41,544 nt of DNA. Source: Sulfuricurvum sp. Its GTDB lineage: Bacteria; Campylobacterota; Campylobacteria; Campylobacterales; Sulfurimonadaceae. This document shows, piece by piece, positions 1 through 41,544 of this stretch. The DNA is taken from contig JAABPY010000159.1 of NCBI GenBank assembly GCA_011391735.1, positions 1 to 41,544 of the forward strand, given 5' to 3'. The notes under the pieces are model-generated. The model made no database searches. It had not been told where the DNA came from and was given only the letters and a program-made list of their open reading frames with translations. The translations under genes and the position numbers were made by a program. How positions within the stretch are numbered: position 1 is the first letter of the stretch; each line of letters opens with the position of its first letter.

Positions 1-2
1 AC

Positions 3-563
3 TATCAATTGCTGAGTACGAATGTGGCGATTGCCTTTGAGGGATATTGTCTCAACGATATTGCAACTTCTTTAGGGGTAAAAGCAGAAAATACCATTGA
101 TTATACGGTTCAATTGCCTAAAGATAAAGGGTTTAAAGCAATCGAGTTTGATGCCTTAGGAAATTTTTATGGTTCATTGGGTGAAGATCATCGTGGCTAT
201 GTATTGGAAACGATGGATATGGTTATGGATGGTGTGTTCGAAGAGGTTGATGATTTACCAGAGTTCAATGGTACGGTTGTCTATTATTCCAATCCTGTGA
301 ATCAATTTAACGGTTATACCGAACGCACATCACAATTAGAGCACGATACGTCACTTCGTGGATCGGCACAGTTTGCAGCGGCCGCTCGTCTTGGTGGTGG
401 TGAACTCATTCAAATTGAGGGAACTAATACCGTTCGAACCTTCATCCTCGATGAAAGTTTGAAGGGGACAATAGCCTTAGCGCCAACATTTGATACCTCT
501 TTTGGCGAATTTCCTGAGACGTATCGTTTTGAAAAAATTAAACTTACAAAGGTGGGGAGTTAA
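3..563 (+). CDS. nuoG: NADH-quinone oxidoreductase subunit G-like protein, C-terminal part (5' truncated by window edge)
   Basis: Open frame runs off the window start. Its C-terminus aligns by eye with the C-terminus of the next gene (GYxLNDIAxxLG, DYTxQLP, GFKAxEFD, GEExRGYxLE, GxVVYxxNPVxQF). It lies directly upstream of nuoG-nuoN. Confidence 0.8.
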   Translation, partial: YQLLSTNVAIAFEGYCLNDIATSLGVKAENTIDYTVQLPKDKGFKAIEFDALGNFYGSLGEDHRGYVLETMDMVMDGVFEEVDDLPEFNGTVVYYSNPVNQFNGYTERTSQLEHDTSLRGSAQFAAAARLGGGELIQIEGTNTVRTFILDESLKGTIALAPTFDTSFGEFPETYRFEKIKLTKVGS

Positions 564-566
564 ATC

Positions 567-3053
567 ATGAATGAAATAACGATAACCATAGACGGCAAAG
601 AGGTTCGAACGCAAGAGGGGGAATTTATCCTCAATGCGGCGCGCTCCAATGGGATATTTGTCCCTGCTATTTGTTATCTAACACGTTGCTCGCCAACATT
701 AGCATGCCGTATTTGTCTCGTAGAAGCGGATGGTAAACAAGTGTATGCGTGTAATGCAAAAGCAAAGCAGGGGATGAATATTACGACCACAACCCCAACG
801 ATTGAAACCGAAAAACGTGCAATTATGGAGGTATATGATGTCAATCATCCTCTTGAATGTGGTGTATGTGACCAATCGGGAGAGTGTGAACTTCAAAATT
901 ACACCCTTGAAGTTGGAGTCGATAAACAAACGTATTCGATTGCCGATACTCATAAACCAGCGCAAGATTGGGGACTTATCCATTACGATCCTGCTTTATG
1001 TATTATGTGTGAGCGTTGTATTACCGTTTGTAAAGATATGATCGGCGATGCAGCTCTCTCTACGGTTGCGCGAGGCGGTGAGAATATCGAAGCGGCATTC
1101 AAAGAGTCGATGCCCAAAGATGCCTATGCGATGTGGAATAAGCTCAATAAATCACTTATTGCCCCCAATGCGGGAGATACCCTTGATTGTACCAACTGCG
1201 GTGAGTGTACGGCAGTTTGTCCTGTGGGGGCATTGGTAAGTAGTGATTATCAATACACCTCCAATGCGTGGGAACATCAACAAATACCCGCAACATGTGC
1301 CCACTGTAGTGCAGGATGCCAAATTAGTTATGATATTAAACATACCGATATTGCCAACTCTGAGGCGAAAATTTACCGTGTCAAAAATGAGTGGAATTAC
1401 GTCTCATTGTGCGGTGCAGGACGTTATGGGTATGATTTTGAGAATAAAAATGTCACGAAAGATCCAGAAGCATTTGATGCAGCACTACGCGCCTTTAAAA
1501 ATGCCGATACGATTGCTTTCACCTCGACGATCACGAATGAAGAGGCGATGATTTTACAACGTCTCAAAGAGAAATTTGGGTATAAGCTGATTAATGACGA
1601 AGCACGAGTATTTAAAAACTTTTTGAGCAACTACAGTACCATTACGGGGGAATCTCTCTATCATGGGAGCCTTAAAGAGGTTCATGAAGCCGATTTCGTT
1701 GTCTCTATCGGTACGGCACTAAAAACAGACAACCCCAATGCCCGCTTTGCAATGAACAATGCATTATCGATGAACAAAGGGGCAGGGCTTTATTTCCATC
1801 CGATCAATGATCCTGTTATCGCCGATATGTCGAAAAATGTGACGCAGATGAATCACGCCCCCTTGATGGAGGAAGCAGCCTTGTATTTGATCCTCGATCT
1901 TTTCGGGGATAAATCAGCACTGCCAGCAACGATGACTGACTATTTAGCAACCTTTCACTCCACAAAAACCGTCACTGTCGAAGAGACGGTGGATGAAAAA
2001 GTGACCGAAACCGTTGTGAAAAAAGGTCTCAACGAAGAGACAGGAGTTGAAGAAGAGGTAAGTGAGCAAGTCACAAAAATCGTCAAGAAAAAGGTCTCCA
2101 AAGAGATAGAGGTGGATGAAAACGCTCTATTGGAACTTTTGAATGCTCCCAAAGGGTTTAAAGAGACATTGACTAAGTATTTGGCAAAAAAATCAACCTT
2201 TGCATTGATGGTAGGACCTGATCTCTACACCCACCCTAATGCGGCTAATTGTGCTCGTTTGGTGGGGCTTATTGAAAAATACACGGCGTTTAGTGTAACG
2301 ATGATACCCAATCTTGCCAATACTTTGGGAGTTGCTCTTATTTGTGACTTAGATGAAACTGCGGGAGCGTTTACTATAGGTTATAATACAGCAGGAAATT
2401 TCACCCTTAGCGCACTTGGTGGCGGTGATTTGGATATGCCAGCACTCAATCAGCAAGAGGGGACACTCGTCAGCATTGATAAACGGGTTAATCCGACCAA
2501 TGCGGCACTACCGTACAGTGGCTATGAGCTCAATGATATTGCCTCGGCTCTTGGTATGAGTACTTCATTAGCGGTTGATTATACGTCACAGCTTCCTCTT
2601 AGTGCAGGATTTAAAGCAGTGGAGTTTGATACGTTGCCAAATTACTACACCAATGCAGGAGAAGAGGTACGTGGATACCTTCTTGAGTCACAACACTGTA
2701 GTGTAAGTGGCGATGAGAGTGTTCAACCCTTCTCGCAAGAGAACACTTTGTCGGGTGAAGTTGTCTATTTGGCAAATCCTGTGTTACAGTTTAGTCCGTT
2801 TACAGCAGCATCCCATCAGCTACAAGAAGAGGGTGGATTATACGGATCTACTACTTTTATGAGTACTCATGGGCTAAGTGAAGGGGATCGTGTACGGGTG
2901 AAAACAACTCACGGCGAGAGGGTTCTTCCTATCCTTCATGATTTAAAAATCGCTGGGGATATACCGTATTTACCAACGTTTGACTCGAAAATTAACTCTA
3001 GTGCATTGTTTGGCGATTATCGCTTTGTCAGTGTATCTATTCAAAAGGTGTAA
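567..3053 (+). CDS. nuoG: NADH-quinone oxidoreductase subunit G
   Basis: N-terminal 2Fe-2S ferredoxin domain (CYLTRCSPTLACRICLVE), HPLECGVCDQSGECELQ, 4Fe-4S motifs (CIMCERCITVC, CTNCGECTAVCP), in the nuo operon. Confidence 0.95.
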   Translation: MNEITITIDGKEVRTQEGEFILNAARSNGIFVPAICYLTRCSPTLACRICLVEADGKQVYACNAKAKQGMNITTTTPTIETEKRAIMEVYDVNHPLECGVCDQSGECELQNYTLEVGVDKQTYSIADTHKPAQDWGLIHYDPALCIMCERCITVCKDMIGDAALSTVARGGENIEAAFKESMPKDAYAMWNKLNKSLIAPNAGDTLDCTNCGECTAVCPVGALVSSDYQYTSNAWEHQQIPATCAHCSAGCQISYDIKHTDIANSEAKIYRVKNEWNYVSLCGAGRYGYDFENKNVTKDPEAFDAALRAFKNADTIAFTSTITNEEAMILQRLKEKFGYKLINDEARVFKNFLSNYSTITGESLYHGSLKEVHEADFVVSIGTALKTDNPNARFAMNNALSMNKGAGLYFHPINDPVIADMSKNVTQMNHAPLMEEAALYLILDLFGDKSALPATMTDYLATFHSTKTVTVEETVDEKVTETVVKKGLNEETGVEEEVSEQVTKIVKKKVSKEIEVDENALLELLNAPKGFKETLTKYLAKKSTFALMVGPDLYTHPNAANCARLVGLIEKYTAFSVTMIPNLANTLGVALICDLDETAGAFTIGYNTAGNFTLSALGGGDLDMPALNQQEGTLVSIDKRVNPTNAALPYSGYELNDIASALGMSTSLAVDYTSQLPLSAGFKAVEFDTLPNYYTNAGEEVRGYLLESQHCSVSGDESVQPFSQENTLSGEVVYLANPVLQFSPFTAASHQLQEEGGLYGSTTFMSTHGLSEGDRVRVKTTHGERVLPILHDLKIAGDIPYLPTFDSKINSSALFGDYRFVSVSIQKV

Positions 3054-3056
3054 AGC

Positions 3057-4046
3057 ATGGATATGGCATTTATCATCGAAACAATTGTTAAAATTGTTGT
3101 GATCTTATTGGTGTTCTCGGCACTTGCAGGTCTTGGTACCTATTTTGAGCGTAAAGTCTTGGCGTTTATGCAGCGTCGTCTAGGACCCATGCACGTAGGG
3201 CCGTTTGGATTGCTCCAAGTAGCAGCGGATGGGGTTAAACTCTTTACAAAAGAGGATATTATCCCTCAAAATGTGGTTAAGCCTATTTTTAAAATTGCCC
3301 CTGTTATTACGGCGGCAACAGCATTTATGGCAGCTGCGGCAATTCCGTTTTGGCCTGAATTTAGTGTATTTGGTTACAAGGTTCATCCGATTGTAGCGGA
3401 TGTAAACATAGGTATTCTTTACGTATTAGGAGTGATGGCGATTGGTCTTTATGGGCCACTTTTAGGAGGTATGGCATCGGCGAATAAATTTTCGTTGATC
3501 TCGGCTGCGCGAAGTGCTGCGGTCTTTATCTCCTACGAGGTCATCAGCGGTCTTTCGTTGCTTGCCCCTTTAATGATGGTTGGCTCATTGTCTCTTATTG
3601 ACATTAACAACTATCAAGCAGGGGGGATAGGAAACTGGATCGTCTGGTCACAACCCGTTGCCTTTATCCTCTTTTGGATTGCAGCGTTTGCAGAAACTGG
3701 ACGTACTCCGTTTCATCTTATTGCGAACGACCATGAAATTATTGATGGATTTGGTACGGAGTATTCGGGGATGCGATGGGGACTTTTCTTCATCGGTGAA
3801 TATGCGAATATGTTCTTTATCTCATTTGTAATCGCTATTATTTTCTTGGGTGGTTTTGGTGATGGATCCATTGCAGGGGCATTTCAATTGCTTCTCAAAG
3901 TTTCATTTTTCTTCTTCTTTTTCCTTTGGACTCGTGCCGCTTGGCCCGATGTACGTCCTGACCAATTGATGTGGTTGTGTTGGAAAGTGTTGATGCCTCT
4001 AGCTGTGGTCAATGTTGTGATCACTGGTCTTGTGATGATGTTTTAA
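3057..4046 (+). CDS. nuoH: NADH-quinone oxidoreductase subunit H
   Basis: Polytopic membrane protein with ERKVLAFMQRRLGPMHVGPFGLLQ and AETGRTPFHLIANDHEIIDGFGTEYSGMRW signatures. Confidence 0.97.
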   Translation: MDMAFIIETIVKIVVILLVFSALAGLGTYFERKVLAFMQRRLGPMHVGPFGLLQVAADGVKLFTKEDIIPQNVVKPIFKIAPVITAATAFMAAAAIPFWPEFSVFGYKVHPIVADVNIGILYVLGVMAIGLYGPLLGGMASANKFSLISAARSAAVFISYEVISGLSLLAPLMMVGSLSLIDINNYQAGGIGNWIVWSQPVAFILFWIAAFAETGRTPFHLIANDHEIIDGFGTEYSGMRWGLFFIGEYANMFFISFVIAIIFLGGFGDGSIAGAFQLLLKVSFFFFFFLWTRAAWPDVRPDQLMWLCWKVLMPLAVVNVVITGLVMMF

Positions 4047-4056
4047 GGAGGGATGG

Positions 4057-4674
4057 ATGCACCATAATGAACCATTGAATGATCGTAATGTAAGTGAGCA
4101 AAGTCCGTATTTTTACGTTGACATTGAGGCATATCCAACAACCAATTGGGATAAGTTTAAACAAGTTGTGAAGAGAACCTTTAATGGGGAACTTTTCGTT
4201 GGTTTGTGGGTTGTTATGCGGGAGATGATCAAATTTGATATTCACACTGTCCAATATCCTAAAGAAAAACTCCCCATTGGACCACGTTACCGTGCGGTAC
4301 ATAAGCTATTACGTTTGTGGGAATCGGGGTATGAACGGTGTATTGGGTGTGGATTGTGTGAAAAAATCTGTATCTCTGATTGTATCCGTATGGAGACAAA
4401 AATTGACGAGAATAGTCGTAAAGAGGTAACCGAATACAGTATCAATCTTGGTCGCTGTATCTTTTGCGGATACTGTGCTGAAGTATGTCCTGAACTTGCT
4501 ATTGTCCATGGGCAACGGTATGAGAATGGTTCAGAACAACGGGCTCATTTCGTCATTAAAGATGATATGTTGACTCCACTTGATTGGTTAACATCAGGTC
4601 AGCAAGAAGAGTTTCCTGGTTTTGGTGCCATTACCCCAAATGAGAGCGTTACGAAAACGCCCCTCGCGTATTAA
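4057..4674 (+). CDS. nuoI: NADH-quinone oxidoreductase subunit I
   Basis: Two 4Fe-4S motifs (CIGCGLCEKIC, CIFCGYCAEVCP) and operon position. Confidence 0.96.
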   Translation: MHHNEPLNDRNVSEQSPYFYVDIEAYPTTNWDKFKQVVKRTFNGELFVGLWVVMREMIKFDIHTVQYPKEKLPIGPRYRAVHKLLRLWESGYERCIGCGLCEKICISDCIRMETKIDENSRKEVTEYSINLGRCIFCGYCAEVCPELAIVHGQRYENGSEQRAHFVIKDDMLTPLDWLTSGQQEEFPGFGAITPNESVTKTPLAY

Positions 4675-4686
4675 GGAGAAGAAAAT

Positions 4687-5274
4687 ATGTTTGAAGCAAT
4701 CGCTTTTTATCTGTTTGCGGCCCTCACAATCGGTATGTTTACCATCACGGTGATGACGTCGCAAGCATTGTATGCCCTTACCGCAATGGCGGCAGGGATG
4801 ATTTTTATCTCCGCATTTTTCTTTATTTTGGGTGCTGATTTCTTGGGTGCTATCCAAATTATTGTTTATACAGGTGCCGTAATGGCATTGTATGCCTTTG
4901 GAATGATGTTTTTTGATACGACACGCAGCGTCATAGAAAAGCGAAATAATCCCCGTTTTGTTGTTGTTCTTGGAGCATTAGCAGCGGTTTTGATTGTCCT
5001 TATTGTCCTTGCTCCTATTGTTACAACTAATCTAAACAGTCAACATCCTATTGATCTTAATGTTGGAAATACCCAAGCTATTGGGATGGTATTGTTTACA
5101 AAATATCTCGTTCCGTTTGAATTAGCAGCCGTTATGTTGTTGGTTGCGATGATTGCAGGGATTGTTTTAGCAGGTAAAAAAATGGATAAATCCTTAACAT
5201 TGATGGCAGATGAAGAGATAGCGCTTATGCAGGCATCATCTCACGATAGAACAGAAGAAGAGGGGGAACACTAA
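4687..5274 (+). CDS. nuoJ: NADH-quinone oxidoreductase subunit J
   Basis: Membrane protein with GADFLGAIQIIVYTGAVMALYAFGMMF; operon position. Confidence 0.95.
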   Translation: MFEAIAFYLFAALTIGMFTITVMTSQALYALTAMAAGMIFISAFFFILGADFLGAIQIIVYTGAVMALYAFGMMFFDTTRSVIEKRNNPRFVVVLGALAAVLIVLIVLAPIVTTNLNSQHPIDLNVGNTQAIGMVLFTKYLVPFELAAVMLLVAMIAGIVLAGKKMDKSLTLMADEEIALMQASSHDRTEEEGEH

Positions 5275-5579
5275 TGGAATTGACACTAAATCACTATTTG
5301 ATACTCTCGACGATACTATTTTGTATCGGTTTAATTGGGGTGATGCGTCGTAAAAATTTATTGATGCTTTTTTTCGCAACGGAAATTTTGTTGAATGCTG
5401 TGAATGTAGGAATGGCTGCTATTTCTCATTACCGTGGTGATTATACGGGACAGATGTTTGCCTTTTTTATTATCGCCATTGCTGCATCGGAAGTTGCAGT
5501 TGGCTTGGGTCTTCTTGTTGTATGGTACAAACGTACCGGTAAGATTGATCTTGATCAAATGACATCGATGAGAGGATAG
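5274..5579 (+). CDS. nuoK: NADH-quinone oxidoreductase subunit K
   Basis: 101-aa membrane protein with MRRKNLLMLFFATEILLNAVNVGM; overlaps the nuoJ stop. Confidence 0.96.
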   Translation: MELTLNHYLILSTILFCIGLIGVMRRKNLLMLFFATEILLNAVNVGMAAISHYRGDYTGQMFAFFIIAIAASEVAVGLGLLVVWYKRTGKIDLDQMTSMRG

Positions 5580-5585
5580 GACCAG

Positions 5586-7475
5586 ATGGAACTTTATTTA
5601 TACACGGCACTTTTTTCTCCGTTGGTAGGTTCGTTGATCGCAGGGTTGTTTGGCGCATCACGGAAAACCTCTTTTACGGGTCTTTTGACTTCGGGTCTTT
5701 TGTTGACCTCATTTATAAGCAGTGTGATTTTGCTTACGTATGTAATGGCAGGTCATACTGTTCACGTTGAGATGATGACATGGATTGCTACTGGAGATTT
5801 ATATATCCCCTTTGGTTTTGTTGTCGATCAAGTGAGTGTTACGATGATGATGGTAGTGACGACTGTTTCTACCGTTGTTCATATCTACTCTATTGGGTAC
5901 ATGTCTCACGACAAAGGGTTTAATCGCTTTTTCTCTTACCTCTCCGCATTCGTGTTCTCGATGATGGTATTGGTAATGAGTGATAATTTCTTAGGGTTGT
6001 TTATCGGATGGGAAGGAGTTGGTCTATGTTCATGGCTCCTTATTGGTTTTTGGTATCACAAAGAGTCAGCGACATGGGCGGCAAATGAAGCGTTTATTAT
6101 GAACCGTATTGCTGACTTAGCGATGTTAATCGGTATCTTTATGATCTATTGGAATTTGGGTTCATTACAATACGATGTCGTGTTTGCCCATATTTCAATT
6201 CTTCCAATGCCTGTTATTACATGGATTGGTATTTTCCTCTTTATCGGTGCAATGGGTAAATCGGCACAGTTTCCTCTCCATACGTGGCTTGCCGATGCGA
6301 TGGAAGGGCCTACTCCTGTTTCGGCGTTGATTCACGCAGCGACCATGGTTACCGCAGGGGTTTATCTTGTTGTTCGTGCTAATCCCATCTATAGTGAAAT
6401 TCCTGATGTCGGCAATGCCATTGCAGCATTGGGTGCATTTGTCGCCATGTTTGCGGCAACAATGGCATTGGTTAACCGTGATATGAAACGGATTATCGCT
6501 TACTCAACTCTTTCGCAGCTGGGTTATATGTTCGTGGCAGCGGGACTTGGTGCCTATTGGGTCGCTTTGTTTCACCTTATGGCACACGCCTTCTTTAAAG
6601 CTCTTTTATTTTTAGGTGCAGGTAACGTCATGCACGCAATGCACGATGAACTCGATCCATTTAAAATGGGTGGCTTGAAAACGTCGATGAAATGGACATG
6701 GATTTTGATGACATTGGCATCGGTGGCACTTGCGGGTATCTATCCATTAGCAGGGTTCTTCTCGAAAGATCTTATCTTAGAAGTAGCATTTGTTGAACAA
6801 CACTATATCCTCTATAGTGTATTGTTAATTACAGCAGGGATGACGGCATTTTATTCCTTCCGTCTTGTTGCCTTGATTTTTCATGGAGATAAACGTCATT
6901 TAGAACACGGTATCCACCCTCATGAAGCGTATACCTTTATGTTGTACGCAATGGCACCGTTGGCAATTCTTGCCGTGATTTCAGGGATGGTTTTCAAAAC
7001 TCCTTATTATTTAATGGTGACGGAACTTCTACCAGCAGTTCAATATCATATTCATAACCACACGACGTTTTGGATTATGACCATTGGGACGCAACTGTTT
7101 GTTATTTTAGCGATTGCCTACGCCTATAAAAAATATGCGAAAGCGGTGAAAGTGGATAAAAAAGTTGAATCGGGCTTTTTCTATCAATTGTTGTATAACC
7201 AATATTACATCCCAAAAATCTACGATGAAGTATTTTCAAAACCCTATTTACAGCTTTCTAAGTTGGCATGGAAAGAGATTGATCTTAAGATTGTTGATGC
7301 GATAGTGGATGGTATTGCGAATACGATTTACCGAACAGGTGAAAAGACGCATACGATGCAAAATGGTAATCTTTCAAGTATGTTACGTTGGATGGTTATT
7401 GGTTTAGTCGTTTTATTGGTACTTGCTGTGGCGTTTACTGCGGGTTACAACGCAGTGAATCTACAGGCAATGTAA
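5586..7475 (+). CDS. nuoL: NADH-quinone oxidoreductase subunit L
   Basis: Long antiporter-like membrane protein with GWEGVGLCSWLLIGFW and TPVSALIHAATMVTAGVYL. Confidence 0.97.
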   Translation: MELYLYTALFSPLVGSLIAGLFGASRKTSFTGLLTSGLLLTSFISSVILLTYVMAGHTVHVEMMTWIATGDLYIPFGFVVDQVSVTMMMVVTTVSTVVHIYSIGYMSHDKGFNRFFSYLSAFVFSMMVLVMSDNFLGLFIGWEGVGLCSWLLIGFWYHKESATWAANEAFIMNRIADLAMLIGIFMIYWNLGSLQYDVVFAHISILPMPVITWIGIFLFIGAMGKSAQFPLHTWLADAMEGPTPVSALIHAATMVTAGVYLVVRANPIYSEIPDVGNAIAALGAFVAMFAATMALVNRDMKRIIAYSTLSQLGYMFVAAGLGAYWVALFHLMAHAFFKALLFLGAGNVMHAMHDELDPFKMGGLKTSMKWTWILMTLASVALAGIYPLAGFFSKDLILEVAFVEQHYILYSVLLITAGMTAFYSFRLVALIFHGDKRHLEHGIHPHEAYTFMLYAMAPLAILAVISGMVFKTPYYLMVTELLPAVQYHIHNHTTFWIMTIGTQLFVILAIAYAYKKYAKAVKVDKKVESGFFYQLLYNQYYIPKIYDEVFSKPYLQLSKLAWKEIDLKIVDAIVDGIANTIYRTGEKTHTMQNGNLSSMLRWMVIGLVVLLVLAVAFTAGYNAVNLQAM

Positions 7476-7485
7476 GGAGATGTTG

Positions 7486-9033
7486 ATGCAAGAACATATT
7501 TTATCGATTTTGATTTTCTTCCCAGCGTTGGCTGCAATGCTTGGTTTTGTCGTGCATAAGGATGGTGCTAAAGCATACGGTATTACCGTTGCGGGTATTG
7601 AGTTTTTCCTTTCACTATGGTTATGGCATATTTATGATCCGATGGTTTCAGGAATGCAATTTATGGAGTCGGCACCGCTTGTCTCCGCTTTTGGTATTAA
7701 TTATTTGGTTGGTATAGACGGAATTTCCCTCTTTATCATCATATTGGCTACTTTCTTTACGTTGATTGGGATTCTCTCTCTTACGGAAACTCGTCGAGTT
7801 AAAGATATGATCATCACATTGCTATTTTTAGAAATGACGATGGTTGGGGTATTTGCAGCGCTGGATGCTATTGTCTTTTATGTATTTTGGGAGCTTTCTC
7901 TCGTTCCAATGTTGTATATTATTGGTGCATGGGGTGGACCACTTCGTATTTATGCGTCGGTCAAATTTTTCCTTTATACTTTTACAGGTTCATTGATCAT
8001 GTTAGTAGGGATGCTATTTATGGCATATTTTTACTATCAAGCAACAGGTCAATGGAGTTTTTCAATACTAGAATGGTATCGTTTGATTTTACCAGCTAAT
8101 TTTCAAATGTGGTTGTTTGCAGCATTCTTTATGGGATTTGCGATCAAAGTCCCTATGTTTCCTTTCCATACATGGTTGCCGTACGCCCATGGTCAAGCAC
8201 CCACGATTGGTTCGGTTATTCTAGCAGCTATTCTACTGAAAATGGGAACGTACGCATTTGTCCGTTTTTCTTTACCTCTTTTTCCTGATGCTGCGGTAGC
8301 CTTTATGTTTCCTATTGCTATTTTGGCCATTATTATGATTATATACGCAGCGATGGTAGCCTACGCACAAGAGGACATCAAACAAGTTGTTGCGTACAGC
8401 TCGATTTCCCATATGGGGGTTATTATCCTTGGAACGTTTGCTATGAATGTTGAGGGAATTAGTGGTTCGGTCTTTTTAATGATTGCTCATGGAGTTGTCT
8501 CTGGGGCACTCTTTTTACTTGTGGGGGTCATTTACGATCGTCGCCATACGAAATTAATGTCGGAATTTGGTGGATTGGCCTCGGTGATGCCACGCTATGC
8601 GACTATTTTTGGGATTATGATGATGGCTTCGGTTGGATTGCCATTGACGATTAATTTTGTTGGGGAATTCTTGAGCTTACTTGGCTTTTACAAACAGTCA
8701 CACTCTTATACCCTTGTAGCAGGTACGGCGATTATTGTGGGAGCTATTTATATGTTAAGCGCCTACAAAAAAGCGTTCTTTGGTCCTGTCACAAAAGAAG
8801 AAAATAAACACCTCAAAGATGTTAATCGTACCGAATTGTTAGGTCTAATTCCATTGGTCGTTATTGCGATTTGGTTGGGTGTCTATCCAAAACCAGTATT
8901 GGAACCCATTAATAATAGCGTTGAAGCCATTGTCCAATTAATGCATGACAAAGCGCAAACACCTGAAGCGCAAAAGCGCATCCCTAATCTTGCCACCACG
9001 GGCACGATGAATTCTGTTTCGGAGGCACACTAA
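7486..9033 (+). CDS. nuoM: NADH-quinone oxidoreductase subunit M
   Basis: [33 protein letters not shown]. Start 7486 preferred over 7480 because AAGGAG ends at 7479. Confidence 0.96.
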
Positions 9034-10538
9034 TGTTAGAGCCTATTACTGTTTCCCTAGCCTCGCTTAATGTTACAACAATGGCGCCTATGTTAATCGC
9101 TATTGTGGGTGCATTGACTATATTGTCTATTGATTTGTTCAAAGATGGGCTTCATAAGTCTCTGTATGTCATGGTTGCTTTACTCTTTTTGTTACTTGAT
9201 CTGGGTGCTGTGGTTGATTTCGGAACCATTTTTCTTAGAAACGGTACTGTTTTAGGGATGTTTAATATGATGCTTATTGATGGTTTGGCAATTCTATCCC
9301 AAATCATTATTGTGGTGGCATCAATGCTCTTTATTCCGTTGGCATTAACCTCTAAACGGTTTCATGAGTACAATTACCCCGAATATTTTGCCCTTTTCTT
9401 ATTCATGATTGCTGGATTCCAATTTATGGTAGCTACTGATAATCTGATTATGATTTTTATTGGATTGGAGACAGCTTCTTTAGCATTGTATACCCTCATT
9501 GCATTGCACAATCGCTCCAAATCGTTTGAAGCAGCGGTAAAATATTTTACAATGGGTGCACTAGCAGCAGGCTTTTTCGCTTTTGGATCAATGGTTCTTT
9601 ATGCGATTACAGGTTCGGTTGAGATCAACCAAATCGCCCTTTCACTTGCAAAAGATGAGTATGCTAACATCGGTTACGTCCTTTTAGGGATTACCTTTTT
9701 ATTAGCAGCATTTGGATTTAAACTCTCTATGGTTCCTTTCCATACATGGACTCCTGATGTCTATGAAGGTTCTTCTGCGGCGCTTGCAGGGTATATGTCT
9801 ATTGTACCAAAAGTTGCAGGTTTTGTTGTAGCGATGCGTTTATTTGAGTTTTTGGTACATAGTGGAGTAGTATGGCTTCAGGTAATTTTGTACATTATCG
9901 TCGTTGTTACTATGACCGCATCGAATATTTGGGCGTTGGTACAAAGTGATGTCAAGCGAATGTTAGCGTACAGTTCCATCTCTCATGCGGGTTTTGTTAT
10001 GGCCGCTATTTTAATCGGCTCAACGCAGTCGAATACAGGATTGTTTTTATATTGGGCTCTTTTTAGTTTTACTAATCTTGGTGCCTTTACAATGTTGTGG
10101 GTTAATCGTCAAAAGAATCTTATAGCGGGACAAAGCTCCGATCATCCTTACGAGAAATTTTCAGGGATGATTCGTACAATGCCTATGGCTGCTGTTGTCA
10201 TGGCATTGTTTATGCTTTCACTTGCAGGGGTTCCCCCTTTTGCCCTTTTCTGGGGTAAAATGTATATGATTGGTGCAGCTGTTTCGAGTGGTTATACGGT
10301 TCTTGCACTGATTATGGCATTGAACTCTGCCATTGCAGCTTATTATTATCTTAAGCTCATTGTCTTTATGTTTATGAAAGAGCCTATGGCTGCGTATGGT
10401 GAAAATTATTTATTAAATGCTTCTCTTTCATTGAAGACTATTATTGGTATTGCAGCCGTAGCTACTATATTTGCGGTTATTGCGGTAAATCCACTGTTAA
10501 AAGTAATCACTTTATTCGTGTATAATAGCGGTTACTAA
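9033..10538 (+). CDS. nuoN: NADH-quinone oxidoreductase subunit N
   Basis: [41 protein letters not shown]; last nuo gene. Confidence 0.96.
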
Positions 10539-10558
10539 AATTTTATAACGGGGGTTGA

Positions 10559-12898
10559 ATGATACGCTACTTTTTGCTATTCATTTGGCTCCCTGTGTGT
10601 GCGCTGGATCTCTTTGTTCAAAGTGGAAAGGAGGATTCTAGTGGCTACAGTATCTTACATCTACGTGAATCTAAACCATTTAAATGTACAGCAGTTCAGA
10701 ACGATTTTCATGAAATTGTTCGTGTTGAATGTACGCTTCCAAATTTGCACCCTTTGCCCACGATTGTTAGCTCCTATTTTATACTTCAACAAAATGCAAC
10801 TACCCTAACGATCCTTCCAAAAAAGAAAATCGCCCTTTTTCCTGTTGGATTTGATTTGACTAAGGATACCCATCTGTATCACTCCGACAAGATGCCCATA
10901 CATCATTGGAATATCGTAGGATACGAGACAAAAGTCCCAATGTTGAAGCAACTCAGTCCAAAACCTAATGGCTTGAACTTACCACTAAAAATTGCCAAAG
11001 AGAGTTACCCAAGTGTAGGGTGGATTGATCTCAAGGGAAATCCTATAAAAATAAAGAGCACTAAAGATGTAACGGAGTACGTGGATTTAAAAAAAGCGTA
11101 TAGTGCTAAGGATTATAAGCAGGTACTTACGATTGCAAGGAATACTCTTAAAAAACATCCTAATTCAATTTTCAATAATGAGTTTCTTCTGTATCAAATA
11201 AGAGCGTTACATTATCTTGAAAATTTCGAGGAGCTTTTACCTCTTTCAAAACAGTTTATCCGTCTCTATTCAAGCGATAGTAATATTGCAGAGGTGTTGG
11301 CATACACAGCCGATGCGTACAGTCAGTTAGGACAAAACAGTGATTCTGATTATTTTTATGATCGTCTCTTTAATGAATACGCAGATGACCCTTTTGCAGC
11401 ACAAGGGATGTTTATGAAAGCGAAACATTTGGATGTGATGATGGATAGTAAAAAGGCAGTCAAATATTATCGTGAAGCACTCTTTCGTACCAAAGATGTT
11501 AATTTAGCATCAGCGTGCGCATTTGAGTTGGCACGTCTGGAGATGGGAGCAAATCATCTTCCCAAAGTAAAAGAGTATCTTGAGAAAATAGCGAAGGTTA
11601 ATCCCAATTATTTTGTCGAGATAAAAGAGAAGTCAATGGAGATGATTGGGTTACTCAAAGAGCATAATGAGTTCCTTACAGCAGCGAAGATTACGAAGAT
11701 TTTACTTGCAAAAGCACTTCCTAAATCGGATGAACATCAACTGTTGCTTAAAAATATAGGATTGTTGTATGCAAGTGCAGGGGAGAAACAAAAAGCTCTT
11801 GATGCGTTTAATGAATATCTTAAACTCTACCCTAATGGTGATTCAGTCGATCAAATTCAACGTGCCAAAGATGGACTCTTTTTTGAAAAAGAGGAGCCGA
11901 AGGGGGAGAGCGGACTTAAAAAATACAATGAGTTGATACAGCGCTACGGCAATGACTCTATAGGGCATAAAGCACTTTATAAAAAAGAGCAGCTCCTTTT
12001 TAAAGAGAAAAAATACAATGAAATCTTAAAAATTGAAAATGATTTGTATCAGTTGGATACGACCAAGTACCCCGATGCTAATGCGATGATTACCCAAAGT
12101 GCTACCGAGATAACCAAACAAAAGCTTCAAGCACTCAAGTGTTCCGAAGCATTAGCAATGCAAAAAATGTATAAAATCAAACTCCCCCTCCAATGGGATG
12201 GATTGACATTTGATTGTGCGTTACAAATGAGTAATTTTCCTGTTGCCCAAGCGATGGTTGCCAATCATCTTAAATCCAAAAATATTGGAGAGTTGCAGTT
12301 ATGGCTTTCACGTGCTATGAAGACCAATTTTGCGCAGGGGAAATATAACGAGGCGACCAAAGCAGGAAAAGATCTGATCGATTTATTAGAGGCACAAAAA
12401 AATCCCCCTCTTAATGATATTTATCGATTGATGTTTGATACAGCGCAACGAAGTGCAGACGGTGAGGGGATGGTACGCTATATCAAAGGGTGTGAAAGTG
12501 TTTTTGGGGTTGATTTCAAAGACATTGAACGCTACACACAGATGGTTGCGTTGGGGGTAAAACGTAAAGATTATGTGATGATCCAAAGCTATGCCCAAAA
12601 AGTGGTCACATTGCAAGGGCGAACGAAAACCTACACCCAGTCCCCGTTCATCGAGTTTACCCTTGCTCAATCGTTGATGAATCGGGATAAGAACAAAGAG
12701 GCAGTAGAGGTTCTCAAAACTTTAAATCCCCGTACCCTTACCAACGAAAAAAGGGCACGTCAACAATACCTTATGGGGTCATTACTGATGAAGCTTGGAC
12801 GTAACAGTGAAGCCAAAGTCGCTTTTAATGGCAGTATCAAAGCCGATAAAAATTCGGCGTGGGGGAAACTAGCTAAGGATGCGTTAGGATTGTTGTAA
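10559..12898 (+). CDS. pflA: Large TPR-repeat protein with N-terminal signal, PflA-like (paralysed flagella protein A)
   Basis: 779 aa, signal peptide, helical/TPR-like body; immediately after nuoN, the position of pflA in Campylobacter jejuni. Confidence 0.75.
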   Translation: MIRYFLLFIWLPVCALDLFVQSGKEDSSGYSILHLRESKPFKCTAVQNDFHEIVRVECTLPNLHPLPTIVSSYFILQQNATTLTILPKKKIALFPVGFDLTKDTHLYHSDKMPIHHWNIVGYETKVPMLKQLSPKPNGLNLPLKIAKESYPSVGWIDLKGNPIKIKSTKDVTEYVDLKKAYSAKDYKQVLTIARNTLKKHPNSIFNNEFLLYQIRALHYLENFEELLPLSKQFIRLYSSDSNIAEVLAYTADAYSQLGQNSDSDYFYDRLFNEYADDPFAAQGMFMKAKHLDVMMDSKKAVKYYREALFRTKDVNLASACAFELARLEMGANHLPKVKEYLEKIAKVNPNYFVEIKEKSMEMIGLLKEHNEFLTAAKITKILLAKALPKSDEHQLLLKNIGLLYASAGEKQKALDAFNEYLKLYPNGDSVDQIQRAKDGLFFEKEEPKGESGLKKYNELIQRYGNDSIGHKALYKKEQLLFKEKKYNEILKIENDLYQLDTTKYPDANAMITQSATEITKQKLQALKCSEALAMQKMYKIKLPLQWDGLTFDCALQMSNFPVAQAMVANHLKSKNIGELQLWLSRAMKTNFAQGKYNEATKAGKDLIDLLEAQKNPPLNDIYRLMFDTAQRSADGEGMVRYIKGCESVFGVDFKDIERYTQMVALGVKRKDYVMIQSYAQKVVTLQGRTKTYTQSPFIEFTLAQSLMNRDKNKEAVEVLKTLNPRTLTNEKRARQQYLMGSLLMKLGRNSEAKVAFNGSIKADKNSAWGKLAKDALGLL
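12869..12897. repeat. Left copy of a 29-bp perfect direct repeat (ctagctaaggatgcgttaggattgttgta) flanking the AAA/DUF4143 gene
   Basis: Identical to 14202..14230; lies in the last codons of pflA. Confidence 0.97.
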
Positions 12899-12923
12899 GT
12901 TTCTTATATTCAGGTTAAAAAAC

Positions 12924-12951
12924 TTGAAGTTAGTCTATGAAATTATATAGT
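12924..12951 (+). promoter_or_regulatory. Candidate sigma70-type promoter for the AAA ATPase gene
   Basis: TTGAAG (12924-12929), 16-nt spacer, TATAGT (12946-12951); AT-rich, inside the inserted segment. Confidence 0.4.
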
Positions 12952-12987
12952 ATAATGGTATAAATTACATCATTATAGAGGTTAATT

Positions 12988-14190
12988 ATGAAAAAAAGAA
13001 CCTTGGAAACCATTTTAAAAATTGCACTTGAGACTTTTCCTGTTGTCCTTTTAAATGGGGCGAGACAAGTAGGTAAATCGACACTTGCATTAGAAAATTT
13101 TAAAAATTATCTTACATTTGATGATGGAGAGTTAAGGCTCTACGCAAAAGAGAATCCAAAAGCTTTTCTCAAAAATCTTGAACTCCCCATTTGCCTCGAT
13201 GAGATACAAAAAGTCCCTACACTTCTTGAATATATGAAAATGCAAATAGACAAAGAGCGAGTGAATGGAAGTTTTTTACTTACAGGCAGCTCTAATGTAC
13301 TCGACCATAAGGATGCAAAAGATACACTTGCCGGCAGGCTTTGTGAACTAAGACTTCATCCGCTTAGCTCAAAAGAGAAAAACGACAAACCGTATGAGAA
13401 TGTGATAGAAAAACTTCTCTCCCGTGACTTTAAGCTTGCTAAAAAAGAGTACAGTGATGAGATTATAAAACATATTATTGATGGCGGCTATCCTGAAATT
13501 TTGACGCTTGAGGGAATGCAGAGAGATTTGTGGTTTAAGTCCTACACCGCAACGTATATAGAGCGAGATGCAAGAGATTTAGCAGACATAAGGGACATTG
13601 ACAGCTTTATCAAGTTTGTTAATGTATTGGCTTCAAGAAGCGGCACGCTCCTAAACAAATCAACTCTAAGCAACGACATAGGGATAAAAGATGTCACAAC
13701 GGACAATTATCTCTCTATTATCAGCAGAATCTATCAAGCAACCCTTTTAAAGCCCTATTTTGCGAACATCGGCAAACAGTTTGCAAAATCTCCCAAAGTG
13801 TTTTTCAATGACACAGGAGTGCTTTGTTCACTGCTTAGAATCGATTCCAAAGAGAAACTTTTGAGCTCACCGTATAGCGGACAAGTGTTTGAAACGTACA
13901 TTTTTTGCGAACTCCAAAAACATCTCTCTTATATGCAAAAAAGTGGCACACTGTACCACTACCGAACAAATGACAAAAAAGAGATCGATTTTATCGTCGA
14001 AGTGGATAATGAGATACTTGCCATAGAAGTCAAACAAAGTAGCAGTGTCAAAAAAGATGATTTCAAGCATATCATCGACTTTCAAAGCAGATGTACTCAA
14101 AAGTGCTTAGGGGTGGTGTTTTACAATGGCGAAATGGTTGTTGAGCTTGAGGATAATTTGGTAGCTTTGCCGTTTGGAATGTTTTTGTAA
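12988..14190 (+). CDS. AAA family ATPase with C-terminal DUF4143 / PD-(D/E)XK-like domain
   Basis: Walker A GARQVGKST, Walker B ICLDEIQK, LLTGSSN sensor-like segment, C-terminal EIDFIVEVDNEILAIEVKQS nuclease-like motif. Confidence 0.9.
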   Translation: MKKRTLETILKIALETFPVVLLNGARQVGKSTLALENFKNYLTFDDGELRLYAKENPKAFLKNLELPICLDEIQKVPTLLEYMKMQIDKERVNGSFLLTGSSNVLDHKDAKDTLAGRLCELRLHPLSSKEKNDKPYENVIEKLLSRDFKLAKKEYSDEIIKHIIDGGYPEILTLEGMQRDLWFKSYTATYIERDARDLADIRDIDSFIKFVNVLASRSGTLLNKSTLSNDIGIKDVTTDNYLSIISRIYQATLLKPYFANIGKQFAKSPKVFFNDTGVLCSLLRIDSKEKLLSSPYSGQVFETYIFCELQKHLSYMQKSGTLYHYRTNDKKEIDFIVEVDNEILAIEVKQSSSVKKDDFKHIIDFQSRCTQKCLGVVFYNGEMVVELEDNLVALPFGMFL

Positions 14191-14201
14191 ATAGTAAACT
14201 T

Positions 14202-14230
14202 CTAGCTAAGGATGCGTTAGGATTGTTGTA
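14202..14230. repeat. Right copy of the 29-bp direct repeat
   Basis: Identical to 12869..12897; contains the miaA stop codon (CTA at 14206-14208 on +). Confidence 0.97.
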
Positions 14231-15114
14231 GCGATTGTATACAGCTCTTCCACCCCTGCACGTATCTGAACATCAAACTGATTGTTATTAAAGGTCTGTT
14301 GCCGTTTTGCCAGTTGTGCCGTGTGGGTTGAAATCTCTTCTAAAAGCTTTTGTTTCGTTATCTTCCCATCCAAAAATTCCAACGTCTCAATAATCCCTAT
14401 TGCTTTCATACTGTTGGGCTCTCTCCCATAAAGACGTTCGAGTTCTGCCACTTCATCGATGATCCTTGCGGAAATCATCTTTTGTGTCCGTAATGCTATA
14501 CGCTCTCGCAAGAAGCTACGCGCAATGTCGATGGAGAGAATAGGGCAGTTATGTAGGATGGGTTGGGGGGGATGGTCGTGAAACCATTGGGAGGGGGCCA
14601 TGGAGGTTTGAAGGGCAATATGGAGCATTTTTTCAATGCGGTAGCGGTCATTGGGGGTTATTTTTGCCATTGTTAGGGGATCAATATTGGACAAAAAGCG
14701 GTGAGCCTCTTCCAAATCGTTGAGCATTAAAGCCGTTTGCAACCGTATTTCTTCGGAGATTTCTGGAAGTGTTGATAGCCCCTCTACCATACTCTTGAGA
14801 TAAAAACTACTTCCCCCCACAAGGATAAGATTTTTCCCCTGTTGTGTTGCGGCAGCGTGGGCACGATGATATTCGTCAATAAAAGTAAAAACGTTGGCAT
14901 TTTCATTGGGGGCAAGGGTATTGATACCAAAATGATCGACCGCCAAAAGTTCTTCGTAAGAGGGTTTTGCCGAGGCAATATCGATCTCACGGTAGATGCT
15001 TAGTGAATCAATAGAGAGGATAAGGGCGTTATGTTCTTGTGCAAGTGCTAAGGCTAAATCGCTTTTCCCTGATGCGGTGGGTCCGATGATGGCGAGTTGT
15101 TTCATAAAGGACAT
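14206..15114 (-). CDS. miaA: tRNA dimethylallyltransferase
   Basis: IIGPTASGKSDLALALA, LSIDSLSIYREIDIASAKPS, LVGGSSFYLKSM motifs. Start may be 15105 (MKQLAIIGPT). Confidence 0.95.
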   Translation of the reverse strand: MSFMKQLAIIGPTASGKSDLALALAQEHNALILSIDSLSIYREIDIASAKPSYEELLAVDHFGINTLAPNENANVFTFIDEYHRAHAAATQQGKNLILVGGSSFYLKSMVEGLSTLPEISEEIRLQTALMLNDLEEAHRFLSNIDPLTMAKITPNDRYRIEKMLHIALQTSMAPSQWFHDHPPQPILHNCPILSIDIARSFLRERIALRTQKMISARIIDEVAELERLYGREPNSMKAIGIIETLEFLDGKITKQKLLEEISTHTAQLAKRQQTFNNNQFDVQIRAGVEELYTIATTILTHP

Positions 15115-15172
15115 TATATCTCAAAGTGTAATTACGATAAAATAAAAAGCAATACTACAAAAAAGGTTCCGT

Positions 15173-16033
15173 GTGAAGAGAATAGCCAAACGTTTGCGAG
15201 ATTTTAATGAGCTGGTGATGTTTCAACACTCCATTTTTTCCCTCCCGTTTATTTTTATTGCAATGGTTGTGGCGGCGAAGGGGTGGTTTGGTTTTAACCT
15301 TTTGGCATTGGGGGCTGTCGCTGCTATTAGCGCACGTAATACCGCTATGGGGTTTAACCGCTATGTGGATCGTGTTTATGATGCTCACAATCCTCGTACT
15401 GCCAATCGTCCAAGCGTTGATGGACGGCTTACGGGAGGTTCTATTGCTCTTTTTACTCTCACGAATGGTTTGATCTTTATTGGTGTGGCGTATTTTGTGA
15501 ACCCTTTGGCTTTTTATGTCAGTGTCCCTGTTTTGCTTGTCCTTTTGAGTTATTCCTATTTTAAACGTTTTAGTTCGATGGCGCATATTATTTTGGGAAT
15601 ATCGCTGGGGTTGGCTCCGATGGCGGGGTCGATTGCTGTGAGTGAAACGATCCCCCTCTGGACACTGTTTCTCTCCTTTGGGGTGATGTTTTGGGTGGCG
15701 GGATTTGATCTGCTTTACTCGTTACAAGATATGGAGTTTGATAAAAGCCATGGACTTCACTCCATCCCTTCACAGTACGGGAGTGACGTAACCCTTCGAC
15801 TCTCGTTGATGTTTCATGTGGTGACGATACTCTTGTGGGAACTTTTTGTCCTTGAAGCCTCTTTGGGGTGGATGGCTCAGGTGGGGATTATAGTATCAAT
15901 TCTTATGTTAAGCTATGAGCATTATTTGGTACGACGTGATTTTACGAAGATTGATCGTGCTTTCTTTACGGTGAATGGCTATTTGGGATTTGTCTTTTTT
16001 GGATGCATAATTTTGGATGAGGTGATGAGATGA
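15173..16033 (+). CDS. UbiA-family prenyltransferase, probable menaquinone (futalosine pathway) MqnP
   Basis: ARNTAMGFNRYVDRVYDAHNPRTANRP and DLLYSLQDMEFDKSHGLHSIPSQYG; GTG start. MqnP role inferred from futalosine-type menaquinone synthesis in this phylum. Confidence 0.88.
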   Translation: MKRIAKRLRDFNELVMFQHSIFSLPFIFIAMVVAAKGWFGFNLLALGAVAAISARNTAMGFNRYVDRVYDAHNPRTANRPSVDGRLTGGSIALFTLTNGLIFIGVAYFVNPLAFYVSVPVLLVLLSYSYFKRFSSMAHIILGISLGLAPMAGSIAVSETIPLWTLFLSFGVMFWVAGFDLLYSLQDMEFDKSHGLHSIPSQYGSDVTLRLSLMFHVVTILLWELFVLEASLGWMAQVGIIVSILMLSYEHYLVRRDFTKIDRAFFTVNGYLGFVFFGCIILDEVMR

Positions 16034-16551
16034 GCAACATATTACTAATAGATGCTGTAATGGGGTTCGATTTTGAAGAGATTGCAGGGCGGGAAGATTA
16101 TTTCAAGCAAGAATTTACCACTATTGGCATGAGTGATGATGATGCAATAGGACAATGGTTACGAGCAGCTAAAGCAAAAGGGGATACGAGCGAGAGTGAT
16201 CCTGTGGTACTTCATTTGATCGTTGAATTGTATCGTAAAATGGATAGGCTTGAGAATCTGATATTAGGGAATATGCCAACACGAATTCCCCTTCTAAATC
16301 ATACGGAGATTGTAAAAATAGGGTTGGAGCATTTTGAATTGGCTGAGTCTGTTTTAGACGTTTCAAAGAGCTATTATGGGCGACTTGATCTTCCTACTCA
16401 TCCGCAGCGTGAAACTGCCTTTTATTTTGAAGCACTTACTCCGAAATTAGCTAAAATCGTTCAAATACATACAAAAGCTTCAAATGAGTGGTGTATGTAT
16501 ATGCGTGCGCGTGAGCGTATGATGATACGGCAACTAAAGGGCTTGGAATGA
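16030..16551 (+). CDS. Conserved hypothetical protein (possibly PilZ-like)
   Basis: 173-aa ORF with 4-nt overlap to the upstream gene and translational coupling; no firm family. Confidence 0.7.
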   Translation: MSNILLIDAVMGFDFEEIAGREDYFKQEFTTIGMSDDDAIGQWLRAAKAKGDTSESDPVVLHLIVELYRKMDRLENLILGNMPTRIPLLNHTEIVKIGLEHFELAESVLDVSKSYYGRLDLPTHPQRETAFYFEALTPKLAKIVQIHTKASNEWCMYMRARERMMIRQLKGLE

Positions 16552-17063
16552 ACTTTGAGATTATAGCAGTATTGCTTGCTCTTGCGGTATTAGTATTTGG
16601 TCTCATCTATTATTCAATTACCAAAGAGAATGAAATTAATGTGAAACTGCGTTCTATTGCACAAGCGGTTGAAGATCTTCATCGTGAACTGTATAAGGTG
16701 GATAAACGGCTTAGTGCAGAGATGGAGATTGTAGCGTCACTCCAAGAATCGGCTCCTAGTGTTTCACGTGCAATGCACGAACAAGCGGATCATGATATGA
16801 ATCAGCTTTCTATTCCCATTATGGAGGCATTGGGACATATTGAGGGGACATTTGGTGCCTATAAAGATAAAACAGAGAACCGTTTACGCTATTTAGAAGA
16901 GCGAATTCGTAATCTCTCTCTTCCTAGTTCCATTAGTGGATTGGACGATGAAAAAGTGATCGGACGCTACAACCAAGGGATTGAAGTGGACGCTATTGCC
17001 AAAGAGTTACGCCTTTCCAAAGCAGAGGTGGAATTTGTTTTGAAAATTAATCAGTTGAGGTAA
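16548..17063 (+). CDS. Membrane-anchored coiled-coil protein with C-terminal HTH-like motif
   Basis: N-terminal TM helix, coiled-coil, C-terminal GRYNQGIEVDAIAKELRLSKAEVEFVLKI. Confidence 0.75.
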   Translation: MNFEIIAVLLALAVLVFGLIYYSITKENEINVKLRSIAQAVEDLHRELYKVDKRLSAEMEIVASLQESAPSVSRAMHEQADHDMNQLSIPIMEALGHIEGTFGAYKDKTENRLRYLEERIRNLSLPSSISGLDDEKVIGRYNQGIEVDAIAKELRLSKAEVEFVLKINQLR

Positions 17064-17249
17064 AAACTAAGCCTTACGATCTTATTTTATGTAATTTTTC
17101 GATTTTTACGTGTGATCAAGGATATGAATTGGATAGTTGTAAGTTTGCAGTAGCAAAAAAAATGAAAAAAGTGGGAGTGGATGAATTCTTAAGTGATTTT
17201 AGTGTTTAATAAAAGTTAAGGGAAGTTAGATGATTACGGTGTTTGTAAG

Positions 17250-17326
17250 TGGTGCGCCCGAAGGAATTCGAATCCCTGACCGCCGGTACCGCAAACCGGT
17301 GCTCTATCCAGCTGAGCTACGGACGC
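17250..17326 (-). tRNA. tRNA-Arg (anticodon GCG), CCA encoded
   Basis: Reverse complement GCGTCCGTAGCTCAGCTGGATAGAGCACCGGTTTGCGGTACCGGCGGTCAGGGATTCGAATTCCTTCGGGCGCACCA folds as a cloverleaf; anticodon loop TTGCGGT. Confidence 0.96.
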
Positions 17327-17376
17327 ATATCTCTTTTAAGAGACCGAAATTATAGCTGATAAAGCTTAAGATTAAC

Positions 17377-17706
17377 TTAAGCGATACTCTTTCGTGAAGC
17401 AACATCTTTTAAGAAGCTCTCCAAGTCGTATTTGAGACGGTATTGTGGGGTAAGGATGTGGATAAGGATGTCACCCAAGTCGATAGCAACCCAATCGCCA
17501 CTTTCATCGACGTACAAAAACTGCTCTTGGGGTTTTAGACCTCTTTTGAGGTGATCAAGGAGGGCGATAGTGTGACGTTCCCCTAGTGATGAGGCTAGGA
17601 CAACGTAATCGGCGAAATAATCACTTCCGATGAGTTCAAAGGTTTCAATGTTTTCTGCTTTGTTCATATCTAAGATAGAGCAGATTTTTTCAATTCGTGG
17701 GTTCAT
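17377..17706 (-). CDS. rsfS: Ribosome silencing factor RsfS
   Basis: FELIGSDYFADYVVLASSLGERHTIALLDHL...GDWVAIDLGDILIHILTPQYRLKYDLE; start set to MNPRIEK, overlapping nadD. Confidence 0.93.
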   Translation of the reverse strand: MNPRIEKICSILDMNKAENIETFELIGSDYFADYVVLASSLGERHTIALLDHLKRGLKPQEQFLYVDESGDWVAIDLGDILIHILTPQYRLKYDLESFLKDVASRKSIA

Positions 17707-18235
17707 GGTGTTCCTTATAATAGTGTGTAATCTCATTTTCAATACTCTCAGGGAGTCCAAGTGGACACAATGAGGTTCGAAAATCGGTTGAGCTGATGGG
17801 CTCGTTGACCACAAGGGCAATCATCCCCTCAGGGATGGGAATAGCATTTCGCGTAGCCACTACAAAAGTGACGATGGTTTTGAGCGTCTCATACTCATGC
17901 CACAAAGGGAGACTCTCAAGATTATCGGCTCCGATAATCAGATAGAGCTTTTTACATTGTGTGGCATAATGACGCACGGTTTCGATGGTATAAACACTTC
18001 GATGGTGCCGTATTTCGAAATCACTAATGGTGACACGAGGATAGGAGGCAAAGATTTTTTTGAGCCAACGAAGTCGTAGTTCGCCATCCGCAACGATAGA
18101 ATTTTTAAAAGGGTTGCGAAAAGCGGGGACAATAATAAGCTGATCACACTCCAAACACTCAAGTGCTTTGAGTGCTACACAAAGGTGTCCTCTGTGAGGA
18201 GGATCAAAACTACCGCCATAAAGTGCTAATTTCAT
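17690..18235 (-). CDS. nadD: Nicotinate-nucleotide adenylyltransferase
   Basis: MKLALYGGSFDPPHRGHL, LIIGADNLESLPLWHEYE, ISSTDFR. Confidence 0.95.
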   Translation of the reverse strand: MKLALYGGSFDPPHRGHLCVALKALECLECDQLIIVPAFRNPFKNSIVADGELRLRWLKKIFASYPRVTISDFEIRHHRSVYTIETVRHYATQCKKLYLIIGADNLESLPLWHEYETLKTIVTFVVATRNAIPIPEGMIALVVNEPISSTDFRTSLCPLGLPESIENEITHYYKEHHEPTN

Positions 18236-18316
18236 CACCATCAACTTTATTTTAAACGAAATTATAACCGATTTTTGGTAAAATCATCTTATTGTCAAAT
18301 TAGGAGAAAAGGTTTA

Positions 18317-19330
18317 ATGGCGTTAAAAATCGCTATCAACGGATTTGGGCGTATCGGACGCTCAGTAACTCGTCTAATATCAAGGCGAGATGACGTACAG
18401 CTTGTAGCGATCAATGATATGGCATCCATCGAGATGATGTGTTATCTTTTGCAAAATGATTCGGTTCATGGGCAGTTTGACGACGTATCGGTTGTGGATG
18501 AAACGACACTTCAAATCGGTGCTGATCGAGTAAAAGTTTTTTGTGAGAAAGATCCTTCAAAATTAAATTTTGGGGCTTTAGGGGCAGAGGTCGTCTTTGA
18601 GTGCAGTGGTTTGTTTTTGGGTACCGCAGTCACGAAGCACCATTTACGAGATGGTGTTACACATGTTATTTTGTCGGCTCCAAAAAATGATGATGTGACA
18701 CCGACCTACGTGTTGGGGGTAAATCACCATCATTATAAAGGGGAAGCGATATTTTCCAATGCGTCGTGTACCACGAATTGCTTGGGTCCTATTGCACGAA
18801 TACTTGATGAAACGTTCGGGATTGAGAAAGGGTTGATGACCACCATTCATGCTTATACAAATGGGCAGGCGATTATCGACACGGCGCATGGAACCGACAA
18901 ACGTCGCTCTCGTGCAGCAGGACTTAATATGGTCCCTACGACGACGGGTGCTGCCAAAGCTCTTTCGTTGGTGTTGCCCAATTTAGAGGGGAAATTGCAC
19001 GGTCAAAGTGTCCGTGTCCCCACCCCTGATGTCTCAATGGTTGATTTGAATGTCGTCGTATCGACAAAAACGACAAAAGAGGCTCTAAGTACACTGTTTA
19101 AACACTATGCAATGGGAGAAATGAAGGGTATTTTGGACATAGATGAGCGATATCGTGTATCGCAGGATTTTGTGGGGTCGTCTTTTAGCGCTACGGTGGC
19201 GGATGATTTGATTCAAGTTATTGATGGAAATTTGATTAAAATTATGGCGTGGTACGATAATGAATGGGGTTATTCGAATCGTCTTATCGAGATGGCATTG
19301 TATGTCACCAATTTTAAAGGAGTAAAATGA
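18317..19330 (+). CDS. gap: Glyceraldehyde-3-phosphate dehydrogenase
   Basis: [35 protein letters not shown]; preceded by AGGAGA. Confidence 0.97.
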
Positions 19331-20520
19331 AACTGTTAAGCATTAAAGAGTGTGATATATTTCAAAAAAAAGTCTTTATCCGATGTGATTTTAACGTCCC
19401 TACGGATGATTTTGGGAACATTACGGATGATCGACGTATTCGTTCAGCACTGGCTACCATTAAGTATTGTTTGGATCAAAAGTGCGCCATTATTTTGGCA
19501 TCTCATTTTGGTCGTCCAAAAGCGGGTGTATTTAGTGAAGAAGATTCTCTGGCTCACGTAGCACGACGGCTTCACCAGCTTCTTAAAGTGGATGTGATTT
19601 TGGCATCCGATGTTGTGGGTGAAGATGCCAAAACACGTGCGGCAAATCTTGCAGATGGAGAGATATTATTACTGGAAAATCTCCGATTTGAAGCGGGAGA
19701 GACCAAAAATGACCCAGCATTTAGTGCACAGTTAGCAGCCCTTGCCGAAGTGTATATTAATGATGCGTTTGGGGTGAGTCACCGTGCCCATGCGTCGGTT
19801 GCGGGGATTACTGAACATTTTGATACGGCGCATAAAGCAGCAGGATTTTTGCTTCTCAAAGAGATTGAATTTTTTGATATTTTATTGGACAACCCCGTTC
19901 GCCCTTTTGTAGCGATTATCGGGGGATCGAAAGTATCGGGGAAACTTGAGGCACTCATTAATTTGTTGCCCAAAGTGGATAAAGTACTCATTGGTGGGGG
20001 GATGGCGTTTACGTTTCTTAAAGCGATGGGATACGACATCGGAAATTCCCTTGTTGAAGACGATTTGATCCCCGAAGCGATCAAAATTATGGAAGAGGCC
20101 AAAGAGTTGGGGGTTAAATTTTACCTTCCCGTTGATGTTGTGGCAGCGGAGACATTTGCTCCCGATGCGATGAGTCGTTTGGTAAGTGCGCAAGAAATTC
20201 CTCACAGTTGGATGGGACTGGATATTGGACCTGCAACCGTGCGTCTTTATCGTCAAGTTTTGGCGGATGTTCAGACGATTTTGTGGAATGGACCGATGGG
20301 GGTGTATGAAATGGAGCGTTTTGCTCGAGGATCGAATAAAATCGCCCACTTTGTTGCCGATTCGTATGCGACAACGGTAGTGGGTGGTGGTGATACGGCG
20401 GATTTGGTTCAACGTATCGGCTTGGATGAAGAGATGAGTTTTATCTCCACTGGGGGCGGTGCGTCGCTTGAGTTACTTGAGGGTAAAGTGCTTCCAGGTG
20501 TTAAACCTTTGATGGTATAA
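19327..20520 (+). CDS. pgk: Phosphoglycerate kinase
   Basis: [51 protein letters not shown]. Confidence 0.98.
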
Positions 20521-20531
20521 AAGGAAAAGAA

Positions 20532-22084
<1,553 letters not shown>

Positions 22085-22092
22085 AATTTTCA

Positions 22093-22272
22093 ATGAAATA
22101 TAATTTTGAATGGGATCCTAAAAAAGCAACAACTAATTATAAAAAGCACAGTGTGGCTTTTGAGGTTGCTGTATCTGTTTTCAAAGATAAAAGAGCTGTT
22201 TCCATCTATGATGAAAATCATAGTGACTCAGAAGAACGTTGGATTACGATAGGATTGGATGAAGTGATATGA
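22093..22272 (+). pseudogene. BrnT-family toxin, apparently C-terminally truncated (59 aa)
   Basis: ATG frame encodes MKYNFEWDPKKATTNYKKHSVAFEVAVSVFKDKRAVSIYDENHSDSEERWITIGLDEVI*; matches the BrnT N-terminal pattern but stops just after the ITIGL strand. Absent from the supplied ORF track (too short). Confidence 0.8.
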
Positions 22273-22290
22273 TCTATGAGGAGTGAATCG

Positions 22291-22494
22291 ATGAAAAAAG
22301 AGTACGATTTTTCGAAAGGGGTGCGTGGTAAGTTCTATGACGAAAACGCTACCTTTAATATCCCTGTTTATCTCGAGCCAGAGAATGAATCGTTTATTCG
22401 TAAAATTGCCGAAGAGAAAAAAATGACATTTAGCAATATCGTGAATCAATTGCTCTCAAAAGATCGAGAGCTTATTTTATTGGCGAGTGGGTGA
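22291..22494 (+). CDS. CopG/RHH-type antitoxin partner of BrnT
   Basis: MKKEYDFSKGVRGKFYDENATFNIPVYLEPENESFIRKIAEEKKMTFSNIVNQLLSKD; adjacent to the BrnT remnant; GAGG upstream. Confidence 0.82.
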   Translation: MKKEYDFSKGVRGKFYDENATFNIPVYLEPENESFIRKIAEEKKMTFSNIVNQLLSKDRELILLASG

Positions 22495-22525
22495 TAGACG
22501 TTACCAAACGTTACTTCCCTATCAC
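22491..22525. terminator. Imperfect hairpin between convergent antitoxin and lipoprotein genes (GTGATAG...CTATCAC with inner ACGTT/AACGT)
   Basis: Inverted repeats read directly; no strong T tract, so the terminator role is tentative. Confidence 0.3.
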
Positions 22526-22912
22526 GGGCAATTTCTCCAATTTTTCGATACCTGAGGGCTCTTTTGCCTTTCCCTCATTCATTTTTTCTTTATTTTCGTG
22601 ATAGTTTTTCCATTTGTCGGCGTAGTGTTGGAGTGTAAACGATTCATTTTCTTCCATTTGAACTTTTTCATTTTTGTGCGCTACGGCGTTTTGGGTGGGG
22701 GGTGTGGAGGCTGAGGGTTCACTAAGCGGTGCCCACTCCTCTTTGAGCCAACCATCTAACCCTTTTTGCATCACCCCCCCCTTGGATACCGACGTTGTGC
22801 TTGGTGATACGCTACTTAGTGAGCTGTTTTGAGAAGGGGTGACTCCCACGGTGTTGGCAGCACAACCGCCAAATACCAAAAAAGTGAAAGTAAGGAGCAG
22901 GGAACGTTTCAT
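22511..22912 (-). CDS. Putative lipoprotein of unknown function
   Basis: Signal peptide with lipobox VFGGC; low-complexity Ser/Thr region. Confidence 0.75.
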   Translation of the reverse strand: MKRSLLLTFTFLVFGGCAANTVGVTPSQNSSLSSVSPSTTSVSKGGVMQKGLDGWLKEEWAPLSEPSASTPPTQNAVAHKNEKVQMEENESFTLQHYADKWKNYHENKEKMNEGKAKEPSGIEKLEKLPVIGK

Positions 22913-23132
22913 ACATCTTCCTAAAGGGGATTGAATTTTTGATTGATGGAAACTATACCATACTTATTACATATTTGTCACATTCCTATTTTTGGGCGTT
23001 TGCGTAGGGTAAACGATTAGCAAACAAGCTTTTGGGATTACAGCGTTGTTTAAGAAAGCTGTAGTTACAATTAACATCGACGAAACAACAACGGGATAAC
23101 TCCCAAACTCAAGTTTTATTTAAGGAGAATCA

Positions 23133-24407
23133 ATGAAATTAGTTAAAATGAGTATTGCAGCAGCAGTATTACTAGGTGCAAGTGCATTCGCAATCGACAA
23201 TGTAAAAGTAGACGGTGATGCGAAACTTTATTATTTGACAAGTGACAAAGGTGCTGGCTCAGACCTTTTTAATAAAGGTTCAAGTGCTGCTGATACAGCT
23301 CTTCGTCTTGGTGTAACAGGCGATTTGATGAAAGGGGTTTCTTTCGGTTTGACTGGATATGCGGTTAGTACTCTTGGTCTTGAGAATAATCTTGTAAGTA
23401 ATACGTTTACAGGGGCACATTCAGCTGTAAGTCCACTTCCATTAACAACTCGTCCTAATGTTGAAGACGAAGCATGGATGGGTGAAGCATGGTTGGCAGC
23501 ATCTATGGGAAAAACAACAGCAAAATTAGGTCGTATGGCACTCGATACACCTTTAGCCTTTAGCGAAACATGGTCAATCGTCCCTAATACCTTTGAATCA
23601 ATTGTTGCTATCAATCAAGATCTTCCAGATACTACACTCGTAGGTGCATGGGTTGGTAAAGGAAATGGTGCTAACACAGTAGGTTCTATAGCAGGTGCGG
23701 GTGCATATAGTAATACAAATGATCTTGGTATTGATGGTATTATGGGTGAAAATGCTAGATTTGGTACATTTATGAAAAATGGTGCATACGCAGTAGCAGC
23801 TGTTAATAATTCATTTAAACCTCTTGTCGCACAAGCATGGTACTACAATGTTGTTGACGTTGCTGATGCCTATTGGTTGCAAGCGGATTGGGATTGCCAA
23901 TTGGTTAAAGACGCAAAATTAGGTGTTCAATATGCAAATATGTCACCAAAGGGTGCAGCAGTAACATTAGTTCCAACAATTAAAGATTCATCAGCGTATG
24001 CCGTTAAAGCAGCGTACAATGGTGTACAAAACCTAAAACTATCTGTTGCTTACTCGGAAGCAGATAAAGACGGTACATTGCAAATTGCTAACGTTGCAAC
24101 TAATAATGTTGGGGCTACTGCACAATCTAAATTGTATACAGAAGCATACTGGGCGTATGGGTATGTAGGTAAGGCAGGTGCTAAAACGGTAATGGCTGCA
24201 GGTGAGTACAATGCAGGTGTTGCAACGTTGAACGCACAATATACAAATACAGACGGTACTACTGTAGCAGGCGATATGCAAGAAATTATGCTATCCGCTG
24301 GTAAAGATTTCGGACCGTTGAATGCAACGGCTGTTTATTTGAACACAGAACTTAATGGTGGAAATAGCTATAACACTGCTCTTGCAATGTTGAAACTTAA
24401 ATTCTAA
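23133..24407 (+). CDS. Major outer membrane porin (epsilonproteobacterial OprD/MOMP-like)
   Basis: Signal peptide MKLVKMSIAAAVLLGASAFA, KVDGDAKLYYLTSD start, beta-rich, terminal aromatic residue (KLKF*), AAGGAG RBS, terminator after gene. Confidence 0.85.
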   Translation: MKLVKMSIAAAVLLGASAFAIDNVKVDGDAKLYYLTSDKGAGSDLFNKGSSAADTALRLGVTGDLMKGVSFGLTGYAVSTLGLENNLVSNTFTGAHSAVSPLPLTTRPNVEDEAWMGEAWLAASMGKTTAKLGRMALDTPLAFSETWSIVPNTFESIVAINQDLPDTTLVGAWVGKGNGANTVGSIAGAGAYSNTNDLGIDGIMGENARFGTFMKNGAYAVAAVNNSFKPLVAQAWYYNVVDVADAYWLQADWDCQLVKDAKLGVQYANMSPKGAAVTLVPTIKDSSAYAVKAAYNGVQNLKLSVAYSEADKDGTLQIANVATNNVGATAQSKLYTEAYWAYGYVGKAGAKTVMAAGEYNAGVATLNAQYTNTDGTTVAGDMQEIMLSAGKDFGPLNATAVYLNTELNGGNSYNTALAMLKLKF

Positions 24408-24423
24408 TTTTTCATTCTTCTTC

Positions 24424-24442
24424 TCACCCCTTTTTGGGGTGA
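24424..24442 (+). terminator. Rho-independent terminator after the porin gene
   Basis: TCACCCC-TTTTT-GGGGTGA stem followed by a T-rich tract (agcttctttttc). Confidence 0.75.
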
Positions 24443-24479
24443 AGCTTCTTTTTCACGCTTCTTTCGTTATAATTATTTT

Positions 24480-25433
24480 ATGAAATATTTACTCCGTTCC
24501 CTCTCCTATACCTTTTTAATGCTCTTCTTGATATCTTTGATCTCTTTTGGTGCGATGCACGCAGCCCCTAACAGTTTTATGGGGGGCGAACTTAATCCCA
24601 ATATGACCCCTGAACACATCGCACAACTCAAAGCGATTTACGGTCTTGATAAACCACTGCTTCAACAGTACATCGATTGGGTTATCAATCTCTCCCAACT
24701 CAATTTTGGTATCTCTTTCGTCAGTGGTCAAAACGTCAATGAGGTGATTTGGGAGCGACTACCTGTGACGTTGTGGATGAATAGTATTGCCCTTGTCGTC
24801 ACCTTCATCCTCTCCCTTTGGATGGGGATCAAAGCGGCGATGAAGGTGGATACTATGAGTGATACGGTTGTGGGGCAAATTTCCTTGATTAGTTTTGCGA
24901 TGCCTTCGTATTATTTGGCATTGGTGCTTATGATGCTCTTTAGTGTCACCTTGGGATGGTTTCCTATCGCAGGGCTTCATTCGTTGGAACCGCCTGTTGG
25001 GTTAGGGTATTATCTTGATATGGGGTGGCATTTGAGCTTGCCGATACTGGTGATGATATTTGTTGGTGTTGGAAGTTTGGCGTTGTATATCCGTTCCCTT
25101 ACATTGGAAATTCTAAAAAGTGATTATGTCTATTTTGCCAAAGCACGGGGGCTTGAGGAGAAAAAAATTATTCGCTATTTTATTTTGCCCAATTTATTGC
25201 CCCCTATTGTGACTATGCTAGGGCTTTCACTTCCCGGATTGATCGGTGGATCGGTATTGTTGGAGTCTATTTTTGGGATTGAGGGGATGGGGCAACTTTT
25301 TTATCTTAGTGCGATGAGTCGGGATTATCCTGTGATTATGGGAGTGTTGATGATGAGTGCATTTTTGACCCTCATCGGCAATCAAATCGCCGATGCGGTA
25401 CTACTGAAGCTTAATCCGTTTGTGAAGCGGTAA
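24480..25433 (+). CDS. DppB/OppB-type ABC transporter permease (orphan)
   Basis: N-terminal RSLSYTFLMLFLISLISFGAMHAAP, LKAIYGLDKPLLQQYIDW, EAA-like YFAKARGLEEKKIIRYFILPNLLPPIVTMLG, LLESIFGIEGMGQLF. Confidence 0.9.
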   Translation: MKYLLRSLSYTFLMLFLISLISFGAMHAAPNSFMGGELNPNMTPEHIAQLKAIYGLDKPLLQQYIDWVINLSQLNFGISFVSGQNVNEVIWERLPVTLWMNSIALVVTFILSLWMGIKAAMKVDTMSDTVVGQISLISFAMPSYYLALVLMMLFSVTLGWFPIAGLHSLEPPVGLGYYLDMGWHLSLPILVMIFVGVGSLALYIRSLTLEILKSDYVYFAKARGLEEKKIIRYFILPNLLPPIVTMLGLSLPGLIGGSVLLESIFGIEGMGQLFYLSAMSRDYPVIMGVLMMSAFLTLIGNQIADAVLLKLNPFVKR

Positions 25434-25435
25434 GC

Positions 25436-26560
25436 TTAATTCCCAAATAGAGCTTCGAGTGAACTGAGTCCCTCTTTTTTCTCTTCTTGTTGTCCTGTTG
25501 CGCTATCACCGTGTTCTTTGAGCTCGATGATATACCCTGTGAGCATGGAAGCTAGACGGATATTGATTCCACTTTTACCGATGGCTTTGGATTTTTGGTC
25601 ACTTGGGAGGGTGACGATTGCTTTTCGCTCCCCATTTTCATCTTCGGTTACGCTAACGGCACTGATAATAGCGGGGCTCATTGCACGAGAGATGAAAAGT
25701 TCTGGTGAGGCACTGTACTCAACACAGTCGATATTCTCACCGCATAGCTCTTCACTCACCGCATTGATACGCACCCCTCGAACCCCAACAGTGGCTCCAA
25801 TAGGATCAATTTGGGGACGGTTGGTGTAGAGGGCGATTTTGGCACGCTCTCCGGGGATACGGGCACATTTTTCGACGATAACGATACCGTCTTTGATCTC
25901 AGGAACCTCAAGGGCAAGAAGCTCTTCGAGAAATTTGGGGGCAGTACGGGAAAGTTCCATCGAAATTCCTGCTGCTTTATCCACATTGACACGGCGAACG
26001 AGGGCACTAACGACATCACCCACTTTGAATTTTTCCCCTTTGATACGGCTTTTCATCGGGAGGAGGGCACGAATTTCATCAATCTCAATGGTGGTATTTT
26101 GGTCATTATCGACACGGGTGACACGCCCTGATACAATTTGATTGATCTTGTTTTTGTATTTGTCGTAGAGTTCGTTTTCAACAAGACGTTGGATATGAAA
26201 CTCGATTTCACGGTGAAGAGTTGAAAAGGCACTTCGACCGTACGTTTCAAGCTCATGCTCCATTTGGAGCTCATCACCAAGCTCTGCCTCATCATCAATC
26301 TCTTTGGCAGCGCTAATGCTCATATACGCTCCTGCACTCTCCCCCTCTAGTTGGGGAGCATCATCGGCAACGACGGTAATGACTTGACGCAGTTTGATCT
26401 GCTTGGTTTTCTCATCGACATCGGCTTCAAAGGCAAAAGTGGGGTTGATAAGACGTTTGGCGGTTTGGATAAAAGCGGTTTTGATCGCTTCGGTGACGTT
26501 TTCACGTTTGAGCCCTTTTTCACTGGCGATAGAGTCGATAATATCTAACATATTTTCCAT
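25436..26560 (-). CDS. nusA: Transcription termination/antitermination protein NusA
   Basis: SIASEKGLKRENVTEAIKTAF, S1-like VSGRVTRVDNDQNTTIEI, KH domains (GVRGVRINAVSEELCGENIDCV, SDQKSKAIGKSGINIRLASMLTGYIIEL). Confidence 0.96.
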   Translation of the reverse strand: MENMLDIIDSIASEKGLKRENVTEAIKTAFIQTAKRLINPTFAFEADVDEKTKQIKLRQVITVVADDAPQLEGESAGAYMSISAAKEIDDEAELGDELQMEHELETYGRSAFSTLHREIEFHIQRLVENELYDKYKNKINQIVSGRVTRVDNDQNTTIEIDEIRALLPMKSRIKGEKFKVGDVVSALVRRVNVDKAAGISMELSRTAPKFLEELLALEVPEIKDGIVIVEKCARIPGERAKIALYTNRPQIDPIGATVGVRGVRINAVSEELCGENIDCVEYSASPELFISRAMSPAIISAVSVTEDENGERKAIVTLPSDQKSKAIGKSGINIRLASMLTGYIIELKEHGDSATGQQEEKKEGLSSLEALFGN

Positions 26561-26725
26561 AGGAATATCCTTGTTGTTGGGTAGATCATAAAAAAATAAA
26601 ATGTGATACGGGAAAGCTTTTTTATGAAGGAGTAGCATTGTACAAAAAAAACGCTTAATAGGATATTTATTGAAACGCCGATATAATAGCCCAATTATCA
26701 AGAACAATCACAAAGGGATGAATCC

Positions 26726-26968
26726 ATGGAATTAAAACTTGCGCGTAGCGAAAATGACGCTAAACCAAAGAAAATCGATCTAAAAAAATTGACCGAGATG
26801 GTGGAGAAAAACAACTCGTTTATCCTCTATTTCGACCGTGAAAACTCCCATAAAGATTTGCTTGCCTTGCAAGATCATTTCGAAAAAGAGGGAAAAAGTT
26901 TTTATATGCGTGAAGTGAAGTTTGGACTCTCTGCGAGTGAGTACATGTATGAGGTTCACATTTTATAA
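26726..26968 (+). CDS. HP0268-family protein (small nuclease family of Campylobacterota)
   Basis: 80 aa with the HP0268 pattern (MxLxLA...FYF...[10 protein letters not shown].....Y..EV......Y.YEVHI); located between nusA and miaB as in relatives. Confidence 0.8.
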
Positions 26969-28266
26969 TGTCTAAAAAACTTTTTATCGAGACGTTGGGG
27001 TGTGCGATGAACGTTCGCGACTCCGAGCATATGGTGGCAGAGCTTCACGCCCTTGAGGGGTATGAACTCACCGATGAAGCGGGGGAAGCGGATTTGATCC
27101 TTATCAATACGTGCTCTGTACGTGAAAAACCCGTTCATAAGCTTTTTTCCGAACTGGGTGTTTTTAATCGACTCAAAAAACCTGACGCCAAAATCGGGGT
27201 ATGTGGATGTACGGCATCCCATTTGGGCAAAGAGATTATCAAGCGTGCACCCTATGTCAATTTTGTCCTTGGGGCACGTAATGTTTCGAAAATCGCTCAA
27301 GTGCTTCACAAAGATAAAGCTGTAGAGATAGAGATTGATTACGATGAATCACAGTTCGCTTTTAAAGATTTTCGTACCAGTGCCTATAAAGCGTATATCA
27401 ATATCTCCATCGGATGTGATAAGCAGTGTACCTTTTGTATTGTCCCCAAAACACGGGGTGATGAGATCTCTATCCCTGCCGATTTGATCGTGGCGGAAGC
27501 ACGTCGTGCCGTTGATAATGGTGCCAAAGAGGTCTTTTTACTCGGGCAAAATGTCAATAACTACGGTCGCCGTTTTTCGGGGGAACATGAAAAGGTGAAC
27601 TTTACGGAATTGCTTCGTCGTGTGAGTGCACTTGAGGGATTACAGCGAATACGCTTCACCTCTCCTCATCCCTTGCATATGGACGATGAGTTTATCGAAG
27701 AGTTCGCCCGTAATCCCAAGATTTGTAAATCGATGCATATGCCCCTTCAAAGTGGCTCAAGTGACATCTTGAAAGCAATGAAACGGGGATATACGAAGGA
27801 GTGGTTTTTGAACCGTGCGGCGAAATTGCGTGAAATGGTACCCAATGTGAGTATCAGTACTGATATTATCGTGGCGTTTCCTGGGGAGAGCGATGAGGAT
27901 TTTATCCATACGATGGAGGTCTTAAATACTGTTCGATTTGAGCAGGTGTTTAGTTTCAAATACTCTCCACGCCCATTGACCGAAGCCCAAAATTTGGAAG
28001 AGGTGGATTCCCAAATAGGGTCAGAACGTTTGAGACTCTTACAGGAACGTCATGATGAAATTTTGGATGAGCTTAAATGTGAGCATATAGGTAAAGTCGT
28101 TGAGGTCTATTTTGAAGAACTACGTCATGATGGGTATGTTGCAGGTCGTAGTGACAACAATTTAGGGGTGAAAGTCAAAGGCTCAGAAGAGTTGTTAGGA
28201 ACCATAGCGAACGTAAAAATAACGGAGGTTCACCGCACCGTTGCACATGGAGAGATTGTTGCGTAA
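26968..28266 (+). CDS. miaB: tRNA-2-methylthio-N6-dimethylallyladenosine synthase
   Basis: [31 protein letters not shown] radical SAM motif, C-terminal TRAM. Confidence 0.96.
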
Positions 28267-28882
28267 ACGTTTTTTACGTGCACTCGCCCTTACACTTGTC
28301 CCCTTTATTGGGGCGGTTCTTATACGTCTTTTGTATTGGAGTAATCGCAAACAATTTCATCTCCCCTCCCCTATCCCCCAAGAACCTGTTATTTTTGCCT
28401 TTTGGCATGCTGACTTATTGATGCAGCCTTATCTTTATTATCAATTTCGACACGTTCCCAAAGCCAAAGTCCTTATTAGTGAACATTTTGACGGACAGAT
28501 TATTGCCCGTATTATGACGTTTTTTAAGTTGGGAACCATTCATGGCTCTACGACACGGGGAGGGGCAAAAGTATTAATCCAAGGGTTGAAGTCTCTTTCG
28601 GATGGGTATGACATCGGTATCACCCCCGATGGTCCCAAAGGTCCTCGCTATGAAGTGAGTGATGGAATTATCGTTATGGCACAAAAGCGACATGCGAAAG
28701 TGATCGTTTTTCATTGTCGCCCCTCGAAGTATTGGCAACTTTCTAGTTGGGATCGTTTTGTTATCCCCAAGCCTTTTGGCGTTTTGGCGTTTTATGCCTC
28801 TGAACCGATTGATTTGGATGGGCTGGAGATGGAGACGGCTAGAGCGGTGATTAAAGAGAAGCTTATGGAACGTGCTTTGTGA
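28247..28882 (+). CDS. DUF374 lysophospholipid acyltransferase-family protein
   Basis: [55 protein letters not shown]. Confidence 0.9.
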
Positions 28883-29730
28883 CTCGTGAAAGATTACAGC
28901 AAGAAAAAGAGGCTTTTTTAAAGTACCTTGATGGCTTCAAGGGGTATTCCCCCCACAGTGTCCTTAATTATGAGGTCTCCATTCAACAGATGTTGGATAG
29001 GGGGGAGATCGTGGAAGAGGAGGGGACTCTAAAGATTAATCTAATGCCATTGCGTCTCGTGATTGCCTCCCAAAAACCCAAAACAATCTCATCCAAACTC
29101 AGTGCTATTCGTAGTTTTATCACCTATCTTCGTGAACAAGGAAATACGATAGAACTTCGAGGAGATGAGAGTATAAAAGTCCCTAAAGCACTCCCAAAAC
29201 CCATTTCACACGATCATATTATGAGCGCATTGCAACACGCTGATCCTTTAAGTAGCTTAGCGATAACCCTTTTGTATTCGATGGGGTTACGGATTTCGGA
29301 ACTTTCGAATCTCAAAGAGGGTGATATTACCAGTGAGTGGTGCCGTGTAATAGGAAAAGGGAAAAAGGAGAGGGATATTCCGATGATTCCTGAAGTGTAT
29401 CATCAGTTTAAAGCGTTTCAAGCTTCCTCTTCAAGCAAAGAGTATATTTTTGAGGCGTTGGGTAAAAAATTAAGCGAAAATAGTTTAAGATATATCCTTA
29501 CTAAGGCGTTTAAAGATATTGGGTTGAGAGTCACTCCCCATCAGCTTCGCCATTCGTATGCGACAGAATTATTGAATCATGGTGCACGTATTGCGGATGT
29601 GAGTGAGTTGCTAGGGCATGCTAGTATGGCGACGACACAGATTTATACCAAGTTGGGGAATGCATTAAAAATGGATAATTATCTTAAATCGCATCCTATT
29701 TGCCAACATTCTGGAGAGTTACCGTGCTAA
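28879..29730 (+). CDS. xerH: Tyrosine recombinase, XerH-like (chromosome dimer resolution)
   Basis: Single-Xer type of this phylum; catalytic LLYSMGLRISEL, TPHQLRHSYATELLNHGARIADVSELLGHASMATTQIYTKL; GTG start. Confidence 0.85.
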   Translation: MTRERLQQEKEAFLKYLDGFKGYSPHSVLNYEVSIQQMLDRGEIVEEEGTLKINLMPLRLVIASQKPKTISSKLSAIRSFITYLREQGNTIELRGDESIKVPKALPKPISHDHIMSALQHADPLSSLAITLLYSMGLRISELSNLKEGDITSEWCRVIGKGKKERDIPMIPEVYHQFKAFQASSSSKEYIFEALGKKLSENSLRYILTKAFKDIGLRVTPHQLRHSYATELLNHGARIADVSELLGHASMATTQIYTKLGNALKMDNYLKSHPICQHSGELPC

Positions 29731-30764
29731 GCTGGTTATTTAGAAAGATATTCGTCGCAATCGTTCCTGTGAGGGAGGGGCACGATGTTCTTGTCCTCAC
29801 CGTTAAAAATAAAAAAGTAATCGATTCAGTGCATCGCCATTTTGAGGGAGATTTCCCCTCTATTCTTATGAATAATTTTATTTTAGAGAGTGTTTCTCGT
29901 TCTCCTTTTTTTTATATTAGTATGTTGAACCCTTTTCCTAATCAAGGTGCGTATGATGGGTGTACAAAATCAATTCCGCATAGTGAAGAGAGTGTTGGAA
30001 TTAAAGTTCTTTGCCGTGATAAGCAATGGACTCAGTACTCATCCCAAGCTGATTTGTCGCAGTTGCAAAATAGCTATCGTACCGTAGGTCTTGATTTTAT
30101 TTTTTCCCCTTTCTCAATGATTGAATATATCTTTGCCGATAAAATAAAGAGTGGTCTTGCCTTGTATGCGTTTGGAATGCCCAATATTTTTTCAGTGGCT
30201 GTTTTTGATTCGGGAAAATTGGACTATGCGTATCATTACACCCAATCAAATCCTGAATTAATAGAAGCGGAAGTTGAGGCTGAAGCAGAAGATCTTGCAT
30301 TTCGGTCTCCAATTTTGGAAGAAGAGGATGATTCGATTGTCCGATTGGATGATCTTGAAGACCTTGATTTGATGAACGATTTGGATTCGCTTGGGGATCT
30401 TGCCGATCTTGATGAGCTTGATGAATTTAATGAGATGAGTGAATTTAGCGAGGATTCACTCACGCTTGAAGAGAAGCGAGTGGATAAAGAGGATGGAATT
30501 GCTTTGATTAAGGGAGATATTGATAACAGTAGTGAAGAGTATCACCGTTTCGAATGGATTCAAAAAACACTGGAACGTTTTTACGCTAGCGAACAATGTC
30601 AAGGTCGTTTTATAGAGACGGTGTATGTTGCGGATTCTGGAAGTGGTGGGGATGAGTTAAAGCGCTATTTGGAAGAGGAACTCTTTCTCAATGTGTTGAT
30701 CCGTCACGTGAATGTAGGAGAGGGGATTAACGCCCTTGCACAGCTTGAAGAGGCGGCATTGTGA
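29724..30764 (+). CDS. Hypothetical protein with acidic Leu/Asp-rich linker; possible PilM/GspL-like component
   Basis: First gene of an overlapping three-gene set with PilN/PilO-like proteins; GTG start overlapping the xerH end; acidic LDDLEDLDLMNDLDSLGDLADLDELDEF tract. Confidence 0.6.
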   Translation: MLSWLFRKIFVAIVPVREGHDVLVLTVKNKKVIDSVHRHFEGDFPSILMNNFILESVSRSPFFYISMLNPFPNQGAYDGCTKSIPHSEESVGIKVLCRDKQWTQYSSQADLSQLQNSYRTVGLDFIFSPFSMIEYIFADKIKSGLALYAFGMPNIFSVAVFDSGKLDYAYHYTQSNPELIEAEVEAEAEDLAFRSPILEEEDDSIVRLDDLEDLDLMNDLDSLGDLADLDELDEFNEMSEFSEDSLTLEEKRVDKEDGIALIKGDIDNSSEEYHRFEWIQKTLERFYASEQCQGRFIETVYVADSGSGGDELKRYLEEELFLNVLIRHVNVGEGINALAQLEEAAL

Positions 30765-31297
30765 AGTACAGTTTTATAGCCCCTCGATCTAAACGTTTTA
30801 TTAGCGATGAGATGCGTCTCTCCTTCTTTTTCTTTGCGGTTAGTATCGCAATGGTAATAGGTGCTTATCTCTTTTTACTCTATAAAACCCTCCACTTCAA
30901 AGAGGAACATACCTCTTTTTCGCAAACAATTAAAGAAATTGAAGTGTCTACACATAGTCTTGAAAAGAAGATTGGTGTTATTGAAAGTGAAGTGAAAATG
31001 CACGAACAAATTGCGACGGATAATACCGTTTTGAAAGAGAGTATCCGTAATCTTTTTGATTTGGTTCCTGATCAAATCACCTTGACACGAGCAGAGTTAG
31101 ATGAAAAATCATTAATTCTTTATGGCATTACCCCAAATCAAGATATTTATAATTTTATGCTGCAAGCTCCATTGAAATCAATTTTCAATCGTACCTATAC
31201 GAGTTTCTATCCCATCGAGAATGGGTGGTACAGCTTTGTCTCATCGAATTATTTGGATGAGGACACCAACACTACGGATGGGGAGGATACGCAATGA
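30761..31297 (+). CDS. PilN-like inner-membrane protein (single TM + coiled coil)
   Basis: N-terminal cytoplasmic stub, single TM, coiled coil, small C-terminal ferredoxin-like-sized domain; overlaps neighbours. Confidence 0.55.
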   Translation: MKYSFIAPRSKRFISDEMRLSFFFFAVSIAMVIGAYLFLLYKTLHFKEEHTSFSQTIKEIEVSTHSLEKKIGVIESEVKMHEQIATDNTVLKESIRNLFDLVPDQITLTRAELDEKSLILYGITPNQDIYNFMLQAPLKSIFNRTYTSFYPIENGWYSFVSSNYLDEDTNTTDGEDTQ

Positions 31298-31830
31298 AAG
31301 GGGGCATTAATAGTCAAACACTCTATCTTATCCTCTTTTCAACATTGCTACTGGGGATTATTGTTTTCTTCTCTATGTTTGTGCTAATTCCCAAAGGCAA
31401 AGAGTATCGTCTTTTACGTCTGGAGGCGATGAAAGAAGAAAAAGTGGTCAATGAAGTGCGTGCTGTCCATAAGGTAACCCATGAGAACCTCGAAAAGCTT
31501 CAAAAGGAGAATGCCAAGACAATCGCAGCGTATCAAGCCCCTTTTAATCCTCTAAAATTCACACGGTTGTATGCCCACGAGTTCCAAAATCTTTTTTTGA
31601 CAGAACTCTCTATGGCAGATGAGAATGGATCATTTAAGGTGTATGAAGTTAATGCAACAACGAAAATAACCTCTCCTGAGAGTTTTTACAATTTTTTAGA
31701 GAAGATCAATAAAAGTAAGTGGATTATCGGAGTGAATTTTCCTATCCATTTCGAACGGGATGGTGATTTGATCAAATCATCTTTCACAATGAAAGTACAT
31801 AATCTTAAAAAAGAGAAAGAGGGGCACTAG
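31294..31830 (+). CDS. PilO-like inner-membrane protein
   Basis: N-terminal TM, coiled coil, C-terminal segment SPESFYNFLEKINKSKWIIGVNFPIHFERDGDLIKSSFTMKVH typical of PilO-like domains. Confidence 0.6.
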   Translation: MKGGINSQTLYLILFSTLLLGIIVFFSMFVLIPKGKEYRLLRLEAMKEEKVVNEVRAVHKVTHENLEKLQKENAKTIAAYQAPFNPLKFTRLYAHEFQNLFLTELSMADENGSFKVYEVNATTKITSPESFYNFLEKINKSKWIIGVNFPIHFERDGDLIKSSFTMKVHNLKKEKEGH

Positions 31831-31837
31831 TCCTCTT

Positions 31838-32602
31838 TTAACTCATCTTTTTTGCTTTTTCATGGGCGCACCGTATCGCTTCCATACATCCGTGGCGTAC
31901 TTTTGCGTCTTCGAGTGCGCCATACCCTGCTGCTGTTGTCCCCCCAGGGCTCATAACACCATCTTTAAGGATGGCAGGGTGGGAAGTTTGAATCAGCTCT
32001 CCAAACCCTTTAAACAGTCCTCGCATTAAGCTCATCGCATCGGAGCGTTTAAGTCCCTCACGTACGGCACCATCACATAATGCTTCAGCGATGAGGGCAA
32101 GATAGGCTGGACCGCTTCCTGCTAGCGCAGTAGCAATATCAAGCTCCTTCTCCGACTCCAGCCATACGGTCATCCCTATGGAGCCAAAGAGGGCAATTGC
32201 CTCATCTTGTAGGGAACTGTCTCCTGTAAGAGAGGTCATGGAGAGAGCCACCTCTGCTGCTAGGTTGGGCATAGCTCGAACGTAACCATCTGCTTCGATG
32301 CTGTGGAGCAATTCGAGGGACGTTCCTGCTAGTACTGAGTATAGAGCTTTTACTTGCCCATGTATTTTTCGGGATATATCAGTAAGATTGGCAGGTTTGA
32401 CACAAAGAATAACACTCTTCCCCGCACACGTTGCATTTTCAAGAGGGGTTTTTTGGATACTCACCCCTAACGCTTTCTCAAATTCGTCTAGCTTTTGAGG
32501 GTTTCGTCCGATGACTTCAATGGAATAAAACTCTTTGAGTCCTTGGGCAATTGCCAATGCCATTTTTCCATTTCCGATGAGGGAGATAGAGGGTTTAGTC
32601 AT
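31838..32602 (-). CDS. proC: Pyrroline-5-carboxylate reductase
   Basis: SLIGNGKMALAIAQGL, VRAMPNLAA, ALAGSGPAYLALIAEAL, VMSPGGTTAAGYGALE. Confidence 0.95.
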   Translation of the reverse strand: MTKPSISLIGNGKMALAIAQGLKEFYSIEVIGRNPQKLDEFEKALGVSIQKTPLENATCAGKSVILCVKPANLTDISRKIHGQVKALYSVLAGTSLELLHSIEADGYVRAMPNLAAEVALSMTSLTGDSSLQDEAIALFGSIGMTVWLESEKELDIATALAGSGPAYLALIAEALCDGAVREGLKRSDAMSLMRGLFKGFGELIQTSHPAILKDGVMSPGGTTAAGYGALEDAKVRHGCMEAIRCAHEKAKKMS

Positions 32603-32984
32603 TTTTTGGCTCACCCAAATAATTTTTGATAGGATCAGCAATACCAAAATCGGCACGATTGTCGATGATGATTTGCGCCATGGTTTGATTGTCGGTATTA
32701 AAAATCAACGGGGCAACAAAGTTGATCGTCGAGTTTTCAATCGGCGTTGTTAAGATAACAATAGCGTAAATAAGGAGATTGCTATTATCATTAATTTCCA
32801 TCAAGGCTTGAAGTGATGTAGGGATATCAAAAGCGTATTCACGTAAGGCAAAAGGATTAATCAAGGTGAAGCTCGGTCCCTCGTCACTACTTTCTAAGCG
32901 CATAAAAATATCATCAATTTTTTGAAGTTCCATTCGAGTGACCGACTCGAAACCCAAAAGCGGGAGTTTTAATTCAAATTGCAT
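32595..32984 (-). CDS. fliW: Flagellar assembly factor FliW
   Basis: LPLLGFESVTRMEL, FTLINPFALREYAFDIP, INFVAPLIFNTDNQTMAQII. Confidence 0.92.
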   Translation of the reverse strand: MQFELKLPLLGFESVTRMELQKIDDIFMRLESSDEGPSFTLINPFALREYAFDIPTSLQALMEINDNSNLLIYAIVILTTPIENSTINFVAPLIFNTDNQTMAQIIIDNRADFGIADPIKNYLGEPKND

Positions 32985-33104
32985 AACGTGCCTTTGTCTT
33001 ATTTTAGAAATTGGATTGATTTTAACACAAAAAAGGTCAAACAATGGTGTAATTAATCTCTTTTTGGTAAAATTGTCCTTACTTTAATACGAAACGGACA
33101 CTAT

Positions 33105-33830
33105 ATGAAGATAATTAGAGGCATAGTGAGTGCAGTAGTGGTAATTCTTTTTGTAAGTGGATGTGCCAAAGAGGTGGACGAGTATAATAAACCTGCTGAC
33201 TATTGGTATGCAAAAATGATTACTTCTGTCTCCAATGGAAATTTGGAAAAAGCGGACAGCTATTTTAGTTCCTTGCAAAGTGAGCATATTAGCTCCCCTT
33301 TACTAGGTGAAGCGACATTGATTATGGCAAACGCCCATATGGCACATGAAGAATATCTATTAAGTGAACATTTTTTGGATGAGTACAATCGCCGTTATGC
33401 GACCCCATCGGGGCGTGAATATGCAGAATTTTTGAAAATCAAGTCAAAGTTCTTGGCACTTCCCAATCCAGGGCGTGATCAAGGATTGATCGATGAGACT
33501 CTCCGAGGAGCAGATGCGTTTAAAATCAGCTATCCTCATTCGGTTTATATGCCGTTGATGGAGACGATGGAGACGCAGCTTCATCTGGCAAAAGCGACCC
33601 TTAATGACCATATAGCCAGTTTGTATGATCGGTTGGGAAAACCAAAGGGATCTGAATATTATCATACAATCGCCCCTGTAACGTGGATTGATTCCAGTAC
33701 TGTTGTTGAAGCAAGGGTGCCTTGGTATAGAGAGATGTTTGAGGGGGATGGGTCAAGTAGTTGGTACGCTTTCTTGATTCCGAAAACTCGAAGCGTTGTA
33801 TCCATGGATGATAATGAAAGTAAAAAATAG
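33105..33830 (+). CDS. bamD: Outer membrane protein assembly factor BamD
   Basis: Lipobox FVSGCAK, YNKPADYWYAKM, TPR-like AHEEYLLSEHFLDEYNRRY. Confidence 0.9.
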   Translation: MKIIRGIVSAVVVILFVSGCAKEVDEYNKPADYWYAKMITSVSNGNLEKADSYFSSLQSEHISSPLLGEATLIMANAHMAHEEYLLSEHFLDEYNRRYATPSGREYAEFLKIKSKFLALPNPGRDQGLIDETLRGADAFKISYPHSVYMPLMETMETQLHLAKATLNDHIASLYDRLGKPKGSEYYHTIAPVTWIDSSTVVEARVPWYREMFEGDGSSSWYAFLIPKTRSVVSMDDNESKK

Positions 33831-33840
33831 GATTTAAATT

Positions 33841-36264
33841 ATGCAACTTAGTAATTATGCCGCTTTTCCCACAACCCTCCCCGTTATTGCGGAGGATAAT
33901 CTTTTTCTCTATCCCTTTATGATTGCCCCCCTATTTTTGAGCGATGAGCAGAGTATTGCTGCTGCCGCTGAGGCGATTGACAATAACTCCCTTATCATCG
34001 TTTGTCCTGTTAAGTCTGATCATGAGGGCTCCCGTGAAGTCGATGCCATCTATGATGCAGGGGTTATTGGATCGATAATGCGTAAAGTTGTCCTCCCCGA
34101 TGGGCGGATTAAGGTGTTGTTTCAAGGGCTTGCTCGTGGACATATTGTGAGTATGGAACATGATAGTCCCCTTCGTGCAAAGGTGGATATTATCCAGTCA
34201 TTAAGCGTCAATAGCCTCAAAATGGATGCGATATTAGAAATTTTACGGGAAAAAGTGCGTGCCCTCTCTCAAGTAAGCAACTATTTTCCCCCTGATTTAC
34301 TTCGGACGATAGAGGAGAATCACGAATACAACCGTATCGTTGATCTTATCTCCAGCTCGATTAAGATGAAAAAAGAGAATGCCTATAACCTTTTCGTCGA
34401 ACGGGATCCTGAAAAACGGTTTTTGATGTTGATTGATGAGCTTATCGAAGAGACCGAGGCGAATAAACTTCAAAAAGAGATTCGTACCAAAGTTCACAGC
34501 CACATCGAAAAAGTGAATAAAGAATATTTTCTCAAAGAGCAACTCAAACAGATCCAAAAAGAGTTGGGAACCGATACGAGTCGCAATGAAGAGATCGAAG
34601 AGTTTCGCAAAAAACTCGAAGCGAAAAAAGAGAAGATGCACCCTGATGCCTACAAAGAGGCACGAAAACAACTCGATCGATTTGCTCGTATGCACCCTGA
34701 TAGTGGGGATGCGGGGATGTTGCAGACCTATTTGGAATATGTCCTTGAGATCCCTTTTGGGGAAGAGGCGAAAAAATCGCTTAATGTCCATGATGTCGAA
34801 AATCAACTCAATAAAGATCATTTTTCACTCAGAAAGCCAAAACAGCGAATTTTAGAGTATTTCTCAGTGAGAGAGTTATTGGAGCTACGGGGACAGGCGG
34901 ATAAAGAGGGGCGAGGGGCAATTTTATGTTTTGTGGGACCTCCAGGCGTCGGTAAAACCTCCTTGGCAAACTCGATTGCTACGGCATTGAAACGTCCATT
35001 AGTTCGCATCGCTTTGGGTGGCTTAGAGGATGTGAACGAATTGCGCGGTCATCGTCGTACCTACGTAGGAGCAATGCCAGGGCGTATCGTGCAGGGGGTG
35101 ATTGAAGCCAAGAAGATGAATCCGATTATCGTTTTGGATGAGATTGATAAAGTCTCTAAGTCCAATCGGGGAGATCCAACGGCGGTATTGTTGGAGATTT
35201 TAGACCCTGAACAAAATACCCATTTTAGAGATTATTATCTCAATTTTAACATTGATTTGAGTAAGGCAATTTTTATTGCTACAGCAAACGATGCAGGGCA
35301 AATTCCGGGACCTTTGCGTGATCGCATGGAGTTCATCTCGGTAAGTTCCTATACACCGCAAGAGAAGCAGGAAATTGCTAAACAGTATCTCATCCCTCAA
35401 GAGTTGAAAAAGCATGGGTTGAAAGCATCGGAGCTTAGTATCTCAAAAACCGCTTTAGCTGAAGTGATCGAAAAACATACTCGTGAAGCAGGGGTACGAA
35501 ATTTACGCCGTCGTATTGCCGATATTGTTCGTAAAACAGCGAAAAAGATTCTCGAAGATCCAGGCAGTTCCAAAGTGAGTGTAACGCTCAAAAATCTCAA
35601 AGATTTCTTGGAAAAAACTATTTTCGAAATCGAAAAAACGGATCATATTGATCGTGTCGGTGTGGTCAATGGTTTGGCGTGGACGGCAGTGGGTGGAGAT
35701 GTTCTCAAAATCGAAGCGATTCGTATCAACGGCAAAGGGACATTACAGCTTACGGGGAGTTTGGGGGATGTGATGAAAGAGTCTGCCCGTATTGCCCTTT
35801 CGGTCGTCAAAACCCTTATTGACAGTGGGAAACTTAGTGTCGATCATGCGATTATCCCTCTCAATTCTACTGAGCGTGAGGGGAATCTCAAAGTCGATGT
35901 GAGTGAGGTGTACAAACGGTTTGATCTTCATATTCACGTTCCTGATGGGGCGACACCCAAAGATGGTCCCAGTGCTGGAATCGCAATGTGTACGGTTATC
36001 GCTTCTATTCTAACAGATAAAAAGGTGCGTGCCGACATCGCAATGACAGGAGAAGTCTCTTTGACAGGGAATGTCCTCCCTATTGGCGGACTTAAAGAGA
36101 AGCTGATTGCGGCGCACCGTGCAGGGATGAAGCTTGCCCTTATCCCCCAAAAGAATTACGATCGTGATTTGGTGGATATTCCTGATGAGGTGAAAAACGC
36201 TGTTGAAATACGGGGTGTTAGCCGTATCGAAGAGGTTCTCAAAGCTCTTTTAATCGACGAATAA
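33841..36264 (+). CDS. lon: ATP-dependent endopeptidase Lon
   Basis: Walker A FVGPPGVGKTS, EIDKVSKSNRGDP, proteolytic DGPSAGIAM and TGEVSLTGNVLPIGGLKEK. Confidence 0.98.
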   Translation: MQLSNYAAFPTTLPVIAEDNLFLYPFMIAPLFLSDEQSIAAAAEAIDNNSLIIVCPVKSDHEGSREVDAIYDAGVIGSIMRKVVLPDGRIKVLFQGLARGHIVSMEHDSPLRAKVDIIQSLSVNSLKMDAILEILREKVRALSQVSNYFPPDLLRTIEENHEYNRIVDLISSSIKMKKENAYNLFVERDPEKRFLMLIDELIEETEANKLQKEIRTKVHSHIEKVNKEYFLKEQLKQIQKELGTDTSRNEEIEEFRKKLEAKKEKMHPDAYKEARKQLDRFARMHPDSGDAGMLQTYLEYVLEIPFGEEAKKSLNVHDVENQLNKDHFSLRKPKQRILEYFSVRELLELRGQADKEGRGAILCFVGPPGVGKTSLANSIATALKRPLVRIALGGLEDVNELRGHRRTYVGAMPGRIVQGVIEAKKMNPIIVLDEIDKVSKSNRGDPTAVLLEILDPEQNTHFRDYYLNFNIDLSKAIFIATANDAGQIPGPLRDRMEFISVSSYTPQEKQEIAKQYLIPQELKKHGLKASELSISKTALAEVIEKHTREAGVRNLRRRIADIVRKTAKKILEDPGSSKVSVTLKNLKDFLEKTIFEIEKTDHIDRVGVVNGLAWTAVGGDVLKIEAIRINGKGTLQLTGSLGDVMKESARIALSVVKTLIDSGKLSVDHAIIPLNSTEREGNLKVDVSEVYKRFDLHIHVPDGATPKDGPSAGIAMCTVIASILTDKKVRADIAMTGEVSLTGNVLPIGGLKEKLIAAHRAGMKLALIPQKNYDRDLVDIPDEVKNAVEIRGVSRIEEVLKALLIDE

Positions 36265-37249
36265 CGGTATAGGCTTCAGGGGAACTGTAAAGGTATCCCC
36301 GTATTTTAGGGTGAATTTTGAATTTTCTACACGCTTCTTTGAACTCTTTGTCCATTGTGACAGTGGGGATAGTGGGAGCGATAAATGTATAGTTCTCTTC
36401 GATTACGACGATGTATTTTCGTCCGATTACACACCATTTCTCTTTCTTTAAGACCTCTTTCTCGTTTGCACTCATCACATTTCCAAGCCGTTTAACCATT
36501 TTATCAATACCGTAGAGTAGAGAACGGAGTGTTTTTGGATTTTTGGCATAATAAAGCTCCTTGAAGTGTTCAAAATGAAGCGTCTCAATCATCCCCTCAC
36601 AGTCTTCGTCAAGATAGGTGAAACTACGTCGTAACCCTTGCGCATATTCACGTATGAGAGGAGTGCTGTAGTTTTTGCGAAAACGGTTGCGAGTATAACG
36701 CTCATCAGCATTGCTCTCGTCGATAAAATGTTTGTGGCAATGTTCGTGTAGATACGCCTCTATTTCGTCGCGTGTGTGTTGGAGAAGGGGGCGCAGAATC
36801 GTGAAATCCTCTTTGACATCAAGAGAACGAATTCCCATCATTTCAGGAAGACCAGCTCCGCGCGTCAACTGCATCAACATCCATTCAAGACGGTCATTGA
36901 GCTGATGGGCGGTGAGAAGATAGGTGTAGTTACCTGTTTTCATCAACGACTCAAAAAAACTATGCCGCTCTTCCCTCGCACGATGTTCGAAGTTGGAACC
37001 GTTAAGGTGACAGGAGTGGAGTAAACACTCTAAGTGATATTTATGGGCAAGCGTTTGGGCATTTTGGGCTTCATCATCGCTGGTGGAGCGTGTATTATAA
37101 TTGACGTGGGCTATATCGAATGGGATGTTGTTTTCAATGAGGAGATGGAATAGGGCAGTGGAATCGACTCCACCGGAAAAAGCGAGGAGAGATTTTCCCT
37201 CTCGGAGGAGGTTTAGGTGGAGGAGGTTAGGCATGGTGGAATGTGTCAT
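36239..37249 (-). CDS. tilS: tRNA(Ile)-lysidine synthase
   Basis: LLAFSGGVDSTALFHLL PP-loop, TAHQLNDRLEWMLMQLTRGAGL. Confidence 0.94.
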   Translation of the reverse strand: MTHSTMPNLLHLNLLREGKSLLAFSGGVDSTALFHLLIENNIPFDIAHVNYNTRSTSDDEAQNAQTLAHKYHLECLLHSCHLNGSNFEHRAREERHSFFESLMKTGNYTYLLTAHQLNDRLEWMLMQLTRGAGLPEMMGIRSLDVKEDFTILRPLLQHTRDEIEAYLHEHCHKHFIDESNADERYTRNRFRKNYSTPLIREYAQGLRRSFTYLDEDCEGMIETLHFEHFKELYYAKNPKTLRSLLYGIDKMVKRLGNVMSANEKEVLKKEKWCVIGRKYIVVIEENYTFIAPTIPTVTMDKEFKEACRKFKIHPKIRGYLYSSPEAYTVIRRLKEL

Positions 37250-37256
37250 TTTCAGA

Positions 37257-37880
37257 TTATTCTCCCCGATTGAGCTGTTTTGAAAAAGTATAAATTCCAT
37301 CATTTAAAAAGCTAAGAATCTCATCCATATCGTTTTGTATCGTGTTAAACTCTTCTTTATATATAATTTTTTCAAAATGAAAAACTCTGTTTCGAAATTT
37401 GCGGATATGGTTTAGCTTTTTATTTATATAATCTCTTGTGATGAGTTTTTTTTCTTTATTTGGAAGATTTGAAAAAATGCTTTTTATTGCTTTTATTCGC
37501 ATGGTTTGCGAATAGGAATTTCTAAAAAGTGCTGTCCAAAAACCAAAGCTTAACTCAGAGATTATTTGATCTGACGTTACAATTTTATTGGCTAATAGAA
37601 CTCTTTTTTTTACCTCTTCTATCTTTTTGAGTGAATCAGGATGTAAAAACTCACTGTTTAACCAATCTGCGCCAAATTCACTTTTGAAATAGGTGTCAAT
37701 AGAATTTCTTAAACTAATTTCGAGTATGGCAAGCGGGATATAATACTCTTTTGATTGTTTTAAATTTTGTCTGTATTCCTCAAAATTATCATAGGCGTTT
37801 AGCCGTATACTCGAAAAATACCTATTTTTTAAAGTGTCATCCAACTTGACTTCCTTTTTACATTCCGTTATAATTTTCAC
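37257..37880 (-). CDS. Abi-like (Abi_2 superfamily) protein with HEPN-type RN-x3-H motif; candidate abortive-infection RNase
   Basis: SKEYYIPLAILEISLRNSID, SELSFGFWTALFRNSYSQ, HIRKFRNRVFHFEKI; GTG start; AT-rich relative to neighbours. Confidence 0.78.
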   Translation of the reverse strand: MKIITECKKEVKLDDTLKNRYFSSIRLNAYDNFEEYRQNLKQSKEYYIPLAILEISLRNSIDTYFKSEFGADWLNSEFLHPDSLKKIEEVKKRVLLANKIVTSDQIISELSFGFWTALFRNSYSQTMRIKAIKSIFSNLPNKEKKLITRDYINKKLNHIRKFRNRVFHFEKIIYKEEFNTIQNDMDEILSFLNDGIYTFSKQLNRGE

Positions 37881-37966
37881 ATGGCGCCCAGTAAGTCTTT
37901 ATCCATTGAGGTAAAGCTTGGGACTCTTTCTTCGGTATTTTTGCTTTCCATGTAGATATGCTTCAT
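37877..37966 (-). CDS. Small ORF (29 aa) overlapping the Abi-like gene start
   Basis: ATG...TGA: MKHIYMESKNTEERVPSFTSMDKDLLGAM*; final ATGTGA overlaps the GTG start of the Abi-like gene. Below the ORF-track length cutoff. Confidence 0.4.
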   Translation of the reverse strand: MKHIYMESKNTEERVPSFTSMDKDLLGAM

Positions 37967-38039
37967 TACTTGCAAATACTTTTATATTCTGAAACAAACT
38001 ATATTCACTATATTTCATTGTTAATTCAGAAATGAAATT

Positions 38040-39356
38040 TTAAACCTCTCCCACAATCGTCGCCAACAAATGATTTCCCGAAAGTTCCGTCATACGCGCG
38101 CGATAGATTTTCCCGTAGCTAAGTTCTTCTTCGATTTCACGATCATTGACATAGATTTCCCCATCAACATCAGGTGTCCAATTCAAAGCTCTGGCACTTA
38201 GGAGAAATTCGTGTTCATCACTTTCTCCGTCGATTACGAGGAGTATTTCGGTGCCGAGGAGTTTTTGTAAACTTTCGATTTCAATCTCAGACGCAATTTT
38301 CCCCAATTTTTTGGCACGGGCATTGATGGCTTTTGTTGGGATTTTATCCTCCATCGTATAGGCACTTGTCCCCTCTTCATCGGAGTAGCTAAAGACGTTG
38401 AGGCGATCAAAGCCAAAGGTAGCAGCGAACTCTGCCATCTCGTTGAACATCTCTTCCGTTTCGTGAGGATGTCCGACGATGAAGCTCGTGCGAATAAAGG
38501 CATTGGGGAGGGCTTTCATGGCATTGAGAAGTTCAAGGGTTTTGGCTTTTCCGAATCCCCGTTTCATAATTTTGAGCATCTCATCATTGATGTGCTGGAT
38601 GGGCATATCGAAATAGTTATGAAAGATGGGGGAATCCCCGATGGCTTTGATGAGTTTTAGGGTTGTAGTTGAGGGGTAAAGGTACAAAATACGGGCACTT
38701 TTAACCCCCTCGATGAGTTCAATTCGCTTGATAAGGTGGATGAGTCCATCAGGGATATTTTGGTCACGCAGATACGAACTAGAGTCTTGGGAGACGAAAC
38801 TAAAGTCATAATATCCTTTGGCAACCAGTCCCTCTACCTCTTTCGCGATACTGTCGAGATTTCGAGAGTTAAGTTTCCCTTTGAAGGAGGGGATGGCGCA
38901 AAAACTACACGTTTGGTTGCACCCTTCGGAGAGTTTGATATAGGCGTGGTAGGTTGAACCCGTAACTACTCGCTCGGCACCGTCGATGAGGTAGACTTCG
39001 GGGGTAAAACGGCTTTGTTTGAGGGCTAGAAGTTCATCAATTTTGTCATAATCGCCTACCCCTGTAAAAATATCGACCTCTTTAAGCTCTTGGGAAAGCT
39101 CCTCTTTATATCGTTCAGAAAGACACCCTGCCATCACGAGAACGGAATCTTTTTTGCGCCCTGCATCGAGGTTGAAAATCGTATTGAGAGATTCTTGTTT
39201 TGCCGCATCAATAAATCCGCAGGTATTGACGATGATAACATCCGCTTCGGTACTAGTATCGGTCATTTCATAATTTTGGAGTCGTCCCAGCATCACCTCA
39301 GTATCGACGAGATTTTTGGTACAGCCGAGAGAGACGATATGGAGTTTTTTGGACAT
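38040..39356 (-). CDS. rimO: Ribosomal protein S12 methylthiotransferase
   Basis: VSLGCTKNLVDTEVMLG, SEGCNQTCSFCAIPSFKGKLNSR, C-terminal TRAM. Confidence 0.95.
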   Translation of the reverse strand: MSKKLHIVSLGCTKNLVDTEVMLGRLQNYEMTDTSTEADVIIVNTCGFIDAAKQESLNTIFNLDAGRKKDSVLVMAGCLSERYKEELSQELKEVDIFTGVGDYDKIDELLALKQSRFTPEVYLIDGAERVVTGSTYHAYIKLSEGCNQTCSFCAIPSFKGKLNSRNLDSIAKEVEGLVAKGYYDFSFVSQDSSSYLRDQNIPDGLIHLIKRIELIEGVKSARILYLYPSTTTLKLIKAIGDSPIFHNYFDMPIQHINDEMLKIMKRGFGKAKTLELLNAMKALPNAFIRTSFIVGHPHETEEMFNEMAEFAATFGFDRLNVFSYSDEEGTSAYTMEDKIPTKAINARAKKLGKIASEIEIESLQKLLGTEILLVIDGESDEHEFLLSARALNWTPDVDGEIYVNDREIEEELSYGKIYRARMTELSGNHLLATIVGEV

Positions 39357-39419
39357 AAGTAACCTTGATAAATATAGTGATGCCATTATATCAAAGTCAG
39401 TTTTGGATAGACTTTTGTT

Positions 39420-40580
39420 ATGAAACTTAATTATGATATTCTTATTCTAGGTGCGGGTGCGAGTGGGCTTATGTGTGCGGCGCAGCTGGCTGAAAAAACC
39501 GATCTGAAAATTGCTCTAGTGGAGGGCAATTCCCGACCTGCCTTAAAGCTCAAAGCATCGGGTGGAGGGAAGTGTAATCTCACCAATGTGAACGTGGATG
39601 AGAACCATTTTTTAGGGGATGAAACCCTCGTTCACACCGCATTAAATGTTTTTCCGCAAAAAGCCCTTTTGGACTATTTTCACAATGGCGGGCTTCGTCC
39701 TGTGATTCGTAAAGAGCAGTACTACTTTTGTCCGAAAAGTTCTGATGAGGTGATTTCGATTCTCCTTGGAAAATCGCGCGGGGCTGATCTCCTTTTAGGG
39801 ACTAAAATTCTTTCCGTAAGTGGAAATGACCCTTTTAAAGTGACAACGGATAAAGGGGTATTTACGGCGAAAAAAGTGGTGGTAGCGACGGGAGGAGCAA
39901 GTTACAAAGAGCTGGGAGCAAGTGATATTGGTCTACAAATTGCTCAAGAATACGGGATAAGAACAGTCCCCTTTTCCCCTGCACTAGTAGGGTTGACCCT
40001 TCAGCCCAAAGAGTTTTGGATGAAAGAACTTAGTGGGATTAGTTTTCCTGCTCGGATTCGTGTGGGTACAAAACTACTGGAAGAAGATTTGCTCTTTGCC
40101 CACAAAGGGATCAGCGGCCCTGTAGTGCTGTCTGCATCGCTATATTGGTTCAAAGGGGAGATAGAGATTGATTTTTGTCCCGATCTTGATCTTCAAAAGC
40201 TGTTGAGTGAAAAAAAACTCCTTAGTACCGCCTTGCCATTGCCTAAACGTTTTACGAAAGTATTTTTGGACTCAATTGCGTTGGAGGACAAACCGTGTAA
40301 TCGTCTAAACAATGAGGAGCGTGAAAAACTTCTTCAACTTCAAGCGTATAAAATGGCTCCATCGGGGAACTTCGGATTGAGTAAAGCGGAAGTGTGTCGT
40401 GGGGGGGTAGCGAGTGAGGAAATTGATCCCATAACGATGGAGAGTAAAAAAGTTCAAGGATTGTATTTTATTGGAGAGTGTGTTGATGTAACCGGAGAAC
40501 TTGGTGGGTATAACTTCCAATGGGCGTTTAGTTCAGCGGTGGTGTGCTCTACTGCCATCCAAAATCTTTATAAAAGCTAA
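39420..40580 (+). CDS. NAD(P)/FAD-dependent oxidoreductase, HI0933/BaiN-like family
   Basis: ILGAGASGLMCAAQLA, LKLKASGGGKCNLTN, VATGGASYKELGASDIG, GELGGYNFQWAFSSAV. Confidence 0.9.
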   Translation: MKLNYDILILGAGASGLMCAAQLAEKTDLKIALVEGNSRPALKLKASGGGKCNLTNVNVDENHFLGDETLVHTALNVFPQKALLDYFHNGGLRPVIRKEQYYFCPKSSDEVISILLGKSRGADLLLGTKILSVSGNDPFKVTTDKGVFTAKKVVVATGGASYKELGASDIGLQIAQEYGIRTVPFSPALVGLTLQPKEFWMKELSGISFPARIRVGTKLLEEDLLFAHKGISGPVVLSASLYWFKGEIEIDFCPDLDLQKLLSEKKLLSTALPLPKRFTKVFLDSIALEDKPCNRLNNEEREKLLQLQAYKMAPSGNFGLSKAEVCRGGVASEEIDPITMESKKVQGLYFIGECVDVTGELGGYNFQWAFSSAVVCSTAIQNLYKS

Positions 40581-40589
40581 GGAGTGACA

Positions 40590-41544
40590 ATGCAACGTAA
40601 ACGTGTCGTAATAGTGGGCGGAGGATATGCAGGGGTAGAAGCTCTGAAGGTGCTTGCAACGTCAGGATTGTGCGATGTTGTACTGATCGATCAACACCCC
40701 TACCATTATCTCCAAACCGACGTGTATGAGCTGATCGCCAATGAGTGCTCTATGACCCGTGTTACGATTGATTTGGTTGCGTTATGTATGAGCTACGGTA
40801 AGCATGTTAGCTATATCAAAGATACCATCCGTGAGATTGATTTTGATGTCAAGCATATTGTGGGGCAAAATTCAGGGCATTCGTATGATTATCTGCTCGT
40901 CTGCACGGGAAGCCGTACGGCGTACAATGGTGCTACTGAGGGGTTACGGGAATATTCGCATGGGGTGAAAACATTGCCGAGCGCTTTGACGTTTAAGCAG
41001 CAGTTTGAACAGCGGCTTTATGAGAGGATGGAGAGTGAGGGGGGATGGTGCAGTGAACCTTTTAATGTGGTTATCGGAGGAGGGGGGCTTAGCGGTGTTG
41101 AAATCGCGGCGGAGATGGCGCATTATATTCGTGTGTTTCACCAAGATAATACCCTTACGTGCGACAATATCCATATTTTTTTGATTATTCCCCATGAATT
41201 TGTTTTGGAGGGGATGGAGCCTTATCTCATCAACCAAGCAACGAAACGGCTTTTGAAACTTGGGGTGAAGATACTCAACCACTCACGTATCACTTCCGTC
41301 GAAGAGCACACTTTGATTTTGAATCACAAAGAGAAAATTTATTTTGATTTTATGATTTTTACGGGGGGGATTATCGCCTCTACGCTCACAGCAGGGATGG
41401 ATGTTCCTAAAAATAAAAAATCGCAACTGGTGGTGGATGAATATCTCGCTGTTTCACGATATGAAGGGGTGTTTGCAGCAGGTGATATTGCACAGCTTCA
41501 TGACAAAGAGAGAAAAATGCTCCCCCCTACAGCGCAAACAGCAG
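40590..41544 (+). CDS. NAD(P)/FAD-dependent oxidoreductase, type II NADH dehydrogenase-like (3' truncated by window edge)
   Basis: MQRKRVVIVGGGYAGVEALKVLA, NVVIGGGGLSGVEIAAEMA, GVFAAGDIA; frame open to window end, so absent from the ORF track. Confidence 0.88.
   Translation, partial: MQRKRVVIVGGGYAGVEALKVLATSGLCDVVLIDQHPYHYLQTDVYELIANECSMTRVTIDLVALCMSYGKHVSYIKDTIREIDFDVKHIVGQNSGHSYDYLLVCTGSRTAYNGATEGLREYSHGVKTLPSALTFKQQFEQRLYERMESEGGWCSEPFNVVIGGGGLSGVEIAAEMAHYIRVFHQDNTLTCDNIHIFLIIPHEFVLEGMEPYLINQATKRLLKLGVKILNHSRITSVEEHTLILNHKEKIYFDFMIFTGGIIASTLTAGMDVPKNKKSQLVVDEYLAVSRYEGVFAAGDIAQLHDKERKMLPPTAQTA

What the first reader, a model, noticed from the sequence alone, without database searches (positions are those of the whole stretch)
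12869..14230. Solitary AAA/DUF4143 ATPase gene inserted into a convergent gene overlap, flanked by a perfect 29-bp direct repeat that repairs both neighbours
The 29-mer ctagctaaggatgcgttaggattgttgta occurs at 12869-12897 (last codons of pflA) and again at 14202-14230 (last codons plus stop of miaA on the other strand). In the right copy the pflA frame would also read ...KLAKDALGLL followed by TAG. The likely ancestral arrangement is therefore pflA and miaA convergent with a 26-bp 3' overlap. The ~1.3-kb ATPase segment entered exactly there with the overlap duplicated, leaving both genes intact. Twenty-nine bp is long for a classical transposon target-site duplication, and no transposase is present. 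The segment appears to carry its own promoter. This resembles an undescribed single-gene insertion mode for DUF4143 ATPases.
Basis: partly seen in the sequence, partly recalled or inferred. Interest (0 to 1): 0.85.

Follow-up and report, generated by a model that had tools for sequence, protein, structure and literature searches.

The report
Defence-like gene inserted, target duplicated
A single nuclease-ATPase gene, probably acquired from another genus, sits where two neighbouring genes once overlapped tail to tail, and a 29-base stretch of the old overlap was duplicated so both neighbours stayed intact; this is a documented but poorly understood way for accessory genes to enter genomes.

Summary
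Observation confirmed. The 29-mer occurs twice (12869-12897, 14202-14230) and nowhere else in the held assembly. In 27 of 29 congener loci examined pflA and miaA are directly adjacent and convergent, and the closest ones carry one copy of the overlap. So a 1304-bp segment (12898-14201: promoter plus one AAA_14/DUF4143 gene) entered with a 29-bp target duplication. It was acquired horizontally: 93-94% identical proteins occur in another genus at unrelated sites, whereas miaA is only 55-56% identical there.

The 'undescribed DUF4143 insertion mode' is not supported. Other DUF4143 insertions in Campylobacterota also carry flanking duplications, of widely varying length (28 bp proven by an empty site in Arcobacter caeni; ~57, ~70, ~315 and 831 bp elsewhere). 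Two unrelated patchy families, Fic and SLFN_AlbA_2, show them at the same rate (6/55 against 6/56), while ordinary neighbouring genes do not (0/156). This matches 'insertion with long target duplication', reported in 2000 for restriction-modification genes of Helicobacter pylori. The cargo matches PADLOC's phage-defence candidate PDC-S01. Likely route, inferred: a DNA fragment was captured at a chromosomal break, its two ends joined to the target at offset positions, and selection kept events that spared both neighbours.

The parts
10559..12898 (+). pflA-like gene (DUF7494 + TPR), left neighbour, kept intact
   Evidence: ORF, Pfam; C-terminus KLAKDALGLL conserved in congeners
12869..12897 (+). 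left copy of the 29-bp target duplication (end of pflA)
   Evidence: single copy in empty sites of congeners
12898..14201 (+). inserted segment, 1304 bp, holding one gene only
   Evidence: difference between window and empty sites
12936..12987 (+). conserved promoter/operator region of the mobile gene (TATAGTATAATGG -10 region, imperfect palindrome, ribosome-binding site)
   Evidence: upstream conservation among homologs at unrelated sites begins about 52 bp before ATG
12988..14190 (+). AAA_14 + DUF4143 ATPase/PD-(D/E)XK-type protein, 400 aa, PADLOC PDC-S01
   Evidence: Pfam, PADLOC E=3.6e-121, invariant Walker and D334/E347/K349 residues, AlphaFold model pLDDT 90
14202..14230 (+). right copy of the 29-bp target duplication (holds the 3' end of miaA on the other strand)
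14206..15114 (-). miaA, right neighbour, kept intact
   Evidence: Pfam IPPT, NCBIfam TIGR00174

Best explanation
A horizontally acquired, promoter-carrying single gene of the PDC-S01 family (AAA+ ATPase fused to a PD-(D/E)XK-type domain) was inserted into the overlapping 3' ends of pflA and miaA with a 29-bp target duplication. It is a case of 'insertion with long target duplication', the transposase-free mode known for restriction-modification genes. Shown: empty ancestral site, duplicated host sequence, horizontal origin, gene-only insert, no recombinase in the insert, variable duplication lengths at other insertions, and the same repeats around unrelated patchy genes. Inferred: a DNA fragment (taken up, or from a plasmid) was captured during repair or replication at a break; one end joined the target downstream of where the other joined, so the stretch between was copied twice. 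Selection kept events in which the doubled stretch covers the gene overlap, which is why both neighbours look repaired.
For: Empty sites: in 27 of 29 other loci of the genus the pflA end lies directly next to the miaA end; L002, L003, L004, L005, L006, L008 and L009 carry the single overlap sequence. Horizontal transfer: ATPase 93-94% identical in g2 (Sulfurimonas-type) genomes G224 and G238 while miaA is 55-56% identical there; found in only 37 of 398 class genomes; an 83% homolog lies on mobilizable Aliarcobacter plasmid pACIB. Second proven case: Arcobacter caeni L068 against empty site L168, where the flanks overlap by exactly 28 bp; each copy has one private base change, so both come from the recipient's site. 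Further DUF4143 cases: L047 about 70 bp with single copy in L152, L065 about 315 bp, L100 831 bp, L067 57 bp, L104 about 57 bp with empty site L248. Statistics: 6 of 56 against 0 of 156 ordinary ORFs (Fisher p = 0.0003, computed with 57). Unrelated Fic 4/28 and SLFN_AlbA_2 2/27 also positive. ComEC is present in all six genomes tested, so uptake of DNA is possible.
Against: The joining step is not observed. Most DUF4143 loci (50 of 56) show no detectable repeat, so many are old, were lost, or entered otherwise. In G027 another gene sits at the same pflA/miaA junction without a duplication. Donor sequence just outside the unit is unknown, so microhomology at the junctions cannot be judged. Several cases (L065, L067, L100) have no empty-site comparison, and L047 is nested with another change.
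Confidence: 0.8

Rival explanations
1. The DUF4143 protein moves its own gene: its PD-(D/E)XK nuclease makes a widely staggered break and the gene is pasted in, so the gene is a one-gene mobile element.
For: The nuclease signature D334/E347/K349 and Walker residues are invariant. Several inserts hold hardly more than the gene (55-90 bp upstream, 2-15 bp downstream in window, L053, L059, L100, L104). Homologs at unrelated sites share only promoter to stop codon.
Against: Fic and SLFN_AlbA_2 genes, which share no such nuclease, show flanking long repeats at the same rate (6/56 against 6/55). No conserved ends. Duplication length varies from 28 to 831 bp.
Confidence: 0.07
2. A transposase acting in trans moved a non-autonomous element with a long target-site duplication.
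For: Perfect direct repeat, and a 6-base AAGTTT/AAACTT inverted match at the insert ends (read).
Against: No shared terminal sequences among homologs at unrelated sites. Duplication length is not constant. No transposase in the insert.
Confidence: 0.05
3. Site-specific integration, with the 29-mers as attL/attR made by an integrase supplied elsewhere.
For: Identical direct repeats at a gene 3' end.
Against: Repeats at different insertions are unrelated in sequence and length and derive from each recipient site. No integrase in the insert. The 29-mer is absent from the viral contig collection.
Confidence: 0.03
4. Single crossover of a circle or plasmid that carried the gene plus a short copy of the pflA-miaA overlap (Campbell integration), or homologous exchange with a donor already holding the gene there.
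For: Would also give direct repeats. A plasmid-borne homolog exists.
Against: No homolog found next to pflA-miaA in any genome examined. In A. caeni both copies derive from the recipient's sequence. 28-29 bp is short for RecA crossover (general knowledge).
Confidence: 0.08
5. Assembly artefact of a metagenome-derived contig.
For: The genome is fragmented (229 contigs).
Against: A 29-bp repeat is too short to mislead assembly on its own. Both genes are intact in frame. The same pattern occurs in the isolate genome of Arcobacter caeni.
Confidence: 0.02

Closest known systems
Insertion with long target duplication of restriction-modification genes (Nobusato et al. 2000; Furuta et al. 2010; cited in PMC1643837, PMC3031569, PMC3874152)
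   Same: Accessory defence-type gene without transposase, empty site in relatives, long and variable direct target duplications, in Campylobacterota.
   Different: Cargo is a solitary PDC-S01 gene rather than a restriction-modification system; hosts are Sulfuricurvum and other free-living Campylobacterota; here the duplication rescues two overlapping convergent genes.
PADLOC PDC-S01 (single-gene phage-defence candidate)
   Same: Profile match E=3.6e-121 over nearly the whole protein; ATPase fused to a PD-(D/E)XK domain as described in PMC12988326.
   Different: Nothing in the defence description concerns its insertion mode; antiphage activity is untested.
Transposed genes with flanking repeats in Arabidopsis (PMC2869330)
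   Same: Genes at new sites flanked by long repeats of host sequence, often also found at the unoccupied orthologous site.
   Different: Eukaryote; attributed there to recombination of circles between repeats.

Membership tests
Insertion with long target duplication | Relative with an empty site holding one copy of the repeat | tested here: met
   L002-L006, L008, L009; A. caeni case L168
Insertion with long target duplication | Long target duplication of variable length (order of 100 bp) | tested here: met
   28, 29, ~57, ~70, ~315, 831 bp; 29 bp in the window is at the short end
Insertion with long target duplication | No transposase or integrase in the insert | tested here: met
   One gene only in 12898-14201, AAA_14/DUF4143
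Insertion with long target duplication | Cargo is a restriction-modification gene (frequent, not strictly defining) | tested here: not met
   Cargo is PDC-S01; the literature says 'frequently associated'
Insertion with long target duplication | Joining mechanism | not testable with these tools
   Needs experimental capture of new events
PDC-S01 | Profile match and AAA + PD-(D/E)XK architecture | tested here: met
PDC-S01 | Protects against phage | not testable with these tools
   Needs plaque assays
DDE-type insertion sequence or MITE | Terminal inverted repeats conserved among copies | tested here: not met
   Homologs share only about -52 to stop codon; flanks unrelated
DDE-type insertion sequence or MITE | Constant short target duplication | tested here: not met
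   28 to 831 bp
Integrase-type element | Shared core sequence in the flanking repeats of different insertions | tested here: not met
   Repeats unrelated between sites

The most novel reading that the evidence does not exclude
PDC-S01 ATPase-nucleases drive their own relocation, making promoter-plus-gene units that are the smallest autonomous mobile elements without a recognised transposase, and use offset joining to double the target.
Probability: 0.07. Interest if true: 0.85.

Novelty: new member of a known kind. Interest (0 to 1): 0.5.

Why it matters
Long-target-duplication insertion was described from two Helicobacter pylori genomes in 2000 and its mechanism is still open. Here it is found across several Campylobacterota genera and around three unrelated patchy gene families, which supplies a collection of insertions, some with empty sites. 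That makes the question of how solitary defence genes enter chromosomes without transposases directly testable, and argues that the process is a property of the host or of DNA repair, not of the cargo protein. It also shows that PDC-S01, reported as one of the most common candidate defence genes, can move as a bare gene.

Tried and rejected
DUF4143-specific mode: rejected because Fic and SLFN_AlbA_2 controls behave alike. Conserved element ends: none found. Phage carriage: no close relative in viral contigs, only distant matches (at most 36%) in phage records, 29-mer absent from viral contigs. Solved structure by sequence: none; fold search gave only AAA+/STAND-like and CARF-nuclease-like partial matches with low TM-scores. 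Some repeats near DUF4143 genes are palindromic, dispersed-looking sequences (L053, L059) and were not counted as target duplications; AT-rich matches (L102, L209) are doubtful, and L209 still counts among the 4 Fic positives. 'of' does not accept locus handles, so L065 and L067 could not be given empty-site tests. Nobusato 2000 and Furuta 2010 were not read (Furuta is not held; Nobusato was not looked up), so their content is taken from papers that cite them.

Full report
WHAT IS THERE. The 29-mer CTAGCTAAGGATGCGTTAGGATTGTTGTA stands at 12869-12897 and 14202-14230, both on the + strand, without a mismatch. It has no other copy in the held assembly of 2.14 Mb, even with three mismatches. Between the copies lie 1304 bp with a single 400-aa gene (12988-14190), 90 bp before it and 11 bp after it. 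The left neighbour is a DUF7494/TPR protein of the PflA type; the right neighbour on the other strand is miaA. Joining the two flanks gives intact pflA (stop TAG instead of TAA) and intact miaA overlapping by 26 bp. The 29-bp duplication covers this overlap except for the last base of the pflA stop codon, which the insert supplies.

EMPTY SITES. All 41 genomes of the genus have miaA. Of the 29 other miaA loci fetched, 27 show the pflA end directly next to the miaA end. In the closest ones (L002 with 85% identical MiaA, then L003, L004, L005, L006, L008, L009) the junction is the single sequence ...GCTAAGGATGCGTTAGGATTGTTGTAG... or a near variant. The two exceptions are G027, which carries a different gene at this junction, and G012, whose miaA has no pflA end next to it.

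HORIZONTAL ORIGIN. Proteins 93-95% identical occur in several metagenome assemblies named Sulfurimonas and one named Helicobacteraceae, 87-82% in Sulfurovum-named and other genomes, at unrelated sites. In G238 and G224 the ATPase is 94 and 93% identical but MiaA only 56 and 55%. The gene is patchy, in 37 of 398 genomes of the class and 12 of 68 genera. A homolog with 83% identity lies on the mobilizable plasmid pACIB of Aliarcobacter cibarius. DNA similarity among homologs at unrelated sites runs from about 52 bp before the start codon, including a strong -10 region and an imperfect palindrome, to the stop codon and no further. There are no conserved terminal sequences.

THE SAME PATTERN AT OTHER DUF4143 INSERTIONS. 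I compared 700 bp upstream with 700 bp downstream of 63 DUF4143 loci by gapped local alignment; 56 had at least 300 bp on both sides. Mispaired flanks (402 pairs) never exceeded a score of 37. Six loci reach 46 or more: the window, L047 (about 70 bp, 82% alike), L067 (57 bp), L068 (28 bp), L065 (about 315 bp) and L100 (831 bp, a whole sirtuin gene on each side, 87.6% alike). Among 156 other ORFs in the same loci none reached 45; Fisher p = 0.0003, computed with a denominator of 57 instead of 56. In Arcobacter caeni (L068) the empty site L168 has both flanks meeting with exactly 28 bp in common, and each copy in A. caeni has one private base change, so both copies descend from the recipient's own sequence. 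L104 also has an empty site (L248) and a decayed left copy of the start of the downstream gene. L047 has a single-copy site in L152, but other congeners share part of its insert, so it is nested. Where the repeat ends can be placed, several inserts are nearly gene-only: 55-90 bp upstream and 2-15 bp downstream in the window, L053, L059, L100 and L104. L053 and L059 repeats are palindromic and may be dispersed repeats; I do not count them.

CONTROL THAT DECIDES AGAINST A DUF4143-SPECIFIC MODE. The same test on two unrelated patchy families in the same class gave 4 of 28 Fic loci and 2 of 27 SLFN_AlbA_2 loci with flanking long repeats. Examples are the start of an hsdR-like gene doubled around a Fic gene (L210, 52 bp) and about 100 bp of what reads as a RhuM-like gene start around SLFN genes (L238, L234). 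These gene names are my reading of the translations, not profile matches. One Fic case (L209) is AT-rich and doubtful. The rate equals that of DUF4143. The mode is therefore not a property of this protein family.

WHAT THE GENE IS. Pfam gives AAA_14 and DUF4143; PADLOC gives PDC-S01 with E=3.6e-121. A 2026 survey ranks PDC-S01 as the fourth most common defence system across prokaryotes, describes it as an ATPase fused to a PD-(D/E)XK domain, and notes that most such candidates lack experimental validation (PMC12988326). In 17 homologs the Walker residues and D334, E347 and K349 (motif EIDF...EVK) are invariant. The AlphaFold model is confident (mean pLDDT 90). Fold matches are partial: AAA+/STAND proteins, Orc/Cdc6, RuvB and CARF-nuclease proteins, with low TM-scores.

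HOW IT MOST LIKELY HAPPENED. Shown: insertion into an ancestral overlap, target duplication, horizontal source, no recombinase in the insert, variable duplication lengths at other insertions, unrelated repeat sequences at different sites. Inferred: a fragment bearing the gene was captured at a break or stalled replication point; its ends joined the target at two positions offset by 28 to several hundred bp, and the stretch between was present on both products. Widely staggered breaks with fill-in could explain the short duplications; offset joining during replication fits the long ones better. ComEC is present in the six genomes tested, so uptake of DNA is possible, but the route of entry is not shown. 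That both neighbours are intact is best read as selection among many events, not as a directed repair.

COMPARISON WITH WHAT IS KNOWN. 'Insertion with long target duplication' was found by comparing two Helicobacter pylori strains and is frequently associated with restriction-modification genes (Nobusato 2000, described in PMC1643837). [quoted passage not shown] PMC3031569). I did not read the original papers. The window case shares the observable features; it differs in its cargo and hosts, and its 29 bp is at the short end. I file it as a new member of a known kind.

VERDICT. The claim of a new, DUF4143-specific insertion mode fails on the Fic and SLFN controls and on precedent. The remaining interest lies in the collection of cases across families and genera, which makes an old open mechanism testable.

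Noticed in passing
L116 1583-3597 (G027:C4): In congener G027 the pflA/miaA junction holds a different insert (376-aa membrane protein) with an altered miaA end and no flanking duplication; the junction may be a recurrent insertion site.
   Followed up: partly
L210, L193, L198, L238, L234: Fic and SLFN_AlbA_2 genes in other Campylobacterota are flanked by 34-108 bp direct repeats, in L210 the start of an hsdR-like gene and in L238/L234 what reads as the start of a RhuM-like gene.
   Followed up: partly
L100 1185-4159 (G165:C45): A DUF4143 gene lies between two 87.6%-identical copies of a whole sirtuin gene; a second DUF4143 gene lies on the same 18-kb contig.
   Followed up: partly
window 12936-12987 and homologs: Strongly conserved upstream region with TATAGTATAATGG and an imperfect palindrome (GGTA..TACC), suggesting an autoregulated promoter that travels with the gene.
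   Followed up: partly
L053 470-498/1768-1796 and L059 2166-2178/3439-3451: Palindromic, REP-like repeats flank two DUF4143 insertions and may be dispersed repeats used as landing sites.
   Followed up: no
G000:C164:9131-10324 (L043): The window's genome holds a second, 44-45% identical DUF4143 gene on another contig.
   Followed up: no
L068 1087-4236 against L166 and L168: A 1049-aa ORF next to the A. caeni insertion is at least partly shared with L168 but missing in L166, so this junction appears to have taken up DNA more than once.
   Followed up: no
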